In this document: piece after piece, positions 1-64,000 of the stretch
How positions within the stretch are numbered: the stretch's first letter is position 1
How the letters are laid out: every line of letters begins with the position of its first letter
Origin: Candidatus Zixiibacteriota bacterium
GTDB taxonomy: Bacteria; Zixibacteria; MSB-5A5; GN15; FEB-12
Direction: 5' to 3'
Length of the DNA: 64,000 nucleotides
NCBI GenBank assembly: GCA_022571985.1
Contig: JACZWU010000001.1
Coordinates: 1-64,000, forward strand
Notes under the pieces: model-generated
Told to the model about the DNA's origin: nothing
The model's input: the letters and a program-made list of their open reading frames with translations, nothing else
Database searches by the model: none
Translations under genes and position numbers: made by a program

Positions 1-200
1 TTGAGCACCCCGAGGAATGTAAACGGGAAATCTCACATCTCTCTTCAATGGTAATTTGTTTATATCTTTGTCCCATAACAACACCTTAATAAGGTGTTGC
101 ACTTCGTTTGTGAAGTTAGGGAATCCACGTCCTGGACCCCAGCCTTCGCTGGGGAGGCAACCAACCTCTCACCATTCGACTTCACTCAGGGAAACGGTTG
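1..200. repeat. Gene-free edge with hairpin-forming intergenic repeats
   Basis: No convincing gene. Two strong inverted repeats are visible: a 9-bp stem with a 3-nt loop at 79-99, and a 7-bp stem with a CTTC loop at 137-154. Between and after them are motifs that recur elsewhere in the window: GAATCCACGTC occurs here at 121-131 and again near 10574. Short ORFs here are not supported. Best read as dispersed intergenic repeat material downstream of the gene ending at 201. Confidence 0.5.
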
Positions 201-1181
201 CTACAGCCCGACTATTTTATCAATCACTTTCTTGTCATCCGGTAAAATATCGGCGGTGACCAGACGCTTTATCAAAGTGCGCCAGCCTTCGTTGGCTTCG
301 AAGCATTGCTTAAAAAGCGGCAGGGAGCGCTCTACCTCACCGGCAGTTACCAGAGTCACGGCGTGCCAGAAGATTATTTCCATATTGCCCGGAGAAAGTT
401 CGGCCGCTTTGGCATAGGCAAGTCCGGCTTCGTCGAGTTTCCCTTCTACGATAAAATCATCACCCTGGTTCATCAATTCGTAGGCGCGGTTTATGTCTAA
501 CAAACGACGAAGTTCCACCAATGGTTCTGGGTCGTCGTCCACTCGCAAATCGACCAGACGATCTTTCCAGCTTTGGCCGGTTGGTTCTCCTGTTACAACT
601 AAAATTGCAGCCGACTGCATCCCGCGGATATCCCCTCCCTCGCCCTGGGCAGCCTCAAGCGCTACCATTAGACGCTCTGCTAGATCCCCTGTCGCATTCT
701 CAAAAGCCGTAGCCATAGCTGCCGGGACGGTCGGGTTTTCCATTAAATTAGCCTGTACCGAATAATTATGACCGATCTGATGTCCGGCTTCGGCAATGCA
801 CTTGTCACCGGTGTGCGCGGCGACGTTACCGTGATTGTCAATCATGGCCACCTGCCTGACATGATAGTTAGGGTCGCTGGCTTTGAGGCCGTCGAGCGCC
901 TGAGTGGCGGTCTTCCCCAGTTTCATCATTTCAATTCCAAGCGGACCGTAGGCAAAATCTACAAGTGACTGCGTGGCCACGGCGCCGACATTTGGTTCGG
1001 CCCAGATGACGTTGGCAACTTTGAACCAGTGCGACTGCACTGCCGCCCCAAACTGGCCGGTGGCGCTGTCGTAGGCGACTATCGAGTAGGTGTTGACCGG
1101 ACGGACGCTAAGCGTCTTTCTCCCTTCGGCATTAATTATAGCAGCTGCTAGTACAAGAAGTGTGAGTGTGATTTTGAACAT
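201..1181 (-). CDS. Secreted DUF1028 family protein with C-terminal TPR segment
   Basis: An N-terminal signal peptide (about residues 1-20) is followed by a DUF1028 domain (about 25-215). The domain is recognised from its opening SIVAYDSATGQFGAAVQS and the downstream GVGAVATQS-like stretch. DUF1028 is predicted to have an Ntn-hydrolase-like fold; no substrate is established. Residues about 235-300 form TPR-like helices (AYELMNQGDDFIVEGKLDEA), which some DUF1028 members also carry. The ATG at 1181 has a good AGGAGG site 4-5 nt upstream, which fixes the start. The gene stands alone, with a hairpin-rich gap upstream. Family assignment is fairly sure; function is unknown. Confidence 0.8.
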   Translation of the reverse strand: MFKITLTLLVLAAAIINAEGRKTLSVRPVNTYSIVAYDSATGQFGAAVQSHWFKVANVIWAEPNVGAVATQSLVDFAYGPLGIEMMKLGKTATQALDGLKASDPNYHVRQVAMIDNHGNVAAHTGDKCIAEAGHQIGHNYSVQANLMENPTVPAAMATAFENATGDLAERLMVALEAAQGEGGDIRGMQSAAILVVTGEPTGQSWKDRLVDLRVDDDPEPLVELRRLLDINRAYELMNQGDDFIVEGKLDEAGLAYAKAAELSPGNMEIIFWHAVTLVTAGEVERSLPLFKQCFEANEGWRTLIKRLVTADILPDDKKVIDKIVGL

Positions 1182-1341
1182 GATTGCCTCCTATGGCTTC
1201 TTGTCGCACTTCGACAGGCTCAGTGTGACGCTAAATGGATTCCCGCCTCTGTGGGAAAGGCGAGTTTTGTCGACCACAGCTTGCTGTGGGATCATCACAT
1301 ATTAATGGAACCCACCCCAAGGGGTGGGCGACCAATAAAGT
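1182..1341. repeat. Hairpin-rich intergenic repeat cluster
   Basis: This gap contains several separate palindromic modules. One is a tract reading CACTTCGACAGGCTCAGTG (1206-1224). Another is a hairpin with CCACAGC/GCTGTGG arms near 1275-1292. A third is a perfect 8-bp stem CCCACCCC/GGGGTGGG with a 2-nt loop near 1312-1329. Such modules resemble the dispersed intergenic repeats of many FCB genomes. The last one could end transcription of the amidase-side operon, but it has no clear T-tract. Confidence 0.45.
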
Positions 1342-3327
1342 CTATTTATTTTTCTTCTCAAAATCTTTGAAAAACTTCTCTATCCCTTTTGTAATAGCCT
1401 TAGCTACTCGTTTACGGAAACGCTCGGTTTTCAGCATCTCTTCCTGTTCCGGGATTATCATAAAGGCGCACTCTATCAGTACCGCCGGGTACTGGGTCGG
1501 ACGGTTGACGGCTAAGTTGCCGTGATAGAGTCCGTGGTCGGGCAGCTTAGTCGCTTTTAGCATTTCCGAATGTATTGCACGAGCCAGATTGATTGAATGC
1601 GGATGATAATAATATATCGAAGTGCCGTTATTTGTGAAGGGATTGACGCCATCCGGCAGGGCGTTATTGTGAATAGAAACAAACAGGTCGGCGCTGTTCA
1701 ATTTTGCGATAGCGGGACGGTCGTACAGGGCAACGTGCGAAGTGTCGCTTCGGGTCATTACCACCCTGGCGCCTTTGGACTCAAGTTTCTTTTTGAGTTC
1801 TAAGGCTATGGCCAAATTGGCTTCGGCCTCGGTGTATCCCGACGGTCCAATGGAACCCGGGTCTGCCGAATGGCCGGGGTCGACTACAATAACTTTGCCG
1901 CGAAGCCTTCTCAGATTATCAGGAGGTTTAATTAGCTCCAAAAAGAGAGTGTTGCCTTTGTAGTAAGTGTTATATCCCCAGATATCTTTGTTGAGTGCAA
2001 TCTTAAATTCATAAAGATCTTCTTCGGGTTGATTCCATGTGGCGACGTCAATAAAGTCGTCATCAAAGTCGTAGCGAATCCAGTCGGTGTCGGTAGTGAC
2101 TCCAAAAAGCTGAAGCCGAATCGTTCGGCGGTTGTCTTCGATTATCTTAAATGGGTGCTTCCCTTTGAGAGGAAATTCGAAAGTCAGTTTTCGTCCGTGT
2201 GATTCTGAGCGTACTACGATCAGATAAGAATGCGGTGGTCTTATGCCCGGCTCAAGTTTCTGTACTGAATGCTTATCGACCCAGGCTGTTTGCGTTTTTG
2301 AAAGCTGCACTTTATACCAGTCCCCGACAGCGCCGATTGCCAGTGCCATAACACCTTCGGGCTGGAATATCGATTGGTAGCCGCGGCGGGGGCCATGACG
2401 AACAGTCTGAACTGAGTCTATATAGCGCACGGTGAACGGAAAATTGGGATCATTAAGAGTTACTTTATAAGCACTATGACTGGTAATAGTCGGGATTGTG
2501 TCATATTCGGCGTACTTGGCCAGCATTCTAAAATAGACGTTATCTCCGGTGGTAAAAAGTCGGTAGAAAATTTCGTTAGGATGCGGTACCGCCAGGTGAT
2601 ATGTGATAGCGGCAGTATCTGTTCTGGCATCAGACAGGACAGTCCAGAAACCGCTATAGATTCCGTTTACAAGCAGAGATTCGGGCACTTGACCTGCCCC
2701 GAAAACAGCCTCTCCCCAATAAATTTGTGGTTGCGGGGCGGATTCACTCATCGGCACAGAATCTACTATGCCGTCAATTGAAAACCAGGAGATATGTCCG
2801 GGGGTGGCGTGAAACGAAACTCTCAGCTCGTCCCCTGCCGCGAGTGTCAGATTACCGCGGGGTCGTTGGTAGTCACCGCTTATTATCATTGTATCAAGCG
2901 AGATTGATGCAATTGGCGGCGGAATGTAAACTTTTAGCTGGTGGCTCGAAGTTCTCGAAATGAGAGTACCGTTATCATCAATAAAAGAGAAATCAACTTT
3001 CAATTTAAACAGAAAGCTATCCGGTTCTATTGGAATATAGGCCAGAAATCTGCCGTCGCTATGAAGCCTCACAATGTTATTGTTTATGGAGAATGTTACG
3101 TTTCTGAATTTGTCAAGACCGGACACATTTCCAAGAATAAAAGTTGAATCAGTGGCCGTTACAGTCTGATTAGCCTTGGGGTATACAACGGTTATTTTCG
3201 GTTGATTGTGCAACTCAAAAGCGTCTCCGGCAAGAATTAAATCTGTCAGCAGAAAATGCAGAGATAAAATTAGAACGAAAAAAAGCGCAAAAGCGGCGCT
3301 ATTCCTGAATATACTTTTCAATGACAT
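1342..3327 (-). CDS. N-acetylmuramoyl-L-alanine amidase with large N-terminal region
   Basis: The C-terminal Amidase_3 domain (about residues 477-650) cleaves the amide bond between MurNAc and the stem peptide. Zinc ligands are visible: H486 in VDPGH, E500 in GYTEAEA and H553 in SIHNN. The catalytic glutamate is E619 in LIECAF. An N-terminal hydrophobic segment (about 11-33) exports the protein. The roughly 440 residues between are beta-rich, with an SH3-like stretch near 340-365 and an AMIN-like region (about 395-470), suited to cell-wall targeting. It overlaps the epimerase gene by 29 nt and is last in a peptidase-epimerase-amidase set, which points to peptidoglycan turnover. Longer than typical AmiC-type enzymes (about 400 residues). 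Confidence 0.88.
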   Translation of the reverse strand: MSLKSIFRNSAAFALFFVLILSLHFLLTDLILAGDAFELHNQPKITVVYPKANQTVTATDSTFILGNVSGLDKFRNVTFSINNNIVRLHSDGRFLAYIPIEPDSFLFKLKVDFSFIDDNGTLISRTSSHQLKVYIPPPIASISLDTMIISGDYQRPRGNLTLAAGDELRVSFHATPGHISWFSIDGIVDSVPMSESAPQPQIYWGEAVFGAGQVPESLLVNGIYSGFWTVLSDARTDTAAITYHLAVPHPNEIFYRLFTTGDNVYFRMLAKYAEYDTIPTITSHSAYKVTLNDPNFPFTVRYIDSVQTVRHGPRRGYQSIFQPEGVMALAIGAVGDWYKVQLSKTQTAWVDKHSVQKLEPGIRPPHSYLIVVRSESHGRKLTFEFPLKGKHPFKIIEDNRRTIRLQLFGVTTDTDWIRYDFDDDFIDVATWNQPEEDLYEFKIALNKDIWGYNTYYKGNTLFLELIKPPDNLRRLRGKVIVVDPGHSADPGSIGPSGYTEAEANLAIALELKKKLESKGARVVMTRSDTSHVALYDRPAIAKLNSADLFVSIHNNALPDGVNPFTNNGTSIYYYHPHSINLARAIHSEMLKATKLPDHGLYHGNLAVNRPTQYPAVLIECAFMIIPEQEEMLKTERFRKRVAKAITKGIEKFFKDFEKKNK

Positions 3328-4327
3328 TTCGTTTTAGTTTGGGGCCGCCGATAATTTCGCGGTCGACCTCAATTGACTCCCTGTCGTAACGAATTCCGTC
3401 GGCAATATCATCTTCTAAAAGCAATGGTCCGTCGAGATCGAAGTAATCGGCGACACTTGACATATATATCGACTGGGATATGCCGATCGATGACTCAACC
3501 ATACAGCCGAGCATGACTTTTTTGTTTTGTTCCTGGGCAGCACGGGCGAGTTCTATTCCCTGAAGTACCCCTCCGCACTTTTCCATCTTTATATTTACGC
3601 CGTCAATATAATCTGCGTACTGCCGGTAGTCAGCCAAAGTATTCAGGCCTTCGTCTGCTATCAACTCGACTGATTCATTTTTGCCTTTTATATGCTGCCA
3701 TTCTTTGAAATACTCCGCGACTGTCGGCTGTTCGATAACTGTGACACCCTTGCGCGACAGGTGCATTATCATTTCTTCAGCTTTTTCCAGGGACCAGCCG
3801 CCATTGGCATCAATTCTAATTTCTTTATCGACTAATTCATCAAGTGCATCAAGAATCAAGACATCATCCTCGTGACCCATTTTGATTTTGATAATCGGAC
3901 TTTCGCAGGCCTTGATAGACTTAATCATGCTCTCGGTATCTTCTATACCAATGGTAAACGAGCTTTTTATGCCGACCGGTGTTGCCATCGACAACAGTTC
4001 CCAGGGGTATCTCTTTGATTCACCTGAGAGAAAATGAAGGAGCATGGCCGTAATTGCCGAGCGGGCGGCAGAATTTATTTTCCAGGTCTGGATTTCATCC
4101 ATTGTCTCGAACGAAATTTCGCTTATTTTTGACAGCAGCTTCAAGCCCTTATTTAAGTCTCTTTCAATTTCCTCGACAGGTGGTCCGGCGTGTATCGAAC
4201 CGGAGGCTTCGCCGATGTAGCGATTATTCATCACTGCCAGGACGTTTGTCTTGACTGTCGCCGAACCCTTTGAAACGGTGAATGTTTTCTTGAAAGGAAC
4301 TGAAATTCTTACGGCATCAAGCTGCAC
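3299..4327 (-). CDS. L-Ala-D/L-Glu (dipeptide) epimerase, enolase superfamily
   Basis: A 342-residue enolase-superfamily protein of the muconate-lactonizing subgroup. The catalytic KxK lysines are at about 147/149, metal ligands are D173 (RIDANGG), E199 (IEQP) and D225 (ADEG), and the opposing lysine is K248 (VNIKMEKCGG). These match dipeptide epimerases, which interconvert L-Ala-D-Glu and L-Ala-L-Glu during murein recycling. The start is a GTG at 4327 whose first base is the last base of the upstream TAG stop (TAGTG), so translation is probably coupled to the NlpC/P60 gene, whose product would release this dipeptide. Exact dipeptide specificity cannot be read from sequence. Confidence 0.85.
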   Translation of the reverse strand: MQLDAVRISVPFKKTFTVSKGSATVKTNVLAVMNNRYIGEASGSIHAGPPVEEIERDLNKGLKLLSKISEISFETMDEIQTWKINSAARSAITAMLLHFLSGESKRYPWELLSMATPVGIKSSFTIGIEDTESMIKSIKACESPIIKIKMGHEDDVLILDALDELVDKEIRIDANGGWSLEKAEEMIMHLSRKGVTVIEQPTVAEYFKEWQHIKGKNESVELIADEGLNTLADYRQYADYIDGVNIKMEKCGGVLQGIELARAAQEQNKKVMLGCMVESSIGISQSIYMSSVADYFDLDGPLLLEDDIADGIRYDRESIEVDREIIGGPKLKRNVIEKYIQE

Positions 4328-5115
4328 TATATGATTCTCCTTGCTTCGGCAAAGTCTCTGTCCAAATCCTGTCTGTAATCCGGCTGCCCGGACTCTATTG
4401 ATTCAATCGTCACCCCGGCTGAACCAACTGAGCAGTGAATCAATTTATCTTTAGTAATGGCCATACCGACATGCCTTTTGAAAAAGAGCAAGTCTCCAGT
4501 CTTTATACTCTGCCTGTCTACTTTATCACCAGCCAAAATCTGGTCTTTGGTATCCCGCGGCAGAACGATATTGAACTGCCCGAAAATCTGTTTCACAAAG
4601 CCAGAACAATCAAATCCGGCCGGAGTCATGCCTCCCCAAAGGTAGGCTACTCCCAGCCATTTGGATGCCTCTTTGACCAGTTTCTTACCTGTGACGCTTG
4701 CTTTCTTCTTTATCGGCCTGAGCTGGTTTCGCTTGATATAGACCGATTTTCCCGAAGGATGCTTGAGGCGGTAGCTGCCGGCTAATGTTGCCGTAACTTT
4801 CAATCTGGTGCCGTAGTAGAGAAAGTGCGGCAGAATAGTGCTGTTTTTATTATCGATTAGCCTGGCATCAAAAGTCGAAATAACAGCATTGGCCGACTTT
4901 ATCTGATTTTCGTATTCGGCCTCAGAAAGCTCTTTTAGAAACCTGATATCCGCCCAGCCGGAGTAGCCATCGGCCTGCTCGACCTGGATATAATCGCCAC
5001 TTGTTTTGCCTGTTTTCAAAGGCTCCAAAAATAACAGTTGGCTGGCCCTTTCGCAATTATAGCGCGGCTCCATCCAGAGGTCCAATAGATTGGTTCTGAC
5101 TGTGGCATATTTCAC
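4327..5115 (-). CDS. NlpC/P60 family murein peptidase (YkfC-like)
   Basis: A 262-residue protein with two SH3-like domains (about 1-60 and 75-135) and a C-terminal NlpC/P60 cysteine peptidase (about 145-262). The catalytic Cys is C170 in DCSGF and the His is H215 in RHVGMAI; H227 may be the third polar residue. This layout matches gamma-D-glutamyl-L-diamino acid endopeptidases that cut muropeptides to L-Ala-D-Glu. There is no obvious signal peptide, so action on recycled peptides in the cytoplasm fits. First gene of the recycling set, directly upstream of the dipeptide epimerase. Confidence 0.87.
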   Translation of the reverse strand: MKYATVRTNLLDLWMEPRYNCERASQLLFLEPLKTGKTSGDYIQVEQADGYSGWADIRFLKELSEAEYENQIKSANAVISTFDARLIDNKNSTILPHFLYYGTRLKVTATLAGSYRLKHPSGKSVYIKRNQLRPIKKKASVTGKKLVKEASKWLGVAYLWGGMTPAGFDCSGFVKQIFGQFNIVLPRDTKDQILAGDKVDRQSIKTGDLLFFKRHVGMAITKDKLIHCSVGSAGVTIESIESGQPDYRQDLDRDFAEARRII

Positions 5116-5168
5116 TATTAAAAATTAAGCGGCAGCGCCGTCTGAAGCAACTAAAAGGCAAGGGAAGA

Positions 5169-5197
5169 TTGACATTCGAGCTGTCAGAGATTATCCT
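5169..5197 (+). promoter_or_regulatory. Sigma-70-like promoter for the alanine-dehydrogenase-like gene
   Basis: A perfect TTGACA -35 box (5169-5174), a 17-nt spacer and TATCCT as -10 box (5192-5197) lie about 50 nt upstream of the GTG start at 5247. The position between divergent genes supports it. Confidence 0.65.
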
Positions 5198-5246
5198 CAA
5201 ATTCTAAAATATTGAGGTTACAAACATTTTTCGGAGGCAGTCTGAA

Positions 5247-6242
5247 GTGGACACATTTTTAATAAAAAAATCTGAGATAGTTAAAGTTTTGACAATGAAA
5301 GACTGCATGGAAGCGACCGAAAGCGCCTTTCGCTATTATGGCGAAGGCCAGGTACAGATGCCGTCTAAATCATATCTTTATTTCGAGGATTACTTCGGTG
5401 ATTTGCGCTGTATGCCGGCTTATATCCGTGATCTGGGCGCCGCCGGAATCAAAGCCGTAAACGTTCATCCCGATAATCACAACGCCGGTCTGCCGACTGT
5501 AATGGCAACTATTTTATTGATCGACCCCAAGACCGGTTTCCCTCTGGCTGTGATGGACGGCACTCACATTACCAATATGCGTACAGGTGCGGCGGGCGGT
5601 ATTGCCGCCAAGTATCTGGCCAAGTTAAAATGTGACAAGGTAGTCTTCATAGGAGCCGGTATGCAGGCAGAGACCCAGCTGGAAGCTGTTATGATTGCCA
5701 GACCGGAACTCAGTAAAGCCTCAACTTTTGATATTGATAAAGATCGCGCTCAAGAATTTGCTAAAATCTGCCGCGACAAATTCGGGCTGGAATGCACAGT
5801 AGCAAATTCTATTCGCGAAGCCTGCCAGAATGCTGATATAATAAATACTACGACCTCTACCCGTAAGCCGATTGTGATGAAAGATGACGTTCCCAAAGGT
5901 GCCCATATTAACGCTATCGGAGCCGATGCCAAAGGTAAACAGGAACTCGACCACGAGCTGCTGAAAGTAAGTAAAGTAGTAATTGACGACTGGGCGCAGG
6001 CCTCGCATTCGGGCGAGATTAACGTGCCGCTGGCTAATAAACAGTTAAAAGAAAGCGACCTGGCCGGGGAACTTGGCAAAGTTATTGCCGAGCACAAAAA
6101 AATACGCACTTCCGATGATGATATAACTGTTTTTGATTCTACCGGATTAGCTATTCAGGATCTGGTCACAGCCTGGCATGTCTATCAGCTGCTGATAAAG
6201 AATCAAAAAGATAATATGCAGCCGTTCGACTTGTTCGCCTAA
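5247..6242 (+). CDS. Ornithine cyclodeaminase / mu-crystallin family dehydrogenase (alanine dehydrogenase-like)
   Basis: A 331-residue NAD(P)-dependent enzyme. The substrate lysine is K69 in AGIKAVNVHPDN, an MRTGAAGG segment is near 111-118, and the Rossmann glycine motif is VVFIGAGMQA (132-141). A DSTG segment near residue 290 is typical of the family. Members include ornithine cyclodeaminase, archaeal-type alanine dehydrogenase and amino acid dehydrogenases. Overall resemblance favours the alanine dehydrogenase type, but substrate cannot be fixed. The start is GTG with GGAGG at 5233-5237, 9 nt away. It is divergent from the murein-recycling genes; a role in using the released L-Ala would fit but is only inference. 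Confidence 0.8.
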   Translation: MDTFLIKKSEIVKVLTMKDCMEATESAFRYYGEGQVQMPSKSYLYFEDYFGDLRCMPAYIRDLGAAGIKAVNVHPDNHNAGLPTVMATILLIDPKTGFPLAVMDGTHITNMRTGAAGGIAAKYLAKLKCDKVVFIGAGMQAETQLEAVMIARPELSKASTFDIDKDRAQEFAKICRDKFGLECTVANSIREACQNADIINTTTSTRKPIVMKDDVPKGAHINAIGADAKGKQELDHELLKVSKVVIDDWAQASHSGEINVPLANKQLKESDLAGELGKVIAEHKKIRTSDDDITVFDSTGLAIQDLVTAWHVYQLLIKNQKDNMQPFDLFA

Positions 6243-6259
6243 AAGTCAGTATTAATTAT

Positions 6260-6844
6260 TCAGTCGAAATAGCTGCCCGCCCACTTCCGGACTTTTCTTT
6301 TAAAAGCCGCTTCTGTCGAGCTGTTTAAGATTACTCTGTCGGCACGTCTTTGATAATCTCTAAACGGCAGCTGGCTTTTCATCCGGGCTAAAGCGTCGGA
6401 TTTACTGAGACCTCTTTTTAGCAGTCTTGCCAGGCGTTTCACTTGAGAGCAGCCAATAACGAGGGTCACATCTACCACATTATTGAGCTTCCAGTCGAGC
6501 AGCAGCGCTGCGTCTATGACTATTACTTTCTTCTTAGCAAGATTTCTTTTGATCTGTTTTCTGAGCTCATTTAATAGAAATGGATGAACCAGGCTGTTTA
6601 GTAATTTTCTGTTTTTGTTACTTGAAAAAGCTATCTCGGCTGTCTTTTTTCTTCGTAAGTTCCCCGCTGGAGTAAGAATCTGAGGACCGAAAGCCCGGGC
6701 AAGTTTTTGAATCAGCTCAGGGTTTGTCTCAACGACTTTGCGGCCGATCTTATCGGCATCAATAACAACCGCACCCATTGCTTTAAGAATATCAGCGGCA
6801 GTAGTTTTACCGGCGCCAATCTGTCCAGTGATGCCTATCAGCAT
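6260..6844 (-). CDS. coaE: Dephospho-CoA kinase
   Basis: The last step of coenzyme A synthesis: phosphorylation of the 3'-hydroxyl of dephospho-CoA. The P-loop is at the very N terminus (GITGQIGAGKTT, residues 4-15), followed by the family's DADKIGRKVV segment and a central VIDAALLLDW. The length (194) is normal. It starts 11 nt after the transketolase stop, so the two are probably co-transcribed. It converges on the plus-strand dehydrogenase, with 17 nt between the stops. Confidence 0.92.
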   Translation of the reverse strand: MLIGITGQIGAGKTTAADILKAMGAVVIDADKIGRKVVETNPELIQKLARAFGPQILTPAGNLRRKKTAEIAFSSNKNRKLLNSLVHPFLLNELRKQIKRNLAKKKVIVIDAALLLDWKLNNVVDVTLVIGCSQVKRLARLLKRGLSKSDALARMKSQLPFRDYQRRADRVILNSSTEAAFKRKVRKWAGSYFD

Positions 6845-6855
6845 TAGCTATTTCT

Positions 6856-8808
6856 TCAGCTGGCGGCTATACCGTCAGCTTTCAATAATGTCCGCACGGT
6901 AGTGGCCACAGATTCAGCATCCAATCCCAATAGTTTATAAAGTTCGTCCGTCTTGCCCGACGAGGCATAATCTGAGACCCCGATTTTGGTCAGATTCGGG
7001 GTAAGACCAATATCAAAAATTGCCGAGGCAATAGCGGTGCCCAGTCCTGTTTTGACATTGTGGTCTTCAAGTACAATAACCCGCGGATAAGAGCTGATTG
7101 TTTTGATGTCGTCAGGATGCAAATCAGACCAGTCAGAAATATTAAAAAGCGAAATATTTATATTCTCTGACTCTAACTGCAGGCAGCTCTTAAATGCAAT
7201 TCCCAGCATGTTGCCGGCTGCTACCAGTACCAGATTTTCTCCTGTGCGTATTTTATCCATACGGCCATATTCATAATCATAGTTGTCGCCGAAGAACGGC
7301 TGACCGGATTCGTCTGTAATAATGGGATTGACAGCGCGCCCCATCATCACGGCATGATTGCCGGGATGAGTCAGCACATAGCGCACGATCCTGTCAGTGT
7401 GGTTGGGGTCGGCCGGTGTAAAGACTTTCCAGCCAAAGGTAGAATTAAGCAGTGCAAAGTAATCGATGCATTGGTGGGTCTTGCCGTCTTCACCGACATT
7501 AATGCCGGTATGGGTACAGAACATTTTCATATTGGCATGATTGATGTCGCTTAACCTGGCCTGGTTGTAGCATTCATCGACAGCGAAAACGGCAAAATCT
7601 GCCCAGACCGAAAGTGCTTTTTCAGCAGACAGTGAGCCGGCCATGGCTGCTGTATTATGCTCGGATACTCCACACTGGAAAAAATTATCCGGGAATGATT
7701 CACCGAACACTTTAGTCTTAACAGAGACCGACAAATCGCAGTCAAAGACAGCCATGGCAAGTTTAGTTTCGCCGAGGTTGGCCTCGCCGACAGACAAAAG
7801 GGCATTGCCGAAAGCCGAACGGTTATCGAGCTTTTTATCAACCGGATAGGTGATAGTTTCTCCCGGGTTGACTTCAGGGAACATAGACGGTGGCAGAGGG
7901 AAATCAGGTGGCGGGCCATTCTGGCGTTTTTGCTTTAGCTCTGCCATATCGGAGTCATCAAGATTTAGTTCTTTTAAGGCAGCGCTTAGCTGGTCCGGCT
8001 TGAGAGCCGCGCCGTGGTAGCATTCTTCGTTTTCCATAAACGAAATTCCCTGACCCATTATAGTTTTGGCGATAATGACCAGAGGCTTGCCGCTGCTGTT
8101 ATAGCCTTTCCTAAGAGCATCATAGATTTGGCCTAAGTCATGTCCGTCGATTTCCATAACTTCCCAGCGGTTTGATCGCCACTCGGCAGCAATATCCTGA
8201 GGCATTATATCTTCGGTGTCGCCTGAAATCTGAAGCCGGTTTCTGTCTATTATTACAGTCAGGCGCGGCAGCTTGAATTTGGCCACAAAGCGGCGGCCTT
8301 CGGAGACCTGACCTTTCTGCTGCTCGCCGTCACTCATGAATACAAAAGTATGGAAATTCTGACCGGATAGTTTTGAATAGAGAGCTTTACCGATTCCGGC
8401 AGATAGTCCCTGCCCCAGATTGCCAGTATCCCATTCTATGCCGGGAACTGAGCGCTCTACATGACCTTCATACGGTGAGCCGGCCTGTCTGAAGCCGTGC
8501 AGCAGAGGCTCTATCGGGAAAAATCCGGCTGCTGCCAGAGCTGTGTAGGCTCCCGGCGAAGTGTGGCCGTGTGATATCAAGATGCGGTCGCGGTCATCTC
8601 TATGGGGTTGTTTGGGGTCTACGCGTGACATGAAGTAAAGCATTAAGTAAATTTCTATCGAAGAGATTGATCCGCCGGGGTGTCCGGAAGCCGCCAGAGT
8701 CGTCATTTTGAGAATATGACCACGAGCAATTCGTCCCAATTCGGTCAGTTTTTGGTGCCATTCGTCTGAGAGTTTTTCTTCGCTAAATCCGCGCCAAGAA
8801 TCAAACAT
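6856..8808 (-). CDS. tkt: Transketolase (full length)
   Basis: A thiamine-diphosphate enzyme of the pentose phosphate pathway, moving two-carbon ketol units between sugar phosphates. At 650 residues it holds all three domains in one chain rather than the split subunits of some bacteria. Visible elements: the early ASGHPGGSISSIE segment, HGHTSPGAY, the ThDP-binding motif beginning SDGEQQKGQ (about 160) and ending IIDRNRLQISG, and the pyrimidine-domain ECGVSEHN-like stretch (QCGVSEHNTAAM). The start at 8808 has AAAGGATATAGG upstream. Precedes coaE. Confidence 0.9.
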   Translation of the reverse strand: MFDSWRGFSEEKLSDEWHQKLTELGRIARGHILKMTTLAASGHPGGSISSIEIYLMLYFMSRVDPKQPHRDDRDRILISHGHTSPGAYTALAAAGFFPIEPLLHGFRQAGSPYEGHVERSVPGIEWDTGNLGQGLSAGIGKALYSKLSGQNFHTFVFMSDGEQQKGQVSEGRRFVAKFKLPRLTVIIDRNRLQISGDTEDIMPQDIAAEWRSNRWEVMEIDGHDLGQIYDALRKGYNSSGKPLVIIAKTIMGQGISFMENEECYHGAALKPDQLSAALKELNLDDSDMAELKQKRQNGPPPDFPLPPSMFPEVNPGETITYPVDKKLDNRSAFGNALLSVGEANLGETKLAMAVFDCDLSVSVKTKVFGESFPDNFFQCGVSEHNTAAMAGSLSAEKALSVWADFAVFAVDECYNQARLSDINHANMKMFCTHTGINVGEDGKTHQCIDYFALLNSTFGWKVFTPADPNHTDRIVRYVLTHPGNHAVMMGRAVNPIITDESGQPFFGDNYDYEYGRMDKIRTGENLVLVAAGNMLGIAFKSCLQLESENINISLFNISDWSDLHPDDIKTISSYPRVIVLEDHNVKTGLGTAIASAIFDIGLTPNLTKIGVSDYASSGKTDELYKLLGLDAESVATTVRTLLKADGIAAS

Positions 8809-8918
8809 GCTTACCTATATCCTTTCAGTAGCTGTTTCGCATTGCCATAGTCTCAAGAAAGGCCAAGTTAGTTGGCTGAATAGTTTGAGGCAAGAAAATT
8901 GTGTCCGTCTCCGTTAGT

Positions 8919-9812
8919 TTAGTTGCATTCAACAGCTAAGGCACCGATTAGCCTGCCACAGCTATTGTTATCCGGTGCACAAGGGGAACTGGTTTTCAAT
9001 GAAAAAATTAAATTGTCAGGATCACAAAATCGAGGATCGACAGACAGGTTACCTTTGGAATTAGCCTGGTCTGATATTGCTCTCTCCCAGTCGCCGCCGG
9101 CATTGCCGAATATGTTACAGCAGGTGAGTAACGGCTGGCTGCTGCCATCGGCAGTCGCAATCGATTCACCGCTTCCTGAAAAAGCAATAATGCAGTTTTC
9201 GAGATAAGGTGATGACGAAGCCAATCCGAAAATTGCCCCGCCGGTCTGGGCAGCGTTGGCAACGAAAGTGCAGTTGATCAATGAAGGCGAGGAGTTCTTA
9301 CAGCGGATGGCGCCCCCACTTAAGGTCGACTGATTACCGTAGAATATACAAAACTTGAATGTCGGCGAAGCAGAGGTGCAATATATGGCAGCGCCAGATG
9401 TATTATAGCCTCCTTGGATTGTGAATCCCTCTATAATTGTATTTGAGCTGGCTTGATTTCTTATTACGAAGGCGCGGTGGGGCTCATTTTCACTTCCCTC
9501 ACAATCAATTACTGTTGAAGAGCCGGCTTGCTCGGCGATAATAACCACGGATTTTCCCTCAATGATAATATCTCTGTTGCCTTCTCCTCTGTAAATTCCC
9601 GGCGCTACCAGAATCGTATCTCCGTTACCTGCGGCATTTACGGCCGCCTGGATAGTAGGTAAGTCCGAAGGTACTCGTATGGCCGTGCTCTCTGGCTCGT
9701 CCATCATAACAGCATTTTCTTCTTCGCTGCAGCTCTGGAGAACTGTTAAGCCGAAGACGAGTGTCAGAGATAATTCAGTAAAGTGCCTTATAAATTTGAA
9801 TCTGGTCATCAT
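8919..9812 (-). CDS. Lipoprotein with right-handed beta-helix (parallel beta repeat) domain
   Basis: A lipoprotein signal ends in the lipobox LQSC with C28 as the lipidated residue. The mature protein opens with VPSDLPTIQAAVNAAGNGDTILVAPGIY, the signature start of Pel-like / DUF1565 beta-helix surface proteins. Repeated short coils (GGAIRCKNSSPSLINC, GGAIFGLASSSPYLENC) follow. These proteins sit on the cell surface or are secreted. No catalytic residues are evident, so a binding or structural role is as likely as glycan cleavage. Alone on the minus strand, downstream of the displaced polA tail. Confidence 0.75.
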   Translation of the reverse strand: MMTRFKFIRHFTELSLTLVFGLTVLQSCSEEENAVMMDEPESTAIRVPSDLPTIQAAVNAAGNGDTILVAPGIYRGEGNRDIIIEGKSVVIIAEQAGSSTVIDCEGSENEPHRAFVIRNQASSNTIIEGFTIQGGYNTSGAAIYCTSASPTFKFCIFYGNQSTLSGGAIRCKNSSPSLINCTFVANAAQTGGAIFGLASSSPYLENCIIAFSGSGESIATADGSSQPLLTCCNIFGNAGGDWERAISDQANSKGNLSVDPRFCDPDNLIFSLKTSSPCAPDNNSCGRLIGALAVECN

Positions 9813-9845
9813 AAGAGAAACAATTTATAATGGATAAATGTTCCT

Positions 9846-9920
9846 TTGTTATTTGGCGTCCAGCCAGTTGTAACCAAAGCCGGTGTCTACTACTACCGGA
9901 ACTTTTAGTTTAACTGCATT
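9846..9920 (-). pseudogene. Displaced second copy of the polA 3' end
   Basis: These 75 bp match the true polA 3' end at 10639-10713 with 6 mismatches. Translated on the minus strand, the copy gives the last 23 residues of PolA and the stop codon, with one change (N to Y in GFGYNWLDAK). Five of the six differences are synonymous, so the copy diverged while still coding. Similarity stops abruptly inside codon space near 9921. The fragment has no start and cannot make a polymerase; it marks an insertion or duplication that moved the old gene end about 0.8 kb away. Confidence 0.85.
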
Positions 9921-9933
9921 CTAAAATTACCAT

Positions 9934-9963
9934 GTCGAAACCGCACCCAGTAGGCGGGTTTCG
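9934..9963. repeat. Inverted repeat downstream of the TPR gene
   Basis: A 9-bp perfect stem GTCGAAACC / GGTTTCGAC encloses a GC-rich loop. It lies between the displaced polA tail and the stop of the small TPR gene. It could act as a transcription stop for that gene, though no T-tract follows on the minus strand, or be a dispersed repeat unit. Confidence 0.45.
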
Positions 9964-9993
9964 ACCTACTCAAGATTACAGAGAATTTCCTCT

Positions 9994-10518
9994 TTATTCC
10001 AATAAAGCGGAAAGTTTTTTCTTTATTTCCTTTTGATTATATAGGCTCGTAAGACCTGGTCGACGAAATTCTAAGTGAGCTTTTAAGTATTTTATTGCCA
10101 ACTTCTTCTTCCCCAAATTTGCATAACTGTTTCCAATTCTATATCTGCAATCGTTTAGCATGGATTCTGTCCATTGAATTCCCTCACCACAGTCTCCAAA
10201 TGCTAAAGTCTTTACGCTCTTGCGAAGAAGCTTTTCCCAAATTTTGATAGCCTCTTTTTCCCTTTCAAGCATATCCAAGCTACCGGCGTAGTCCCAAAGT
10301 ACCAATGGACAAGCAGGTGCTATTTTCAATGCTTTTTTCGAAAACAGAAGAGCAGTATCATATTGACGTGCCTCATAGTAACTGGTACTTATATTCGTTA
10401 ACAGCCAGTGATCTTTAGGTGAGCTCTTAAGAAGAGATTTTCCAAGTCTAATAGCTTTCTGCCATTCTTCATTATCTTGAAAATCAGTGAGCTTCTGGAT
10501 TTTGTCATTTTCATTCAT
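9994..10518 (-). CDS. Small TPR protein (cytoplasmic), unknown role
   Basis: A 174-residue protein of tetratricopeptide-like helix pairs: residues about 17-50, 51-85 (YYEARQYDTALLFSKKALKIAP) and 120-160 (GNSYANLGKKKLAIKYLKAH). No signal peptide or catalytic domain. It lies between the true polA end and the displaced polA tail, so it is the only gene of a roughly 0.7-kb inserted segment. A low-complexity repeat-like spacer containing GAATCCACGTC separates it from polA. Function cannot be assigned beyond a likely protein-protein interaction scaffold. Confidence 0.65.
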   Translation of the reverse strand: MNENDKIQKLTDFQDNEEWQKAIRLGKSLLKSSPKDHWLLTNISTSYYEARQYDTALLFSKKALKIAPACPLVLWDYAGSLDMLEREKEAIKIWEKLLRKSVKTLAFGDCGEGIQWTESMLNDCRYRIGNSYANLGKKKLAIKYLKAHLEFRRPGLTSLYNQKEIKKKLSALLE

Positions 10519-10641
10519 TTATGACCCAAGTTCGGACAACAGCTTTGATATGAGATATTACCAATATGGTAAGTCTTGAATCCACGTCAAGTCTCTTCAA
10601 CTTCGTTCGGGATTAGTTCGTGGAATGACGATGCTACATTG

Positions 10642-13362
10642 TTATTTGGCGTCCAGCCAGTTGTTGCCGAAGCCGGTGTCTACTACCACCGGAACTTTTA
10701 ATTTAACTGCGTTTTCCATCCCTAATTTGACCAAAGGCTGTAATGCTTCAAGCTCGTCTTTATGGGTATCAAAAATGAGTTCGTCATGAACCTGAAGAAC
10801 CATCTTTGATTTCATTCCGGCCATTTTTTTGTAAATCTTTATCATCGCAATTTTGATTATTTCGGCGGCAGTTCCTTGTAAAGGCGTGTTGATGGCTACT
10901 CGCTCGGCGTTTTGTCTGACAACGTAATTTTTGTCGTTAATTTGAGGAATTATTCGCCTGCGTCCGAACATGGTGGTGACATAGCCTTTTTCTCTGGCAA
11001 AGGCAATAGTCTCATCCATATATTTTCTTATACCCGAATACCTCTTAAAATACATCTCAATGAATTCTTTTGACTGCTCAAGATTTAGCTCGGACTGCTG
11101 TGACAGGCCGAAGGCCGATACTCCGTAAATAATGGCAAAATTTGCGGTTTTGGCTGAGCGCCTCATATTGGGAGTGACCTTGTCGATGGCTACATTGTAA
11201 ACTTCGGCGGCGGTGCGGGTGTGGATATCTTCGGAATTTAGGAAGGCCTTAACTAAAACCTTGTCTCCTGAGTAGTGCGCCAATAAACGCAGTTCAATCT
11301 GCGAATAGTCCGCTATCAGCAAAACATAGTCTTTGTCTCTGGGGATAAACGCTTTTCTGATTCTGCGTCCTTCTTCGGTGCGCACAGGAATATTCTGAAG
11401 GTTTGGGTTGGTCGACGACAGTCTGCCGGTGGCGGCTATTGTCTGATTAAAAGAAGTATGTACCCTACCGGTTTTTTTATCGATGAGCTTTGGAATTGCA
11501 TCAATATAAGTATTTTTGAGTTTGGTTAACTGCCTGTAATCGAGAATTATCTGAGGTAGTTCATGTAAATCGGCCAGTTCTTCCAGTACGCGAACATCGG
11601 TTGAGTAGCCGGTTTTTTTGGCAGTCTTCCCTTTTGTGGGCAGCCCTAATTTATCAAATAAAATGTGTGAGAGCTGCTGGGTAGAATTTATATTGAACTC
11701 TCCCCCGGCAATCTTATAAATGCTCTTGGTCAGTTTGCCCAGCTCTGTTTCAGATTCTTTGGAGAGTTTGCTTAAAAAATCGGGGTCTACTTTGATCCCT
11801 GTTTCTTCCATATCTGCCAGAATGCGCACCAGCGGCAGCTCTATATTGTAATAGAGATTCTGCATTTCGTTTTCTTCAATTAATGGCGCAAGTTTTCCGC
11901 GAAGTCTGAAAGTGTAGTCGGCATCTTCGGCGGCGTAAAAAACAGCATCTTTGACCGACACGGTTGCAAAACTTGTCTGGCTTTTGCCGCTGCCGATTAA
12001 GTCAGTTATCGGCTGCATCTGGTAATCAAAATATTTCCGGGCCAAAAAAGTGAGCGAATGTTCACGCGAGAGCGAGTCAGTCAGATACGAGGCTATCATC
12101 GTGTCAAAACTTATGGGATCAATGTTCAAATTGTTGTGATGGAATATCTCGAGATCATATTTAAGGTTCTGACCGAACTTCTGGACTGTTTTGTCTTCCA
12201 GCAGCTTTTTTAGTTCTGCAATTGTCTGGTCATAAGGCAGATTCTGTTTTGTATCTTCATGCGCGATCGGAATATAATAAGCAGTACCGGCAGCGCTTGA
12301 CAAAGAAACACCAACTAAGACAGCTTCACGGGTATTAAGCGACGACGTTTCTGTATCGACCGCAACTTCTTTGCAGGTTCTGAGTTTCTTTATCAGTGTT
12401 TTAAGTTCTTCAATATTTGTTATCAGGATATAATTTTGTTTCAACCTGACCTGCTCGGCCGCTTCTTTTTGTTCTTTATCTGAATCTGGTAAGAATTCTC
12501 TGGCCAGCCGGTTGAACTCCAGCTCTTTAAACAGTTTTCCGGCAGCGGCTTTATCAGGTTCTTGTTTTTTTAATTTTTCCAGTTCAAACGGAATAGGAAC
12601 TTCAAGATGAATTGTCACCAGTTTCTTGGACAGTCTGGCGCTTTCTATATTATTTGCAATCTTTTCGCGCACGCCTTTGGCTGTTATCTGTTCATAAGAT
12701 TTAAGAACATCTTCGAGTGTGTCAAATTGCGCCAGCAGACTGTCCGCCGTCTTGGGGCCTATGCCGGGTACCCCGGGAATATTGTCGGAGCTATCCCCCA
12801 TAAGAGCCAGTTTGTCGATTACTCTTTCAGGATAGACGCCAAACTTTTCTTTAACTTCTTCAGGTCCCATTTTGTTATATATACCCGCTTTTTTACCGGG
12901 ATATAAGATGCCGACATTATCACCTACTAACTGGAAAAAATCTTTATCACCTGTAACACACCAGACTTGAAAGCCCTGCTTAGCGGCTTTTACTGCGAAG
13001 GTTCCGATAATGTCGTCTGCCTCAAAGCCGTCTTTTTCTATAATAGGAATGCGAAAGGCTTCAATCGCCTGACGGATTTTTGGGATCTGGGTCACTAAAT
13101 CATCCGGCATTTTGGCACGGGTAGATTTGTACTCGGCATATTTTTCATGACGGAAAGTAGGCGCTTTGGTGTCAAGCACTACTGCTATGTAATCAGGCTG
13201 TTCGTCTCGAATAATTTTAAGAAGTGAATTTACAAAGCCAAAGATGGCCGATGTGTTTTCGCCTTTGGAGTTAAACAGAGGGTTCCGGATAAATGCGAAA
13301 TAAGCTCTGTAGATTAAAGCGTAGCCGTCTATGAGATAGAGCTTTTTTTTCTGGGCGCTCAC
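10642..13362 (-). CDS. polA: DNA polymerase I
   Basis: A 906-residue three-domain polymerase for repair and Okazaki-fragment processing. The N-terminal 5'-3' exonuclease (about 1-290) starts LYLIDGYALIYRAYFA. The middle 3'-5' exonuclease retains the DxE motif (AVDTETSSL), so proofreading is probably active. The family A polymerase domain shows motif A (ADYSQIELRLLAHYSGD), motif B (RRSAKTANFAIIYGVSAFGL) and motif C (LQVHDELIFD). It overlaps nadD by 4 nt. The last 75 bp are duplicated at 9846-9920, so the present gene end may be an acquired replacement. Confidence 0.96.
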   Translation of the reverse strand: MSAQKKKLYLIDGYALIYRAYFAFIRNPLFNSKGENTSAIFGFVNSLLKIIRDEQPDYIAVVLDTKAPTFRHEKYAEYKSTRAKMPDDLVTQIPKIRQAIEAFRIPIIEKDGFEADDIIGTFAVKAAKQGFQVWCVTGDKDFFQLVGDNVGILYPGKKAGIYNKMGPEEVKEKFGVYPERVIDKLALMGDSSDNIPGVPGIGPKTADSLLAQFDTLEDVLKSYEQITAKGVREKIANNIESARLSKKLVTIHLEVPIPFELEKLKKQEPDKAAAGKLFKELEFNRLAREFLPDSDKEQKEAAEQVRLKQNYILITNIEELKTLIKKLRTCKEVAVDTETSSLNTREAVLVGVSLSSAAGTAYYIPIAHEDTKQNLPYDQTIAELKKLLEDKTVQKFGQNLKYDLEIFHHNNLNIDPISFDTMIASYLTDSLSREHSLTFLARKYFDYQMQPITDLIGSGKSQTSFATVSVKDAVFYAAEDADYTFRLRGKLAPLIEENEMQNLYYNIELPLVRILADMEETGIKVDPDFLSKLSKESETELGKLTKSIYKIAGGEFNINSTQQLSHILFDKLGLPTKGKTAKKTGYSTDVRVLEELADLHELPQIILDYRQLTKLKNTYIDAIPKLIDKKTGRVHTSFNQTIAATGRLSSTNPNLQNIPVRTEEGRRIRKAFIPRDKDYVLLIADYSQIELRLLAHYSGDKVLVKAFLNSEDIHTRTAAEVYNVAIDKVTPNMRRSAKTANFAIIYGVSAFGLSQQSELNLEQSKEFIEMYFKRYSGIRKYMDETIAFAREKGYVTTMFGRRRIIPQINDKNYVVRQNAERVAINTPLQGTAAEIIKIAMIKIYKKMAGMKSKMVLQVHDELIFDTHKDELEALQPLVKLGMENAVKLKVPVVVDTGFGNNWLDAK

Positions 13363-13961
13363 TTGTTGTAAATACCTTTTTTAAAAATATATTCAGCTGC
13401 ACCTGACGGAACATAATCTGTTAGTTCTTCAAAAGAACAGCCGTTTTTTATCATTTTACGAATTTCACTCGATGAAATATCAAGCTCTGGTATTTCAATC
13501 ATCTCAACCGGCACTTTAGACTTATCAGTCTTGTCAGAACCGGGGCGGGTTCCGGCAATAAATTCAACTTCCGCTTTTAATTCTTCAGCCATATACCAGT
13601 TGTCAATTATGTTGATATTATCCGAGCCAATAATAAAATAAAAGCTAACTTTCGGGAATCGCTTTTTAAGTGCACGAATAGTGTCAATTGTGTAACCGGA
13701 GAGATTTTCTTCTGCTTCGATTTCACATATAAAAAAGTTAGACAAGTCCACAAGGACAGCTTTTAACATAGCCAGCCGGTCTGAATAATTTGCTTCGCTT
13801 AAGCGACTCTTGTTAGGGTGTCTTACTGCCGGAACGACCAGAACACCGTCGAGTTTCTTCTTGCTGCAAATTGAGTTGGCCAGATTGATGTGACCATTAT
13901 GAATAGGGTCAAAACTGCCCCCAAGAATTCCCCATTTGCCGCCGTTTTCAGGATTCGGCAT
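13359..13961 (-). CDS. nadD: Nicotinate-nucleotide adenylyltransferase
   Basis: Transfers AMP to nicotinate mononucleotide in NAD synthesis. The nucleotidyltransferase signature GILGGSFDPIHNGHINLA (residues 11-28) and the C-terminal ISSSEIR motif are present. At 200 residues the length is normal. It overlaps bamD by 14 nt upstream and polA by 4 nt downstream, so it is mid-operon. Confidence 0.92.
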   Translation of the reverse strand: MPNPENGGKWGILGGSFDPIHNGHINLANSICSKKKLDGVLVVPAVRHPNKSRLSEANYSDRLAMLKAVLVDLSNFFICEIEAEENLSGYTIDTIRALKKRFPKVSFYFIIGSDNINIIDNWYMAEELKAEVEFIAGTRPGSDKTDKSKVPVEMIEIPELDISSSEIRKMIKNGCSFEELTDYVPSGAAEYIFKKGIYNK

Positions 13962-14889
13962 GCTGATCCTGCGAGAGCATACTCTGCTTGTCTGCTATAA
14001 GACTCAGGTATTTTTTGGCGCTGCTCACACGGTCATCATTCGGATACTCTTTGATAAACGATTCGAATCTTTCTTTGGCGCTGTCCATCTTCCCTTTGTC
14101 AAATGCGGAAATACCGCTTTTAAACGAGGCCTCAGCAGCTCTTTTTTTTGCCTCCTGAGCCAATTCGTGTTCAGGAAAGATAATCAGGAAGTTTTCAAAG
14201 GTCGTGTGCGCCTCGGCATAGTTTCCAATGTTAAAGTCCATTTCTGCATATTCAAAAACAGCATTGGCGACATACTCAGAATTGGTATAGTCGTCTATGA
14301 CTATCTGATAGTACTTTTTGGCAGCTCTATAGGCGCCGCTATGACGATAGACAACAGCGCTCTTATAATATTTATAGGCCAGGCGATCATTGGCAGCTTT
14401 CAAGTAGGTCTGGGCATCAGCTATCAGATGAGATTCCGGGAAATCTATTAAAAAATCTTCGAGCTGCTTGATTGCTACCACAAGTTCAGACTGGTCGAGC
14501 CCATAATGCTTCGGGGTTCCCTCAAAATAAGAGACGGCTCTCATAAAGATAGCGTTTTCAAAATAAGCGCTCGAAGGATAATTGAGCGCCAGTCGGTTAA
14601 ACTCAACAGCTGCTACCTCATAATCTTTGTTGCCAAGATAGGCCAGAGCCAGGTGATATTGGGCGGTATCGACAACGGAATTGCCCGGATGATTGTATAC
14701 CACGGTCTGAAATATCTCTATGGCGTTAAGGTACTTTTTGTCGGCGTATTCTTTAAGTCCCAGATCGAGTAGTTCTTTGGCAGTCATCTTTGTCAGGCTC
14801 GGTCTGCCGCCGCAGCCCAATGCCATCACCGATATTATTAATAATGTAAAAAGAAACCTGATTAAATAAGTCGGGGTAGTAATTGTCAA
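13948..14889 (-). CDS. bamD: Outer membrane assembly lipoprotein BamD
   Basis: A lipoprotein (lipobox ALGC, Cys about residue 26) with five or more TPR units, starting KTAKELLDLGLKEYADKKYLNAIEIFQTVV-like. The pattern, including the HYGLDQSELVVAIKQLEDFLIDFPES stretch, matches BamD/YfiO, which works with BamA to insert beta-barrel proteins. At 313 residues it is somewhat longer than E. coli BamD (about 245), with extra C-terminal TPRs as in FCB bacteria. It overlaps nadD by 14 nt and the transglycosylase gene by 4 nt. Confidence 0.85.
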   Translation of the reverse strand: MTITTPTYLIRFLFTLLIISVMALGCGGRPSLTKMTAKELLDLGLKEYADKKYLNAIEIFQTVVYNHPGNSVVDTAQYHLALAYLGNKDYEVAAVEFNRLALNYPSSAYFENAIFMRAVSYFEGTPKHYGLDQSELVVAIKQLEDFLIDFPESHLIADAQTYLKAANDRLAYKYYKSAVVYRHSGAYRAAKKYYQIVIDDYTNSEYVANAVFEYAEMDFNIGNYAEAHTTFENFLIIFPEHELAQEAKKRAAEASFKSGISAFDKGKMDSAKERFESFIKEYPNDDRVSSAKKYLSLIADKQSMLSQDQHAES

Positions 14890-15530
14890 GTTCGGTAGGT
14901 CTCCTTCAGCATATCGTAATTTTTCAGCACTTTATTCAGGTAATTTTGAGGCAGGGGTTTTTGCTTGCGCATTAATTTTCGTAGAGTTCCCTCTCCAACA
15001 TTGTAGGCCACTATTGCCTTTTTGACATCTCCAAATTTCAGTATCTGCTCAAACAGATGATGTGTTCCCAGTTTTATATTACTTCTGGGCTCAAATAAAG
15101 TTCCCTTGCCTGTCCAGTCAACACCGGCCCGGGTGGCAACATCTTTGCCGACAAACGGCACCACCTGCATAAGTCCTCTGGCGCCGTATGACGAACGCTG
15201 GCCTTTCTTAAACGATGACTCTGTCAGGATAACCGCCATTATGAACAGCGGATCATACTGGTATTTTTTGCTTTCGCTATAGATTACTTCTGCCAGCTGC
15301 TGAACCTCTTCATCGCTGAAACCAATTTGAAAGTCATCGATAGCTTTGAAAATCTGCAGCTTCTCTTCAAGTTCAGAAATTCGTTTCTGCTGAAAATTAA
15401 TTTGCTGCTCCAGATCAAATTTATCTTTTATAAGATAAATCAAGAGTGCCGATTGCAGCAGGTATATCAGCATCAACAGCAAGGAAATCGGTTTGGAAAG
15501 AAATATCCCCAGTTTATCGTATTGAATCAT
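14886..15530 (-). CDS. Lytic transglycosylase (SLT domain), membrane anchored
   Basis: One N-terminal transmembrane helix (about 11-33), a short coiled coil (LEQQINFQQKRISELEEKLQ), then an SLT domain (about 75-205). The catalytic Glu is in VILTESSF, followed by the GLMQVVP and AYNVGEG signatures. It cleaves the MurNAc-GlcNAc bond of peptidoglycan with 1,6-anhydro formation. Sits between rimO and bamD, overlapping bamD by 4 nt. Confidence 0.88.
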   Translation of the reverse strand: MIQYDKLGIFLSKPISLLLMLIYLLQSALLIYLIKDKFDLEQQINFQQKRISELEEKLQIFKAIDDFQIGFSDEEVQQLAEVIYSESKKYQYDPLFIMAVILTESSFKKGQRSSYGARGLMQVVPFVGKDVATRAGVDWTGKGTLFEPRSNIKLGTHHLFEQILKFGDVKKAIVAYNVGEGTLRKLMRKQKPLPQNYLNKVLKNYDMLKETYRT

Positions 15531-15532
15531 AA

Positions 15533-16855
15533 CTATGCTCCGGTTACGGTTCCTCTCAAATCATATCCATCTGATTCGTCAATCAATACGTCATAAAAGC
15601 CGCCGACACGGCAGCTGTTACCATATATTTTTACTTCCTGATCAATTTCGGGACAATCGGCATAAGTCCGGCCGCTGGCAATCCCTTCTGAGTCAATTTC
15701 ATCAACCAGAACTTTCTGAACAGTTCCGATCAGATCGTTATTGTTTTCAAAAGCAATTTCGCGCTGCAGGTTCATCAGTGCGTCCATTCTTTTTATCTTA
15801 ACTTTTTCAGAAATCTGGCAGCTTAGTTTTTCTGCCGGTGTGCCGTCTTCGGGGGAGTAACGGAAAACGCCCATACGGTCGAGCCTGTTTTCAGATACGA
15901 AATCATAAAGTTCGTTGAATTGCTTTTTGGTTTCTCCGGGGAAGCCGACAATAAAAGTAGTACGAATGATCGCGTCGCTGCTGGTTCTTCTTATTTTGTC
16001 TAAAAGTTTGTCGATTCGGGGTCTATCTACCAGCCGCTTCATTTTTGACAGGATATCGCTGTTGACATGCTGCAGCGGCAAATCATAGTAGTTTAAGGTT
16101 TTGTTATCGGCAGCCATATACTCAACGAGACTATCTTTGACCTGCCCCGGATATAAATATAAAAGTCGTACCCAGTCTATGCCGTCGACCTGCTCCAGTG
16201 CTTTCAAAAGAGTAATTATATCGGGGCGGTCTTTTAAGTCATAGCCCCAGAGTGTGGCTTCCTGAGATACCAGTATCAATTCCTTTTTACCGTTTTCCGC
16301 CAAGAACCGGGCTTCTTTGATAATTGAATCAAGCGGCCGACTCCGATATCTCCCCCGCATTTTAGGAATGGCGCAGTAAGTGCAGGGACGATCGCAGCCA
16401 TCGGAAATTTTCAGATACGAATAAGGCCAGTCGTCAGAGATAAAGCGATTTCTGAAATTCAAATAGCCCAGTTTGCGTGTCTCAAGTTTTATGGTCTTAT
16501 CAAATCTAACAGAACCGCTGACAGCTCTGGCTATGGAGTCGAGCGCACCGTGACCGAAAGCGCCGTCAAGTTCAGGTATGCCCTCCAGAAGTTCGTCGCC
16601 GCTGCGCTGGGTGAGACATCCGGCAGCATAAAGAGATTTTAATATTCCGTTTTTTTTGAATTCAGATAGATTCAAAATTGCATTTATAGATTCTTCTTTA
16701 GCTTCTTGTATAAAGCCGCAGGTATTAACAATAATAGACTCGGCCCGGTCGGGTGAGCTGACCGGAGTGTGTCCCTCGGCGATCAGTCTGGCGGCTATGT
16801 AGTCGGCATCGACATCGTTTTTGGGACAGCCCAATTTATGAATATAAAAATTCAT
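15533..16855 (-). CDS. rimO: Ribosomal protein S12 methylthiotransferase RimO
   Basis: A radical-SAM enzyme that adds a methylthio group to the conserved Asp of ribosomal protein S12. It has an N-terminal UPF0004 domain with three Cys that bind a second 4Fe-4S cluster (C10 in LGCPKN, C46 in NTCGF, and CLTQR). The radical-SAM CxxxCxxC follows (DGCDRPCTYCAIPKMRGRYRSR), with a C-terminal TRAM domain (about 375-440). The LGCPKN and RGRYRSR signatures favour RimO over MiaB. Starts 3 nt after the lolA stop. Confidence 0.92.
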   Translation of the reverse strand: MNFYIHKLGCPKNDVDADYIAARLIAEGHTPVSSPDRAESIIVNTCGFIQEAKEESINAILNLSEFKKNGILKSLYAAGCLTQRSGDELLEGIPELDGAFGHGALDSIARAVSGSVRFDKTIKLETRKLGYLNFRNRFISDDWPYSYLKISDGCDRPCTYCAIPKMRGRYRSRPLDSIIKEARFLAENGKKELILVSQEATLWGYDLKDRPDIITLLKALEQVDGIDWVRLLYLYPGQVKDSLVEYMAADNKTLNYYDLPLQHVNSDILSKMKRLVDRPRIDKLLDKIRRTSSDAIIRTTFIVGFPGETKKQFNELYDFVSENRLDRMGVFRYSPEDGTPAEKLSCQISEKVKIKRMDALMNLQREIAFENNNDLIGTVQKVLVDEIDSEGIASGRTYADCPEIDQEVKIYGNSCRVGGFYDVLIDESDGYDLRGTVTGA

Positions 16856-16858
16856 CTT

Positions 16859-17467
16859 CTAATAAAGTTTGACTTTCTCAACTGAATCCGGAAAATCCGG
16901 CTCAAAGCCTCTGGCAGAGCAGCTTGAGTCGGTTTTCTGTTTTAAAAATTCTACTCTGTTGAGATCTTCGTTTATGTCAATATACCGGATTTCCACTATG
17001 GTCGAATCTGCGATATTCGTAATGAGTTCAAGTGAATCCGGAATATCGCCCTCGACTCCTTCCTTTTTCTTTAAAGCATAGCTATTCTTCGAATTAGCCT
17101 TGGAATCATACCATTCATCGAGCTTGATGACAAACGAAATCTCATCAGAAACCAGCTTGCCTGAGTCCGGTTTTTCTATGATGAGCTGATTGGTTTCTAA
17201 AAAATAAGTATAAAGAAGCAAGCCGTCGTAAAGAAAAACGTCGCTACCAATTTCTATCTTGTAGCGCCCGTCTTTGGCTATATAGGCCGAGCCATGGATT
17301 GTATCAACGACTCCAAATATTTTCGACTCAATGATATTTGCGAATTCGAAGTAAGTACAATCTCCATTTGAGATTTTTGATTTGACTGCCTCAAGAGCGT
17401 CTGTTTCCGGCCGAGCCAGACTGCTATGTGCCAGTAGTAAGACTAAGCTGTAAAGAAAGGTTTTCAT
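16859..17467 (-). CDS. lolA: LolA-like outer membrane lipoprotein carrier protein
   Basis: A 202-residue protein with a signal peptide (about 1-18) and the LolA fold pattern: a FEFANIIES-type early strand, GSAYIAKDGRYKIEIG, DVFLYDGLLLYTYFLETNQLIIE. LolA ferries lipoproteins across the periplasm to the outer membrane. Sequence identity in this family is low, but position directly after ftsK supports it, since ftsK-lolA is a common gene order. Confidence 0.78.
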   Translation of the reverse strand: MKTFLYSLVLLLAHSSLARPETDALEAVKSKISNGDCTYFEFANIIESKIFGVVDTIHGSAYIAKDGRYKIEIGSDVFLYDGLLLYTYFLETNQLIIEKPDSGKLVSDEISFVIKLDEWYDSKANSKNSYALKKKEGVEGDIPDSLELITNIADSTIVEIRYIDINEDLNRVEFLKQKTDSSCSARGFEPDFPDSVEKVKLY

Positions 17468-17490
17468 ATGAATTATACGGAATGGCTCTA

Positions 17491-19788
17491 TTATTGGTTC
17501 AATTCGGAAGTTGTTGTGGCCGAAGATATTTGCTGATTAAATATATTGTCAATGTAGGCTTTGTCAACCAGCACCTCTCTGGCCTTGGAGCCGTCAAAAG
17601 CCGAAACGATTCCGGCCTGCTCAAGTTTATCTATCAGCCTGGCCGCCCGCTGGTAGCCTATGCCAAGTCTTCTCTGAAGAAGCGATACCGAGCCCTGTTT
17701 TTGTCTGATTACAACATCACAGGCTTCTTTGAATAAGGGGTCGCCTAAGTCTATTTCTGCTTCGGTGGCCTCACCGGTTGCCTGAGTGATCCCTTCCAGC
17801 GCCATCATCTCCAGTCCCTGACTATTGATAAACTCGACAATCTTATCGGTTTCATCGTTACTGGTATAAGCACCGTGAATTCTGGTTGGCTGTGGCTGCC
17901 CCGAAGGTAAAAATAGCATGTCGCCTAAACCGAGAAGTTTCTCAGCGCCGTTGGCATCTATAATCGTCCGGGAATCAACTTTTGAAGATACCTGAAAAGC
18001 TATCCTTGAAGGGAAATTAGCCTTTATAATACCGGTGATGACATCGACTGATGGTCTCTGGGTGGCCAGTATCAGATGAATGCCGACCGCACGAGCCATT
18101 TGAGCCAGCCTTGTAATCTGCAATTCGATTTTATTAGAACCTGAAGACATCATCAAATCTGCCAGTTCATCCACAATTATAACTATATAGGGCATTCTCT
18201 GGTCGGCGCTGTCCTGCTTTTTATTAAAGTCATCGATACTTCGAACTCCGGCCGCTGCCAGTTTCCGGTAGCGGGACTCCATTTCTTTGACAGCGTCAGA
18301 CAAGACCCTTTCGGCGCGCTTAGGATCGGTAACTACCGGTCGTCCCAAATGTGGAATACCTGAGTAAACGGTCAGCTCCAGCATTTTTGGGTCAATCATT
18401 ATGAATCTTATCTGGTGCGGATGCAGCCGGTATATCAGCGAAGAAATTATTGTATTTAAGCAGACCGACTTGCCCGCGCCGGTTGCGCCGGCTACCAGCA
18501 GATGCGGAAGCTTGGCAAGATCGGCTACATACGGTTTGCCTGAAGTCGTTTTTCCCAGAGCCAATGGCAGCTTCTTGGAAGAATCAGCAAATTCGGGTGA
18601 ATTCAAAATTTCTTTTAGTCGGACCATCTGTGGATTTCGATTTGGAATCTCAACTCCAACTGCCGCTTTGCCGGGGATTGGCGCTATCAGGCGAATTTGC
18701 CGGGCGCGAAGTGCCAGCGCTAAATCATCCGCTAAATTATTAATCTGGCTGACTTTTATGCCGGAGCCCGGCTTAAATTCATAACGGGTGATTACCGGTC
18801 CGGGCTGTTTGCTGATGGCGCCTTCTATGGATATCCCGAACGACTCAAGAGCATCTCGTAACAGGTCAGCCGAGAGATCCATTTCTTCGGCATTTACTGT
18901 GGTCTCAGCGGTTTCTATGGTGTCATCGAGCAAGGCCAGAGGCGGGTACTCGTACTGGACTGACTTCAGCTGCAGCTGCTCTGCAGAGCGCACTAATTTG
19001 GTCAGGCGCCGTTCAGGAGCAGGTTTTCTTTCATCATTTGCAAAATTTTCACTTCTAATATTGCCAGAATCTGAAAAGCGATCTTCTTGATTTTCCTCTC
19101 CATATTCGTCTTCGTCCAAATCTCCGTCAGCCTGTCTGCTTTTGTAAGCTGAAATAAGAGATATAAGCCACCTGAAACTAAAAATCGAAATGAGCATTCG
19201 AAAGATTTTGCTAAATAAAGTCATATTCCATTTGATGCTGGGGAGGCTCCAGCTAAAAGAACTGAATCCAATCAGAATGATTAAAATCGCACCCGTCAAC
19301 AGCACGTAGGAGCCAAATTCGCCAACCAGATATAAGCAAAGTCGGGTCAGCTGCTCTGATACAAAGCCTCCGGCGCTGTCAGTTCTGTTGCTTATGGTCG
19401 GAGTGGAAAAGAGGTTGACGTTATATATTAGAGTTGCTGAAATTGATATCGAGAACAGCAGCAGCGTATTTATGCGAAAAATCGATAGTTTTCTTGAGGT
19501 GAACAACCGAATCGAAGTTGCTAAGAGTCCCAGCGGCAGAAAATAGGCCAGCCAGCCCAATAGCGTGGTCAAGAAATAAGCGAGATAGGCACCCACCAGA
19601 CCGCCTTGATTGCGGTAGCTTATCTCAAAAGGGCTCAAATGAGAGTCAAGCTCGCCCGTTATTCTCTGGGCATCGATATAATCAGTGCTTATCAGAGAAA
19701 TCAGGCAAAGCAGAGCCACTAACAGCAGCAGGACCGCGAATATTCTCTGCTTTTTATTCTCTTTTCTCTTTGATTTTGAACGTGCCAT
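17491..19788 (-). CDS. ftsK: DNA translocase FtsK/SpoIIIE
   Basis: A 765-residue translocase that pumps chromosomal DNA at the division septum. It has four N-terminal transmembrane helices (about 15-190), an acidic linker (about 215-260), an alpha/beta motor with Walker A GATGAGKS and Walker B VIIVDELADLM, and a C-terminal winged-helix gamma domain (GSVSLLQRRLGIGYQRAARLIDKLE) that reads polar DNA motifs. First of a long tightly spaced run ftsK-lolA-rimO-slt-bamD-nadD-polA. Confidence 0.94.
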   Translation of the reverse strand: MARSKSKRKENKKQRIFAVLLLLVALLCLISLISTDYIDAQRITGELDSHLSPFEISYRNQGGLVGAYLAYFLTTLLGWLAYFLPLGLLATSIRLFTSRKLSIFRINTLLLFSISISATLIYNVNLFSTPTISNRTDSAGGFVSEQLTRLCLYLVGEFGSYVLLTGAILIILIGFSSFSWSLPSIKWNMTLFSKIFRMLISIFSFRWLISLISAYKSRQADGDLDEDEYGEENQEDRFSDSGNIRSENFANDERKPAPERRLTKLVRSAEQLQLKSVQYEYPPLALLDDTIETAETTVNAEEMDLSADLLRDALESFGISIEGAISKQPGPVITRYEFKPGSGIKVSQINNLADDLALALRARQIRLIAPIPGKAAVGVEIPNRNPQMVRLKEILNSPEFADSSKKLPLALGKTTSGKPYVADLAKLPHLLVAGATGAGKSVCLNTIISSLIYRLHPHQIRFIMIDPKMLELTVYSGIPHLGRPVVTDPKRAERVLSDAVKEMESRYRKLAAAGVRSIDDFNKKQDSADQRMPYIVIIVDELADLMMSSGSNKIELQITRLAQMARAVGIHLILATQRPSVDVITGIIKANFPSRIAFQVSSKVDSRTIIDANGAEKLLGLGDMLFLPSGQPQPTRIHGAYTSNDETDKIVEFINSQGLEMMALEGITQATGEATEAEIDLGDPLFKEACDVVIRQKQGSVSLLQRRLGIGYQRAARLIDKLEQAGIVSAFDGSKAREVLVDKAYIDNIFNQQISSATTTSELNQ

Positions 19789-19826
19789 ATAGCTAAAGAA
19801 ACTCCGTCTAAAACCTTTTCAAATCA

Positions 19827-19858
19827 ATAAAAAAGGCAGGACAATTAGTCCTGCCTTT
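19827..19858 (-). terminator. Rho-independent terminator of the HU gene
   Basis: A perfect 11-bp stem (arms 19832-19842 and 19848-19858, loop AATTA), followed on the minus strand by a run of T. It lies 25 nt past the HU stop and upstream of ftsK, so it isolates HU transcription from the ftsK operon. Confidence 0.9.
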
Positions 19859-19882
19859 GAATCAAAAAAACTTATGAATTGC

Positions 19883-20158
19883 CTATTTTCTGACGGCCTC
19901 TTTCAAGTGCTTACCGGCTTTAAATACCGGGACACGTCTGGCCGGTATGTTAATTTTGGCACCTGTCTGCGGATTACGGCCGATCCTCGCTTTTCTTTTG
20001 GAAGTAGAAAATGTTCCAAAACCTGCGAATGAAACTTTTTCGCCCTTTTTGAGCTGTTTGGTGACTGTGCTCATAAAAGTCTGCACCGCGTCAGTTGCCT
20101 GCCTCTTGGTAATCTTGGAATTCTCAGCAATTAAGGCAATCATTTGATCTTTTGTCAT
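19883..20158 (-). CDS. HU family DNA-binding protein
   Basis: A 91-residue nucleoid protein with the HU/IHF body (MTKDQMIALIAENSKITKRQA) and the DNA-bending arm signature GFGTFSTSKRKARIGRNPQTGAKI. It binds DNA as a dimer. The ribosome-binding site AAGGAGAGG sits just ahead of the ATG. Monocistronic: a strong terminator follows and a 130-nt gap precedes it. Confidence 0.95.
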   Translation of the reverse strand: MTKDQMIALIAENSKITKRQATDAVQTFMSTVTKQLKKGEKVSFAGFGTFSTSKRKARIGRNPQTGAKINIPARRVPVFKAGKHLKEAVRK

Positions 20159-20290
20159 GGCGTCCTCTCCTTGAACATTATTTGGGTCTGATTTCTTGCT
20201 AAGAAAGTCTTATTATGGGGGTTAGCGTCAACTAAAACAATTTGTAGATAAGACAATAAAAATTAAGAAATTCAATGGTTTCGGGTAGTT

Positions 20291-23200
20291 TTACCGCTGG
20301 AGGGCATTCAAATAAGAGCTGTGATTGTTATCAATTTTAATGTCCGGGATGGCCGTCACAAACAACTTAAACCCAAAGCCCTTATTGGAACCTATTGGCA
20401 CCCAATACAGTGAGCCAGTCCAGCAATGTATTTGTTTAACTATATTAACCGAGTTGTAGATTGTCTTGCTGTCGTCAATATCATAGTCGTGGGTGTATCT
20501 TACCCGGGTGGTCGGAGTCAGGTTGAAATTTAAATTAAATCTAAAAAAGCTAAATTTTCTGAATGTAGCATCGCGGCCGGACTGTGAATAGCCATAAGCA
20601 GCGCTAAATTGCCAGCCCCGCGACCCGGACTGCCGGGGGGCTACAGCTGATTCAAGCTGCCCGGGCGAGGTGACACCGGTCTTAAAATTCTGCTCAGAGC
20701 GTTCATCAAATATGAATGTTTTGCCGGAGAGGGTAAATCTGGCGTCGATACGGAAGCTTTCCAATCTTGGCGACCAAAAATCAGCTTCATCAGTTCCCGG
20801 CTTATATAGCGAATGCACCATGCTGCCGTTAAAGTTTATCTTAGGTATAGCGCTTGACTGAAAACTTGTGTTCAGGTTAGAGTACGGTCTGGTGGCCGCT
20901 TCAAAGTTGTAGCTGAAGCCCGAGTTGAATGAAATCAAGTCGATATTTTTTTGGACATCTCCTCTGCCATATTTTGCCTGAAACAGCTGTCTGACAGAAA
21001 CAGATATCGACTGGCTTTTTACGCTGCCGGCTCCGCCTCCGGCATAGCTGCGAACTTCCGGGTGGCGGTCGATATCAGGTTTGTAGCTATAGCTTAAAGA
21101 TGGTGTGATAGTGTGTCTCAATCCCGTCAAGCCAAGGATGTTGGGATAAAACGTCCCGTACAAATCAGTTCGGGCAGAAATACCGGCGCTATAGGAGTAA
21201 GTACGGTAAGTTGTTGGTTCGATATTTGCAGTATCAGACTGGTCGGTACTGTTTATCTTAAACCAGGTCTCGCTGTATCCAATAAAAGGAGTCAGAACCA
21301 GATATTTAAACGGCTTTAAAGTTGGCAGGCCGATTGAAGGATTATGCGAGATTCGGGTATATTTTTTTCTGCTGCGGCTGATAGTGATAGTTGTATCAAG
21401 TCCGCTGTTCTGAATCAGGGTATCGGCTATCTCAATCCGGCTGGAAAAGTTCAAGAGTGACGGGCTGTATCTAAAAGTGAAATTATTATACCAGCTTTGT
21501 CTTATTTTTCCGCTTTCGTCTTTGCTGCCGCTGCCAAACGGCCAGAGCGTTGGCAAAGAGACTGTTAGTCTGGGCAGATCATTTGTGCGGCTGCCCAGGT
21601 CTAAATTTTCGATGTGCGAAACAGAGCCGCTTATTGAGGTACCGCTGCCGAACTTTTTCGAGAAACTCATTTGAGACTTGGCCGACCTGTTAAGAATTTC
21701 AGCACGGTTTAGCGAATAGTCATCAAAGTAGGTAGCATCGGAGCGGAAGTCGGCATTGCCTCTGATTGAAAAACTCGGCGAAAAGGTATGGCTGTAAGCG
21801 CCACTGGTAATCCAGCGGGTTCTGTCATTTTCGGTAGCTGTAAAGGCATCAAAGGAAGTTACTTTGGTGTAACTTCCGGAGACGTAGCCATCAAAGACAT
21901 ACCTGTTACGGAAATTGACTCTGCTGTTTAACGTAAAGGTGCGCTGTCTCTCTATATAGTCAAATGAACCCTGCCAGTCCCAGTATTCTGAGGCCGCCCA
22001 GTAGTAGCCAATATTTCTGACATAGCGGTCACCTTGCTGGAAACTTCCGAAATCAAACGGCAGCATCCCTGAGTGTCTGCCCTTTTTTAAGGGCAGCACG
22101 TAAAAGGGCAAAGCAAATATCGGCAGCCGACCCAGATAAAACACGACTGGCCTGGCAATAAGTTTGTTATTTTCTATCAGCTTGAGGTTGCTCGAACGAA
22201 AATGGAAGTGCGGTTCCTCGGCGCTGCAGGTAGTATATTTGCCGTCATCGATGTAGAAAATATCTGTCTGTTCACGATAAAGTTTTTTACCGTAGTAGAC
22301 TCCTTCGTCGTAGCTCGTTTTCGACTGATAGATTCTCCCTTTTTCGGTATCAATTGAATAAACCAGATAATCTCCGAATACGTCCTGGTCGCCATCAGCG
22401 AGTATGACCGGTACCGGATTGGGTTGAAAATCGAACTTCGATTCGTGATATAATCCTGAGTCCTGCGCGGTCTGAGCAGAATAAGCCTCTATCAAACGAT
22501 CGCCGGTATTAAACAGAATTTGAAAAGCGGTCAGGGCAACTGCTCCGGATTTGACATCGGCCGATCCGTAAAGCGTGATGAGTGAGTCATCAAGATTATA
22601 TTCTATGTAGTCGCCTTTGTAATCTACAGTATCGATTTTACCAGCTTCGTTAGATTCGCGTGCCTCCGGCGGGCCGTAAATATATTTGCCGATGGCACCA
22701 CCGGTAACCTGCACCTGAGATAATTCGTCATTTTCAGTAATGAAGCGAATAGTATCGCCGGAAATGCTGTTCTCCTGAAAAAGGCTGTCAGTAGTAATAG
22801 CCGGATAATACCAGGAGAAAGCCTGGTCGAAACAGATGACATTACTCATCTGGCCGTCAGTGAAATATAGGTGAATCTCTCTGCCCCTTAGAATAGAATT
22901 GTCCGACAGCGTTGTATCACTTTTCAGCGGTTCCCGGAACTCGGCTCGAGCTGAATCGATAACGCTGATACGGTTAATCTCATTGTTTACAAATGTTACA
23001 GCAATCAACTTTCCGGACACTCTTGAATTTCTTTTAAACGCTACTGCTTGTTTTATCAGCTCAAGGCTGTCATTGTCGGTATCAAAGACAGCAGAGCCGG
23101 CAAAAGCTCTAAAGTCATCAGAGAGTATCTCAACTTTTCCAACGGCCACGGCCTTCTTGCTTGAGGAACTGAAATCTATTCTGTCGGCGGTAACTTCTAT

Positions 23201-23668
23201 TATCGAGGCGGTGTCGGGGTAATTGAAATAAAGTGTCGGCCGGTTTTCCATATACATTGAATCATTTTCGCGGTCCAGCATTGCCTGTGTGCCAACTGCC
23301 AGCAGGGAATCCGCAAACGACCAGAGTTCGACTCTTTGTCCAAAGGCGTCGGCCGTTTTGTCTTTCAAATTGTACACCAGCGAGTCTGCCCTGACGCTGA
23401 ATTTTTCATCTTCATAAAATATGTTGCCGCGCAGACGGATTGTTTTTCCCTTGTCCCAGATGGCGGAGTCGCACCTGATTGTGCCGGTCTCTGTTTCAAA
23501 AAGGACATCGCCGATTACATAAGTAATATAGCGACCGTTTTCGAGGACAACTTCGAGTTCGTTGGAATGCTTTAAGAAAATTTCGCCGCTTTGCTGAGAA
23601 AAGGTTACAGAGCCAACCAGCAAAACAATAATTACAGCGAAAATAATATGATTACACTTATAATTCAT
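20291..23668 (-). CDS. lptD: LptD-like LPS-assembly outer membrane protein
   Basis: A 1125-residue protein with a signal peptide (about 1-24), an N-terminal OstA/LptA-like beta-taco region (about 30-400, repeated YVIGDVLFETETGTIRCDSA-type strands) and a C-terminal beta-barrel (about 470-1125). The barrel begins after the family landmark PIFALPFYVLPLKKGRHSGMLP-like stretch. LptD with LptE places lipopolysaccharide in the outer leaflet. It is larger than proteobacterial LptD (about 780), as usual in FCB bacteria. Overlaps the editing-protein gene by 11 nt. Confidence 0.88.
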   Translation of the reverse strand: MNYKCNHIIFAVIIVLLVGSVTFSQQSGEIFLKHSNELEVVLENGRYITYVIGDVLFETETGTIRCDSAIWDKGKTIRLRGNIFYEDEKFSVRADSLVYNLKDKTADAFGQRVELWSFADSLLAVGTQAMLDRENDSMYMENRPTLYFNYPDTASIIEVTADRIDFSSSSKKAVAVGKVEILSDDFRAFAGSAVFDTDNDSLELIKQAVAFKRNSRVSGKLIAVTFVNNEINRISVIDSARAEFREPLKSDTTLSDNSILRGREIHLYFTDGQMSNVICFDQAFSWYYPAITTDSLFQENSISGDTIRFITENDELSQVQVTGGAIGKYIYGPPEARESNEAGKIDTVDYKGDYIEYNLDDSLITLYGSADVKSGAVALTAFQILFNTGDRLIEAYSAQTAQDSGLYHESKFDFQPNPVPVILADGDQDVFGDYLVYSIDTEKGRIYQSKTSYDEGVYYGKKLYREQTDIFYIDDGKYTTCSAEEPHFHFRSSNLKLIENNKLIARPVVFYLGRLPIFALPFYVLPLKKGRHSGMLPFDFGSFQQGDRYVRNIGYYWAASEYWDWQGSFDYIERQRTFTLNSRVNFRNRYVFDGYVSGSYTKVTSFDAFTATENDRTRWITSGAYSHTFSPSFSIRGNADFRSDATYFDDYSLNRAEILNRSAKSQMSFSKKFGSGTSISGSVSHIENLDLGSRTNDLPRLTVSLPTLWPFGSGSKDESGKIRQSWYNNFTFRYSPSLLNFSSRIEIADTLIQNSGLDTTITISRSRKKYTRISHNPSIGLPTLKPFKYLVLTPFIGYSETWFKINSTDQSDTANIEPTTYRTYSYSAGISARTDLYGTFYPNILGLTGLRHTITPSLSYSYKPDIDRHPEVRSYAGGGAGSVKSQSISVSVRQLFQAKYGRGDVQKNIDLISFNSGFSYNFEAATRPYSNLNTSFQSSAIPKINFNGSMVHSLYKPGTDEADFWSPRLESFRIDARFTLSGKTFIFDERSEQNFKTGVTSPGQLESAVAPRQSGSRGWQFSAAYGYSQSGRDATFRKFSFFRFNLNFNLTPTTRVRYTHDYDIDDSKTIYNSVNIVKQIHCWTGSLYWVPIGSNKGFGFKLFVTAIPDIKIDNNHSSYLNALQR

Positions 23669-24845
23669 TTAAGATATTAACCAAAACTTCCCTGTATTTA
23701 TTTAGCTGTCCTTTCAGAGCGCCTCCAAGCTGCGCCATTGTTTTTCCTCCGCCTCCTTTTAGATTTGACTCAGACGAAAACCTTTGAGCTATTTCCTTAG
23801 CTTCTATATTAATAGTATCGCACACCCCGATTATTATACGCTCTTCCAATTGAATCAAAGCAATTCCTGAGATTTTGTCTGCCAAAGAAGTGGTGAAGTT
23901 TGCAGCCAGCTTAGAATCCATGCCATCTACTTCCATACAAACAAAGTTCGTTCCGTTTAAGTTTTCTGCCCGGGCGGCAGCTTCTTCGATTTTTATAGGC
24001 AGCAGTTCGTTTTGCAGTTGGCCCAGTTGTCGGCGGTACTGTTTATTTTCGTCAATGATTTTGTCAAAACGGAGTTTCAGCTCATCAACCGCGCAGGTAA
24101 GCTGTTTTGAAAGTCTGTCTGTTACCTCAAATCTTTTGTCATAATCCTCTTTAGCTCTGGTACCGGCCAAAAAGTTAATCAGAATATTGCTTCTTTGTTT
24201 TTCGGAACTTATTATTTTAATGAGGCCAACTTCGGAACTGTTATAACAGTGCGTACCGCCGCAGGCTGAATAGTCTATCTCACCAATTTTGATAATGCGG
24301 ATTGTACCCTGTCGAGCCGGCTTTTTTCTTAACGGCAGCTTTTGAGCTTCTTGTGCATCTGCAAAAATTATTTCAACAGGCAGAGACTGCAGGATATATT
24401 CGTTGCTAAGTTGTTCAGCTTTGAGCAGCTGGTCTTCTTCTAAGCTCGGCTGCTTTAGTTCGATAGCGCCGTAGTCTTCACCAAGGTGAACCGAAACGGT
24501 TTCAAATTCATAGAGCTCAATAAAAACGCTGCTCAGAATATGCTGGGCAGTGTGCAGCTGCCGGAAATATCTTCTGCGGCCTATGTCAACTTCACCTCTG
24601 ACAGTTTCCCCTCTTGAGCCCACCGGAGCATTTGAAATATGCTGAATGTTGCCGTCGCTTTCGGTGACATCAAAAATTGCCACAGAATTTAACAAACCCG
24701 TATCATGAGGCTGGCCGCCGGAGGTCGGATAGAAAGCAGTTTTATCAAGAACAGTCAGATGTTTACCACCAGATTCTACCGTTTCAATTATAGTGCCTTG
24801 GAAACTTAACAGACCTGGGTCTTTATAATAGAGCCGTTCTGTCAT
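23658..24845 (-). CDS. Alanyl-tRNA editing protein (AlaX type, with DHHA1 domain)
   Basis: A 395-residue free-standing homologue of the AlaRS editing half. The zinc/editing motifs are present: HTAQH (about 98-102) and CGGTH (about 195-199). A C-terminal DHHA1 domain carries the GGGGKTMAQLGG signature near 365-380, with a coiled-coil linker between. It hydrolyses Ser (or Gly) mischarged on tRNA-Ala. Overlaps the FAH-family gene upstream by 4 nt. Confidence 0.87.
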   Translation of the reverse strand: MTERLYYKDPGLLSFQGTIIETVESGGKHLTVLDKTAFYPTSGGQPHDTGLLNSVAIFDVTESDGNIQHISNAPVGSRGETVRGEVDIGRRRYFRQLHTAQHILSSVFIELYEFETVSVHLGEDYGAIELKQPSLEEDQLLKAEQLSNEYILQSLPVEIIFADAQEAQKLPLRKKPARQGTIRIIKIGEIDYSACGGTHCYNSSEVGLIKIISSEKQRSNILINFLAGTRAKEDYDKRFEVTDRLSKQLTCAVDELKLRFDKIIDENKQYRRQLGQLQNELLPIKIEEAAARAENLNGTNFVCMEVDGMDSKLAANFTTSLADKISGIALIQLEERIIIGVCDTINIEAKEIAQRFSSESNLKGGGGKTMAQLGGALKGQLNKYREVLVNILNEL

Positions 24846-25630
24846 GCTGAGATTACCTGATTTATCAGACTGCCAATCTGTTCTATTTTGACTGCGATTT
24901 TATCACCGGGTTTCATCGCTTCAATACCGGCCGGAGTGCCGGTCAAAATCAGATCCCCCGCTTCAAGCGTCATGACCCCGGAGATATAACTAATAATAAA
25001 AGGGACATCAAAAATCATATTTTTGGTATTGCCGGATTGTTTTATGTCGTCGTTTAGTATGCCTTCTATTTTTAAATTGCTGCAATCAATTCCTGAGACT
25101 ATCAAGGGGCCTATTGGACAGAAAGTATCAAATCCTTTAGCTCTCCCCCATTGTCCGTCAGTCTTTTGCAAATCGCGGGCGGTTACATCGTTGGCACAGG
25201 TGTATCCAAATATATAGCTCAGAGCATCACTCTTGGAAACTTTGACCGCCCTCCGCCCTATTACAATCGCGAGTTCTGCCTCGAAATCAACTCGTTTAGA
25301 TTGATCGGGATGTACGATATTTTGATTTGGTCCTGTCACGGCCGAGGGAGGTTTTAAAAACAACATCGGTTGTTCGGGGGCTTTATTGGCTGACATTGAG
25401 GCATCGACATGGGCATGATAATTAAGTCCGACACAGATTATTTTACTCGGTTCGACCGGAGCCAAAAGAGTGACTTCTGACAGCTTTACAGTCTCTCCTG
25501 TGGCCGTATCATCCAGCCAGGGCGCGCTTGTGATAATGTTTATCTCATCGTTTATGATAAACCCATATTTCGGACTGGAGTCAGCGGCCGTTTTAAAACG
25601 GGCAGTTTTTCTAATCTGTCCTGATGTCAT
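24842..25630 (-). CDS. Fumarylacetoacetate hydrolase (FAH) family protein
   Basis: A 262-residue member of the FAH superfamily. Signatures include ICVGLNYHAHVD near residue 63, metal-binding Glu in DFEAELAIVIG, YTCANDVTARDLQ, and GDLILTGTPAG near the C terminus. Relatives hydrolyse or isomerise acylpyruvates and 2-oxo acids, so the precise substrate is open. It shares a 4-nt overlap with the tRNA-editing gene, whose link to it is not obvious. Confidence 0.87.
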   Translation of the reverse strand: MTSGQIRKTARFKTAADSSPKYGFIINDEINIITSAPWLDDTATGETVKLSEVTLLAPVEPSKIICVGLNYHAHVDASMSANKAPEQPMLFLKPPSAVTGPNQNIVHPDQSKRVDFEAELAIVIGRRAVKVSKSDALSYIFGYTCANDVTARDLQKTDGQWGRAKGFDTFCPIGPLIVSGIDCSNLKIEGILNDDIKQSGNTKNMIFDVPFIISYISGVMTLEAGDLILTGTPAGIEAMKPGDKIAVKIEQIGSLINQVISA

Positions 25631-25712
25631 AAGTTTAATTCCCTTAAACTTGTTTTCTCAAAAATTTGTCATTCTTAGAATAACTGGCTAAATAGTCTGG
25701 CAGCAACCTAAA

Positions 25713-27080
25713 TCAAATGATTTTTTCTTTCCATTTCCCCCGCCTGAACCAGAACGCCAGGATGATAGCCTTGATAGTTGTTGTAATGGTTAATGTCCAC
25801 CAGACTCCGTTGATGCCGAGGTCCAGAGTAAAGCAGAGGTAATAAGCCAGTGGAATTCTGAGCAGATGCCCGGGCACCATGACCAGCATTGGCGGAATAG
25901 TGTCGCCGGCGCCTGTAAAGGAACCTTCGAGAACGAGTTCGATTGTCATTGTAATTTGGGACAGTCCCAGAATTATAAGATAGTCAGTTGCCATCGGCAC
26001 TACATAGGGGTCGTTTGAAAAAATCCCCACAATCTGGCGCGGGATGACAAAAAAGAAGATGGAGACAAAAGCCGAGACAGCGATGCCGAGTCCGACTGCA
26101 TACCAGGCGCACTTGGCCGCTCTGTCCGGTTTTCCGGCGCCAAGATTCTGCCCCACCATGGTTGCCGCGGCAAGTGATATGCCGTAGCCGATGAGATAAC
26201 AGAAAGATTCCATGCGATTGCCGATACCCATGGCAGCACCGGCGTTTTCGCCGTAGCTGTGAACTATCATAATTAAAAACCAGTAGACCATCATGAAAAC
26301 CAGCTGATGACCAGCCATCGGCAGGCCTATCTTTACGATTTTCAGCATGCCGCTCAAAGAAGTTGCCACAGTTCTCCAGTGCGGAAGTTTATAACCAAGT
26401 TTACCTTTGTAAATAAGTGTAAAAAGTAATACGGTTCCGGTAAGAAACGCTATGGCAGTAGCCAGGCTTGCCCCGGCAACTCCCAGGGCAGGAATCGGGC
26501 CTGCTCCAAAAATGAAAAGCGGATCTAATATCATGTTTATAACTACTACAACGACGCCAACTTTCATGGGGGTTCTGGTATCCCCGGAAGCCCTGAAAAT
26601 AGCGTAACTGGTTTCCATCAGAAAAAGTAAAATAACCGATGCGAAAAATATTCGCAGATAGGGAGTACCGTGCCTGATGGTTTCAGCTCCGGCTTTCATG
26701 AATTCCAGGATGTCGCCGGCCAGAAAAGTTCCTGTTACGGCCGCAGAAATGCCTAAGATTATGGCCAGCGCGAAGCCCTGCTTGATAAAATATATTACTT
26801 TTTCAATATTCCCTGAGCCGATATTACGCGATATCAAGGCAGTAAGTCCGACAGATATAATTGCGGTAATTGCCAGTATAGTCCAGATGACTATCAGCGA
26901 AGAGGTAATTGAATCCTGTGCAGTCGGACCAAGTTTACCGACCCAAAAGTAATCTGTAGTCGACAGAGCAAACTCCATGAACATGCCCATAGCCACAGGA
27001 GCCGCTAATGAAATAACCGATTTTAAGATGGGTCCTTCGGTGATACTTTTATTCTGTAAATTAATTAAAGAGCTATCCAT
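25713..27080 (-). CDS. MATE family multidrug efflux transporter
   Basis: A 455-residue integral membrane protein with about 12 helices in two related halves, typical of MATE exporters driven by Na+ or H+. Landmarks are the first-helix region SLAAPVAMGMFMEFALSTTDYFWVG and the second-half MVGQNLGAGKPDRAAKCAW. A sigma-70-like promoter with a palindrome in its spacer lies just upstream (27092-27120), hinting at a dedicated regulator. Confidence 0.9.
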   Translation of the reverse strand: MDSSLINLQNKSITEGPILKSVISLAAPVAMGMFMEFALSTTDYFWVGKLGPTAQDSITSSLIVIWTILAITAIISVGLTALISRNIGSGNIEKVIYFIKQGFALAIILGISAAVTGTFLAGDILEFMKAGAETIRHGTPYLRIFFASVILLFLMETSYAIFRASGDTRTPMKVGVVVVVINMILDPLFIFGAGPIPALGVAGASLATAIAFLTGTVLLFTLIYKGKLGYKLPHWRTVATSLSGMLKIVKIGLPMAGHQLVFMMVYWFLIMIVHSYGENAGAAMGIGNRMESFCYLIGYGISLAAATMVGQNLGAGKPDRAAKCAWYAVGLGIAVSAFVSIFFFVIPRQIVGIFSNDPYVVPMATDYLIILGLSQITMTIELVLEGSFTGAGDTIPPMLVMVPGHLLRIPLAYYLCFTLDLGINGVWWTLTITTTIKAIILAFWFRRGKWKEKII

Positions 27081-27091
27081 TTGTTCTGGCT

Positions 27092-27120
27092 AAGATATCC
27101 CTGAATCAGGGCTGGTTCAA
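27092..27120 (-). promoter_or_regulatory. Promoter with palindromic spacer upstream of the MATE gene
   Basis: On the minus strand: TTGAAC (27115-27120), a 17-nt spacer, and TATCTT (27092-27097). The spacer contains the perfect palindrome CCCTGA-T-TCAGGG (27099-27111), well placed for an operator. The gap between genes here is only 74 nt. Confidence 0.55.
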
Positions 27121-27154
27121 GTTTAGATATTATGAAAATGGCAAATGCGAAATA

Positions 27155-28747
27155 TTAGTTCGATAACTGAAAATGGCTGATCAGATGTTCGGGGTTGAGT
27201 TTTTCGCCGGTTCCCCGTTCGAGTAATTCTGTCCAGCTGTATCTTGAGCCAAAGCGATAGTAGTTTTGAATAAGAAATGCCGAGGTTCTCAAATCATCAA
27301 CCGGCTGACCAAGGTAATCATTCATATAATTGACCGACTGAGCCGCGATAATCTTGGCCAATAATTGATTTATGGAATTCAGCGGCGAATTAAGAAATTT
27401 CCTGTTGCTGGCCCAGACTGTAATATCTTCATGTCTTGGCAGGCCGGTATATTTTTGGAGCATGTTCCAGTAAAGTCTGTTTAAGTCCTGGTCGGGATTA
27501 AAATAGGCTTCGTATTCAAAATGCAGATTCAAAAGGAGAATTCTTACTTCTATCAGCTCCTGTTCAAAACGTGCGTTTCGATATTGCCGGATAAAGTTGA
27601 CCGGCATGTTGGCAAAATCATTTAGCCAGAGACTATCAATTGCCAGCAGCGCCATGATTTCGGACATTGCCATCTGCCAGGTCTTCTGAGGCATAAAATT
27701 GTATACTCGCTTATTTTCTGCAATGTGAACCGAATAAAGGGCCTGGCCGGTTGTTTTTAAAAGCTGCCTAATTCGTAACTCCCGGTCAGTCTCAGACAGG
27801 ATGATTCTGACATCATAGGGCGCTCTTATTTCAAATACGTTGTCTGTGAGCAGGTAATTGGCGCCTGAATTCTGAGCGTAATAAATAGGCAGCTGCTCGA
27901 CCTCGAAGCCCATTCTTTCCAGGACATTATCGAGCAGCCTCAGCTCTTGATCGAAATTAAAGTAATCATCTGCTTTTTGGGTTATCTCTGTATGAATGTA
28001 ATCCAAATCCCAAAGTTCAAGTTCTTTAACGCCGATAGTTTTCAGGGCGTTAGTAGAGATTGTGGTAAAATGTTTCTGCGTAAGTGAATCAAGTTTATAA
28101 ATAAGCTGCAGAACGGATTTTGTGCCCAGTGGAGTCTGGGATGCAATCATGTCGAAATAATTCTGATAGCCAAGCCTGGCTGCTTCCTTATTGCGAAGTT
28201 GAAAAATTATTGACATGCCGTATGAAACTGTGTCTCCTACCGCGTTGGCAGCCCGAAAGGCATTTTCTCTTTCAGATCGGTTGCTGCTGGTGCGATAGGT
28301 CTTATTGAGTTTTACCAGCGACAGCATTTTTCCCTGTAAGTCAGAGCTGAAATCAGTAAACAGTCTATTCAATGAGTCACTTAAATTTAATATCTCAGGT
28401 TTAAAGCGGACGCGGTCCGGCAGCAGTCTGGCCAGGAAAAGTTGCAGTTGATGCTTTTGCTCCTGGTCTTTGAGCTGCGCCAATGCAGCCGGAGTATTAT
28501 CAAATATATCAGAATTAGACAATAAATAGCGGTATAGGTCCTGGTAGAAATCGAGAGAATCCGAAACTCCGTTGACATGGTATTCCCATTGCTCCAGAGT
28601 CAGGCGGTAGTTTATCCACTCAAGTTTCTTTTCTATTGAATCCAGCTGTCTGTCTATGTTTGTGACTGGAGAGTCAGCTCTGCTGACGGTACAGATTACC
28701 AGAAGAGCGATTATAATGGCTTTGATGTTTAGTGACAAAAACTTCAT
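27155..28747 (-). CDS. Secreted M2/M3-type peptidase homologue lacking the zinc motif
   Basis: An all-helical protein (530 residues) with a signal peptide (MKFLSLNIKAIIIALLVICT). The pattern fits bacterial M2 (ACE-like) peptidases: where the family has HExGHAxYD, this protein has KTTGQALYS (331-338), so both zinc histidines and the catalytic Glu are absent. The later Glu that would be the third ligand is kept (E363 in MSEIMALLA). It is therefore probably a non-catalytic relative. The ATG at 28747 is preferred over an upstream one at 28816 because it gives the signal peptide and has AGGGGA before it. It follows the aroQ stop by 1 nt. Confidence 0.65.
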   Translation of the reverse strand: MKFLSLNIKAIIIALLVICTVSRADSPVTNIDRQLDSIEKKLEWINYRLTLEQWEYHVNGVSDSLDFYQDLYRYLLSNSDIFDNTPAALAQLKDQEQKHQLQLFLARLLPDRVRFKPEILNLSDSLNRLFTDFSSDLQGKMLSLVKLNKTYRTSSNRSERENAFRAANAVGDTVSYGMSIIFQLRNKEAARLGYQNYFDMIASQTPLGTKSVLQLIYKLDSLTQKHFTTISTNALKTIGVKELELWDLDYIHTEITQKADDYFNFDQELRLLDNVLERMGFEVEQLPIYYAQNSGANYLLTDNVFEIRAPYDVRIILSETDRELRIRQLLKTTGQALYSVHIAENKRVYNFMPQKTWQMAMSEIMALLAIDSLWLNDFANMPVNFIRQYRNARFEQELIEVRILLLNLHFEYEAYFNPDQDLNRLYWNMLQKYTGLPRHEDITVWASNRKFLNSPLNSINQLLAKIIAAQSVNYMNDYLGQPVDDLRTSAFLIQNYYRFGSRYSWTELLERGTGEKLNPEHLISHFQLSN

Positions 28748-28748
28748 G

Positions 28749-29189
28749 CTACTTTCCCCTGGAGATATCAGCAAAATATGACAGGGCCATGGCGTAACCA
28801 TAGAATCCAAAGCCACATAGCTGCCCGGAGCAGACGGGACTTATTACTGATTTGTGCCTGAATTCTTCTCTTGAGAAAATATTAGAAATATGAACTTCTA
28901 CGGTTTCAGTCTCAATAGCAGAAATTGCATCCCGGATAGCATAACTATAATGTGTAAATGCCGCGGGATTGATAATTATGCCGTCTGCGGCTGGGCCTTC
29001 TTTATGCAGATAGTCTATTATTTCACCCTCGGAATTTGACTGAAAAAAATTGAGTGAAACTTCGAGCTGCCCGGCCAGCTTTGTAAGTTCCTCATTCAGC
29101 TCTTTTAAGCCCTTATCTCCATATATATCCGTCTGGCGTGTCCCCAGCAGATTCAAATTTGGGCCGTTTATGACTAAAATAAGTGACAT
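28749..29189 (-). CDS. aroQ: 3-dehydroquinate dehydratase, type II
   Basis: Third step of the shikimate pathway. The type II signatures are clear: VINGPNLNLLGTRQTDIYG (5-23, with catalytic Tyr 22), FFQSNSEGEIIDYLH, INPAAFTHYSYAIRDA and VEVHISNIFSREEFRHKS. At 146 residues it is normal. It sits 1 nt after aroB. Confidence 0.95.
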   Translation of the reverse strand: MSLILVINGPNLNLLGTRQTDIYGDKGLKELNEELTKLAGQLEVSLNFFQSNSEGEIIDYLHKEGPAADGIIINPAAFTHYSYAIRDAISAIETETVEVHISNIFSREEFRHKSVISPVCSGQLCGFGFYGYAMALSYFADISRGK

Positions 29190-29190
29190 C

Positions 29191-30297
29191 TTATCTTCCC
29201 TCGGCTTTATAGAGCGCCAGGCACTCTTTGACCGAATCTATTATTAGTTTCGGCTTTAAGCCGGAGGCAATAAAGGGCTTTCCGGGGCTCTTAAGCAAGA
29301 CGAATCTTAGTTTCTGTCCTGAACGTTTCTTGTCAATCTGCATATTTTTGACTGTTTCTGCCGGTTTAATAAGGAAATATGGTAATAACCTCAGGCATTT
29401 TTTCAAAAGACTTTCGTAGCCGGCAAGTGCCTTTGCGGCAGTTTTGTTTACTTTCCGGCTCAAAATGACTGCTGCCAAAAGCCCGATAATAATAGCTTCA
29501 CCGTGCAAGAGCTTACCATAACCCAGAGTTTTTTCTATGGCATGTCCGAAAGTGTGCCCCAGATTTAAGAGCATCCTGATATTCTTTTCACGCTCATCTT
29601 CAGAAACTATAAGGGCTTTGTACCTGACGCTTACAGTAATCAGCTTTTCTAAAACCCTGCTATTATAGAGGTCGCCAGTTTTTAAAAATCTTTCAATCTC
29701 ATCCATAAACTTATGGCCGATTAGCCCGCCGTATTTGATAACTTCGCCAAGTCCTGCAATCATCTCTCTTTCTGGCAGAGTCTGAAGATGTTGAGTATTG
29801 CAAATCACAAAAGATGGCTGCCAGAAGGCTCCGATTAGATTTTTACCTGAAGCATGATTGATTCCGGTTTTGCCTCCAATAGCCGCATCGACCATGCCCA
29901 ATAAAGTGGTACTGACCGCTCCCCAGGGTATACCTCGCAGAGTACTGGCCGCGGCATAGCCGATCAGATCAGTTGTGACCCCGCCGCCGCAGGCAAGTAT
30001 AAAATCATCACGGCTGATTTTGTTATGTAAGAGAAAGTTATAAATCGATTTTAATGTTGAAGCTGATTTCGATTTCTCTCCGGAGGGAATCAGAAAAGAT
30101 TTGATGATGAACTTGTTACGCTTTAGAAGCGATTCAATCTTTTTTCCGTGAAGAACATAAAAGCGGGTATCAAAAAAAACAAAGAGCTGTTTATTTTGCG
30201 CCTTAGTCTTAAGCAGGCTCAGGAATTTGCTGTCTGTTCTGCTGCCTATGATTACCGGATAGGAACCGGCTTTCAACTTTAAATTAATCTGAGGCAT
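29191..30297 (-). CDS. aroB: 3-dehydroquinate synthase
   Basis: Converts DAHP to 3-dehydroquinate with NAD and a metal. Visible motifs are the NAD-binding ACGGGVTTDLIGYAA, the KTGINHASGKNLIGAFWQP segment, and metal ligands in GEVIKYG, NLGHTFGHAIE and LHGEA. Length 368 is normal. Overlaps aroK by 14 nt. Confidence 0.95.
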   Translation of the reverse strand: MPQINLKLKAGSYPVIIGSRTDSKFLSLLKTKAQNKQLFVFFDTRFYVLHGKKIESLLKRNKFIIKSFLIPSGEKSKSASTLKSIYNFLLHNKISRDDFILACGGGVTTDLIGYAAASTLRGIPWGAVSTTLLGMVDAAIGGKTGINHASGKNLIGAFWQPSFVICNTQHLQTLPEREMIAGLGEVIKYGGLIGHKFMDEIERFLKTGDLYNSRVLEKLITVSVRYKALIVSEDEREKNIRMLLNLGHTFGHAIEKTLGYGKLLHGEAIIIGLLAAVILSRKVNKTAAKALAGYESLLKKCLRLLPYFLIKPAETVKNMQIDKKRSGQKLRFVLLKSPGKPFIASGLKPKLIIDSVKECLALYKAEGR

Positions 30298-30844
30298 TGA
30301 TCATTCTCAATTTCGAAATAATTTCAAGCGCAGCCCGATTGGCTGTTTTGTCAGAGGTTATGACTCGCACATCCGCTCTGGCGTAGTTGTCTTTTCTTTT
30401 GAGCAATAGTTTCCGGATTGTTTGCTTTTGCCTTCTGGCCGACAAAGATTCTTTCTTACCTGTTAATTTCGGTCGGTCGCTATGTTTTCTTAGTCTCTCA
30501 TATATTTTTGAAATTGAGCACTTAAGCCAGACCGAAATGCCGTTTTCTGCAAGTAACAGGCGTGTGGCTCTGTTTTCAAAAGCTCCTCCCCCCAAAGCTA
30601 TCACCTTTGGTTTCGCTCGCGTTTTTTTGGCAAAGAGGTTCTTAATAACAGCAAACTCCAGTTTGCGAAACGCGTTTTCTCCATCACTCTTAAAGATATC
30701 CAAAATTGTTTTACGGGCCTTGGTTTCGATAAGTTTGTCAATGTCAACAAAACTGCAGCTAAGTTTCTTAGCAAGTAATTTACCGACGGTAGATTTGCCG
30801 CTGCCTGAAAAACCTATCAAAAATATGTTGGATTCGAGTTTCAT
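30284..30844 (-). CDS. aroK: Shikimate kinase
   Basis: Phosphorylates shikimate. The P-loop GFSGSGKSTVGKLLA is at residues 11-25, DIDKLIE binds shikimate, and ALGGGAFEN is the third signature. The length of 186 includes a somewhat basic lid region. Overlaps aroB by 14 nt; 17 nt downstream of aroE. Confidence 0.94.
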   Translation of the reverse strand: MKLESNIFLIGFSGSGKSTVGKLLAKKLSCSFVDIDKLIETKARKTILDIFKSDGENAFRKLEFAVIKNLFAKKTRAKPKVIALGGGAFENRATRLLLAENGISVWLKCSISKIYERLRKHSDRPKLTGKKESLSARRQKQTIRKLLLKRKDNYARADVRVITSDKTANRAALEIISKLRMINASD

Positions 30845-30861
30845 CTAAACCGCTGCTACAA

Positions 30862-31722
30862 TCAGACAGACTGTTTAGCTCTGTCAAAAACTTTGTTATA
30901 TACCGCTTCGATTTCTACAGTCTGTCCCGTCCAGATATCAAACGAACGCACCGCCTGACCTACTAACATTTGTGAACCATCAAATGCCATGACATTATGT
31001 TCCAGCGCCAGCTTGAGTGCGAGATTGCCTTGATTATAGTTTAAGTCATAATAGATGCGGCTGTTGTCCCAATTAAAGTTTTCCGGAAATGGTAGAGTAT
31101 CTCGATGATTCCAGCCGCCCAGCGGTGTACAATTGACAACAATACTAAAATCTTTAGATAGCACATCAGCACAATTTGATACAGAAGAAGTTTCTATATG
31201 AGAGTTCTTGAGAATTTCTTTCATAGATGTTTTAAATTGCTGCAGCTTATCAATTGAGCGGCTGATAACGCTGAACTCAGAAATTTCGTAATCTATGTAG
31301 AGACTATAGACAACCGCCCGGGCACTTCCGCCACAGCCAAGTATCATTGCCCGGCCATGCTTGAGCTTTTCAGCAAACGGGTTCAAGGGCAGTGAAAAGC
31401 CAAAGACGTCGGTGTTATGACCATGAAGCTGGTCGTTTTCCACTGAAATTGAGTTTACAGCTTCGAGAGCTTCAGCAACGGCTGAAATATCATTTAAGAG
31501 CGGAATCACGCGCTTCTTATGAGGTATGGTAACGGACAGCCCGCAAAGTTCTTTTGTCATCAGATACTTGAATTTTTCATCAAAGCTGTTTTCTGAGTCC
31601 AGATCGAAATTCTCAAAGGAACCGTCTATACCTTTTAATTCAAAAATTGCTTTGAAAATATCGGCAGATTTCGAGTACGCTATATTTTGACCGATCAGGC
31701 CAAACTTATAGAACTCACTCAT
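30862..31722 (-). CDS. aroE: Shikimate dehydrogenase
   Basis: NADPH-dependent reduction of 3-dehydroshikimate. Substrate-binding signatures GLIGQNIAYSKSADIF (SxS), GLSVTIPHKK and HNTDVFGF are followed by the Rossmann motif ILGCGGSARAVVYSL. At 286 residues it is normal. It overlaps aroA by 4 nt. Confidence 0.94.
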   Translation of the reverse strand: MSEFYKFGLIGQNIAYSKSADIFKAIFELKGIDGSFENFDLDSENSFDEKFKYLMTKELCGLSVTIPHKKRVIPLLNDISAVAEALEAVNSISVENDQLHGHNTDVFGFSLPLNPFAEKLKHGRAMILGCGGSARAVVYSLYIDYEISEFSVISRSIDKLQQFKTSMKEILKNSHIETSSVSNCADVLSKDFSIVVNCTPLGGWNHRDTLPFPENFNWDNSRIYYDLNYNQGNLALKLALEHNVMAFDGSQMLVGQAVRSFDIWTGQTVEIEAVYNKVFDRAKQSV

Positions 31723-33062
31723 TTGATAATCGACTCCAGAATGTCATAAAAGTCGGGGCAGGAAACAGCTGCCGGGGAATCGTCATCGATTGATGAAGGT
31801 CCGGCCAGAGACAAAGCTGCTATAGAAAAGGCCATGACGATGCGATGGTCCCCCAAACCAACAAAGTCTGCCCCGGATAATTCACGACCACCTTCAATAG
31901 CCAGTCCGTCATCGAGCAGCCCGCACTTAGCACCCATTAGATTCAGGTTTTGGTGGATAGCTTCCAGCCTGTTGGATTCTTTAACTTTCAACTCGGCGGC
32001 ATCGCGAATAACTGTTGTACCCTCGGTAAAAGCAGCCAGAATTGCTACCAGCGGGATTTCATCTATTAGGCCGACAGTAGTATCACCGGAGATTTTTCTG
32101 GGCTTCAGCTTAGAACCGGAGACTGTAACCGTTCCTCTTGGCTCGCCCGATATGGTTTGTTTGTCAGAAATATTGACTTCGCAGCCAATCGCTTTCAGGT
32201 GGTCTATAAAGGCAGTCCGGGTAGGATTAAGTCCGACGTTTAAAATAGTCACCGTTCCCTGTGTTATAGCAGCCGCCGTCATAAAAAACGAGGCTGTTGA
32301 AATATCTCCCGGAATATTTATTTCACCGCCTTTGACTGATGCTTGCGCTGAAAGTTTGGCCTCATATTTGAACGGTTCAGGCATTACCATTTTCTTCTTG
32401 CGCGGGTCATCCGGGTTTTCTACAGGAACCGCTTTGATCTTTCTGGTTTCTATCCCCTCTCCAATTTCGGCCAGCATTCTTTCGGTATGGTCGCGGGTAA
32501 AATTGTCTTCGCGTATAACGACCGAGCAGTGTGAAGCCAGGCCGGCCAGAAGCAGCGCCGATTTAAGCTGCGCCGAGGCAACCGGCAGTTTATACTCAAA
32601 GGGCAGCAATTTTTTGCCTCTGATCTTTAAGGGTAAACTTCCGTTTTCACAAAAAAACTCGGCTCCCATTTCTGTAAGAGGTTCGATAACTCTTTTCATC
32701 GGTCTCTGGCTGAGTGATTCATCACCGATAAGAGTCAGTTCTATATTTGAGCCCGCCGCAATACCTGATAAAAGTCTGGCGGTTGTGCCGGAGTTGCCGC
32801 AGTCGACTGTCACTTGCTCGGGCAGAGTGTTATTTTCAGGCGGGCTGAGTCTGAGTCTGTCGTCAATCTGTTCTACTTTGACGCCGAGCTGCTTTGCAGC
32901 TTCGAGTGCACTACGACAGTCTGCTCCATCTGGGAAATTTATAATAGTTATTGGGCCGCTCGATAAAATTGAAAACAGAGCCGCTCTCTGGGCAATAGAC
33001 TTATCACCCGGTACGGTGATAGTTCCTTTCACTTTTCTGGAACGTTTTAGCTGGCGCTTCAT
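31719..33062 (-). CDS. aroA: 5-enolpyruvylshikimate-3-phosphate synthase
   Basis: Sixth shikimate-pathway step, joining PEP and shikimate-3-phosphate. Signatures are PGDKSIAQRAALFS (18-31), CGNSGTTARLLSG (87-99) and KVKESNRLEA near the C terminus. Length 447. Shares one base with the DAHP synthase gene upstream and 4 nt with aroE downstream. A long antisense reading frame opposite it is a compositional shadow. Confidence 0.95.
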   Translation of the reverse strand: MKRQLKRSRKVKGTITVPGDKSIAQRAALFSILSSGPITIINFPDGADCRSALEAAKQLGVKVEQIDDRLRLSPPENNTLPEQVTVDCGNSGTTARLLSGIAAGSNIELTLIGDESLSQRPMKRVIEPLTEMGAEFFCENGSLPLKIRGKKLLPFEYKLPVASAQLKSALLLAGLASHCSVVIREDNFTRDHTERMLAEIGEGIETRKIKAVPVENPDDPRKKKMVMPEPFKYEAKLSAQASVKGGEINIPGDISTASFFMTAAAITQGTVTILNVGLNPTRTAFIDHLKAIGCEVNISDKQTISGEPRGTVTVSGSKLKPRKISGDTTVGLIDEIPLVAILAAFTEGTTVIRDAAELKVKESNRLEAIHQNLNLMGAKCGLLDDGLAIEGGRELSGADFVGLGDHRIVMAFSIAALSLAGPSSIDDDSPAAVSCPDFYDILESIIK

Positions 33063-34078
33063 CAGCAGCTACGCCCCATGACAGTGGCAATGGCCTGCAT
33101 CTCTTTAGTAAGTTTGTCAAAAGTGTCTGGAGTTATGGACTGCTGACCATCGGATAAGGCATTGGACGGGTCATGGTGGACCTCTATCAGCAGGCCATCG
33201 GCGCCTACTGCCAATGAGGCCCTGGACAGCGGCAAGACTTTGTCTCGTCTGCCTGTGCCGTGGCTGGGATCGGCGATGATTGGCAGGTGACTCATTCTCT
33301 TAACAAACGGAATGGCCGAAAGGTCAAGGGTGTTGCGGGTATGGTCGGCAAAAGTCCGCACTCCTCTTTCGCACAGTATTACTTTTCTGTTGCCTTCATT
33401 TAAAATATATTCGGCAGCCATCAAAAGTTCATCCAATGTGGCCGACATGCCCCGCTTGAGCAGCACCGGCTTGGGCTGCTGGCCGGCTTTTTTCAAAAGC
33501 GAATAGTTCTGCATGTTGCGGGCGCCAATCTGAATAATATCCGTATATTCAGCAACCAGTCCGAGAGTTTCAGTATCTATGGCTTCGGTTACAATCAGGA
33601 GATCGTGCTGCTTTTTTACTTCAGCAAGAATCTTCAGGCCCTCTTCTTTTAGACCCTGAAATGAATAAGGAGAAGTTCTCGGTTTATAAGCGCCGGCACG
33701 AAAAACTTTGGCACCGGCTTTGGCCACTCGTTCGGCTATGCGCAGACACTGGTCACGGCTTTCGACAGAGCAGGGCCCCGCCATTATAATTATTTTATCA
33801 CCGCCAATTTTGACATCACTGGATAGTTCGATCACAGAGTCCTCGGGGTAGAACTCCCTGCTAACTAACTTGTAAGGCTTGGTTACATGAATTATCTCTT
33901 TAACGCCAGCCTGAGCCAGGATGCGGTCGGAATCTACCTGAGCCTTATTGCCGGTGACTCCGATGGCCGTACGCTGAGCGCCTGGCATGGAATGGGCTTT
34001 GAGCCCCATTTTTTCTATTTCAGCACAAACTTTTTCCACCATCTGTTTGGTGGCGTTTGCCTCCATTACTATAAGCAT
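33062..34078 (-). CDS. aroF: DAHP synthase, type I-beta with ferredoxin-like N-terminal domain (copy 1)
   Basis: Condenses PEP and erythrose-4-phosphate, the entry step of aromatic synthesis. The N-terminal 70 residues form the ferredoxin-like regulatory domain, where Tyr/Phe inhibit the Thermotoga enzyme. The barrel starts near 90 with [13 protein letters not shown] and contains [35 protein letters not shown] and [13 protein letters not shown] paralogue lies at 36829-37842. This copy sits between tyrA and aroA, overlapping both. Confidence 0.93.
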
Positions 34079-34914
34079 TTATAGCTCCTGGCAGATGCCT
34101 TAAATATTTTAGCGAGCGAATCTTTTGATCTAACTATTCCTATTACCTTATTAAGGTTATTTCTGAAATTTTCAAGTGATTTAATTATTTCCGGCCTGTT
34201 CTGGTCTATAATTTCCGACCAGACAGAATATGGTGAGCCGGAAAGCCTTAGCATTGAGCGAAGTCCGGGACCGGCCAACTGTACCAGCTCAGTTGCCACC
34301 TGTCCCCCCAAAATAGTAGAAATAAGCTGCGGCAGGTGCGAAATTTCAGCCATCAGCTGGTCATGAACTGCGGCCTTTATAATAGTGGGTTTTATGCGTA
34401 GTTTTTTGACCATCCAGCCGAGCTTTGCTTTATTATTTTTGCTTAGTTTGATCGATTCATCAATAAACCAGCAATGACTCTCAAACAGGCGCAGGGCGGA
34501 ATTCTCAAACCCTGCTTTTTCACGGCCGGCCATGGGATGGGTCGGCAGAAACTGAGTTTCTTTGGCGAAGTTTAACTGCGACGACAGTTTTAGGATCGGC
34601 AGTTTTACGGCGCCGGTATCGATTATTAACGTGTCTGTCAGCGTTATTATTTTTGAGAGGCGCTTCAGATTAATTTCATTGGCCTTATGGGGAGCTGCAA
34701 GAATAATAATATCTGAGCCTGCTATTGCTTTTGGCAAGTTCGGCTCTGTTGTGACCGGGTAGTTGCGGTTCTTTTTAAGCCGCTTCAGAACTGCCGGTTT
34801 ATCAAAGGCGGTTAGGTGAACCTTGTCCGCTCCTTTTAGAAAATCGAGCGCCATGCAGCCGCCGATTAAGCCAAAGCCACAAAATGTTATCTTCTTTACA
34901 AGTTTAGTTGGCAT
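34069..34914 (-). CDS. tyrA: Prephenate dehydrogenase
   Basis: Oxidative decarboxylation of prephenate toward tyrosine. N-terminal NAD motif FCGFGLIGGCMALDFLK (11-27), then the catalytic region with LPTHPMAGREKAGFENS (about 127-143). No ACT domain; length 281. Starts 1 nt after the argS stop and overlaps DAHP synthase by 10 nt. Confidence 0.9.
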   Translation of the reverse strand: MPTKLVKKITFCGFGLIGGCMALDFLKGADKVHLTAFDKPAVLKRLKKNRNYPVTTEPNLPKAIAGSDIIILAAPHKANEINLKRLSKIITLTDTLIIDTGAVKLPILKLSSQLNFAKETQFLPTHPMAGREKAGFENSALRLFESHCWFIDESIKLSKNNKAKLGWMVKKLRIKPTIIKAAVHDQLMAEISHLPQLISTILGGQVATELVQLAGPGLRSMLRLSGSPYSVWSEIIDQNRPEIIKSLENFRNNLNKVIGIVRSKDSLAKIFKASARSYKCL

Positions 34915-34915
34915 G

Positions 34916-36730
34916 CTACATCTCTTGGGGTGCCTCTAAGCCTAACAGGTAGAGACCTTTGTTTATTACGAGTTGAGTAGATTTAACTAAAGCAATTCGT
35001 GCGGCCGACAATTCTTTGTCGTCTGATAAGATTTTGTCACTCTTGCCTTGTTTATTTTTTCTCTGGTAAAATTTATTAAAGGCGCCGGCAAGTTTTAATA
35101 GCATTGCTGCAATATAAAAGGGGTCATAATCACGGGCAGCGTCTTCTATTGTATCCGGAAAATCTGCCAGCAAATCTATTACACGGGATTCTTCGCTGCC
35201 GGCCAGAAGAGTATAGTCAATATCAGATGAAACTGTGCCTTTATAATTTCTCAAAAGCGAACAGAGCCGGGCATGTGTGTATTGAAGGTAGGGTCCGGTC
35301 TCTCCCTCAAAGTTTAGTACCTGGTCCCAGTCAAAACGGATATCTTTATGACGGCGTACTGACAGCTGCGAAAATATTACGGCACCGGTGCCTATAATCC
35401 GTGATGTTTCCTCGATAGTTTTGAGACCGGGGTTCTTTTCTTCAATTCGTTTTCTGGCCAGTTCAGCAGCTTTGTCTATGACATCCTCAAGGATGACAAT
35501 GTTTCCCTGTCTGGTTGACATCGCTTTATCGCCAAACTTCACCCAGCCAAATTCAATATGTTTCGTCTTGCCGCTCATAGCATTACTGGCATCTGAATTC
35601 TCTGATTTTTCCATCAGCTCTATGACTTTGAACAGCTGCTTGAAATAGTCAGACTGAGCCGAGCCGACTATATAAAGAGATTGATGGAATTTATGTTCCT
35701 GCCAGCGATAGAATAGCCCGGTAATATCACGGGTAGCGTACAATGTGGCGCCATCGGCTTTGCGCAGCAGTACCGGCGGCAGCTGCGGGTCATCAATATC
35801 CACAATCAGGGCGCCTTCGGATACCGAAGTAAGTCCTGCTCTTTCAAGACGTGCTATGGCGGCAGCCATTTTGTCGTTTAAGAATGACTCGCTGGTTATC
35901 CAGTCGAATTCTACTCCCAGTATTTTATAAATGCGGTCGAATTCTGTCAGTGATATGTTTTTAAGTTTTTCCCATAACTCTGTTTCGGATTTCTCGCCCT
36001 GCTCAAGTTTTTTAAAAGCCTCGCGGGCGTCATCTTCAAGAGAGCTGTTTTTTTTGGCAGTTTCATGAAACTTTACGTAAAGATCAAGCAGGTTCTGAAC
36101 CGAATTATTCTTCAAAGTATCTTCACTGCCCCATCTGCGGTAAGCGACGATCATTTTACCGAACTGTGTGCCCCAGTCGCCCAGAAAATTGATACCCATG
36201 GTATCGTAGTCGAGCGCTTTAAAAATTTTTCGCAGCGAATTGCCTATCATGGTCGAGCGCAGGTGCCCCACTCCGAACGGCTTGGCAATATTGGGCGATG
36301 AATATTCTATCAGAATCTTGCGCTGCTGTCCGACTGTGCTGTTGCCGTAATCTCTGCCGGAATCAAGTACTGCCACAATCGTTGAACTGGCAGCTAATTC
36401 TGCGTTCGGTCTGGCGTTTAAAAATCCACCGGCAGCTTCGACCGTAACGATAACCGGGCCGTTTAGCGAACTGCTCAGGAACTTGTTTGACTCAGGCGCT
36501 ACTTTGGCGGCAATGCTGGGCGGCTTATCTTCTAAAAGTTTCCCAAAACGAAATACCGGCAGAGCGAACCTGCCCATTGACGGGTCTTTTGGTTTTTCCA
36601 GGTTCTCATATATAAAGTCTGAGCTGAAGACCTGATTGTCGCCTGTAGTTTCATACTTGTCTGCATACAGAGACTTGAAAGCCGCTGCTGTCGCCTCAGA
36701 GAAACTAATTTTGAACTTATCTTTTGCCAT
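34916..36730 (-). CDS. argS: Arginyl-tRNA synthetase
   Basis: A class I synthetase charging tRNA-Arg. The HIGH-equivalent is KPFGVGHLRSTMIG and the KMSKS-equivalent is KAMSTRQGN. It has the Arg-tRNA synthetase N-terminal domain and a C-terminal DALR anticodon-binding domain (YTHARLCSLLRNYK). Length 604. It sits inside the aromatic cluster between the second DAHP synthase and tyrA, which has no evident metabolic reason. A 98-nt gap precedes it, with an AAGGA site before the ATG. Confidence 0.95.
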   Translation of the reverse strand: MAKDKFKISFSEATAAAFKSLYADKYETTGDNQVFSSDFIYENLEKPKDPSMGRFALPVFRFGKLLEDKPPSIAAKVAPESNKFLSSSLNGPVIVTVEAAGGFLNARPNAELAASSTIVAVLDSGRDYGNSTVGQQRKILIEYSSPNIAKPFGVGHLRSTMIGNSLRKIFKALDYDTMGINFLGDWGTQFGKMIVAYRRWGSEDTLKNNSVQNLLDLYVKFHETAKKNSSLEDDAREAFKKLEQGEKSETELWEKLKNISLTEFDRIYKILGVEFDWITSESFLNDKMAAAIARLERAGLTSVSEGALIVDIDDPQLPPVLLRKADGATLYATRDITGLFYRWQEHKFHQSLYIVGSAQSDYFKQLFKVIELMEKSENSDASNAMSGKTKHIEFGWVKFGDKAMSTRQGNIVILEDVIDKAAELARKRIEEKNPGLKTIEETSRIIGTGAVIFSQLSVRRHKDIRFDWDQVLNFEGETGPYLQYTHARLCSLLRNYKGTVSSDIDYTLLAGSEESRVIDLLADFPDTIEDAARDYDPFYIAAMLLKLAGAFNKFYQRKNKQGKSDKILSDDKELSAARIALVKSTQLVINKGLYLLGLEAPQEM

Positions 36731-36828
36731 TTAATTCTAAAATTCCTTAAGACTATAATATAACTGAGCTTTGGTCGAATCTACAAGTTTTAAGGCTTAA
36801 GGATAAGCTCGGAGCAGATCTAAATGAA

Positions 36829-37842
36829 TCAGATAGAGCGTCCGACAGCCGAGGCCACAATTTTCAGCTCTTCGACCAGTTTTTCATACTGCTCAATATA
36901 AAGTGTCTGGGCGCCGTCTGAGAAGGCAATTTCGGGGTCATAGTGGGCCTCAATCAAAAGGCCGTCGGCTCCGGCAGCAACTGCGGCTCTGGCCATGGGC
37001 GCAACATGTTTGCGAATGCCGGTGCCATGTGAAGGATCGGCCACAACCGGCAGATGGGTCAAAGTTTTCAATATCGGAATAGCCGAAATGTCCATTGTGT
37101 TACGGGTATAATTTTCGAAGGTACGGATACCTCTTTCACAGAGGATTACTTGATGGTTGCCGCCTGCCAGAATATATTCGGCGGCCATTAGAAGTTCCTG
37201 CAATGTGGCCGACATACCGCGTTTGAGAAGAATTGGTTTGTTTACTTTGCCAAGTTCTTTTAACAATGCGAAATTTTGCATATTGCGGGCGCCGACTTGT
37301 ATCATGTCGACGTATTTTAAGGCCGGCAGAATATCCGCCGAGTCCATTACTTCTGAAACTACCGCCATATTGTGGGTATCACCGGCTTCGCGCAGGTATT
37401 TTAGGCCTTCTTCTCCCAGACCCTGAAAGGAATACGGAGAGGAGCGGGGCTTGTAGGCTCCGCCTCTGAGAACATTTGTGGAAAACGGCTTCAACAGGCC
37501 GCCGATTTTTTTAATCTGGTCCCGCGATTCGATTGAACAGGGACCGGCCATCAGGACGATTTTACTGCCGCCAAATTCAGCATCTTTTACTTTAACTATG
37601 GAGTCTTCCGGACCAAATGTGCGACCGACAAGTTTATATGGCTCGGTGACTCGCAGAACTTCGTGAACGCCGTCCATAACTTCGTAATCTCTGGTGTCGG
37701 CTTGCTGAGTGTCCCCCACTACTCCAAGTAGGGTGCGGTTGCTGCCGGTCGAGCGATGGATATCAAAACCGCGATCAATCAGTTTCTGGCAGACCAGTTC
37801 GATCTGTTCTTTGGTGGCGGTGCTTTGCATTACGATAACCAT
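36829..37842 (-). CDS. DAHP synthase, type I-beta with ferredoxin-like N-terminal domain (copy 2)
   Basis: A close paralogue of the protein at 33062-34078, with the same architecture: regulatory domain 1-70, barrel from about 88. Signatures are [48 protein letters not shown] and [12 protein letters not shown]. Catalytic residues are intact in both, so they probably differ in allosteric control or expression. This copy follows the chorismate mutase gene at the end of the trp block, 9 nt after it. Confidence 0.92.
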   Translation of the reverse strand: MVIVMQSTATKEQIELVCQKLIDRGFDIHRSTGSNRTLLGVVGDTQQADTRDYEVMDGVHEVLRVTEPYKLVGRTFGPEDSIVKVKDAEFGGSKIVLMAGPCSIESRDQIKKIGGLLKPFSTNVLRGGAYKPRSSPYSFQGLGEEGLKYLREAGDTHNMAVVSEVMDSADILPALKYVDMIQVGARNMQNFALLKELGKVNKPILLKRGMSATLQELLMAAEYILAGGNHQVILCERGIRTFENYTRNTMDISAIPILKTLTHLPVVADPSHGTGIRKHVAPMARAAVAAGADGLLIEAHYDPEIAFSDGAQTLYIEQYEKLVEELKIVASAVGRSI

Positions 37843-37851
37843 AGCAGCTCT

Positions 37852-38142
37852 TTACTTCTCTTTCTTGTTATAGACTTGAGTTCGCTCCAGCCGGCGCGAT
37901 TCATCTATAATCCGCTCAAATAAGCGTACAACGGCGTCCGGCGTCAACGGTCCGGGATTTTTTTCAGTCAGCGAGACAAATATATCTCTTTCACGTTCCG
38001 GGTCGAACAGTTTCTTTCCCTGATCCTTTTTGATTCGAGCAAGATCTATGACAAGATTGGCCCTTCTGTTAAAAAGAAACAACAGTTCGATATCTATCGA
38101 ATTAATTTCTTCTCTGAATTCTTTTAAATCTTTTTTAGCCAT
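37852..38142 (-). CDS. Chorismate mutase (AroQ class)
   Basis: A 96-residue all-helical chorismate mutase, turning chorismate into prephenate. Recognised from LKEFREEINSIDIELLFLFNRRANLVIDLARIK and the D-P-E-RE motif (FDPERERDIF). It shares one base with trpA and precedes DAHP synthase. In several bacteria these two proteins form a complex that brings feedback control; that could hold here. Confidence 0.9.
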   Translation of the reverse strand: MAKKDLKEFREEINSIDIELLFLFNRRANLVIDLARIKKDQGKKLFDPERERDIFVSLTEKNPGPLTPDAVVRLFERIIDESRRLERTQVYNKKEK

Positions 38143-38927
38143 TAAATTGCCCTGCGAACCGAACTCAAAAATCTGGCCGCATCTTTTACGCCTCGCGATT
38201 TGCTGCTGGCATTTCGTATCAGCGAAATCAATTTTGAACCGATTACCACGCCGTCACTATATTTGCAAAACCGTCTGGCTGTTTCTGGCGAAGAAACGCC
38301 AAATCCTGCCACAAATTTCTTTTTTAGAACCTCTCCCAGTCCTTTCAAGTAGTTATCGGTATCTCTGCCGAAAACCTTGCCGGTCCCGGTTACACCGGTT
38401 ACGGTGACAGCGTAGACAAAATCCGAGCAGGATTTTTCTATCTTCTTCAGGCGAGCTTTGTCTGTGGTCGGGGCGACTAAGAAAATTGTAGAGATGTTAT
38501 GCTTAGCCGCATATCGTTTAAAATCTGAAGCTTCAGATACAGGCAGGTCCGGGATTATCAAGCCGTCAACACCTGCAGCAGTAGCATCTTTCATAAATTG
38601 CTTTTCGCCGTAGCTTAAAACAGGATTGTAGTAGCCCATTAAAATAAGCGGTATTTCGCTGGTTTTTCTGATTTGCTCTACGATTTTCAGAGTCTTGTGC
38701 AGCGTCATTCCTTTTTTGAGAGCATGATACGATGAAAACTGAACTTCTGCTCCGTCGGCCAGCGGATCAGAAAACGGAAAGCCTATCTCTATCATATCGC
38801 AACCAGAATCTACCGCCGCTATGATAAGTTCTACTGTCGTTTTCGTATCAGGGAATCCGGCCGTAATAAACGGAATCAGAAGCTTCTGCTTTTTATTCTG
38901 CTTTATATATGAGCGAATGCGGTTCAA
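38142..38927 (-). CDS. trpA: Tryptophan synthase alpha chain
   Basis: Releases indole from indole-3-glycerol phosphate. Catalytic Glu in IEIGFPFSDPLADG (about 47-60), Asp in GVDGLIIPDLP, and phosphate-binding GFGVSSPE. Length 261. Follows trpB by 3 nt. Confidence 0.95.
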   Translation of the reverse strand: MNRIRSYIKQNKKQKLLIPFITAGFPDTKTTVELIIAAVDSGCDMIEIGFPFSDPLADGAEVQFSSYHALKKGMTLHKTLKIVEQIRKTSEIPLILMGYYNPVLSYGEKQFMKDATAAGVDGLIIPDLPVSEASDFKRYAAKHNISTIFLVAPTTDKARLKKIEKSCSDFVYAVTVTGVTGTGKVFGRDTDNYLKGLGEVLKKKFVAGFGVSSPETARRFCKYSDGVVIGSKLISLIRNASSKSRGVKDAARFLSSVRRAI

Positions 38928-38930
38928 CTT

Positions 38931-40130
38931 TCAGTCCTTGTCATTCTCAGAAAAGTTTGCCATATCTTTGTCACCGCGTCCTGAAAGGCAGACTACTACC
39001 TTTTGTCTGACTTTGAACTTTTTCTTATTAGCAATCAAATAGGCCAGAGCATGTGCTGTCTCTAACGCCGGAATTATCCCTTCGAGTTTTGAAACTAACT
39101 CAAAGGCCGCCAGTGCCTGTTTATCGGTCGCGCTGACATATTTCACCCGTCCCGAATCGCTCAAGGCTGAATGTTCCGGTCCGACTCCGGGGTAATCCAG
39201 TCCGGCGGATATGGAATGCGGCAGAATTATCTGGCCGTCGTCGTCATATACCAGGTAGCTGTAAGAGCCGTGGAGAACGCCCGGTTTTCCTTTAGACAGA
39301 GTGGCGGCATGCCGGCCGGAATTTAGTCCATGCCCGGCTGCTTCGACTCCTATCAGTTGGACCGATTTTTCGCTTATGAATGTGTCAAAGATGCCAATAG
39401 CGTTGGAGCCTCCGCCCACGCAGGCTATTATAACATCGGGGAGTCTGCTAAATTTTTCCTTACACTGTCGCTTGGTTTCTTTGCCGATTATTGACTGAAA
39501 ATCGCGTACTAACATCGGATAGGGATGTGGCCCGACTACCGAGCCTATAATATAAAAGGTCGAGCGGATGTTTGTCACCCAGTCGCGCATCGCCTGGCTG
39601 GTAGCATCTTTTAGAGTTTTCGAGCCCGATTCTACTGTGATAACTTGAGCTCCCAGGAGTTTTATTTTCTCGACATTGGGCGCCTGCCTCTTTATATCCA
39701 CGGCTCCCATATAGATGATGCACTCCATTCCGAAACGGGCACAAACTGTGGCAGTAGCCAGGCCGTGTTGTCCGGCGCCGGTTTCGGCAATTATCCGTTT
39801 TTTACCCATATGCTGGGCCAGAAGAATCTGTCCGATCGTATTATTAATTTTGTGAGCGCCGGTATGGTTTAAGTCCTCACGTTTGAAATAAATTTTGGGG
39901 CCACTCAGAAATGCCGTAAATCTCTCAGCAAAATAGAGCGGGCTGGGGCGGCCGACAAAATCCGAGAGGTAGCCTCGCAGTTCAGTCAGAAACGACTCGT
40001 CTTTCTTGAGCTTTCGGTATGATATCTCAAGTTCGGCCAGAGCCTGCATTACTGTCTCAGGAACATACTGTCCGCCATAGGGGCCGAAGCGGCCTTTTCT
40101 ATCAGGGCCTCTTTTAACTCTTTGTGCCAT
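38931..40130 (-). CDS. trpB: Tryptophan synthase beta chain
   Basis: PLP enzyme joining indole and serine. The PLP lysine is in [15 protein letters not shown] (about 82-96), the phosphate loop is GGGSNAIG, and [12 protein letters not shown] opens the fold. Length 399 with the [10 protein letters not shown] (COMM-domain-like) segment of TrpB1. Overlaps trpF by 17 nt. Confidence 0.96.
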
Positions 40131-40755
40131 ATCTGATTCTATTGCATATACTAAAGAACTGCTTTAGCTTCTTTGCTGATTTATTACCAGGAGAAATTTC
40201 AACCCCCGAGTTAACATCTACTATAATGGGGCTGAAAATTCTCAATCCCTCTAAAACATTGTCGGCAGAGATACCGCCGGACAGCATAAGATTTGGAATT
40301 GCAGGTTTTGGTCTGATATTCCAGTCAAATCTCTGGCCGGTTCCTCCGGGCTTACTAATCGTGCTGTTATCTAACTGGACAATATCTGCGGAGCAAGCCC
40401 GTATTTTCTTGTAGTCCGATTTGCTGTCAATATGATAAGCGGTAATAACTCTATGACCTGACTTCTGGAGTTTTTTAATTGTAGAATTGCTGGTTTTTCC
40501 ATGGAGCTGAAGGTAGTCGAGTTTGAGACGGTCGGCAGTTTTAAGCAGCGTTTCCAAATCTGCATCTACAAAAACGCCCACTCGGTCTATCGTAGCAGGA
40601 ATCTTCTCAATGATTTTTCCGGCAGCAGTAGCAGAAATATACCTTGGTGATTTATTATAAAATATAAAGCCGAGCATATCGGCTCCGAGTCTGGCCGCCA
40701 GTAGAGCATCTCTTTCGCGGGTTATGCCGCAGACTTTTATTTGAAAGTGCTTCAT
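40114..40755 (-). CDS. trpF: Phosphoribosylanthranilate isomerase
   Basis: TIM-barrel isomerase of the tryptophan pathway. Catalytic Cys in [13 protein letters not shown] (6-18), and Asp in the central VQLDN segment; [10 protein letters not shown] and DVNSGVE bind phosphate. Length 213. Overlaps trpC by 4 nt and trpB by 17 nt. Confidence 0.94.
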
Positions 40756-41531
40756 GCTGATTTCAGGGACTTTAAAAGGTTTACCGGGTCGGTTGATTTT
40801 ATCAGGGCTTCACCGATTAAGAAGCAGTTGTAGCCGAACTCTTTTAAGCATCTGATATCGGCCGGTTCAAAAATTCCTGATTCTGCAATTTTTATGATAT
40901 CATCAGGAATTACAGCGCTCATTGTTTCGGCGGTTTCTAACGAAACTGAAAAATCTTTCAGGTTGCGGTTGTTGACTCCGATTATTTGGGCGCCGCAGTC
41001 AATCGCAATTTTGGCTTCATCGCTTGTATGAACCTCTACTATGACGTCAAGGCCGCAATTTTCTGCGAGCCTTATCATGCTCTCAATTTCATCTGCTTTA
41101 AGAAGGCTCACAATTAGCAGGACCGCGTCTGCTTGTTTGAGTCTGGCGAATCGTATCTGGAACGGATCAATTATGAATTCCTTATACAATACTGGAAGCC
41201 CCGTTACAGTTTTTGCTTTTCTCACATATTCGGGTGAACCCTGAAAATATTTTTTGTCAACCAGTACCGAAAGTGCGGCCGCCCCTCCTTCGCGATAAGA
41301 AACCGCAATCTTTTCAACATCAAAGTTTTTAATCAAGACGCCTTTGGATGGGGACGCTTTCTTAAGTTCAGCAATAATATTGACTTTGTCATTGTTTGCT
41401 ATGGAGGCTTTGAAATCAAGTCTGACGTTTGACATTATTTCTTCCTCAATCTCACTCATAGTAAGTTCTGCTTTGAGCTGTGCCACTTCAATTCTTTTGT
41501 GGGCTGCTATTTCCTCTAGGATATTTGTCAA
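40752..41531 (-). CDS. trpC: Indole-3-glycerol phosphate synthase
   Basis: TIM-barrel decarboxylase/cyclase. Signatures are IIAELKKASPSKG (about 50-62), LYKEFIIDPFQI, VEVHTSDEA, IGVNNRNLKDF and IAESGI. Length 259. It overlaps the MFS gene by 4 nt and trpF by 4 nt; not fused to trpF. Confidence 0.95.
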   Translation of the reverse strand: MTNILEEIAAHKRIEVAQLKAELTMSEIEEEIMSNVRLDFKASIANNDKVNIIAELKKASPSKGVLIKNFDVEKIAVSYREGGAAALSVLVDKKYFQGSPEYVRKAKTVTGLPVLYKEFIIDPFQIRFARLKQADAVLLIVSLLKADEIESMIRLAENCGLDVIVEVHTSDEAKIAIDCGAQIIGVNNRNLKDFSVSLETAETMSAVIPDDIIKIAESGIFEPADIRCLKEFGYNCFLIGEALIKSTDPVNLLKSLKSA

Positions 41532-42853
41532 CTGATTGCCTCGCGCACCAGAGTCCAGCGTTGTTTTCCATTCTGCCTGGTCTCTACATTTTTAAATAGT
41601 GAGTAGAATATCAGGGTCGACAGTAAGTAAATCACAATTGTAATATTGATAGTCACAGTATATCCGAAATTTTCAATGAGCACTCCCCCAAATGCCGACG
41701 ATATCATCATAGCCGAGGTCCAGGCCACGATTAACAGAGCGCTGACCAGCCCCTGTTCAGACTTCTCAGACAGTTCCATGGCCAGGTTTGTTATTATCGG
41801 CACACCGATATTCATAAGGCCGGCTCTTAACACAAAGGCCAGCAGCACCAGCGGCAGAAAATCGCTGTAAGAAAGAATTAACATAAACGGAATTGAAGAG
41901 AGCTGGGCTGTTACAACCGCTCTGACCAGCCCTATTTTTTTAGCCATAACAGGTCCGATCATAATGCCGACTAACATTACCAGATGTGCCAGGAAATAAA
42001 AGAATGTAATGCGGTCAGGCGGCTGACTGAATCTATCTCTGAAATAGAGATTTAAAAAGGGAATAATAAGTCCGGCGCCAAGTCCCACTATAAAATTTGC
42101 AATGGTAATTTTAAAATAAAAGCCACCTCTTTTTCTGAATTGATTCAGATCGAACGAGATTTTGCTTTCCTCAGCCGAAGGCGGATTTGCTTTGACCATC
42201 GAAAACGGAATCAAAGCCAGGATGCTGGCCACTACTCCCAGATACAAGGTATAGCGATAGCCAGATATGATGTCTCCGGTAAAATCTGTCAGCATAATAA
42301 CAAGTGTTCCTGAGAACAGGGAGCCGACCATTCCTGCCAGCAGCATCATCCCGAACGAAAGTGAAAACAGGTGGGTTCTCTCAACTGAAGTAGAATTTCT
42401 CATATAGAAAGGTCCGCTGGCTACACGAAAGAAGGCAAAGGACATGCCGGTCAAAAGGGAAAAACCCATAAGCAAAACGAGTTCATCCATGGTTGTAATA
42501 AAATAACTGAAGCCAGCCATCATAATACAGCCTGTTAACAAAAGCGGTTTGAGCTTTACCCGGCTCAGAATTATTGCCACCGGAATAGCCAGTAATGTTG
42601 CACCAAGAGCTCTGGCTGAGATAACCAGACCTATCTGACTTTCAGCAAAACCTAACTCTTTCAGATAGAGATTTAAGAGCAGCTGAAAAACATGAAAATT
42701 TACCCCCATCAAGAACGAGCCAATTAAATAGAGTCTGGCGTTGCGGGAAAACATCCGGAGAATGTTCAGATATGAAACGATTCCGCCACGGCTGCGCTGC
42801 CAGAAATTTTGCTGTTTTTCTGCAACTTTTATTTCTTCTGTTGTATGATTCAT
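41528..42853 (-). CDS. MFS transporter embedded in the trp operon
   Basis: A 441-residue protein with 12 predicted helices of the major facilitator superfamily. Landmarks are FLMGVNFHVFQLLLNLYLKELGF in helix 1 and ISARALGATLLAIPVAIILSRVKLKPLLL at helices 2-3. It lies between trpD and trpC, sharing 1 nt with trpD and 4 nt with trpC, so it must be co-translated with Trp enzymes. Transport of tryptophan, a pathway intermediate or an aromatic analogue is a fair inference, but the family does not reveal the substrate. Confidence 0.85.
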   Translation of the reverse strand: MNHTTEEIKVAEKQQNFWQRSRGGIVSYLNILRMFSRNARLYLIGSFLMGVNFHVFQLLLNLYLKELGFAESQIGLVISARALGATLLAIPVAIILSRVKLKPLLLTGCIMMAGFSYFITTMDELVLLMGFSLLTGMSFAFFRVASGPFYMRNSTSVERTHLFSLSFGMMLLAGMVGSLFSGTLVIMLTDFTGDIISGYRYTLYLGVVASILALIPFSMVKANPPSAEESKISFDLNQFRKRGGFYFKITIANFIVGLGAGLIIPFLNLYFRDRFSQPPDRITFFYFLAHLVMLVGIMIGPVMAKKIGLVRAVVTAQLSSIPFMLILSYSDFLPLVLLAFVLRAGLMNIGVPIITNLAMELSEKSEQGLVSALLIVAWTSAMMISSAFGGVLIENFGYTVTINITIVIYLLSTLIFYSLFKNVETRQNGKQRWTLVREAIS

Positions 42854-43863
42854 TAAATTTGTTTGGTGGCCTTTATCCAGCTTTGGAATTTCTGTTTAGC
42901 TGCTCCCCAGTCGATAGCGTCCCGGGCTGCTGAAACACCATCCCAGATTGTATCAGCTTTGCCCGCCACATAAATCAGCGCCCCGGCATTAAATAAAACA
43001 GCTTCGCGATAACTGGTATCCTCACCCTCAAGAATATCGTTTAATATTTTAAGATTGTGATTGGCATCTCCGCCTGCTAAGGATTCCGAGGGATAAGTAG
43101 TAAGTCCTACTTCAAGCGGGGTTATAGTTCTGCTGTTTATTTCGCCGTCTTTTAGTTCCAGGAAATCTGTCGGCGCGCAAACAGAAAATTCGTCCATGCC
43201 GTCACGCGAGTGGACGACCAGTACGTGTTCTGATTCTAAGAGTTTCATTACTTCGGCTACCAGCTTCATCAGAAATTGATCGTAAACACCTATGACCTGT
43301 CTTTTAACTCCGGCCGGATTTGTCATTGGTCCCAGGATATTAAATACGGTTCTGATGCCCAGTTCTTTTCGAGGTGCAGCGGCATATTTCATGGCCGGAT
43401 GAAAACGAGGTGCAAACATGAAACCAAACTGCAGCTCGTTTATGTTTTTCTCTACCACGTTTATGCCGGGATCAATTTTGGCGCCGCTGGCTTCTAAAAT
43501 ATCTGCCGAGCCGCAAGCCGAACTTACCGAACGGTTGCCGTGCTTGGCGACGGTGACACTGGCAGCCGAAGCTACTATAGCCGCCGCAGTTGAAATATTG
43601 AAACTGTTTGAGCCGTCACCGCCTGTGCCGCAGCCATCGACAGCGTTCTTGTCATCTATTTCAATCTTAACCGAATGCTTACGCATCGCTTGGGCAAAAC
43701 CGGCTACTTCTTCGGCGGTCTCCCCTTTTAATTTCAGCGCCACCAAAAAACCTGCTATCTGTGCCGGAGTCGCTTCATTCTGCATCATGATTTCCATTAC
43801 TCTGGAAGCTTCTTCCTGGAAGAGGTTTTCTTTTGAAACTACTCTTTTTATAAACTCTTGCAT
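42853..43863 (-). CDS. trpD: Anthranilate phosphoribosyltransferase
   Basis: Adds phosphoribosyl to anthranilate. Signatures are GCGTGGDGSNSFNIST (about 78-93), KHGNRSVSSACGSAD, and FNILGPMTNPA (about 176-186). Length 336, not fused to trpG. It follows trpG by 2 nt and shares its stop base with the MFS start. Confidence 0.95.
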   Translation of the reverse strand: MQEFIKRVVSKENLFQEEASRVMEIMMQNEATPAQIAGFLVALKLKGETAEEVAGFAQAMRKHSVKIEIDDKNAVDGCGTGGDGSNSFNISTAAAIVASAASVTVAKHGNRSVSSACGSADILEASGAKIDPGINVVEKNINELQFGFMFAPRFHPAMKYAAAPRKELGIRTVFNILGPMTNPAGVKRQVIGVYDQFLMKLVAEVMKLLESEHVLVVHSRDGMDEFSVCAPTDFLELKDGEINSRTITPLEVGLTTYPSESLAGGDANHNLKILNDILEGEDTSYREAVLFNAGALIYVAGKADTIWDGVSAARDAIDWGAAKQKFQSWIKATKQI

Positions 43864-43865
43864 AG

Positions 43866-44429
43866 CTACACGCTTTTCAAAAAATTGTTTAATATGTTTT
43901 TGCCTTGTGAAGTCAGTATCGATTCCGGATGAAACTGCACTCCATAAAGCTTCTTCTCTTTATTTTCAACAGCCATGACTGTTTTGTCAGCCCAGGCTGT
44001 AATCGTAAAACTTTTGGGAATAGTGTCACGTTCAACTATTAGTGAATGATAGCGGGTAGCAGTAAACGGTGACGGCACCTGCTTGAACAAAGTAGAATTA
44101 TCATGCGAAATTTCGGATGTCTTTCCATGCATGAGAACCGGGGCATAGCCGATAGTCGCCCCGTTAACCTGAGCAATTGACTGATGCCCCAGGCATACTC
44201 CAAGAATTGGAACGGAGCCGGCCATTTGTTCTACCAATTCATTCATGATACCGGCGTTCTCGGGCCTGCCCGGGCCGGGAGAGAGTACGATCGATTTTGG
44301 TTCAAGCTTTTTAATTTTTGAAACAGTTATCTTATCGTTTCGAAATACTCTGATATCTGCCCCCAGTTCGCTGAGATACTGAACCAGATTATAGGTGAAT
44401 GAATCATAATTATCTAAGAGCAGCAGCAA
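43866..44429 (-). CDS. trpG: Anthranilate synthase glutamine amidotransferase component
   Basis: Class I glutamine amidotransferase supplying ammonia to TrpE. Catalytic triad: Cys in ILGVCLGHQSIAQ, and His/Glu in VQFHPESILT. Opening LLLLDNYDSFTYNLVQYL is typical of TrpG/PabA. Could also serve folate synthesis, as no separate PabA is seen here. Length 187; 3 nt after trpE. Confidence 0.94.
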   Translation of the reverse strand: MLLLLDNYDSFTYNLVQYLSELGADIRVFRNDKITVSKIKKLEPKSIVLSPGPGRPENAGIMNELVEQMAGSVPILGVCLGHQSIAQVNGATIGYAPVLMHGKTSEISHDNSTLFKQVPSPFTATRYHSLIVERDTIPKSFTITAWADKTVMAVENKEKKLYGVQFHPESILTSQGKNILNNFLKSV

Positions 44430-44432
44430 AAC

Positions 44433-45896
44433 TTAATTCTCCCCTGTCACGGCCTGTATCGCCGCGCGAGCTTTGGACTCAGTTTCACTGAACTCACGGG
44501 ACGGTTTGGAATCAGCAACAATACCGGCGCCGGCCTGTATGTAATACTTGTTACCCTTTTTAACTAAAGTGCGGATAGCTATGCAGGAATCCAGATTTCC
44601 CCAAAAATCCAGATAGGCGATTGAACCGGCATAAATTCCGCGGCGCTCGGTTTCGAGCTCATCGATTATTTCCATAGCGCGTATTTTCGGCGCTCCGGAA
44701 ACCGTACCGGCCGGAAAACAGGCGAAGTGTCCGTCTATAGGTTTATGTTTTCTGTTTATTTCTCCTACTACTGAGCTGACAATATGAATAACGTGCGAAT
44801 ATTTCTCAATAATCATATTATCTTTTACTTTAACAGTCGCAGTTTTACTCACCCGGCCAACATCATTTCTGCCAAGATCGAGCAGCATGGTATGCTCGGA
44901 CAATTCCTTTTTGTCAGCCAGTAAGTCTGCAATCAACCTGGCGTCTTCCGCTTCGTTTTTGCCTCTGGGTCTGGTACCGGCAATGGGACGCGTTTCAATG
45001 ATATCTTTTTCAATGCGGACCATCATCTCCGGCGAAGAACCAACTACCGCGTTGTTACCAAAATTCAAAAGGAACATATAAGGAGAAGGATTTATTCGTC
45101 TCAGGCGGCGATAAACATTTAGTGCCGAACTGTTTGATTTTATTTCCCATCTTTGCGACAAAACAACCTGATAGATGTCGCCCTCTTTAATATAGCGCTT
45201 GGCTTTACGGACATTGTTTACAAATGTCTGCTTAGATGTATGAGCGATAACTTTGCCGGCCTTTTTATTGTCGTTTTTTCTGGCGCTAAGAGGCAGCGGC
45301 ATGGTTAGTTTCCTGACAGATTGTCTGATCCATCTGGTGGCCTCGTCATATTGCTGTCTGAGCGTTTTTTGGGAATCGCCTGTTACTAAATTTGCGATGA
45401 CAAGTATTTCCTGCTTGAGGTGGTCAAAGGCGATTATGTGGCTGTAAAGAGATAGTCTCATATCGGGCAGGCCGATTGTGTCATTATTATTATCAGGTAT
45501 CTTCTCAACCCAGCGGATAGTGTCATAGGCGAAATAGCCGACTCCCCCACCGGTGAAACGCGGCAGACCCGGTACTTTTACCGGTCGATACTTTTTGAAA
45601 AGATTTCTGATAAACGGTATTGGTTTTTCGCTTACGTTTCGAATATTTCTGCCCCTGCGAACTGTGAGGTTGTCGCCGGAACTTTCTACTACAAGGTATG
45701 GATCGAAGCCTAAGAACGAATAACGGGCAAGTTTCTCGCCGCCTTCGATAGATTCCAAAAGGAAACTTTCTTTTTTATCAGCAGCAAGTTTCATAAAAGC
45801 TGAAACAGGAGTATCTAAGTCGGCCGGAATTTTTTCAAATACCGGCACAACATTGCCTCGACTGCTTAATTCCCGGGCTTTCTTAAAATTAATCAT
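44433..45896 (-). CDS. trpE: Anthranilate synthase component I
   Basis: Converts chorismate to anthranilate. The N-terminal feedback region includes the LLES motif (SFLLESIEGGEKLARYSFLG, about 45-64), which in relatives binds tryptophan. The catalytic C-terminal half has IETRPIAGTRPRG, GTVSGAPKIRAMEIID and QAGAGIVADSKP. Length 487. Overlaps the dapF-like gene by 4 nt, so both lie behind the attenuator at 46781-46886. Confidence 0.95.
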   Translation of the reverse strand: MINFKKARELSSRGNVVPVFEKIPADLDTPVSAFMKLAADKKESFLLESIEGGEKLARYSFLGFDPYLVVESSGDNLTVRRGRNIRNVSEKPIPFIRNLFKKYRPVKVPGLPRFTGGGVGYFAYDTIRWVEKIPDNNNDTIGLPDMRLSLYSHIIAFDHLKQEILVIANLVTGDSQKTLRQQYDEATRWIRQSVRKLTMPLPLSARKNDNKKAGKVIAHTSKQTFVNNVRKAKRYIKEGDIYQVVLSQRWEIKSNSSALNVYRRLRRINPSPYMFLLNFGNNAVVGSSPEMMVRIEKDIIETRPIAGTRPRGKNEAEDARLIADLLADKKELSEHTMLLDLGRNDVGRVSKTATVKVKDNMIIEKYSHVIHIVSSVVGEINRKHKPIDGHFACFPAGTVSGAPKIRAMEIIDELETERRGIYAGSIAYLDFWGNLDSCIAIRTLVKKGNKYYIQAGAGIVADSKPSREFSETESKARAAIQAVTGEN

Positions 45897-46735
45897 CGTG
45901 ACTCAAATGTTCCTTCACAAATAAATTCGGCAGGTCCGCTTATTTCAATGATATCGTCAGATTCTCTCCAGTTCACCTCTATTTCTCCTGTTTCAAATAC
46001 TACTGTACACTTGCGTTCTGCTACTCCCAGCATAACTGAAGCTGCTACCGCCGCTGCCGCACCCGTACCAGATGAAGCAGTCGGGCCGACCCCTCTTTCC
46101 CAGTCAGCTACCTGCAGTTTCTTTGAAGAGACAACTTTGACAAACTCCACATTAGTGCCGTTCGGAAACATCTTATGATTTTCTATATCGGACCCTATTT
46201 GCTGCCAGTCGAATTCGAAATTATCTGTAAACAAAACCGTGTGCGGATTACCAAGCGACAAGCAGGTCACCGGAAATTTTGTACCACCAAGGTCTAATGG
46301 TGAGTTTATCATAAATTGAGATTTGGATTTGACCGGAACTTTCGATGTATCAAAGCTTGGCGTGCCTATTTCGGTAGTCAGCATTGCTCCGAGTTTTGTT
46401 TTACTGACAAGAGTTACTTTGCTTTCTGCTTCGCTCATACTTATTACAAAGTTTCTTTTTTGGGAATTCTGTCGGTGCAGGTGCAGTCCTGCTATGCGAA
46501 GCCCATTGCCCGATTTTTCGGCCCAGCCGCCATCCGCATTATATACATCAATCGTGACCTTGCCGTTTTTTGTTTTACTTAGGTATAACAGGCCATCGGC
46601 CCCTACACCTTTGTGGCGTTCACAGATTTGTCTGACCATTTCAGGCAGCAACTTTCTGGAGATTTTGTTCCGGGCGCTATCTATCAGAATAAAATCATTG
46701 GACAGGGCGTGGTATTTATAAAATTTAAGCTGCAT
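45893..46735 (-). CDS. DapF-fold protein (diaminopimelate epimerase-like) with both catalytic Cys replaced
   Basis: A 280-residue protein matching DapF along its whole length (opening KFYKYHALSNDF, HKGVGADGLL, SLGNPHTVLF, WERGVGPT). DapF normally uses two cysteines as acid and base, in CGNG and ACGTGA. Here both are serine: S75 in KSGNGLR (codon TCG) and S222 in ASSGTGAAA (codon TCT). It may be a slow epimerase, or have another isomerase role, since the same fold includes PhzF, which acts on a chorismate-derived compound. It is the first gene after the trp attenuator and overlaps trpE by 4 nt. Name dapF should be used with caution. Confidence 0.75.
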   Translation of the reverse strand: MQLKFYKYHALSNDFILIDSARNKISRKLLPEMVRQICERHKGVGADGLLYLSKTKNGKVTIDVYNADGGWAEKSGNGLRIAGLHLHRQNSQKRNFVISMSEAESKVTLVSKTKLGAMLTTEIGTPSFDTSKVPVKSKSQFMINSPLDLGGTKFPVTCLSLGNPHTVLFTDNFEFDWQQIGSDIENHKMFPNGTNVEFVKVVSSKKLQVADWERGVGPTASSGTGAAAAVAASVMLGVAERKCTVVFETGEIEVNWRESDDIIEISGPAEFICEGTFESR

Positions 46736-46774
46736 ATATTTCTTTAGTTAACTTTTCATACACTTTACTTCAAT

Positions 46775-46800
46775 AAAAAAGGTCTGCCATCCGGCAGACC
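46775..46800 (-). terminator. trp attenuator terminator hairpin
   Basis: On the minus strand, an 8-bp perfect stem (arms 46793-46800 and 46781-46788) with a GGAT loop is followed by six T (46775-46780). An upstream segment (46830-46840, inside the leader reading frame) can pair for 11 bp, three of them G-U, with 46786-46796. That pairing would consume the terminator loop and part of both arms, so the two structures are mutually exclusive. Confidence 0.88.
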
Positions 46801-46826
46801 AAAAATTGTGCGTATCAGCAGGGTCA

Positions 46827-46886
46827 TTATACCGGATAACCATCTTCTCTATCTCTTAGCCACCAGCTGTACCAATAAACATTCAT
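46827..46886 (-). CDS. trp leader peptide (19 residues)
   Basis: A short reading frame too small for ordinary gene calling encodes MNVYWYSWWLRDREDGYPV. Trp codons are at positions 5, 8 and 9, and Tyr codons at 4, 6 and 17. Its GAGG ribosome site lies 9 nt upstream, inside the last codons of the aminotransferase gene, whose TAA ends 1 nt before this ATG. The stop is 26 nt before the terminator arm. A ribosome stalled on the Trp codons would leave 46830-46840 free to form the antiterminator; a ribosome reaching the stop would cover it. This is the classic attenuation design for the genes that follow. Confidence 0.88.
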   Translation of the reverse strand: MNVYWYSWWLRDREDGYPV

Positions 46887-46887
46887 A

Positions 46888-48096
46888 TTAAATAACCTCA
46901 TTTAAGAGACTGCCCAGGCGAGAAATTCCTTCAACAATTCTTTCATGGGTAGCGGTGGCAAAATTCAGCCTGAAAGTGTTGGTGACCGAGCCATCCGGAT
47001 AAAACGGCTGGCCATAAACGAAGGCTACATTCTTTTTGAGAGCTCTTTCAAGCAGCTCCTTGGCTGATAAATGCTCTGGTAGTTCTACCCAGAGGAAAAG
47101 TCCGCCATCAGGTTTGGTCCATTTAATACCGGACGGAAACTGCTTTTCTATCTCAGAGAGCATCAGATTTCTCTTAGCGCCATAATGTCTTTTTATTTTT
47201 TCAATATGCGGTTCAAGCAATCCCCTCTTGCAAAAATCATGGCAGATATACTGATTTAAAGTACCGGCATGCAGATCGTCGGACTGTTTTATCTTTTCAA
47301 TTACGTTAATGAACTCTTTCCTGGCATTAATCCAGCCGAGCCTGAGACCGGGAGCAAGTATCTTGGCCACCGTATGAATTGTTATAACGTCGTCCCCGCC
47401 CAGAGCTTTCAGTGTGGGGATGTTTTGGCCGGTGAATCGGAGCTCGTTGTAGGGCGTGTCATCAACAATAGGAATGCCATATTTCCGTGCCAGTTCGATT
47501 AACTTTAGACGTCTTTTTTCGGACATGGAAATGCCGGTCGGGTTCTGAAAAGTGGACACGGTATAAATCAGTTTCGGATGGTGCTTGATGATCTGTTCTT
47601 CGACCTGGTCAGTTATCACACCGCTATCATCCATTTCGGCTGAGACTACCTTAACTTGCCTGTAGTCAAAAATCTGAAGTGCTCCTACATAGGTAGGGTT
47701 TTCTGTCAGCACCGTGTCCCCCGGTTCGGTCAGCACCCGGGTGACCATATCTACAGCCTGCTGTGCGCCCGAGGTTACCAGCAGATTGGAGACTTCGGTA
47801 GCCGCTCCTCTATCGCTTATCCTTTTGGCAAGTAGTTCCCGAAGAGGCGTTATTCCCCGCGTCAGGGTGTACTGAACAGCAGCCCCTTTATATTCTCGCA
47901 GAGCGTTTCTGGCAGATTCGGCTATTTCATCCAGCGGAAACAGCGATGGATCCGGCAGACCTCCTGCAAATGATATTATCTCCGGCTTTGAGGTTAACTT
48001 GAGAATTTCTCGAATAACCGACGGCTGTAGAGAAAGAATATGCTCAGGATAGCTCCACTTTGGGGTGGCGGCCCCTATTTTTTCATCAGTAGTCAT
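46888..48096 (-). CDS. PLP-dependent class I/II aminotransferase (LysN/Aro8-like)
   Basis: A 402-residue fold-type I aminotransferase. The opening SLQPSVIREILKLTSKPEIISFAGGLPDPSLFP is typical of the 2-aminoadipate / aromatic aminotransferase (LysN, Aro8) group. The PLP lysine is in TVAKILAPGLRLGW, DDTPYNELRF holds the PLP Asp and Tyr, and FRLNFA the carboxylate Arg. Being first in the aromatic block, it probably transaminates aromatic 2-oxo acids; 2-aminoadipate or other substrates remain possible. It is followed after 1 nt by the trp leader, so its transcript probably feeds the attenuator. Confidence 0.87.
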   Translation of the reverse strand: MTTDEKIGAATPKWSYPEHILSLQPSVIREILKLTSKPEIISFAGGLPDPSLFPLDEIAESARNALREYKGAAVQYTLTRGITPLRELLAKRISDRGAATEVSNLLVTSGAQQAVDMVTRVLTEPGDTVLTENPTYVGALQIFDYRQVKVVSAEMDDSGVITDQVEEQIIKHHPKLIYTVSTFQNPTGISMSEKRRLKLIELARKYGIPIVDDTPYNELRFTGQNIPTLKALGGDDVITIHTVAKILAPGLRLGWINARKEFINVIEKIKQSDDLHAGTLNQYICHDFCKRGLLEPHIEKIKRHYGAKRNLMLSEIEKQFPSGIKWTKPDGGLFLWVELPEHLSAKELLERALKKNVAFVYGQPFYPDGSVTNTFRLNFATATHERIVEGISRLGSLLNEVI

Positions 48097-48127
48097 AAGT
48101 TTCTATATCACAATAATATATGCTTCC

Positions 48128-48156
48128 AAGATAGCGAATTTTAGAACAAAAATCAA
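48128..48156 (-). promoter_or_regulatory. Sigma-70-like promoter upstream of the aminotransferase
   Basis: On the minus strand: TTGATT (48151-48156), a 17-nt spacer, TATCTT (48128-48133), about 32 nt before the aminotransferase ATG. The same -10 form, TATCTT, occurs in the MATE promoter. Probably drives the aminotransferase-trp transcription unit. Confidence 0.55.
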
Positions 48157-48222
48157 TTATCGCACTAAATTTGCTAATATCGGCCTTGCTGATTGACAAT
48201 AATGGCATATTTTGCAGTAGTC

Positions 48223-48666
48223 ATGATTCAACTATACAAATATAAACTAATGCTCGCCACATTAGCTTTGGCATTCAGCCTTTGTGGGTGTGAATCCGCC
48301 GAAAGAGAAATAAACAGTTCCGGAGCGGGTGACACCTGGGTTTTTGCAAAAGTATCTGGTGATAATCAATCGACCGTCAGGCTCGGTATTTTACCCCAGC
48401 CGATGATTGTCAAACTTGCAAAACTAAACGGAACTCCCCTGCCAGATAAAAACATTAGATTCTCATTGATATACGGAAACGGCACTGTCCAAAAACCAGT
48501 TGCAGGCGGTGATTATTTTGACCTTGTCACATTTACTGATTTTGAAGGAAAGGCTTCAGCTCAGTTTCTTAATTATGGCGGGGATTCGCTGGGAGTATCA
48601 AGAGTTAGTGCGGAAGTAATGTCCGATGCTTCACTGGCAGTAGTTTTCACTATTAATACTAATTAA
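48223..48666 (+). CDS. Small lipoprotein with Ig-like fold, unknown function
   Basis: A lipoprotein signal with lipobox LCGC (mature Cys about residue 23 from this start), then about 120 residues with a bacterial Ig-like pattern. A strand series resembles KLAKLNGTPLPDKNIRFSLIYGNG and FTDFEGKASAQFLNYGGDSLG, as in Big-1 / invasin-type domains. The start is uncertain: the ATG at 48223 is chosen over 48193, and 48250 is also possible. It is divergent from the aminotransferase and followed by tRNA-Thr on the other strand. Confidence 0.6.
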   Translation: MIQLYKYKLMLATLALAFSLCGCESAEREINSSGAGDTWVFAKVSGDNQSTVRLGILPQPMIVKLAKLNGTPLPDKNIRFSLIYGNGTVQKPVAGGDYFDLVTFTDFEGKASAQFLNYGGDSLGVSRVSAEVMSDASLAVVFTINTN

Positions 48667-48708
48667 TTCCAGAGAAACCATAAATCCCGCTTTCCGTGAA
48701 TAAATAGA

Positions 48709-48781
<73 letters not shown>

Positions 48782-48921
48782 CTGATTTCGTCTATATTGA
48801 ATCCCAATATACTTCTCATACAGCAACTTACAACCCAAAAATAAATCTTGCATAATAATGTCTATATTTTATCTTCAAACCATATACGCCATCTCCAGAA
48901 ACCCGCATCAGGAGGACAATG

Positions 48922-49701
48922 ATGGTCAGGCGAATTACAATAATTATCGTAACAGTCTCATTACTTTTTCTCTCTGGGCAAATCTTTGCCGCTAATGCTG
49001 TATCAGTAAGCAAGATTGATGGATTTGACTCGACTTCCGGTGGCCTGATGGCCAATACTCCAATCCGATTCTATATTAATTATGAGGTTGGTGCAAAAGA
49101 CATCTGGGGCATAACTAATGCATATCATTTCTATTCAACAAATGGCGCTATGTGGCAGCCTATATTTGCCCAACCTACTGTTATGGTCTCAAACTATTTT
49201 GATAGCTTCATTTTTTTGGAATTCGGCATAACTGGTTCCGGAGCAGACACTTTGGACCTTTGGGCCTTTATTATCAATACTTCGGGCCTGCCTTCAGGAT
49301 TCGATAGTAATTTATTTTTTATAGAAACTAAATTTTCAGAAGATCAAATTGGTAAAACTGTTTGCCTGGATACCACTTCGAGGAAGGATGTGGACCCATT
49401 TTCATGGGTCAACAGCAATATCGAGCAAGTTATACCTTCCTGGGATGGACTACACTGCTTTGAAATAGTCGATTGCTGTGTTGGGATCAGAGGTGATATA
49501 AACAGAGATGGAAAAGGACCCAACATTCTCGACCTGACCCGGCTTGTGGATTATATTTTCCGGGGCTCGCCCGCCCCTGATTGCAAGTTAGAATCTGACG
49601 TAAACGGCGACGGCTTACCCAGCCGTATTACAGATTTGACTTATATAGTAGATTATATGCACCGAGGCGGGCCTCTTCCCGGGTCCTGCCCTGCCGATTA
49701 A
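48922..49701 (+). CDS. Secreted protein with C-terminal dockerin-like repeat pair
   Basis: Signal peptide (about 1-22), a beta-rich unknown domain (about 25-180), then two EF-hand-like dockerin repeats. The first is GDINRDGKGPNILDLTRLVDYIFRG; the second, DVNGDGLPSRITDLTYIVDYMHRG. Asp/Asn at calcium-binding positions are kept in both. Such tails are common on secreted proteins of Zixibacteria-like genomes, where classic cellulosomes are absent, so a surface-anchoring role is plausible. Two ATGs are present; the second (48922) has a better distance from AGGAGG (48910-48915). Confidence 0.72.
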   Translation: MVRRITIIIVTVSLLFLSGQIFAANAVSVSKIDGFDSTSGGLMANTPIRFYINYEVGAKDIWGITNAYHFYSTNGAMWQPIFAQPTVMVSNYFDSFIFLEFGITGSGADTLDLWAFIINTSGLPSGFDSNLFFIETKFSEDQIGKTVCLDTTSRKDVDPFSWVNSNIEQVIPSWDGLHCFEIVDCCVGIRGDINRDGKGPNILDLTRLVDYIFRGSPAPDCKLESDVNGDGLPSRITDLTYIVDYMHRGGPLPGSCPAD

Positions 49702-49717
49702 AACGCTTTTAATAATA

Positions 49718-49804
49718 TGCCGGAGGCCGGACTTGAACCGGCACGCCCCTTTCGGAAGCAAGGGATTTTAAGTCCCTGGTGTCTACCAATTCCACCACTC
49801 CGGC
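49718..49804 (-). tRNA. tRNA-Leu (anticodon TAA)
   Basis: Complete class II tRNA on the minus strand: acceptor GCCGGAG/CTCCGGC, D arm with AATTGGTAGACACC, anticodon stem AGGGA/TCCCT with loop CTTAAAA (anticodon TAA), a long variable arm, T arm GCCGG-TTCAAGT-CCGGC. No encoded CCA. Its 5' half and upstream region recur in decayed form at 50755, 52168 and 55929. Confidence 0.95.
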
Positions 49805-49949
49805 AAACGATGCAGGATAAAGAGTTACAACGTTTTGCGCAAGAGCCAAAACAGATATTGTAAATCTTGCCAAGTTTAACCCTCCAACTATTTTACTAGT
49901 GCTAACGTATAAGATTAGAAACGAAACTAGCAGATGGAGAATTTGACGT

Positions 49950-50615
49950 ATGAATCACAAAATTGCCCTGCTTGCTATCCTTTTGGCATTGGCGACAGTA
50001 TTCGTGACTGATACTGAAGCTCAGCGACGGCGTGGACGTGGAGACAGCCTGATGAAACAACGAAAGGACAACGCCCCCAAAGTTGGCGACACTGCCCCAA
50101 CATTCACTTTGAAATCTCACGACGGCAAGTCCGAAACATCTCTGGCCTCCTTCAAAGGAGAGAAACCGGTAGTTCTCTTTTTTGGAAGCTACACCTGACC
50201 TCCCTTTCTTCGCCAGGTTGGCGAAATGGAACAGCTGCACAAGGATTTTGGCGACATCGCCGAGTTCCGACTGGTGTATATTCGTGAAGCGCACCCGATT
50301 GACAGCCGTCGCCCGGCGCCCTACGCCGAGGAAAAAGGTATAAGCGAGGCCACCACCTTTGGAGAACGCTGCGCCATAGCCTTAGAGTTGCTTGATGATA
50401 AGAACCTGTCTATTCCTACAATCGTCGATGACATGGATAACAGTGTTAACGAAGCCTATCGTGCCTTCCCGGATCGCATCTTTGTGGTCGATGTCGACGG
50501 GAAAATCGCTTTCGCTGCCGACCGTGGACCGTGGGGATACGCACCGGCCATTAAAGATGTCAGAAAGTGGCTCGATGAAAGAAAAGCTACCGCGACCGAT
50601 TCAATTACCGACTAA
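49950..50615 (+). CDS. Exported deiodinase-like selenoprotein (thioredoxin fold, Sec at TGA)
   Basis: A 221-residue protein read through an in-frame TGA at 50196-50198 (residue 83). Signal peptide about 1-24, a basic linker, then a redoxin / iodothyronine-deiodinase-like domain: APTFTLKSHDGK, VVLFFGSYT-Sec-PPF, and FRLVYIREAHPID, a hallmark of the deiodinase family. In animal deiodinases the same place reads GSCT-Sec-PSF. The frame after TGA is continuous and conserved-looking for 139 codons, and a SECIS-like hairpin follows 10 nt after the TGA. If Sec is not inserted only an 82-residue stub is made. Likely a periplasmic thiol/selenol redox enzyme; no substrate can be named. Confidence 0.85.
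50209..50225 (+). promoter_or_regulatory. Bacterial SECIS-like hairpin
   Basis: A 6-bp stem TTCGCC/GGCGAA closes a 5-nt loop AGGTT. The loop starts 17 nt after the TGA, within the window where bacterial SECIS elements must lie to recruit SelB, and the loop carries the GG(T/U) expected of many bSECIS loops. It is inside the coding region. Confidence 0.7.
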
Positions 50616-50995
50616 CGTCCAGCCGATTTTTGAACATTGTCTGTCCAATTCGATACGAGACCATCCAAAGTGATACTTGTACTATTACGTCCTATCTATT
50701 TGTAGAGTCAAAGAATGCATTAAGCTCAAGCAGATGTTTTTTCATTTGAATCGCTTTTTAAGCCTTTGGCGTCTACTAATTCCACAACTGAGGCAAACAA
50801 CTAAGCGGCCTCAAATTGGCGATTTTGTAAAATTCGCGCAATGAGGGATTATCTAACATAATAGCCAATCAAAAGCAAATTACTAAATATTTATTATTTC
50901 TAGATAACGATTCTACAACACGTTTAGCGTCGCTAAAAAGTCTTTTGAATAGATTTTATTTACTGACACTTCCTGTCATGATTAGAAATTAGTTT
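50616..50995. other. Gene-free spacer holding a tRNA-Leu remnant
   Basis: A 380-nt AT-rich spacer between the selenoprotein gene and the small-peptide gene. Apart from the tRNA-Leu 5'-half remnant at 50755-50794 and its flank, nothing gene-like is seen. Short frames lack ribosome sites. Confidence 0.6.
50755..50832 (-). pseudogene. tRNA-Leu 5'-half remnant 2
   Basis: On the minus strand this reads as the acceptor strand (GCCTCAG), the D arm (TGTGGAATTAGTAGACGCC) and the start of an anticodon loop (TTAAAA) of a Leu tRNA, then breaks off. About 80 percent identical over 43 nt to the intact gene at 49718-49804. The 5' flank to about 50832 resembles that of remnant 4 at 55971-56010 more than that of the intact gene. 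Confidence 0.75.
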
Positions 50996-51040
50996 ATGGG
51001 GCAAATATTCATTCACTTTCGAACAATTAGGAGGCTATAC

Positions 51041-51238
51041 ATGTCGAAAGCAAAATCGAAATTGTCAATCACATTAAGCAATGATCAATTGAAGGCTCTA
51101 AGGCCCATAATCGAGCAAACTGGCAAGATTAAAATTGCCGGAGAAATTGTAAAAGGAAAGCTCAACATTTCCTTTATTGCTTGTAATGCGGCTTTCCTTG
51201 CTTGCAATGCACCATTTAAGCTGATTCCCATTAAGTAA
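51041..51238 (+). CDS. RiPP-precursor-like small peptide with tandem Cys repeat
   Basis: 65 residues, with a perfect AGGAGG site (51029-51034) 6 nt before the ATG, so the start is secure. The N-terminal part is a polar, helical leader-like stretch (LSITLSNDQLKALRPIIEQ). The C-terminal part holds a tandem heptad, FIACNAA-FLACNAP-F (45-59), with Cys at 48 and 55, and ends KLIPIK. No signal peptide. A charged leader followed by a short repeated Cys/Asn core is the layout of ribosomal peptides that are later modified. The next gene is a ferritin-like diiron enzyme. No family recognised; the modification idea is inference. Confidence 0.7.
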   Translation: MSKAKSKLSITLSNDQLKALRPIIEQTGKIKIAGEIVKGKLNISFIACNAAFLACNAPFKLIPIK

Positions 51239-51343
51239 CAAGAGTAGTTGGTAAAAGTAAACGAAGCATTTTACTCGAATCGTTTTTCGTTTTTGCCCCG
51301 AGTCTATTAGATTTTTATATCATGATGCGTAAAAGGATAGTAA

Positions 51344-52126
51344 ATGAATTCTAACAAACTCGAACTAACGCTAGAACTAGTGAGAGATTACGCAAACAAT
51401 GATCTGAAGCACTTTACAGATATTGTTAGAACGGCCTTTACTGATGTGGACCCGGTATTCTTGCGGCCAAGATATGACAAGTTTTTTTGGCACTGTGCCG
51501 GAAGCGTTCCGGGATGGATGGCTCAGGTAGTACTTGCCAACGCCGATGCAGAAAGTGATGGTTCGAATAAACTCTTAAAGCTTTGGCAAAGTGTGAATTA
51601 CAATGAGTTTATTGAAGAAAAAGTCTTATTTCATGCCAAAGACGAAGCCAGGCATTCTCGTCTGTTTGTTAAACTGACCAGAATGGCTTTTCCCTCGCTG
51701 ATTGGAAAAAAAGAAGAAAATGCTAAGAAAGATTCACTTGTTCGAATTACGAAGGATATGCTTATCAAATCTGAATTTATCGTAAACGAGTTAACTCTTA
51801 TAGATAACTTAGTCCAAATGAATATGGGTGAAATTCGGACTCGGCTTCATATGGAATTACTCGGGCCGGCAATTCACGCATTCAGTCCCGAGAATTCTAA
51901 GTCTAAAGTTAAAGCTATATTGAACGGACTCTCGCACGACGAAGTTGTTCATATAAGCTATATTGCTTCGTTGATAGAATCGTGGTGTGAGACTGGTGAT
52001 AAGAAACAATTACTGATTTTGTATAGGAATCGTCTTCAAGATTTTCACGAATTCACTATTAGGCAAACGGAAAGCGCAGTGAATAGCTATGGAGCGGGTC
52101 GATTTCCTGATTTGTTAGAAATATGA
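51344..52126 (+). CDS. Ferritin-like diiron oxidase/oxygenase family protein
   Basis: A 260-residue all-helical protein. Two ExxH motifs are evident: E101-ARH104 in HAKDEARHSRLF, and E200-VVH203 in LSHDEVVHISYI. Glutamates in intervening helices (such as E149 or E171) could complete a carboxylate-bridged diiron site as in ferritin-like oxygenases. No signal peptide; cytoplasmic. It lies 105 nt downstream of the small Cys-repeat peptide, same strand, both between tRNA-Leu remnants. A role in oxidising that peptide is attractive but unproven; other diiron oxygenase roles are possible. Confidence 0.6.
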   Translation: MNSNKLELTLELVRDYANNDLKHFTDIVRTAFTDVDPVFLRPRYDKFFWHCAGSVPGWMAQVVLANADAESDGSNKLLKLWQSVNYNEFIEEKVLFHAKDEARHSRLFVKLTRMAFPSLIGKKEENAKKDSLVRITKDMLIKSEFIVNELTLIDNLVQMNMGEIRTRLHMELLGPAIHAFSPENSKSKVKAILNGLSHDEVVHISYIASLIESWCETGDKKQLLILYRNRLQDFHEFTIRQTESAVNSYGAGRFPDLLEI

Positions 52127-52443
52127 TTGGACCCACGAGACTGTTGTCAGAAAACACGTTTTTTTGACAGGTACTTATCAATTCCGCAACTCCGGTAATC
52201 GTTCTAGGATAAATAGTTACAACGATCTGCGCAAGTAGGGAAAAGAAGCGTGGGGATCTGTAGAGAAGCACATAATTCTGAGTCCATACAAATCCACATG
52301 AGCAACTACTAAGCTTCAATACTCCTTTTCTACTGATAAAACTGTGGCTATACTTACCAATGGTTTCGAAAAGAGCTCTTGAGCATGCTCAAGAGAACAA
52401 TAAATGTGAATTATAAATTATTAAATCGATAAAGGAGTGAGTA
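52127..52443. other. Gene-free spacer holding a tRNA-Leu remnant
   Basis: 317 nt between the diiron gene and mscS. It contains tRNA-Leu remnant 3 with its flank (52168-52235), a GAGCTCTTGAGCATGCTCAAGAG palindrome-rich stretch near 52372-52394, and the mscS ribosome site AAAGGAG at 52431-52437. No gene seen. Confidence 0.55.
52168..52235 (-). pseudogene. tRNA-Leu 5'-half remnant 3
   Basis: On the minus strand: a degraded acceptor strand ACCGGAG and D arm CGGAATTGATAAGTACC, then loss of similarity before the anticodon stem. About 77 percent identical over 66 nt to 49785-49850. The match continues through the intact gene's upstream region (GGATAAA-AGTTACAACG, GCGCAAG), so it is a copy of this tRNA gene together with its promoter side. 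Confidence 0.75.
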
Positions 52444-53271
52444 ATGGAAAACATTCTTGAGAAATTTATGAACTGGGGATCCGTTTATGGCACTTTGGTC
52501 AGCTGGAAGATTTTAGGTGCAGTTGCTATTTTCGTTTTGGGACGACTGCTGGCAGGCTTTTTTGCAAATTTAGTGGGACGCGTAATGGATAAAAGCAGAG
52601 CCGATTACACTTTGACCGGTTTTGTGAAAAACCTGACGCGGATATCTCTTCTGGTTTTCACAGTCATAGCCGCTTTGGGAGCTCTGGGGGTGGAGACGAC
52701 CTCGTTGATTGCTGTGATTGGTGCCGCCGGGCTGGCAGTTGGTTTTGCTCTGCAGAGTTCCTTGTCTAACATAGCCTCAGGAATCATGCTGGTAGTGTTT
52801 CAGCCTTTCAAGGTGGGAAACTACATCAATGCCGGCGGAACCAGCGGGGTGGTTGAAGAAATACGCATCTTCAACACTATTCTCAGAACATTTGACAACC
52901 GCAAAATTATAGTCCCCAATAGCCGGGTCACCGCCGACAATATAACGAACTACTCCGCCAAGGAAACTCGACGCATAGACCTCGAATTTAGCATAGGCTA
53001 CGGTGATGATCTGAAACTGACCAGAACTATTCTTGAGAAAATTGTGAAAGCCGATGTAAGGATTCTCGAAGATCCTGCCCCCGAAATCGGCGTCCTGAAG
53101 CTTGGCGAGAGTTCTGTGGATTTCTTCGTCCGTCCCTGGGTAAAGGCGGCTGACTATTGGCCAGTTAAGTGCGACCTGCTCGAAAAGGTTAAACTAACGT
53201 TTGATGATGAAGGCATATCAATTCCCTTTCCTCAAAGAGACGTTCATTTATACCAGGCCACTGCGGTCTAG
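52444..53271 (+). CDS. mscS: Small-conductance mechanosensitive channel, MscS family
   Basis: A 275-residue channel of the minimal MscS type: three N-terminal helices (about 20-110), the pore-lining glycine/alanine helix (LIAVIGAAGLAVGFALQSSLSNIASGIML), then the beta domain and C-terminal vestibule (PFKVGNYINAGG, VVEEIRIFNTILRTFDNRKIIVPNS). It opens under hypo-osmotic shock to release solutes. Clear GGAG site 8-11 nt before the ATG. Grouped with inositol-phosphodiester genes, consistent with osmotic adaptation. Confidence 0.92.
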   Translation: MENILEKFMNWGSVYGTLVSWKILGAVAIFVLGRLLAGFFANLVGRVMDKSRADYTLTGFVKNLTRISLLVFTVIAALGALGVETTSLIAVIGAAGLAVGFALQSSLSNIASGIMLVVFQPFKVGNYINAGGTSGVVEEIRIFNTILRTFDNRKIIVPNSRVTADNITNYSAKETRRIDLEFSIGYGDDLKLTRTILEKIVKADVRILEDPAPEIGVLKLGESSVDFFVRPWVKAADYWPVKCDLLEKVKLTFDDEGISIPFPQRDVHLYQATAV

Positions 53272-53548
53272 GGCATTTCATTGGCCTTTCTCGCCGGTCG
53301 GACACTCAAGTCTTTGTTGTGCTTGTACTTGTCGATACGTTTTCTTTTGGGAGTGTTGCTTGACAGGAACGATCGATTGTTGTTAATTGATTGCTACTGG
53401 AAAGGATAAGGGACAGAGACTCGGACGTCCCTTTATTCCTGAACCATCCGCGCGTGACCGGCCCTTAATAAATCTTAATCCGGACAGACGGAAACCCGAG
53501 AGATGAAAGCAGTTGTTTCTCTGTCAAACAGCTGAAAAGATAATAGCT

Positions 53549-54382
53549 ATGAATACGTCGATTTCAATTATGACTCATCTTGAATCCATCTTTCGGAGTA
53601 TTCAGCGGGCTATCGCCTCTGGAGATGTTGGTTCTACAGTGAAAGCTGCACGTAACGCCAAGGGGGATTCCGTCAAGTGGTTCGACCTCGCAGCCGATGA
53701 GGCGGCCTGCAATTACCTCAAGGAGCATTTTCCTTGTCCGGTCGTGCTGTTGTCAGAAGAGGGTTCACCTCGTGAGTTTGGCAACGGGCAGCCGGAATTC
53801 ACGGTAGTATTGGATCCCGTAGACGGTTCGGACAACTTCGAGCGTGGAATAGCGCCCGCTAACGCGGCTGTAGCATTAATTCCGTATTCATGCCCAATCT
53901 CAGTTGAAACAGTCCAATACGCATTGGTAGGCAACCTGGTTACCGGGCAGATATATACTGCTGCGCGCGAAAACGGCGCGTTCTGCGATGGCAAGCAGAT
54001 CCGTGCCGGAACATGTAACGTTCTGACCAGTGCTATGATCAGTTGCGAAATGAATCATTTTGCTGTGAAAGAGCCCCTGACCAATGTCCTTTCCAGTGCC
54101 CGTGGGGTTCGCACCTTAGGATGCGCTACTGAAGCAATAACATTAGTCGCTTCGGGTTCCCTCGACGCGCATTTGGATCTACGCGGTCGTCTTACACCTG
54201 AGAACTTCCTGGCCCCCTCTCTTATTCTTACCGAGGCAGGAGGAACCATTTCCGGACCAGAAGGAGAACCGATTCCTGATATCACAGATCTGACGCAGCG
54301 GTTTTCGATTATTGCCAGTGGCTCACCTGAACTACACGCAGATCTTATTCAACAGTTGAAAGGCGATACCGTATGCATATAG
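53549..54382 (+). CDS. Inositol monophosphatase family phosphatase
   Basis: 277 residues with the Mg-dependent lithium-sensitive phosphatase motifs: LLSEEGSP (metal-binding Glu) and DPVDGSDNFERG (metal/phosphate). The family's usual C-terminal WDxAAP motif is altered to TPENFLAPSLILTEAGG. Substrates of relatives are inositol-1-phosphate, FBP or similar. It overlaps the next gene, a bifunctional IPCT/DIPP-synthase-like enzyme, by 10 nt, so dephosphorylation of di-myo-inositol-phosphate-phosphate or supply of free inositol is likely. ATG at 53549 is chosen over an upstream TTG at 53513. Confidence 0.8.
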   Translation: MNTSISIMTHLESIFRSIQRAIASGDVGSTVKAARNAKGDSVKWFDLAADEAACNYLKEHFPCPVVLLSEEGSPREFGNGQPEFTVVLDPVDGSDNFERGIAPANAAVALIPYSCPISVETVQYALVGNLVTGQIYTAARENGAFCDGKQIRAGTCNVLTSAMISCEMNHFAVKEPLTNVLSSARGVRTLGCATEAITLVASGSLDAHLDLRGRLTPENFLAPSLILTEAGGTISGPEGEPIPDITDLTQRFSIIASGSPELHADLIQQLKGDTVCI

Positions 54383-55749
54383 CAGTTAAAACAGTAGTCC
54401 CAACCTTGGCGGGGACTGTACCACCTGCTGTGATATTGGCTGCTGGTGAGGGGCATCGCCTGAATGGAGTGAATGGAGGTAGCCCAAAGCCTCTTACCCC
54501 GGTGCTCGGTCTGACTCTTCTGGAAAGAGCCATTTTGTCGTGCAAAGAAGTTGGGGTCATGGAGTTCTACGTGGTGATTGGATATCGCTCGCACATAATA
54601 GTCCCTTATTTGAGTGCACTTGAACAGAGATTATCCGTCTTGATCCAACCGGTAGAAAACCCCAATTGGAGAAAGGGGAATGGATCCTCCGCTCTATCAG
54701 CAGCTCCTTACATAAGTAGTTCCTTTTTTCTTTTGATGTGTGATCATCTTTTCGATCCCTCCATTCTACGACTATTGCTTACGGCAGGAACAAATACAAC
54801 GGACTGCTGGCTAGCTGTCGATCGTCACACCGAGCGTGTGTTTGATCTGGATGACGCCACCAAAGTAATATTGAATCGAGATGTTATTATCGGAATTGGC
54901 AAAGAAAAGACGTCCTTCGATGCCGTAGATACCGGAATCTTCCTCTGTCAACCCTCTCTGTTTGATGCTCTGGAGGTTGCCAAAGATATGGGTCGACACT
55001 CCCTTTCTGCCGGGATCGTTGAGTTGATAAAGGGCCGTGAATTCCGAGCCGTCACAATTGGCAATCGGTTCTGGTTCGACGTCGATACACCGAAAAGTCT
55101 GGGTAGCGCCAAAAGTGCCTTGCTGCAGAGTTTGTCAAAACCTGACGAAGACGGTTTCGTTTCCCGTTATCTGAACCGTCCCGTGTCGCGCAGAATCTCT
55201 GAGATACTTGTTCGTACTCCGATCAGCCCCAACGGAATCTCTCTGCTGAGCTTTGCGGTCACCATCATTGGAGCGATTATGTTCTGTCTGGGCGGATATA
55301 TCTGGACGATCCTGGCCGGTCTGGTGATCCAGCTATCCTCAATCGTTGACGGCTGCGATGGTGAAGTTGCCAGGCTCAAATTCCAGTCGAGTAAGTTCGG
55401 TGGATGGTTTGATACAATTCTGGACAGGTATGCCGACACAGCAATAGTGGTCGGTGTCTCTTTTGGATACTGGCTTGCTCACCCGCATGCAGCCGTTTGG
55501 CTGGGTGCGATATTCGCACTGACGGGCTTCATCATGGCAAGTTATACCAAGAAGGAGTTTGTGATTCGCTATCAGTCGAATCCGCCAGGTGGTCTATTCG
55601 CCAGGCTAATTAAGAGGGACGTGCGAATCTTTGCAATAATGCTGGGTGCGATTGTGAACCTGCCGTATGAGGCCATGCTGTTAGCAGGATTCTTGTCTCA
55701 CATAGGCATAGGATTGATGTTAATAAAAGGTCACAGACAAACGGCATGA
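54373..55749 (+). CDS. Bifunctional IPCT/DIPP synthase-like protein (nucleotidyltransferase + CDP-alcohol phosphatidyltransferase)
   Basis: 458 residues. The N-terminal half (about 18-240) is a sugar/inositol-phosphate nucleotidyltransferase (AVILAAGEGHRL, SPKPLTPVLG, MCDHLFD). The C-terminal half (about 255-455) is a CDP-alcohol phosphatidyltransferase with the complete motif D329-G330-x2-A333-R334-x8-G343-x3-D347-x3-D351 and several membrane helices. This fusion is known from IPCT/DIPPS enzymes, which make CDP-inositol and join it to inositol-1-phosphate, yielding the precursor of the osmolyte di-myo-inositol phosphate in thermophiles. Inositol lipid synthesis is the alternative. Follows the phosphatase with a 10-nt overlap. 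Confidence 0.82.
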   Translation: MHIAVKTVVPTLAGTVPPAVILAAGEGHRLNGVNGGSPKPLTPVLGLTLLERAILSCKEVGVMEFYVVIGYRSHIIVPYLSALEQRLSVLIQPVENPNWRKGNGSSALSAAPYISSSFFLLMCDHLFDPSILRLLLTAGTNTTDCWLAVDRHTERVFDLDDATKVILNRDVIIGIGKEKTSFDAVDTGIFLCQPSLFDALEVAKDMGRHSLSAGIVELIKGREFRAVTIGNRFWFDVDTPKSLGSAKSALLQSLSKPDEDGFVSRYLNRPVSRRISEILVRTPISPNGISLLSFAVTIIGAIMFCLGGYIWTILAGLVIQLSSIVDGCDGEVARLKFQSSKFGGWFDTILDRYADTAIVVGVSFGYWLAHPHAAVWLGAIFALTGFIMASYTKKEFVIRYQSNPPGGLFARLIKRDVRIFAIMLGAIVNLPYEAMLLAGFLSHIGIGLMLIKGHRQTA

Positions 55750-56099
55750 CAACACTGTCCAGTTGTTTGCCATTTTGGAGTGCCCATTTCATACGTAAGC
55801 AATTTGTGACCACTCTATGTTCAAATCAATTCAAATTGGCCCAAAATAATATTTGAAAAAACAGGCTAAGCGGTTGTCCCATGTCGCAATGTGTGGGATG
55901 TTAATTATTTAGCGAATATTCCTGGTTGCATTTCAAGTCGTTGGTATTTACCAGTTACACCACTTGAGGCAAGACTCAAAACGGCACTAAATTAGGGCCT
56001 TTTGTAAAAGGGCTGAATAGCCTGTCCTGAACCTATTTTACAATTCAAATTTTTCTGTAACATTTCCCATTTATATGTTTCTTTGATGTATGAGGATGT
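55750..56099. other. Gene-free spacer holding a tRNA-Leu remnant
   Basis: 350 nt between the IPCT/DIPPS gene and the sigma factor. It contains tRNA-Leu remnant 4 (55929-56010). Otherwise AT-rich without convincing genes. Confidence 0.6.
55929..56010 (-). pseudogene. tRNA-Leu 5'-half remnant 4
   Basis: On the minus strand: acceptor strand GCCTCAA, D arm GGTGTAACTGGTAAATACC, and a loop CTTGAAA where the anticodon would be, then no further tRNA. The 5' flank (55971-56010) aligns with that of remnant 2 (50795-50832), including TTTTGTAAAA. Confidence 0.7.
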
Positions 56100-56102
56100 T
56101 TG

Positions 56103-56618
56103 ATGGAAATTGTTGACCTTCAAGATTGGCAAGACTTTTGCCATGGAGACAATTCTGCAATGGAGCGGTTATATGATCGGCACAGTCCGGCCCTCTTTTC
56201 ATTTTGTCTGTATCTGTGCGGTGACCGGACCAAAAGTGAAGATATTGTCCAGGATTCTTTCATGAGTCTAATAGCTCAAAGGGAAGGTAACAAAATCTCG
56301 CGGTCTGTACGGAGCTGGTTATTTGTGACTGCCCGCAATCTGGTTTACAACCTGTCGCGGCGTGTATCACATCAGTCACTCGACAGTCTGTCTGAGGACC
56401 ACCTGGCCACGAACAGTAATCCCGACATTAACTTAATAATAGACAGAATCTTTTCCAGTTTGCCGCCTGACGAAAGAGAACTGTTACTTCTTCGAGAACA
56501 TCAGGGGTTTAGCGTAAGCGATATTGCAGAGATGCTCGATATTACAAAGGAAAATGTCAGAATCCGTCTCTACCGCATCCGCAAGCGAATTCAAGAGAAA
56601 GAAAGGACCTTAAAATGA
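56103..56618 (+). CDS. ECF-type RNA polymerase sigma factor
   Basis: 171 residues with sigma-70 region 2 (SAMERLYDRHSPALFSFCLYLCGDRTKSEDIVQDSF) and region 4 (LPPDERELLLLREHQGFSVSDIAEMLDITKENVRIRLYRIRKRI), lacking regions 1 and 3. ATG at 56103 is preferred to a TTG at 56100, with GAGG at 56092-56095. Overlaps the anti-sigma gene by 4 nt (ATGA), so the two are translationally coupled. Confidence 0.9.
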   Translation: MEIVDLQDWQDFCHGDNSAMERLYDRHSPALFSFCLYLCGDRTKSEDIVQDSFMSLIAQREGNKISRSVRSWLFVTARNLVYNLSRRVSHQSLDSLSEDHLATNSNPDINLIIDRIFSSLPPDERELLLLREHQGFSVSDIAEMLDITKENVRIRLYRIRKRIQEKERTLK

Positions 56619-57019
56619 ATAGCTGTGAAGAATTCCAGAAACTGATTTCAGTCTGTCTGGATGAACCGCTGACCACAGAGCAGCAAAACAAGCTTGATGA
56701 ACATCTCACACGTTGCGTCGACTGCCGCACATTTCAGGAATCCGCGTTAAACCTAAGGGGATTAATTCGCTCACTCCCCTTTCAATCAATGGCACCCCCT
56801 CTAAGAAGACCGTCACCGTGGTGGCGACGAAAGATAGCCTTGCCTTTTCCGGCAGTAGCAGCAGGGATACTTCTGCTTGCTATCAGCTGGCTGACCCATC
56901 TGAGCCCGACGCAATTCGAAAGAGTTGATTCCAACATTGAGCCATTCATCATTATTGAGCAGATCGATATTATTAAACTGGAATCGGTCAGTGCCGTAAA
57001 ATTGACCAATGAAAATTAA
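56615..57019 (+). CDS. Membrane anti-sigma factor with zinc-finger motif
   Basis: 134 residues. The N-terminal zinc-binding anti-sigma domain has C4 and H30-x3-C34-x2-C37 (EHLTRCVDCR). One transmembrane helix follows (about 72-92), then a short extracytoplasmic tail. It should hold the adjacent sigma factor inactive. The periplasmic part is small, so signal sensing may use a partner such as the next, secreted protein. Confidence 0.85.
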   Translation: MNSCEEFQKLISVCLDEPLTTEQQNKLDEHLTRCVDCRTFQESALNLRGLIRSLPFQSMAPPLRRPSPWWRRKIALPFPAVAAGILLLAISWLTHLSPTQFERVDSNIEPFIIIEQIDIIKLESVSAVKLTNEN

Positions 57020-57042
57020 GCTATAAGCAAGGAGAGTGATTC

Positions 57043-57960
57043 ATGAAACATTTGATGCAAGCAGTTATTATAATATTGTCACTATCTGCTTCTATTCAGG
57101 CCAATTCGTATTATCTCGAAATTCAGGCAATGAATAGAACGGATGACAGTTTGATTGACGCAGGAGTCTGGAGCGGCAATATGATTTCATTTAGAGATGT
57201 TGCTTCAGGTGTGTTCTATTGGTCTGATGCCGGAGGACACGGGACATTCGGTAACTCAATTTGGCCATTCACAGCCCCAACTGCTGCTTTAGAATTTTAT
57301 TATAATTTTACGCTTGGTGGTTCCCCCTCGCAACTAAAGCTCATCGGAACAGTGCTGACAATTCGGGTCAAAGACAGCGATAATATTATTTTCGGCAAGA
57401 GAACTATACTTGATCAGCCAATCAAGTTAAACGAAGCTATTGATCTTGACATTGGGTTACTACCTGATGGCCGTGAGATAGTTATTCAAATGACTATTAG
57501 TGACACCCAGCCAATCAGAGAGGCAATATGTGCTCCTGGTCAGTTTAGGTTGATCAGCCTGAGTTATTTTGAAGGCAAGATGCGCAGCAAGCACGGAGCT
57601 GGCAGGAGTCTGACGAATATGATTATACCCATTAGCACATCGTTCAGTCTTCCGGTAGATGATGCTGCCAGTCAATATCTTAAATATGAGGCGGAAATCA
57701 GCTTCCTGCCAGCTTTTACAGACATCGATAGTTCAATAACAACTACTCTGAACTTTATCCGCAGGTACGCTATTGATACCCTGCATTACAGTCGAAGTGT
57801 GGCGAATCCTCAAATTCGATATGAATCCACATATACCAAAGAAATTACTTTGGTGCCGGGGCGCATTCTCAAAATAATCATTCCGTCCGACACTCCTTCA
57901 GTACACGGATTCACAATTGAGGACACTCTAATCATCAATCCCGGCACAGGCTCGGAATGA
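57043..57960 (+). CDS. Secreted beta-rich protein of unknown function
   Basis: 305 residues with a signal peptide (about 1-20) and no recognised domain; strand-rich composition throughout, no Cys pairs or lipobox. It follows the anti-sigma gene by 23 nt with a GGAGAG ribosome site, so it belongs to the same operon. It may be a target of, or an envelope sensor for, the sigma/anti-sigma pair; that is inferred from position only. Confidence 0.65.
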   Translation: MKHLMQAVIIILSLSASIQANSYYLEIQAMNRTDDSLIDAGVWSGNMISFRDVASGVFYWSDAGGHGTFGNSIWPFTAPTAALEFYYNFTLGGSPSQLKLIGTVLTIRVKDSDNIIFGKRTILDQPIKLNEAIDLDIGLLPDGREIVIQMTISDTQPIREAICAPGQFRLISLSYFEGKMRSKHGAGRSLTNMIIPISTSFSLPVDDAASQYLKYEAEISFLPAFTDIDSSITTTLNFIRRYAIDTLHYSRSVANPQIRYESTYTKEITLVPGRILKIIIPSDTPSVHGFTIEDTLIINPGTGSE

Positions 57961-58054
57961 CTAAGCCGGCTTCAATTTATCCCGGTCCTGTTCTGTGCGA
58001 ACTCTGAGTATGATTATAGGAATCAATAACTAGCGAGACATTCCTGTTCGCTTG

Positions 58055-58492
58055 CTAAATCCTTGATTTTTTCAAATCCCAGCTCCAGGAGCCGCCGCCG
58101 GTTTTCAATAAGTAGACGCTTAGGACGATTACCACTATTGGAATGGTCGGCAGTTCTGGCTGCAGTGGGAAAAGGGTGGGGTCATCAACAAGCAAATGAA
58201 CGTACGTTGCTACAGCCATCAAGCCAATAACTAAAAGTGCTCCGAGGCGTGACATCAACCCTACTAATAAAAGCGCTCCGACGACAATCTCAAGGGAGGG
58301 AACAAACCACAAATTGAAGGCATGAAATGGAACATTCGCCGCTTGCAGTTGTCCTGCAAATGCAAAACCCAATGATGGTACAACCAGCTTCATAATGCCG
58401 GTCATCACAAACAGGCCGCCGAGCAATATCCGAATAACGCCTGCATATTTGTTGTTTGAAGTCCTGACTATAAAATCTATATCAAGTTTCAT
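58055..58492 (-). CDS. DoxX family membrane protein (1)
   Basis: 145 residues with four predicted helices in the DoxX pattern (IRILLGGLFVMTGIMKL, SLEIVVGALLLVGLMSRLGALL). DoxX-like proteins are linked to thiosulfate/sulfur redox or oxidative-stress membrane complexes, but function varies. Divergent from a second DoxX gene across a 295-nt gap. Confidence 0.8.
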   Translation of the reverse strand: MKLDIDFIVRTSNNKYAGVIRILLGGLFVMTGIMKLVVPSLGFAFAGQLQAANVPFHAFNLWFVPSLEIVVGALLLVGLMSRLGALLVIGLMAVATYVHLLVDDPTLFPLQPELPTIPIVVIVLSVYLLKTGGGSWSWDLKKSRI

Positions 58493-58787
58493 TTGTCTCC
58501 TTCGTCAGACAAATCGGATTTTGAATGGGTTAAACCATATAGACCAACGATAGACCTGCGTAATCCACATGTCAACAATTGTCTTGTACCATATTGTTCA
58601 ATTTTTGGGCCGCGGGTGTCCAATAAATCCACCCCCCCCGGCAAACATCAAAGCTGCTTCTATATTAGAGTTTCTGGAGAAAAAGCGCAAGGGTGTTTAT
58701 GTGACTCACGTTAATTCTATTAACTGAAATTTTGGTTGAATCTGGAAATGTGATTAGTTAGAGTAACATACACATAAAAAATGTGAG
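58493..58787. other. Divergent intergenic region between two DoxX genes
   Basis: 295 nt holding the upstream sequences of both DoxX genes, with a run of eight C near 58631-58638. Overlapping short frames lack ribosome sites. No clear promoter could be fixed. Confidence 0.4.
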
Positions 58788-59246
58788 ATGACCTCAATGA
58801 TGACAGAATCGAACCAACACACTATCTGGCAGGCCTATTCCTATCTATTTGTACGACTTATTCTGGGTCTGATTTTTTTTATGGCCGGAATCTTCAAAGT
58901 ATTCGAGCTTGGTCCGATGGGTCATGCTGAACGTTTCTTTCTGCCATACCAGGACACCTTTTTGCCGGTCTGGTCACTTTGGGTAGTCGGTGTTTCAATT
59001 CCCATTGTAGAATTGCTCGCAGGAGCGCTGCTGATCATCGGTTGGATGGTGCGCTGGGCTGCAGTCTCTCTCGGCATTGTGCTGGTAGTAGTGACATTTG
59101 GTCATCTGCTCAAGGAGCCTCTATTTGCATTTCATGCGCACGTTATCCCCCGGTTAGTTCTGGTGTTGTTTGTCTTGATACTACCGGAGGCAATGGACCG
59201 ATTTTCTATCGACAATTGGCTCAAGAGCCGGTCGAAAGATTCTTAA
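58788..59246 (+). CDS. DoxX family membrane protein (2)
   Basis: 152 residues, four helices: YLFVRLILGLIFFMAGIFKVFELG, PIVELLAGALLIIGWMVRWAAVSLGIVLVVVTFGHLL. A relative of the DoxX protein at 58055-58492 but clearly diverged, with a longer first loop. Start may be any of several close ATGs (58788, 58797, 58800). Confidence 0.8.
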   Translation: MTSMMTESNQHTIWQAYSYLFVRLILGLIFFMAGIFKVFELGPMGHAERFFLPYQDTFLPVWSLWVVGVSIPIVELLAGALLIIGWMVRWAAVSLGIVLVVVTFGHLLKEPLFAFHAHVIPRLVLVLFVLILPEAMDRFSIDNWLKSRSKDS

Positions 59247-59412
59247 TAGGTATTTGAAGATTCTACAACGGAAAAGGCAAGCGCGGGGCAAATCCCGGAA
59301 GTCGGCAGCATTCGTTTGACCTCATATCTTAATTGCCATCCGTAATAAACAGCATTATATTTAACAATCTACCTATTGGACATTAACAATTAGAGCGGAA
59401 AATTATCGAATT

Positions 59413-61970
59413 ATGAGTCCGGAAGATAACGACGACAAAACCCAGAATTTCGTGCCGTTGGCCGTAGATACCGAAGTAGGGCACTATCGCATAATCAAGA
59501 AAATCGGCGCCGGTGGCATGGGCGAAGTATTTTTGGCTCAAGACACCAAGCTTGACCGTGAAGTCGCTCTAAAATTTCTGCCTTCTCATTTAGTCTCAGA
59601 AAAAGATGTCCGCACCCGCTTCACTCGTGAAGCTAAAGCGGCTGCCAAACTAAACCACCCCAATATCGTAGTTGTCCATGAAGTTTCTGAATTTAACGGC
59701 CGGCCCTATTTTGCAATGGAACACGTTAAGGGTGAATCTCTGCATCACTTCGCTTGCGATAATCCGCAGCCGCTCGACAAAGTTATTGATCTGGTGATTC
59801 AAATCTGCGGAGGTCTTTCAGAGGCGCATTCTAAAGGAATCGTGCATCGGGATATCAAATCTGCCAATATCGTAGTCGATGACAAAGGCCGCCCCCGGCT
59901 GCTTGATTTTGGGTTGGCCACTGTCAAGGGTGAAGAAAAACTAACCCGCACCGGCTCTACAATCGGAACTATAGCATATATGTCGCCAGAGCAGATTGCC
60001 GGTAAAGAGATTGATGCCCGCTCTGATATATTTTCACTCGGAGTAGTTTTATATGAATTAGTTACCGGCAGAACTCCATTTAAAAGAGACAACAGCAGTG
60101 CCACTATGTCTGCTATTGCCAATGACGAGGCCGAGCCAATGACGAGGCCGAGCCAATGGCGCGTTACAAAACCGGCGTGTCTGAAGATTTGGAGCGAATC
60201 GTGGCCAAGGCGCTTCGTAAAGATGTCAAATTGCGATATCAACATATTGATGATTTTCTGGCTGATTTGCGCAATCTGTCCTCATCTGCCAAATCAGGCG
60301 GGCGTTCGAACGATCGTAAAATGGTGGCAGTGCTGCCTTTTGAAAATCTGGGCGCCGCCGACGATGAATATTTTGCCGACGGAATCACCGAAGAAATCAC
60401 CAGCCGGTTGGCGGTAGTCAGTGGACTCGGCGTAATTTCCCGTACCAGCGCTATGCGCTATAAAGGCACACAAAAGAGCATTGCTGAAATTGGTCAGGAA
60501 CTGCATGTCGATTATATCCTCGAAGGCACTGTCCGCTGGGCCAGAGGCAAAGACGGAGCCAGCCGGGTTCGGATTACTCCGCAGTTGATTCATGTCTCCG
60601 ATGACACCCACCTTTGGGCGGAGCGCTACGACCGTGAAATAGATGATATTTTTGAGGTGCAGTCCGATATCGCCGAAAAAGTTATTGAACAACTCAATAT
60701 TACTCTGCTTCAAACCGAAAAGGAAGCTATCCAGGCCAGGCCAACCGATAATGTCAAAGCTTATGATTTCTATTTAAAGGGCAAAGAGCACTATAATTCT
60801 CCGAATTACACCAAAAAGGATTTCGAAACAGCCGCAAGTTTCTTTGAGAAAGCAGTCAAAATTCAGCCAGATTTTGCGCTGGCTCATGTTTTTCTTGGCA
60901 GATGTCATTCGGCTTTGTTCTTTCAAGGTCACGACCGCTCGGAGAAACGGATGACATTAGCGCGTCAGGCCATAGACAAGGCGCTTAAAATCAATAGTGA
61001 ACTACCCGAAGCACATTTAGCTATCGGAGAAATTTATTACCATCATAAATGGGACCTCGACCGGGCACTTGAACAAGTAGACCGGGCGGCAGAAACTATT
61101 CCCCACCAGGCCAACGAGCTTCGCATGGCAATACTTCGCCGGAAGGGCCTGGTAGCTGATGCTCTTCAGCTAATACTTAAGGCCCAGGAATCCAACCCGG
61201 GCGACCCACGAACTACCCTTGAAGTTGGGATTACTTATGGACTAATGCAAAATTATGAAATGGCAAGAAAATGGATGGAGCAATCGATATCGCAAAATCC
61301 TGAATCTCTTAATGCCCATGCTCAACTCATGATACTTGAATTCGGACGCGGAGATATTCAAGGAGCTATAGATCAATTGGGCATGATCCCTAAGAGACTA
61401 AATACTTTTGAATTGGTAGAGATCTTTTATGTACACTTGTATAGTAAGAATTATAGTGCAGCCCTGGCTTTTTTGGAAGCATACCCTGGCGAAGTCGAGA
61501 GCAGCGCCTTTGAGTACATGCCTATAGATACATATCGAGGTGTCATCTACTTTCTCCTAAATGAAACTGACAAAAGTAAGTTATACCTCAATAAGGCCAA
61601 AATACACTTTGAGTCTGAAATGACAGGGAGAAGCGAAGATTTTCGAGTGCATATTGGATTGTCTCTGACTCTGGCGCTTTTGGGCGAGTACGGAAAAGCG
61701 ATTGAGCATGGGCAGACCGCTCTCAAATTATTTCCCGTCTACAAGGATACCATCGTTGGCCCTGTAATAGAATATCAATTTACACAAGTAATGACGCTCG
61801 CAGGCAGGAACGACGATGCACTGGACATAATTGAGCGAGTAGTCGGCCGTCGATTATACCACACCCTGCCCTTCTTTACTCTGGACCCGTTACTTGAGCC
61901 GCTAGCAAACCATCCCCGTATGATAGAGCTAAAAAAGCAATACTCTTACCAATACCCCAAAGAAGATTAG
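59413..61970 (+). pseudogene. Ser/Thr protein kinase - TolB-like - TPR protein, frameshifted by a 17-bp duplication
   Basis: Without the shift this would be one protein of about 846 residues. The kinase domain (about 25-285) has GAGGMGEV (32-39), K54, HRDIKSAN, DFGLA and MSPEQ. A cytoplasmic TolB-like/adenylate-cyclase-associated domain (starting KMVAVLPFENLGAADDEYFADGITEEI) and at least six TPRs follow. The reading frame breaks at 60138-60154, where a 17-nt unit is repeated exactly; removing one copy restores NDEAEPMARYKTGVSEDLERIV, the normal end of the kinase lobe. As written, a truncated kinase (59413-60417) and a separate TPR part (from 60156) could be made. Recent mutation or sequencing/assembly artefact are both possible. 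Confidence 0.85.
60121..60154 (+). repeat. Exact 17-bp tandem duplication inside the kinase gene
   Basis: Copies at 60121-60137 and 60138-60154 are identical (AATGACGAGGCCGAGCC). 17 is not a multiple of three, so the duplication shifts the frame. Perfect identity suggests it is very recent or a slippage or assembly event. Confidence 0.95.
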
Positions 61971-62088
61971 GCCAAAAAATGTCAAAACTGGTTGACAGGG
62001 CCGAACTTGAATAATTACTTTAACGAATAAGAGAAAAATCAGACCAACAGCTTAATGAAATTTTAAATGCGTAACGGAGGTATTTGCT

Positions 62089-62724
62089 ATGGCAGACAAA
62101 TGGATGATTAAAGGCTTTGAATACGGCAACTGCAACTGCGCTTACGGCTGTCCCTGTCAGTTTAGTTCACCAACGACACATGGAAGCTGCGAGGCAGTGC
62201 TGTGCGGCACTATTGACGAGGGCTATTTCAATGACACCAAGCTGGATGGCCTTAAATGGGCCTTGCTGGTAAAATGGCCCGGAGAAATCGCCGCCGGTAA
62301 CGGCAAGGAGCAAGCCATCATTGACGAAAGCGCCAGCGAGGAACAGCGCAGCGCACTGGCCAAAATTTTATACGGTGAATCAACGGCTCCGGGAGCAACT
62401 CACTTTTTTGTGTACAATAGCACAATGTCCGAAGTTCGCGATCCGATTTTTGCCCCTATCGAAGTTTCTATTGATGTTGATGCACGTCAGGGTAAACTCA
62501 ATATACCCGGAATTGTAGAATCAACAGGCACACCGATAATTAGTCCGTTCACCGGTGAACCATCCAGAGCACGAATAAATCTACCCAATGGTTTTGAATA
62601 TACTATTGCTGAAATGGGTTCGGGAAAGACCAAATGTACTGTCAAAGGTCTGGAACTTGATTTGGATGGCAGCTACGGACAATTCAATATTCTGCATATG
62701 AATCAGGACGGCGTAATCCGCTAA
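62089..62724 (+). CDS. DUF1326 domain protein
   Basis: 211 residues of the DUF1326 family, defined by the N-terminal Cys-rich motif GNCNCAYGCPCQF (12-24) and GSCEAVLCG. The cysteines suggest metal binding. No signal peptide. GGAGG site 6-8 nt before the ATG. It is followed after 11 nt by a DUF2182 membrane protein, its usual partner; metal (perhaps copper) handling is the suspected role, not proven. Confidence 0.88.
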   Translation: MADKWMIKGFEYGNCNCAYGCPCQFSSPTTHGSCEAVLCGTIDEGYFNDTKLDGLKWALLVKWPGEIAAGNGKEQAIIDESASEEQRSALAKILYGESTAPGATHFFVYNSTMSEVRDPIFAPIEVSIDVDARQGKLNIPGIVESTGTPIISPFTGEPSRARINLPNGFEYTIAEMGSGKTKCTVKGLELDLDGSYGQFNILHMNQDGVIR

Positions 62725-62735
62725 TATCAGAAACA

Positions 62736-63542
62736 ATGCCTGATTCTGAAAATGCTATACTGATTCGGTCTCTGCCCTGGCGAGACAAGGTTGCCATTCT
62801 GTCACTTCTCGGAGTTGTGACTATTCTTGCCTGGCTATATCTCGTTGATATGGCTATGGGAATGAATATGGGCACTATGATGTCGGGCGATTCCGGCGGC
62901 ATGATGAAAATGAGAGTGTGGGACTCCTCCTATTTCATCGCCATGCTTCTAATGTGGGTAATTATGATGATTGGGATGATGGTACCCACCGCAGTCCCGA
63001 TGGCGCTGATATACGCCGCTATCTCCCGCAAAGCCGCTAAGCAGGGAATAACATTAGTGCCTACTTCTACTTTTGTCTCAGGCTATGTCGTCATGTGGAG
63101 CTTGTTCAGTCTGGGCGCGACATTGGCTCAATGGGGCCTGGATACAGCGGCTCTGCTCTCCCCTATGATGGTTTCAAACAGCCCGCTTTTTGGTGCATCC
63201 TTACTCATAGTAGCCGGACTTTATCAGCTGACGCCATACAAGGACGCCTGTCTGAAGCATTGCCGGGAGCCTGCCCGTTTTATTTCACAAAGCTGGAGGC
63301 CGGGATCGTGGGGTGCTTTTAGAATGGGCTTAGAGCATGGCGCCTATTGCATCGGCTGCTGTTGGATTTTGATGGGGCTGCTGTTCTTTGGAGGTGTCAT
63401 GAGTTTGTACTGGATAGCAGGTATCACATTATTCGTTCTTTTGGAGAAAGTAATCCCCTTCGGCAATCTCGGCGGGCGAATTGCCGGCGGTGCTATGACT
63501 CTGGCCGGGATCGCTATGCTTGTAGTTTGGATAAAATCTTAA
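62736..63542 (+). CDS. DUF2182 integral membrane protein, probable metal-related
   Basis: 268 residues with about seven helices. A Met-rich stretch (MAMGMNMGTMMSGDSGGMMKM, in the first external loop) and the conserved EHGAYCIGCCWILM motif mark DUF2182. Met clusters and Cys/His pairs fit copper or another soft metal. Pairs with the preceding DUF1326 gene. Confidence 0.88.
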   Translation: MPDSENAILIRSLPWRDKVAILSLLGVVTILAWLYLVDMAMGMNMGTMMSGDSGGMMKMRVWDSSYFIAMLLMWVIMMIGMMVPTAVPMALIYAAISRKAAKQGITLVPTSTFVSGYVVMWSLFSLGATLAQWGLDTAALLSPMMVSNSPLFGASLLIVAGLYQLTPYKDACLKHCREPARFISQSWRPGSWGAFRMGLEHGAYCIGCCWILMGLLFFGGVMSLYWIAGITLFVLLEKVIPFGNLGGRIAGGAMTLAGIAMLVVWIKS

Positions 63543-63570
63543 GAAATACATAGCCGACTTCATTAATAAA

Positions 63571-63604
63571 AAAGCCGCCTGACTTTTTCAAGTCGAGCGG
63601 CTTT
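63571..63604. terminator. Bidirectional rho-independent terminator
   Basis: Arms AAAGCCGC (63571-63578) and GCGGCTTT (63597-63604), with further GACTT/AAGTC pairing inside. A-rich on the left and T-rich on the right, so it can stop both the DUF2182 transcript and the convergent gene at 63650. Confidence 0.85.
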
Positions 63605-63649
63605 CTAAATATTATCACAACTTGCTTAAAATTAACCTTAACTATGCCT

Positions 63650-64000
63650 CTATTTCAAAAGCAACATCTTTTTCGTCTGAACTAAATCTGGTCTTGTCAA
63701 ACGATAAAAATAAACACCGGATGAATAACGATTAGCATTCCAGGTGATCGTGTGTTCGCCTGAACTAAATGTACCCTCCGCAACCGTAGCAATACGCTGG
63801 CCGGCTACATTAAACACTTCGAGCGTTATATACATTGACTGCGGCAACGTAAACGAAATGTTTGTGCTCGGGTTAAACGGATTAGGATGGTTCTGCAAAA
63901 GCACATAATCATCTGGAAGCTCCGATATTATCGGCTCTCCGACCGAAAACAGATCACCACTCTCACAGGACTGAGTGACGTTATTGAGAAACGAATTATA
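63650..64000 (-). CDS. C-terminal part of a large secreted protein with type-A sorting / FlgD-like tail (partial)
   Basis: The frame runs off the window's right edge. The visible 116 residues end in a classic C-terminal domain: ELPDDYVLLQNHPNPFNPSTN, strands ISFTLPQSMYITLEVFNVAGQRI, GEHTITWNANRYSSGVYFYRL and the terminal KKMLLLK. Such tails direct export or surface attachment by type IX-like secretion in FCB bacteria. The catalytic or binding part lies outside the window. Confidence 0.85.
   Translation of the reverse strand, partial: YNSFLNNVTQSCESGDLFSVGEPIISELPDDYVLLQNHPNPFNPSTNISFTLPQSMYITLEVFNVAGQRIATVAEGTFSSGEHTITWNANRYSSGVYFYRLTRPDLVQTKKMLLLK

Follow-up and report, generated by a model that had tools for sequence, protein, structure and literature searches.

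A predicted exported selenoprotein of the deiodinase family in Zixibacteria with a variant active site

In animals, deiodinases are the enzymes that turn thyroid hormone on and off. A gene resembling them, interrupted by a single in-frame TGA, lies in the 64-kb window (the whole stretch of Zixibacteria DNA that was analysed), and the question it raises is whether this codon ends a short reading frame or is read as selenocysteine (Sec) in a longer protein and, if so, what such a protein would do in a bacterium. The features of the locus are as follows:

49950 to 50615, plus strand: gene for a predicted Sec-containing deiodinase-like protein of 221 amino acids with Sec at residue 83 (U83) and TAA as stop codon (Pfam and open frame)
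49950 to 50024, plus strand: predicted N-terminal signal peptide, MNHKIALLAILLALATVFVTDTEA followed by Q, with cleavage near residues 24-25 (by inspection)
50079 to 50579, plus strand: thioredoxin-fold/deiodinase domain, approximately residues 44-210 (Pfam, phmmer, AlphaFold model and fold search)
50196 to 50198, plus strand: in-frame TGA, putative selenocysteine residue 83, motif SYT-U-PPF (aligned with TGA or Cys in homologues)
50209 to 50225, plus strand: predicted upper stem-loop of a bacterial SECIS, with a stem of 7 bp (TTCGCCA/TGGCGAA) and a GGT loop at 50216-50218 (folding and covariation)

The frame opens with ATG at 49950, closes with TAA at 50613-50615 and has the TGA at codon 83 as its sole internal stop. 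The original prediction had read one frame through FFGSYT-TGA-PPF and into a downstream half containing VYIREAHP, and both the coordinates and the motifs are as it described them. It had also expected automatic annotation to cut the gene short; standard ORF calling indeed splits it into pieces of 82 and 129 residues, making this a gene of the sort that standard annotation would break into two. A single in-frame stop at which gene callers split the gene is also what would be seen if a Cys codon (TGC or TGT) had been mutated to, or misread as, TGA, leaving an 82-residue fragment only. The homologues argue strongly against such a pseudogene or sequencing error. Across two phyla, TGA stands at the aligned codon in seven other homologues, three from Zixibacteria (L031, L024, L025) and four from Verrucomicrobiota, while four homologues read through with Cys at the residue-83 position and none has Trp there; Cys forms aligning at this residue had been among the expectations of the original prediction. 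Within the phylum Zixibacteria (132 genomes) the TGA form is present in four, the source genome included, and a Cys homologue (L026) in another; in the phylum to which a Verrucomicrobiales MAG belongs (388 genomes), four again have the TGA form (L032/L036, L037, L038, L039), with Cys forms in L034, L035 and L040. The codon is retained in the nearest named relative, Candidatus Zixiibacteriota bacterium B22T1B11, whose overall identity is 87%. In a comparison with the sister species, which retains the TGA, dN/dS comes to 0.09 for the 138 codons that follow it and to 0.15 for residues 26-82 that precede it. These low values on both sides of the codon indicate that purifying selection acts on the two halves as a single protein.

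Several of the relatives have unusual architectures. In the Verrucomicrobiales locus L032 (5983-7311), a deiodinase-like domain with Sec (GCLTUPPF), apparently exported and with Leu in place of the relay Glu discussed below, is fused to a longer C-terminal part with an EF-hand end. The Cys-form domain (SLTCPVS) of L040 (61-2019, minus strand) is followed by ankyrin-like repeats in a single protein of about 650 residues. The Verrucomicrobiota Sec homologue L039/L042 is apparently split by a frameshift soon past the deiodinase insertion, by assembly error or decay.

Reading through the TGA as Sec requires the corresponding machinery, and the original prediction had named selA, selB, selC and selD as the genes to look for. 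All four are found in the genome, an assembly of 2.93 Mb in 17 contigs with a completeness of 97.6%: selA and selB adjoin each other, the tRNA-Sec has a UCA anticodon and scores 71 bits, and the catalytic position of selD is itself encoded by an in-frame TGA (CAGUASKLPP; L018:1471-2526, contig C10, approximately 144,487-145,542). With selD and the deiodinase-like gene both carrying such a codon, the Sec machinery is apparently used at least twice. Among the AhpC-TSA-like genes found in the genome, only the deiodinase-like gene has an in-frame TGA, and formate dehydrogenase gave no match above cut-off in the genome. Every genome with the TGA form has selA above cut-off, and in the two Verrucomicrobiota genomes tested that have matches without the TGA form (G156 and G333) selA falls below it; in Zixibacteria this co-occurrence is little informative because selA is near-universal there (above cut-off in 116 of 132 genomes).

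The same observations bear on a variant code, under which TGA would be read as Trp or another amino acid and the frame would likewise be open. TGA terminates 17 of the 45 long ORFs in the window and so acts as an ordinary stop elsewhere, the tRNA with the UCA anticodon scores as tRNA-Sec, the aligned position in the homologues is TGA or Cys but never Trp, and neither a tRNA-Trp with UCA nor frequent in-frame TGA at Trp positions was seen. With the conservation of the TGA, the dN/dS values, the presence of the Sec machinery and the use of TGA as a stop taken together, a pseudogene or sequencing error is effectively excluded, and a reading of TGA as Trp or another residue has a similarly negligible probability.

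Incorporation of Sec in bacteria depends on a hairpin downstream of the UGA, and a hairpin is indeed present at the spacing suited to SelB, as had been predicted, although in place of the proposed 6-bp stem with an AGGTT loop it folds as 7 bp with a GGT loop. The bacterial SECIS model of PMC13188914 asks for an upper stem of 4-16 bp, a loop of 3-9 nt with G in one of the first two positions, a distance of 16-37 nt from the UGA and a minimum free energy of -7.5 kcal/mol or lower; here the stem has 7 bp, the 3-nt loop is GGU and begins 17 nt past the UGA, and the energy is -10.1 kcal/mol. The folding energy is unexceptional against shuffled sequences (z = -0.27), and a comparable stem-loop is present at about 3.7% of the TGAs in the window. 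Covariation is more telling: in five sequences, a small sample whose stem arms overlap conserved codons (R-Q-V-G-E), 35 of 35 pair cells are standard, both sides are altered in three of the seven stem pairs (3 of 500 shuffles scored as high), and slid versions of the stem pair far more poorly. In L024, where GGC has become GAC (Gly to Asp), the opposite arm shows a matching change from CGC to CGT that leaves Arg unaltered, and in L037 the two outer U-A pairs have both become G-C. Because of the overlap with those conserved codons, the conservation of the stem is partly protein-driven. The loop of the sister species is UGU rather than GGU, which the model still permits, and no counterpart of this stem-loop came up in a simple stem search of L038, L039 and L032. 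The hairpin alone is insufficient; the signal above chance lies in the combination of a protein profile running through the TGA, conservation of the TGA, compensatory changes, purifying selection and the Sec machinery. Decoding of residue 83 as Sec is very probable from several independent lines of sequence evidence, and all the checks named in the original prediction favoured it.

The profile in question is Pfam T4_deiodinase (PF00837), which matches residues 37-210 unbroken across U83 (1.6e-31, 109.9 bits, against a curated cut-off of 27 bits); the AhpC-TSA and Redoxin profiles match more weakly, yet also over cut-off. The closest solved proteins by phmmer are mouse DIO2 (1e-23) and DIO3 (3e-18), aligned over residues 46-210. 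An AlphaFold model built from ten homologues (mean pLDDT 86.8) again returned mouse DIO3 (4tr3, 5e-15) and DIO2 (9h48, 3e-14) at the top of a PDB search, followed by exported thioredoxin-like, ResA and peroxiredoxin structures at 6e-10 and weaker. The deiodinase insertion, or D-loop, is kept as Y110-x-x-E113-A-H115-P. Identity across the domain is approximately 38% with vertebrate DIO2 and 31% with DIO3, and the protein shares with both the TUPPF motif, the EAHP of the insertion and an N-terminal hydrophobic segment. It differs from them in having a likely cleavable signal where they have a membrane anchor, a bacterial SECIS within the coding region and no thyroid-hormone context. The NCBIfam model NF038285 (deiodinase_rel) matches all ten aligned homologues; the gene product, at 156.8 bits, scores below its cut-off of 250 and covers only model positions 174-333 of 347. 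A tree of 14 sequences places L039 together with the Sec forms from Zixibacteria (support 99) and leaves the deep order and the place of the animal deiodinases unsettled. No relative was found among the viral contigs searched, and a plasmid search gave one distant match, from Mycolicibacterium, annotated as 'deiodinase-like protein' (27% identity).

The active site retains much, but not all, of what is known of the animal enzymes. The proton relay of Dio2 consists of Ser127, Thr129, Tyr157, Glu160, His162 and His182 (PMC11592359), and five of the six have equivalents here: S80, T82, Y110, E113 and H115. The His182 equivalent, variable among relatives, is Ala134, and the loop-D Trp167 equivalent is Arg120; measured as an iodothyronine deiodinase, the protein thus lacks both the complete six-residue relay and the loop-D Trp. 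Trp is present in L037 and L038, and L037 has the His182 equivalent as well. At R192, which resembles Arg275, the sister species has Gln. The proximal Cys of DIO1, which serves regeneration with glutathione (PMC9141512), and that of DIO3 correspond to Tyr81; none of the aligned bacterial homologues has Cys there, and mouse DIO2 likewise lacks it, having Ala. The sole Cys of the protein, Cys141, is present in all four Sec forms from Zixibacteria and in mouse DIO2 as well. All eight Sec forms have the active-site motif U[PG]PF, which lacks a Cys at +3, unlike the UxxC that reviews give for the bacterial deiodinase-like family.

Where the protein would act is suggested by its N-terminus, which by eye shows a basic start, a hydrophobic core and T-E-A before Q, features resembling a type I signal peptide; the AlphaFold model has an N-terminal helix here at low confidence. 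Export of the selenoprotein is therefore a prediction from sequence. The original prediction had regarded an exported Sec protein as uncommon, and here it needs correcting: the other Sec homologues also have signal-peptide-like N-termini, mostly ending Ala-Gln (judged by eye, with L024 lacking an obvious ATG), so that export looks to be the rule among these relatives and not an oddity of one gene. In L035, a Cys homologue, there is a lipobox-like LVSC.

The genomic context is less informative. Two tRNAs lie upstream along with a dockerin-like protein, and downstream come two genes without a Pfam match and an MscS-type channel; in the sister species MscS directly follows the selenoprotein gene, and more distant relatives have different neighbours. 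A function based on an operon was rejected, as this context points to none. At 50764-50802 in the window, about 1 kb from a tRNA-Leu gene (49717-49805, minus strand), a short run of sequence, ggcgtctactaattccacaactgaggcaaac, is similar to the 5' portion of that gene, as a partial duplication would be. Two small genes follow it, and both are missing at the corresponding position in the sister species. A 260-residue protein without a Pfam match, encoded at 51344-52126 between the selenoprotein and the MscS-type channel, has no counterpart at the equivalent position in the sister species.

Taken as a whole, the locus is very probably explained by a genuine selenoprotein of the T4_deiodinase family, decoded through SelB and the hairpin, predicted to be exported and putatively using selenolate chemistry. 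SelB bound to the hairpin would deliver Sec-tRNA to the UGA, and the N-terminal signal would direct the product outside the cytoplasm. There, judging from the fold and the relay residues, the selenolate may attack an electrophilic group such as a halogen, a peroxide or a disulfide bond, with protons passed along the five conserved relay positions. Since Tyr takes the place of the proximal Cys found in DIO1 and DIO3, the oxidised Sec would probably be re-reduced by an external thiol or by Cys141.

From this we infer an extracytoplasmic role that is either redox or reductively dehalogenating. In the first case the Sec would reduce periplasmic peroxides or protein disulfides, much like a 1-Cys peroxiredoxin or a ResA-type thioredoxin, and would dehalogenate nothing. 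The protein shares with such exported proteins the thioredoxin fold, its predicted export and the AhpC-TSA profile; the Redoxin match and the rank of thioredoxin-like and peroxiredoxin structures next after the deiodinases in the fold search agree with this, as do the redox role suggested in 2005 (PMC1088965) and the fact that thyroid hormones are unexpected in bacteria. It differs from them in its weaker fold match, the deiodinases being clearly the nearest fold, in keeping the deiodinase-specific insertion and in having neither CxxC nor a UxxC resolving residue. In the second case it would act on small halogenated aromatics, such as iodophenols, bromophenols or halotyrosines, by a mechanism like that of the animal deiodinases, in favour of which are the five relay residues, the PPF after Sec and the absence of the proximal Cys from mouse DIO2 too. 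Against it stand Ala134 and Arg120 in place of residues that L037 retains, the Gln of the sister species at R192 and the fact that no halogen-related genes were seen among the neighbours. A general redox role is judged likelier and is, in our view, reasonably probable; dehalogenation is possible but doubtful.

Bacterial deiodinase-like selenoproteins were first reported in 2005 from the Sargasso Sea (PMC1088965), and the family is listed in PMC9312934 and PMC13188914. The 2005 report describes Sec and Cys forms and suggests a redox function; the gene described here shares with that family the Pfam T4_deiodinase domain, a bacterial SECIS and the coexistence of Sec and Cys forms. Our literature search found no paper connecting Zixibacteria to these selenoproteins. 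The Zixibacteria gene is therefore a convincing, well-supported added member of a family known since 2005, with a variant active site.

As a short, apparently exported Sec protein, it is a clean test object for the function of bacterial deiodinase-like selenoproteins: the genome is well assembled and has all the Sec genes, the SECIS is well supported, and most of the deiodinase proton relay is present. The activity of the protein would bear on deiodination chemistry in bacteria, which lack thyroid hormone. It is unlikely, though conceivable, that this is an exported single-Sec reductive dehalogenase applying deiodinase chemistry to small halogenated aromatics and regenerated without a proximal resolving thiol; if true, it would be a bacterial counterpart revealing a role of the deiodinase fold without thyroid hormones.
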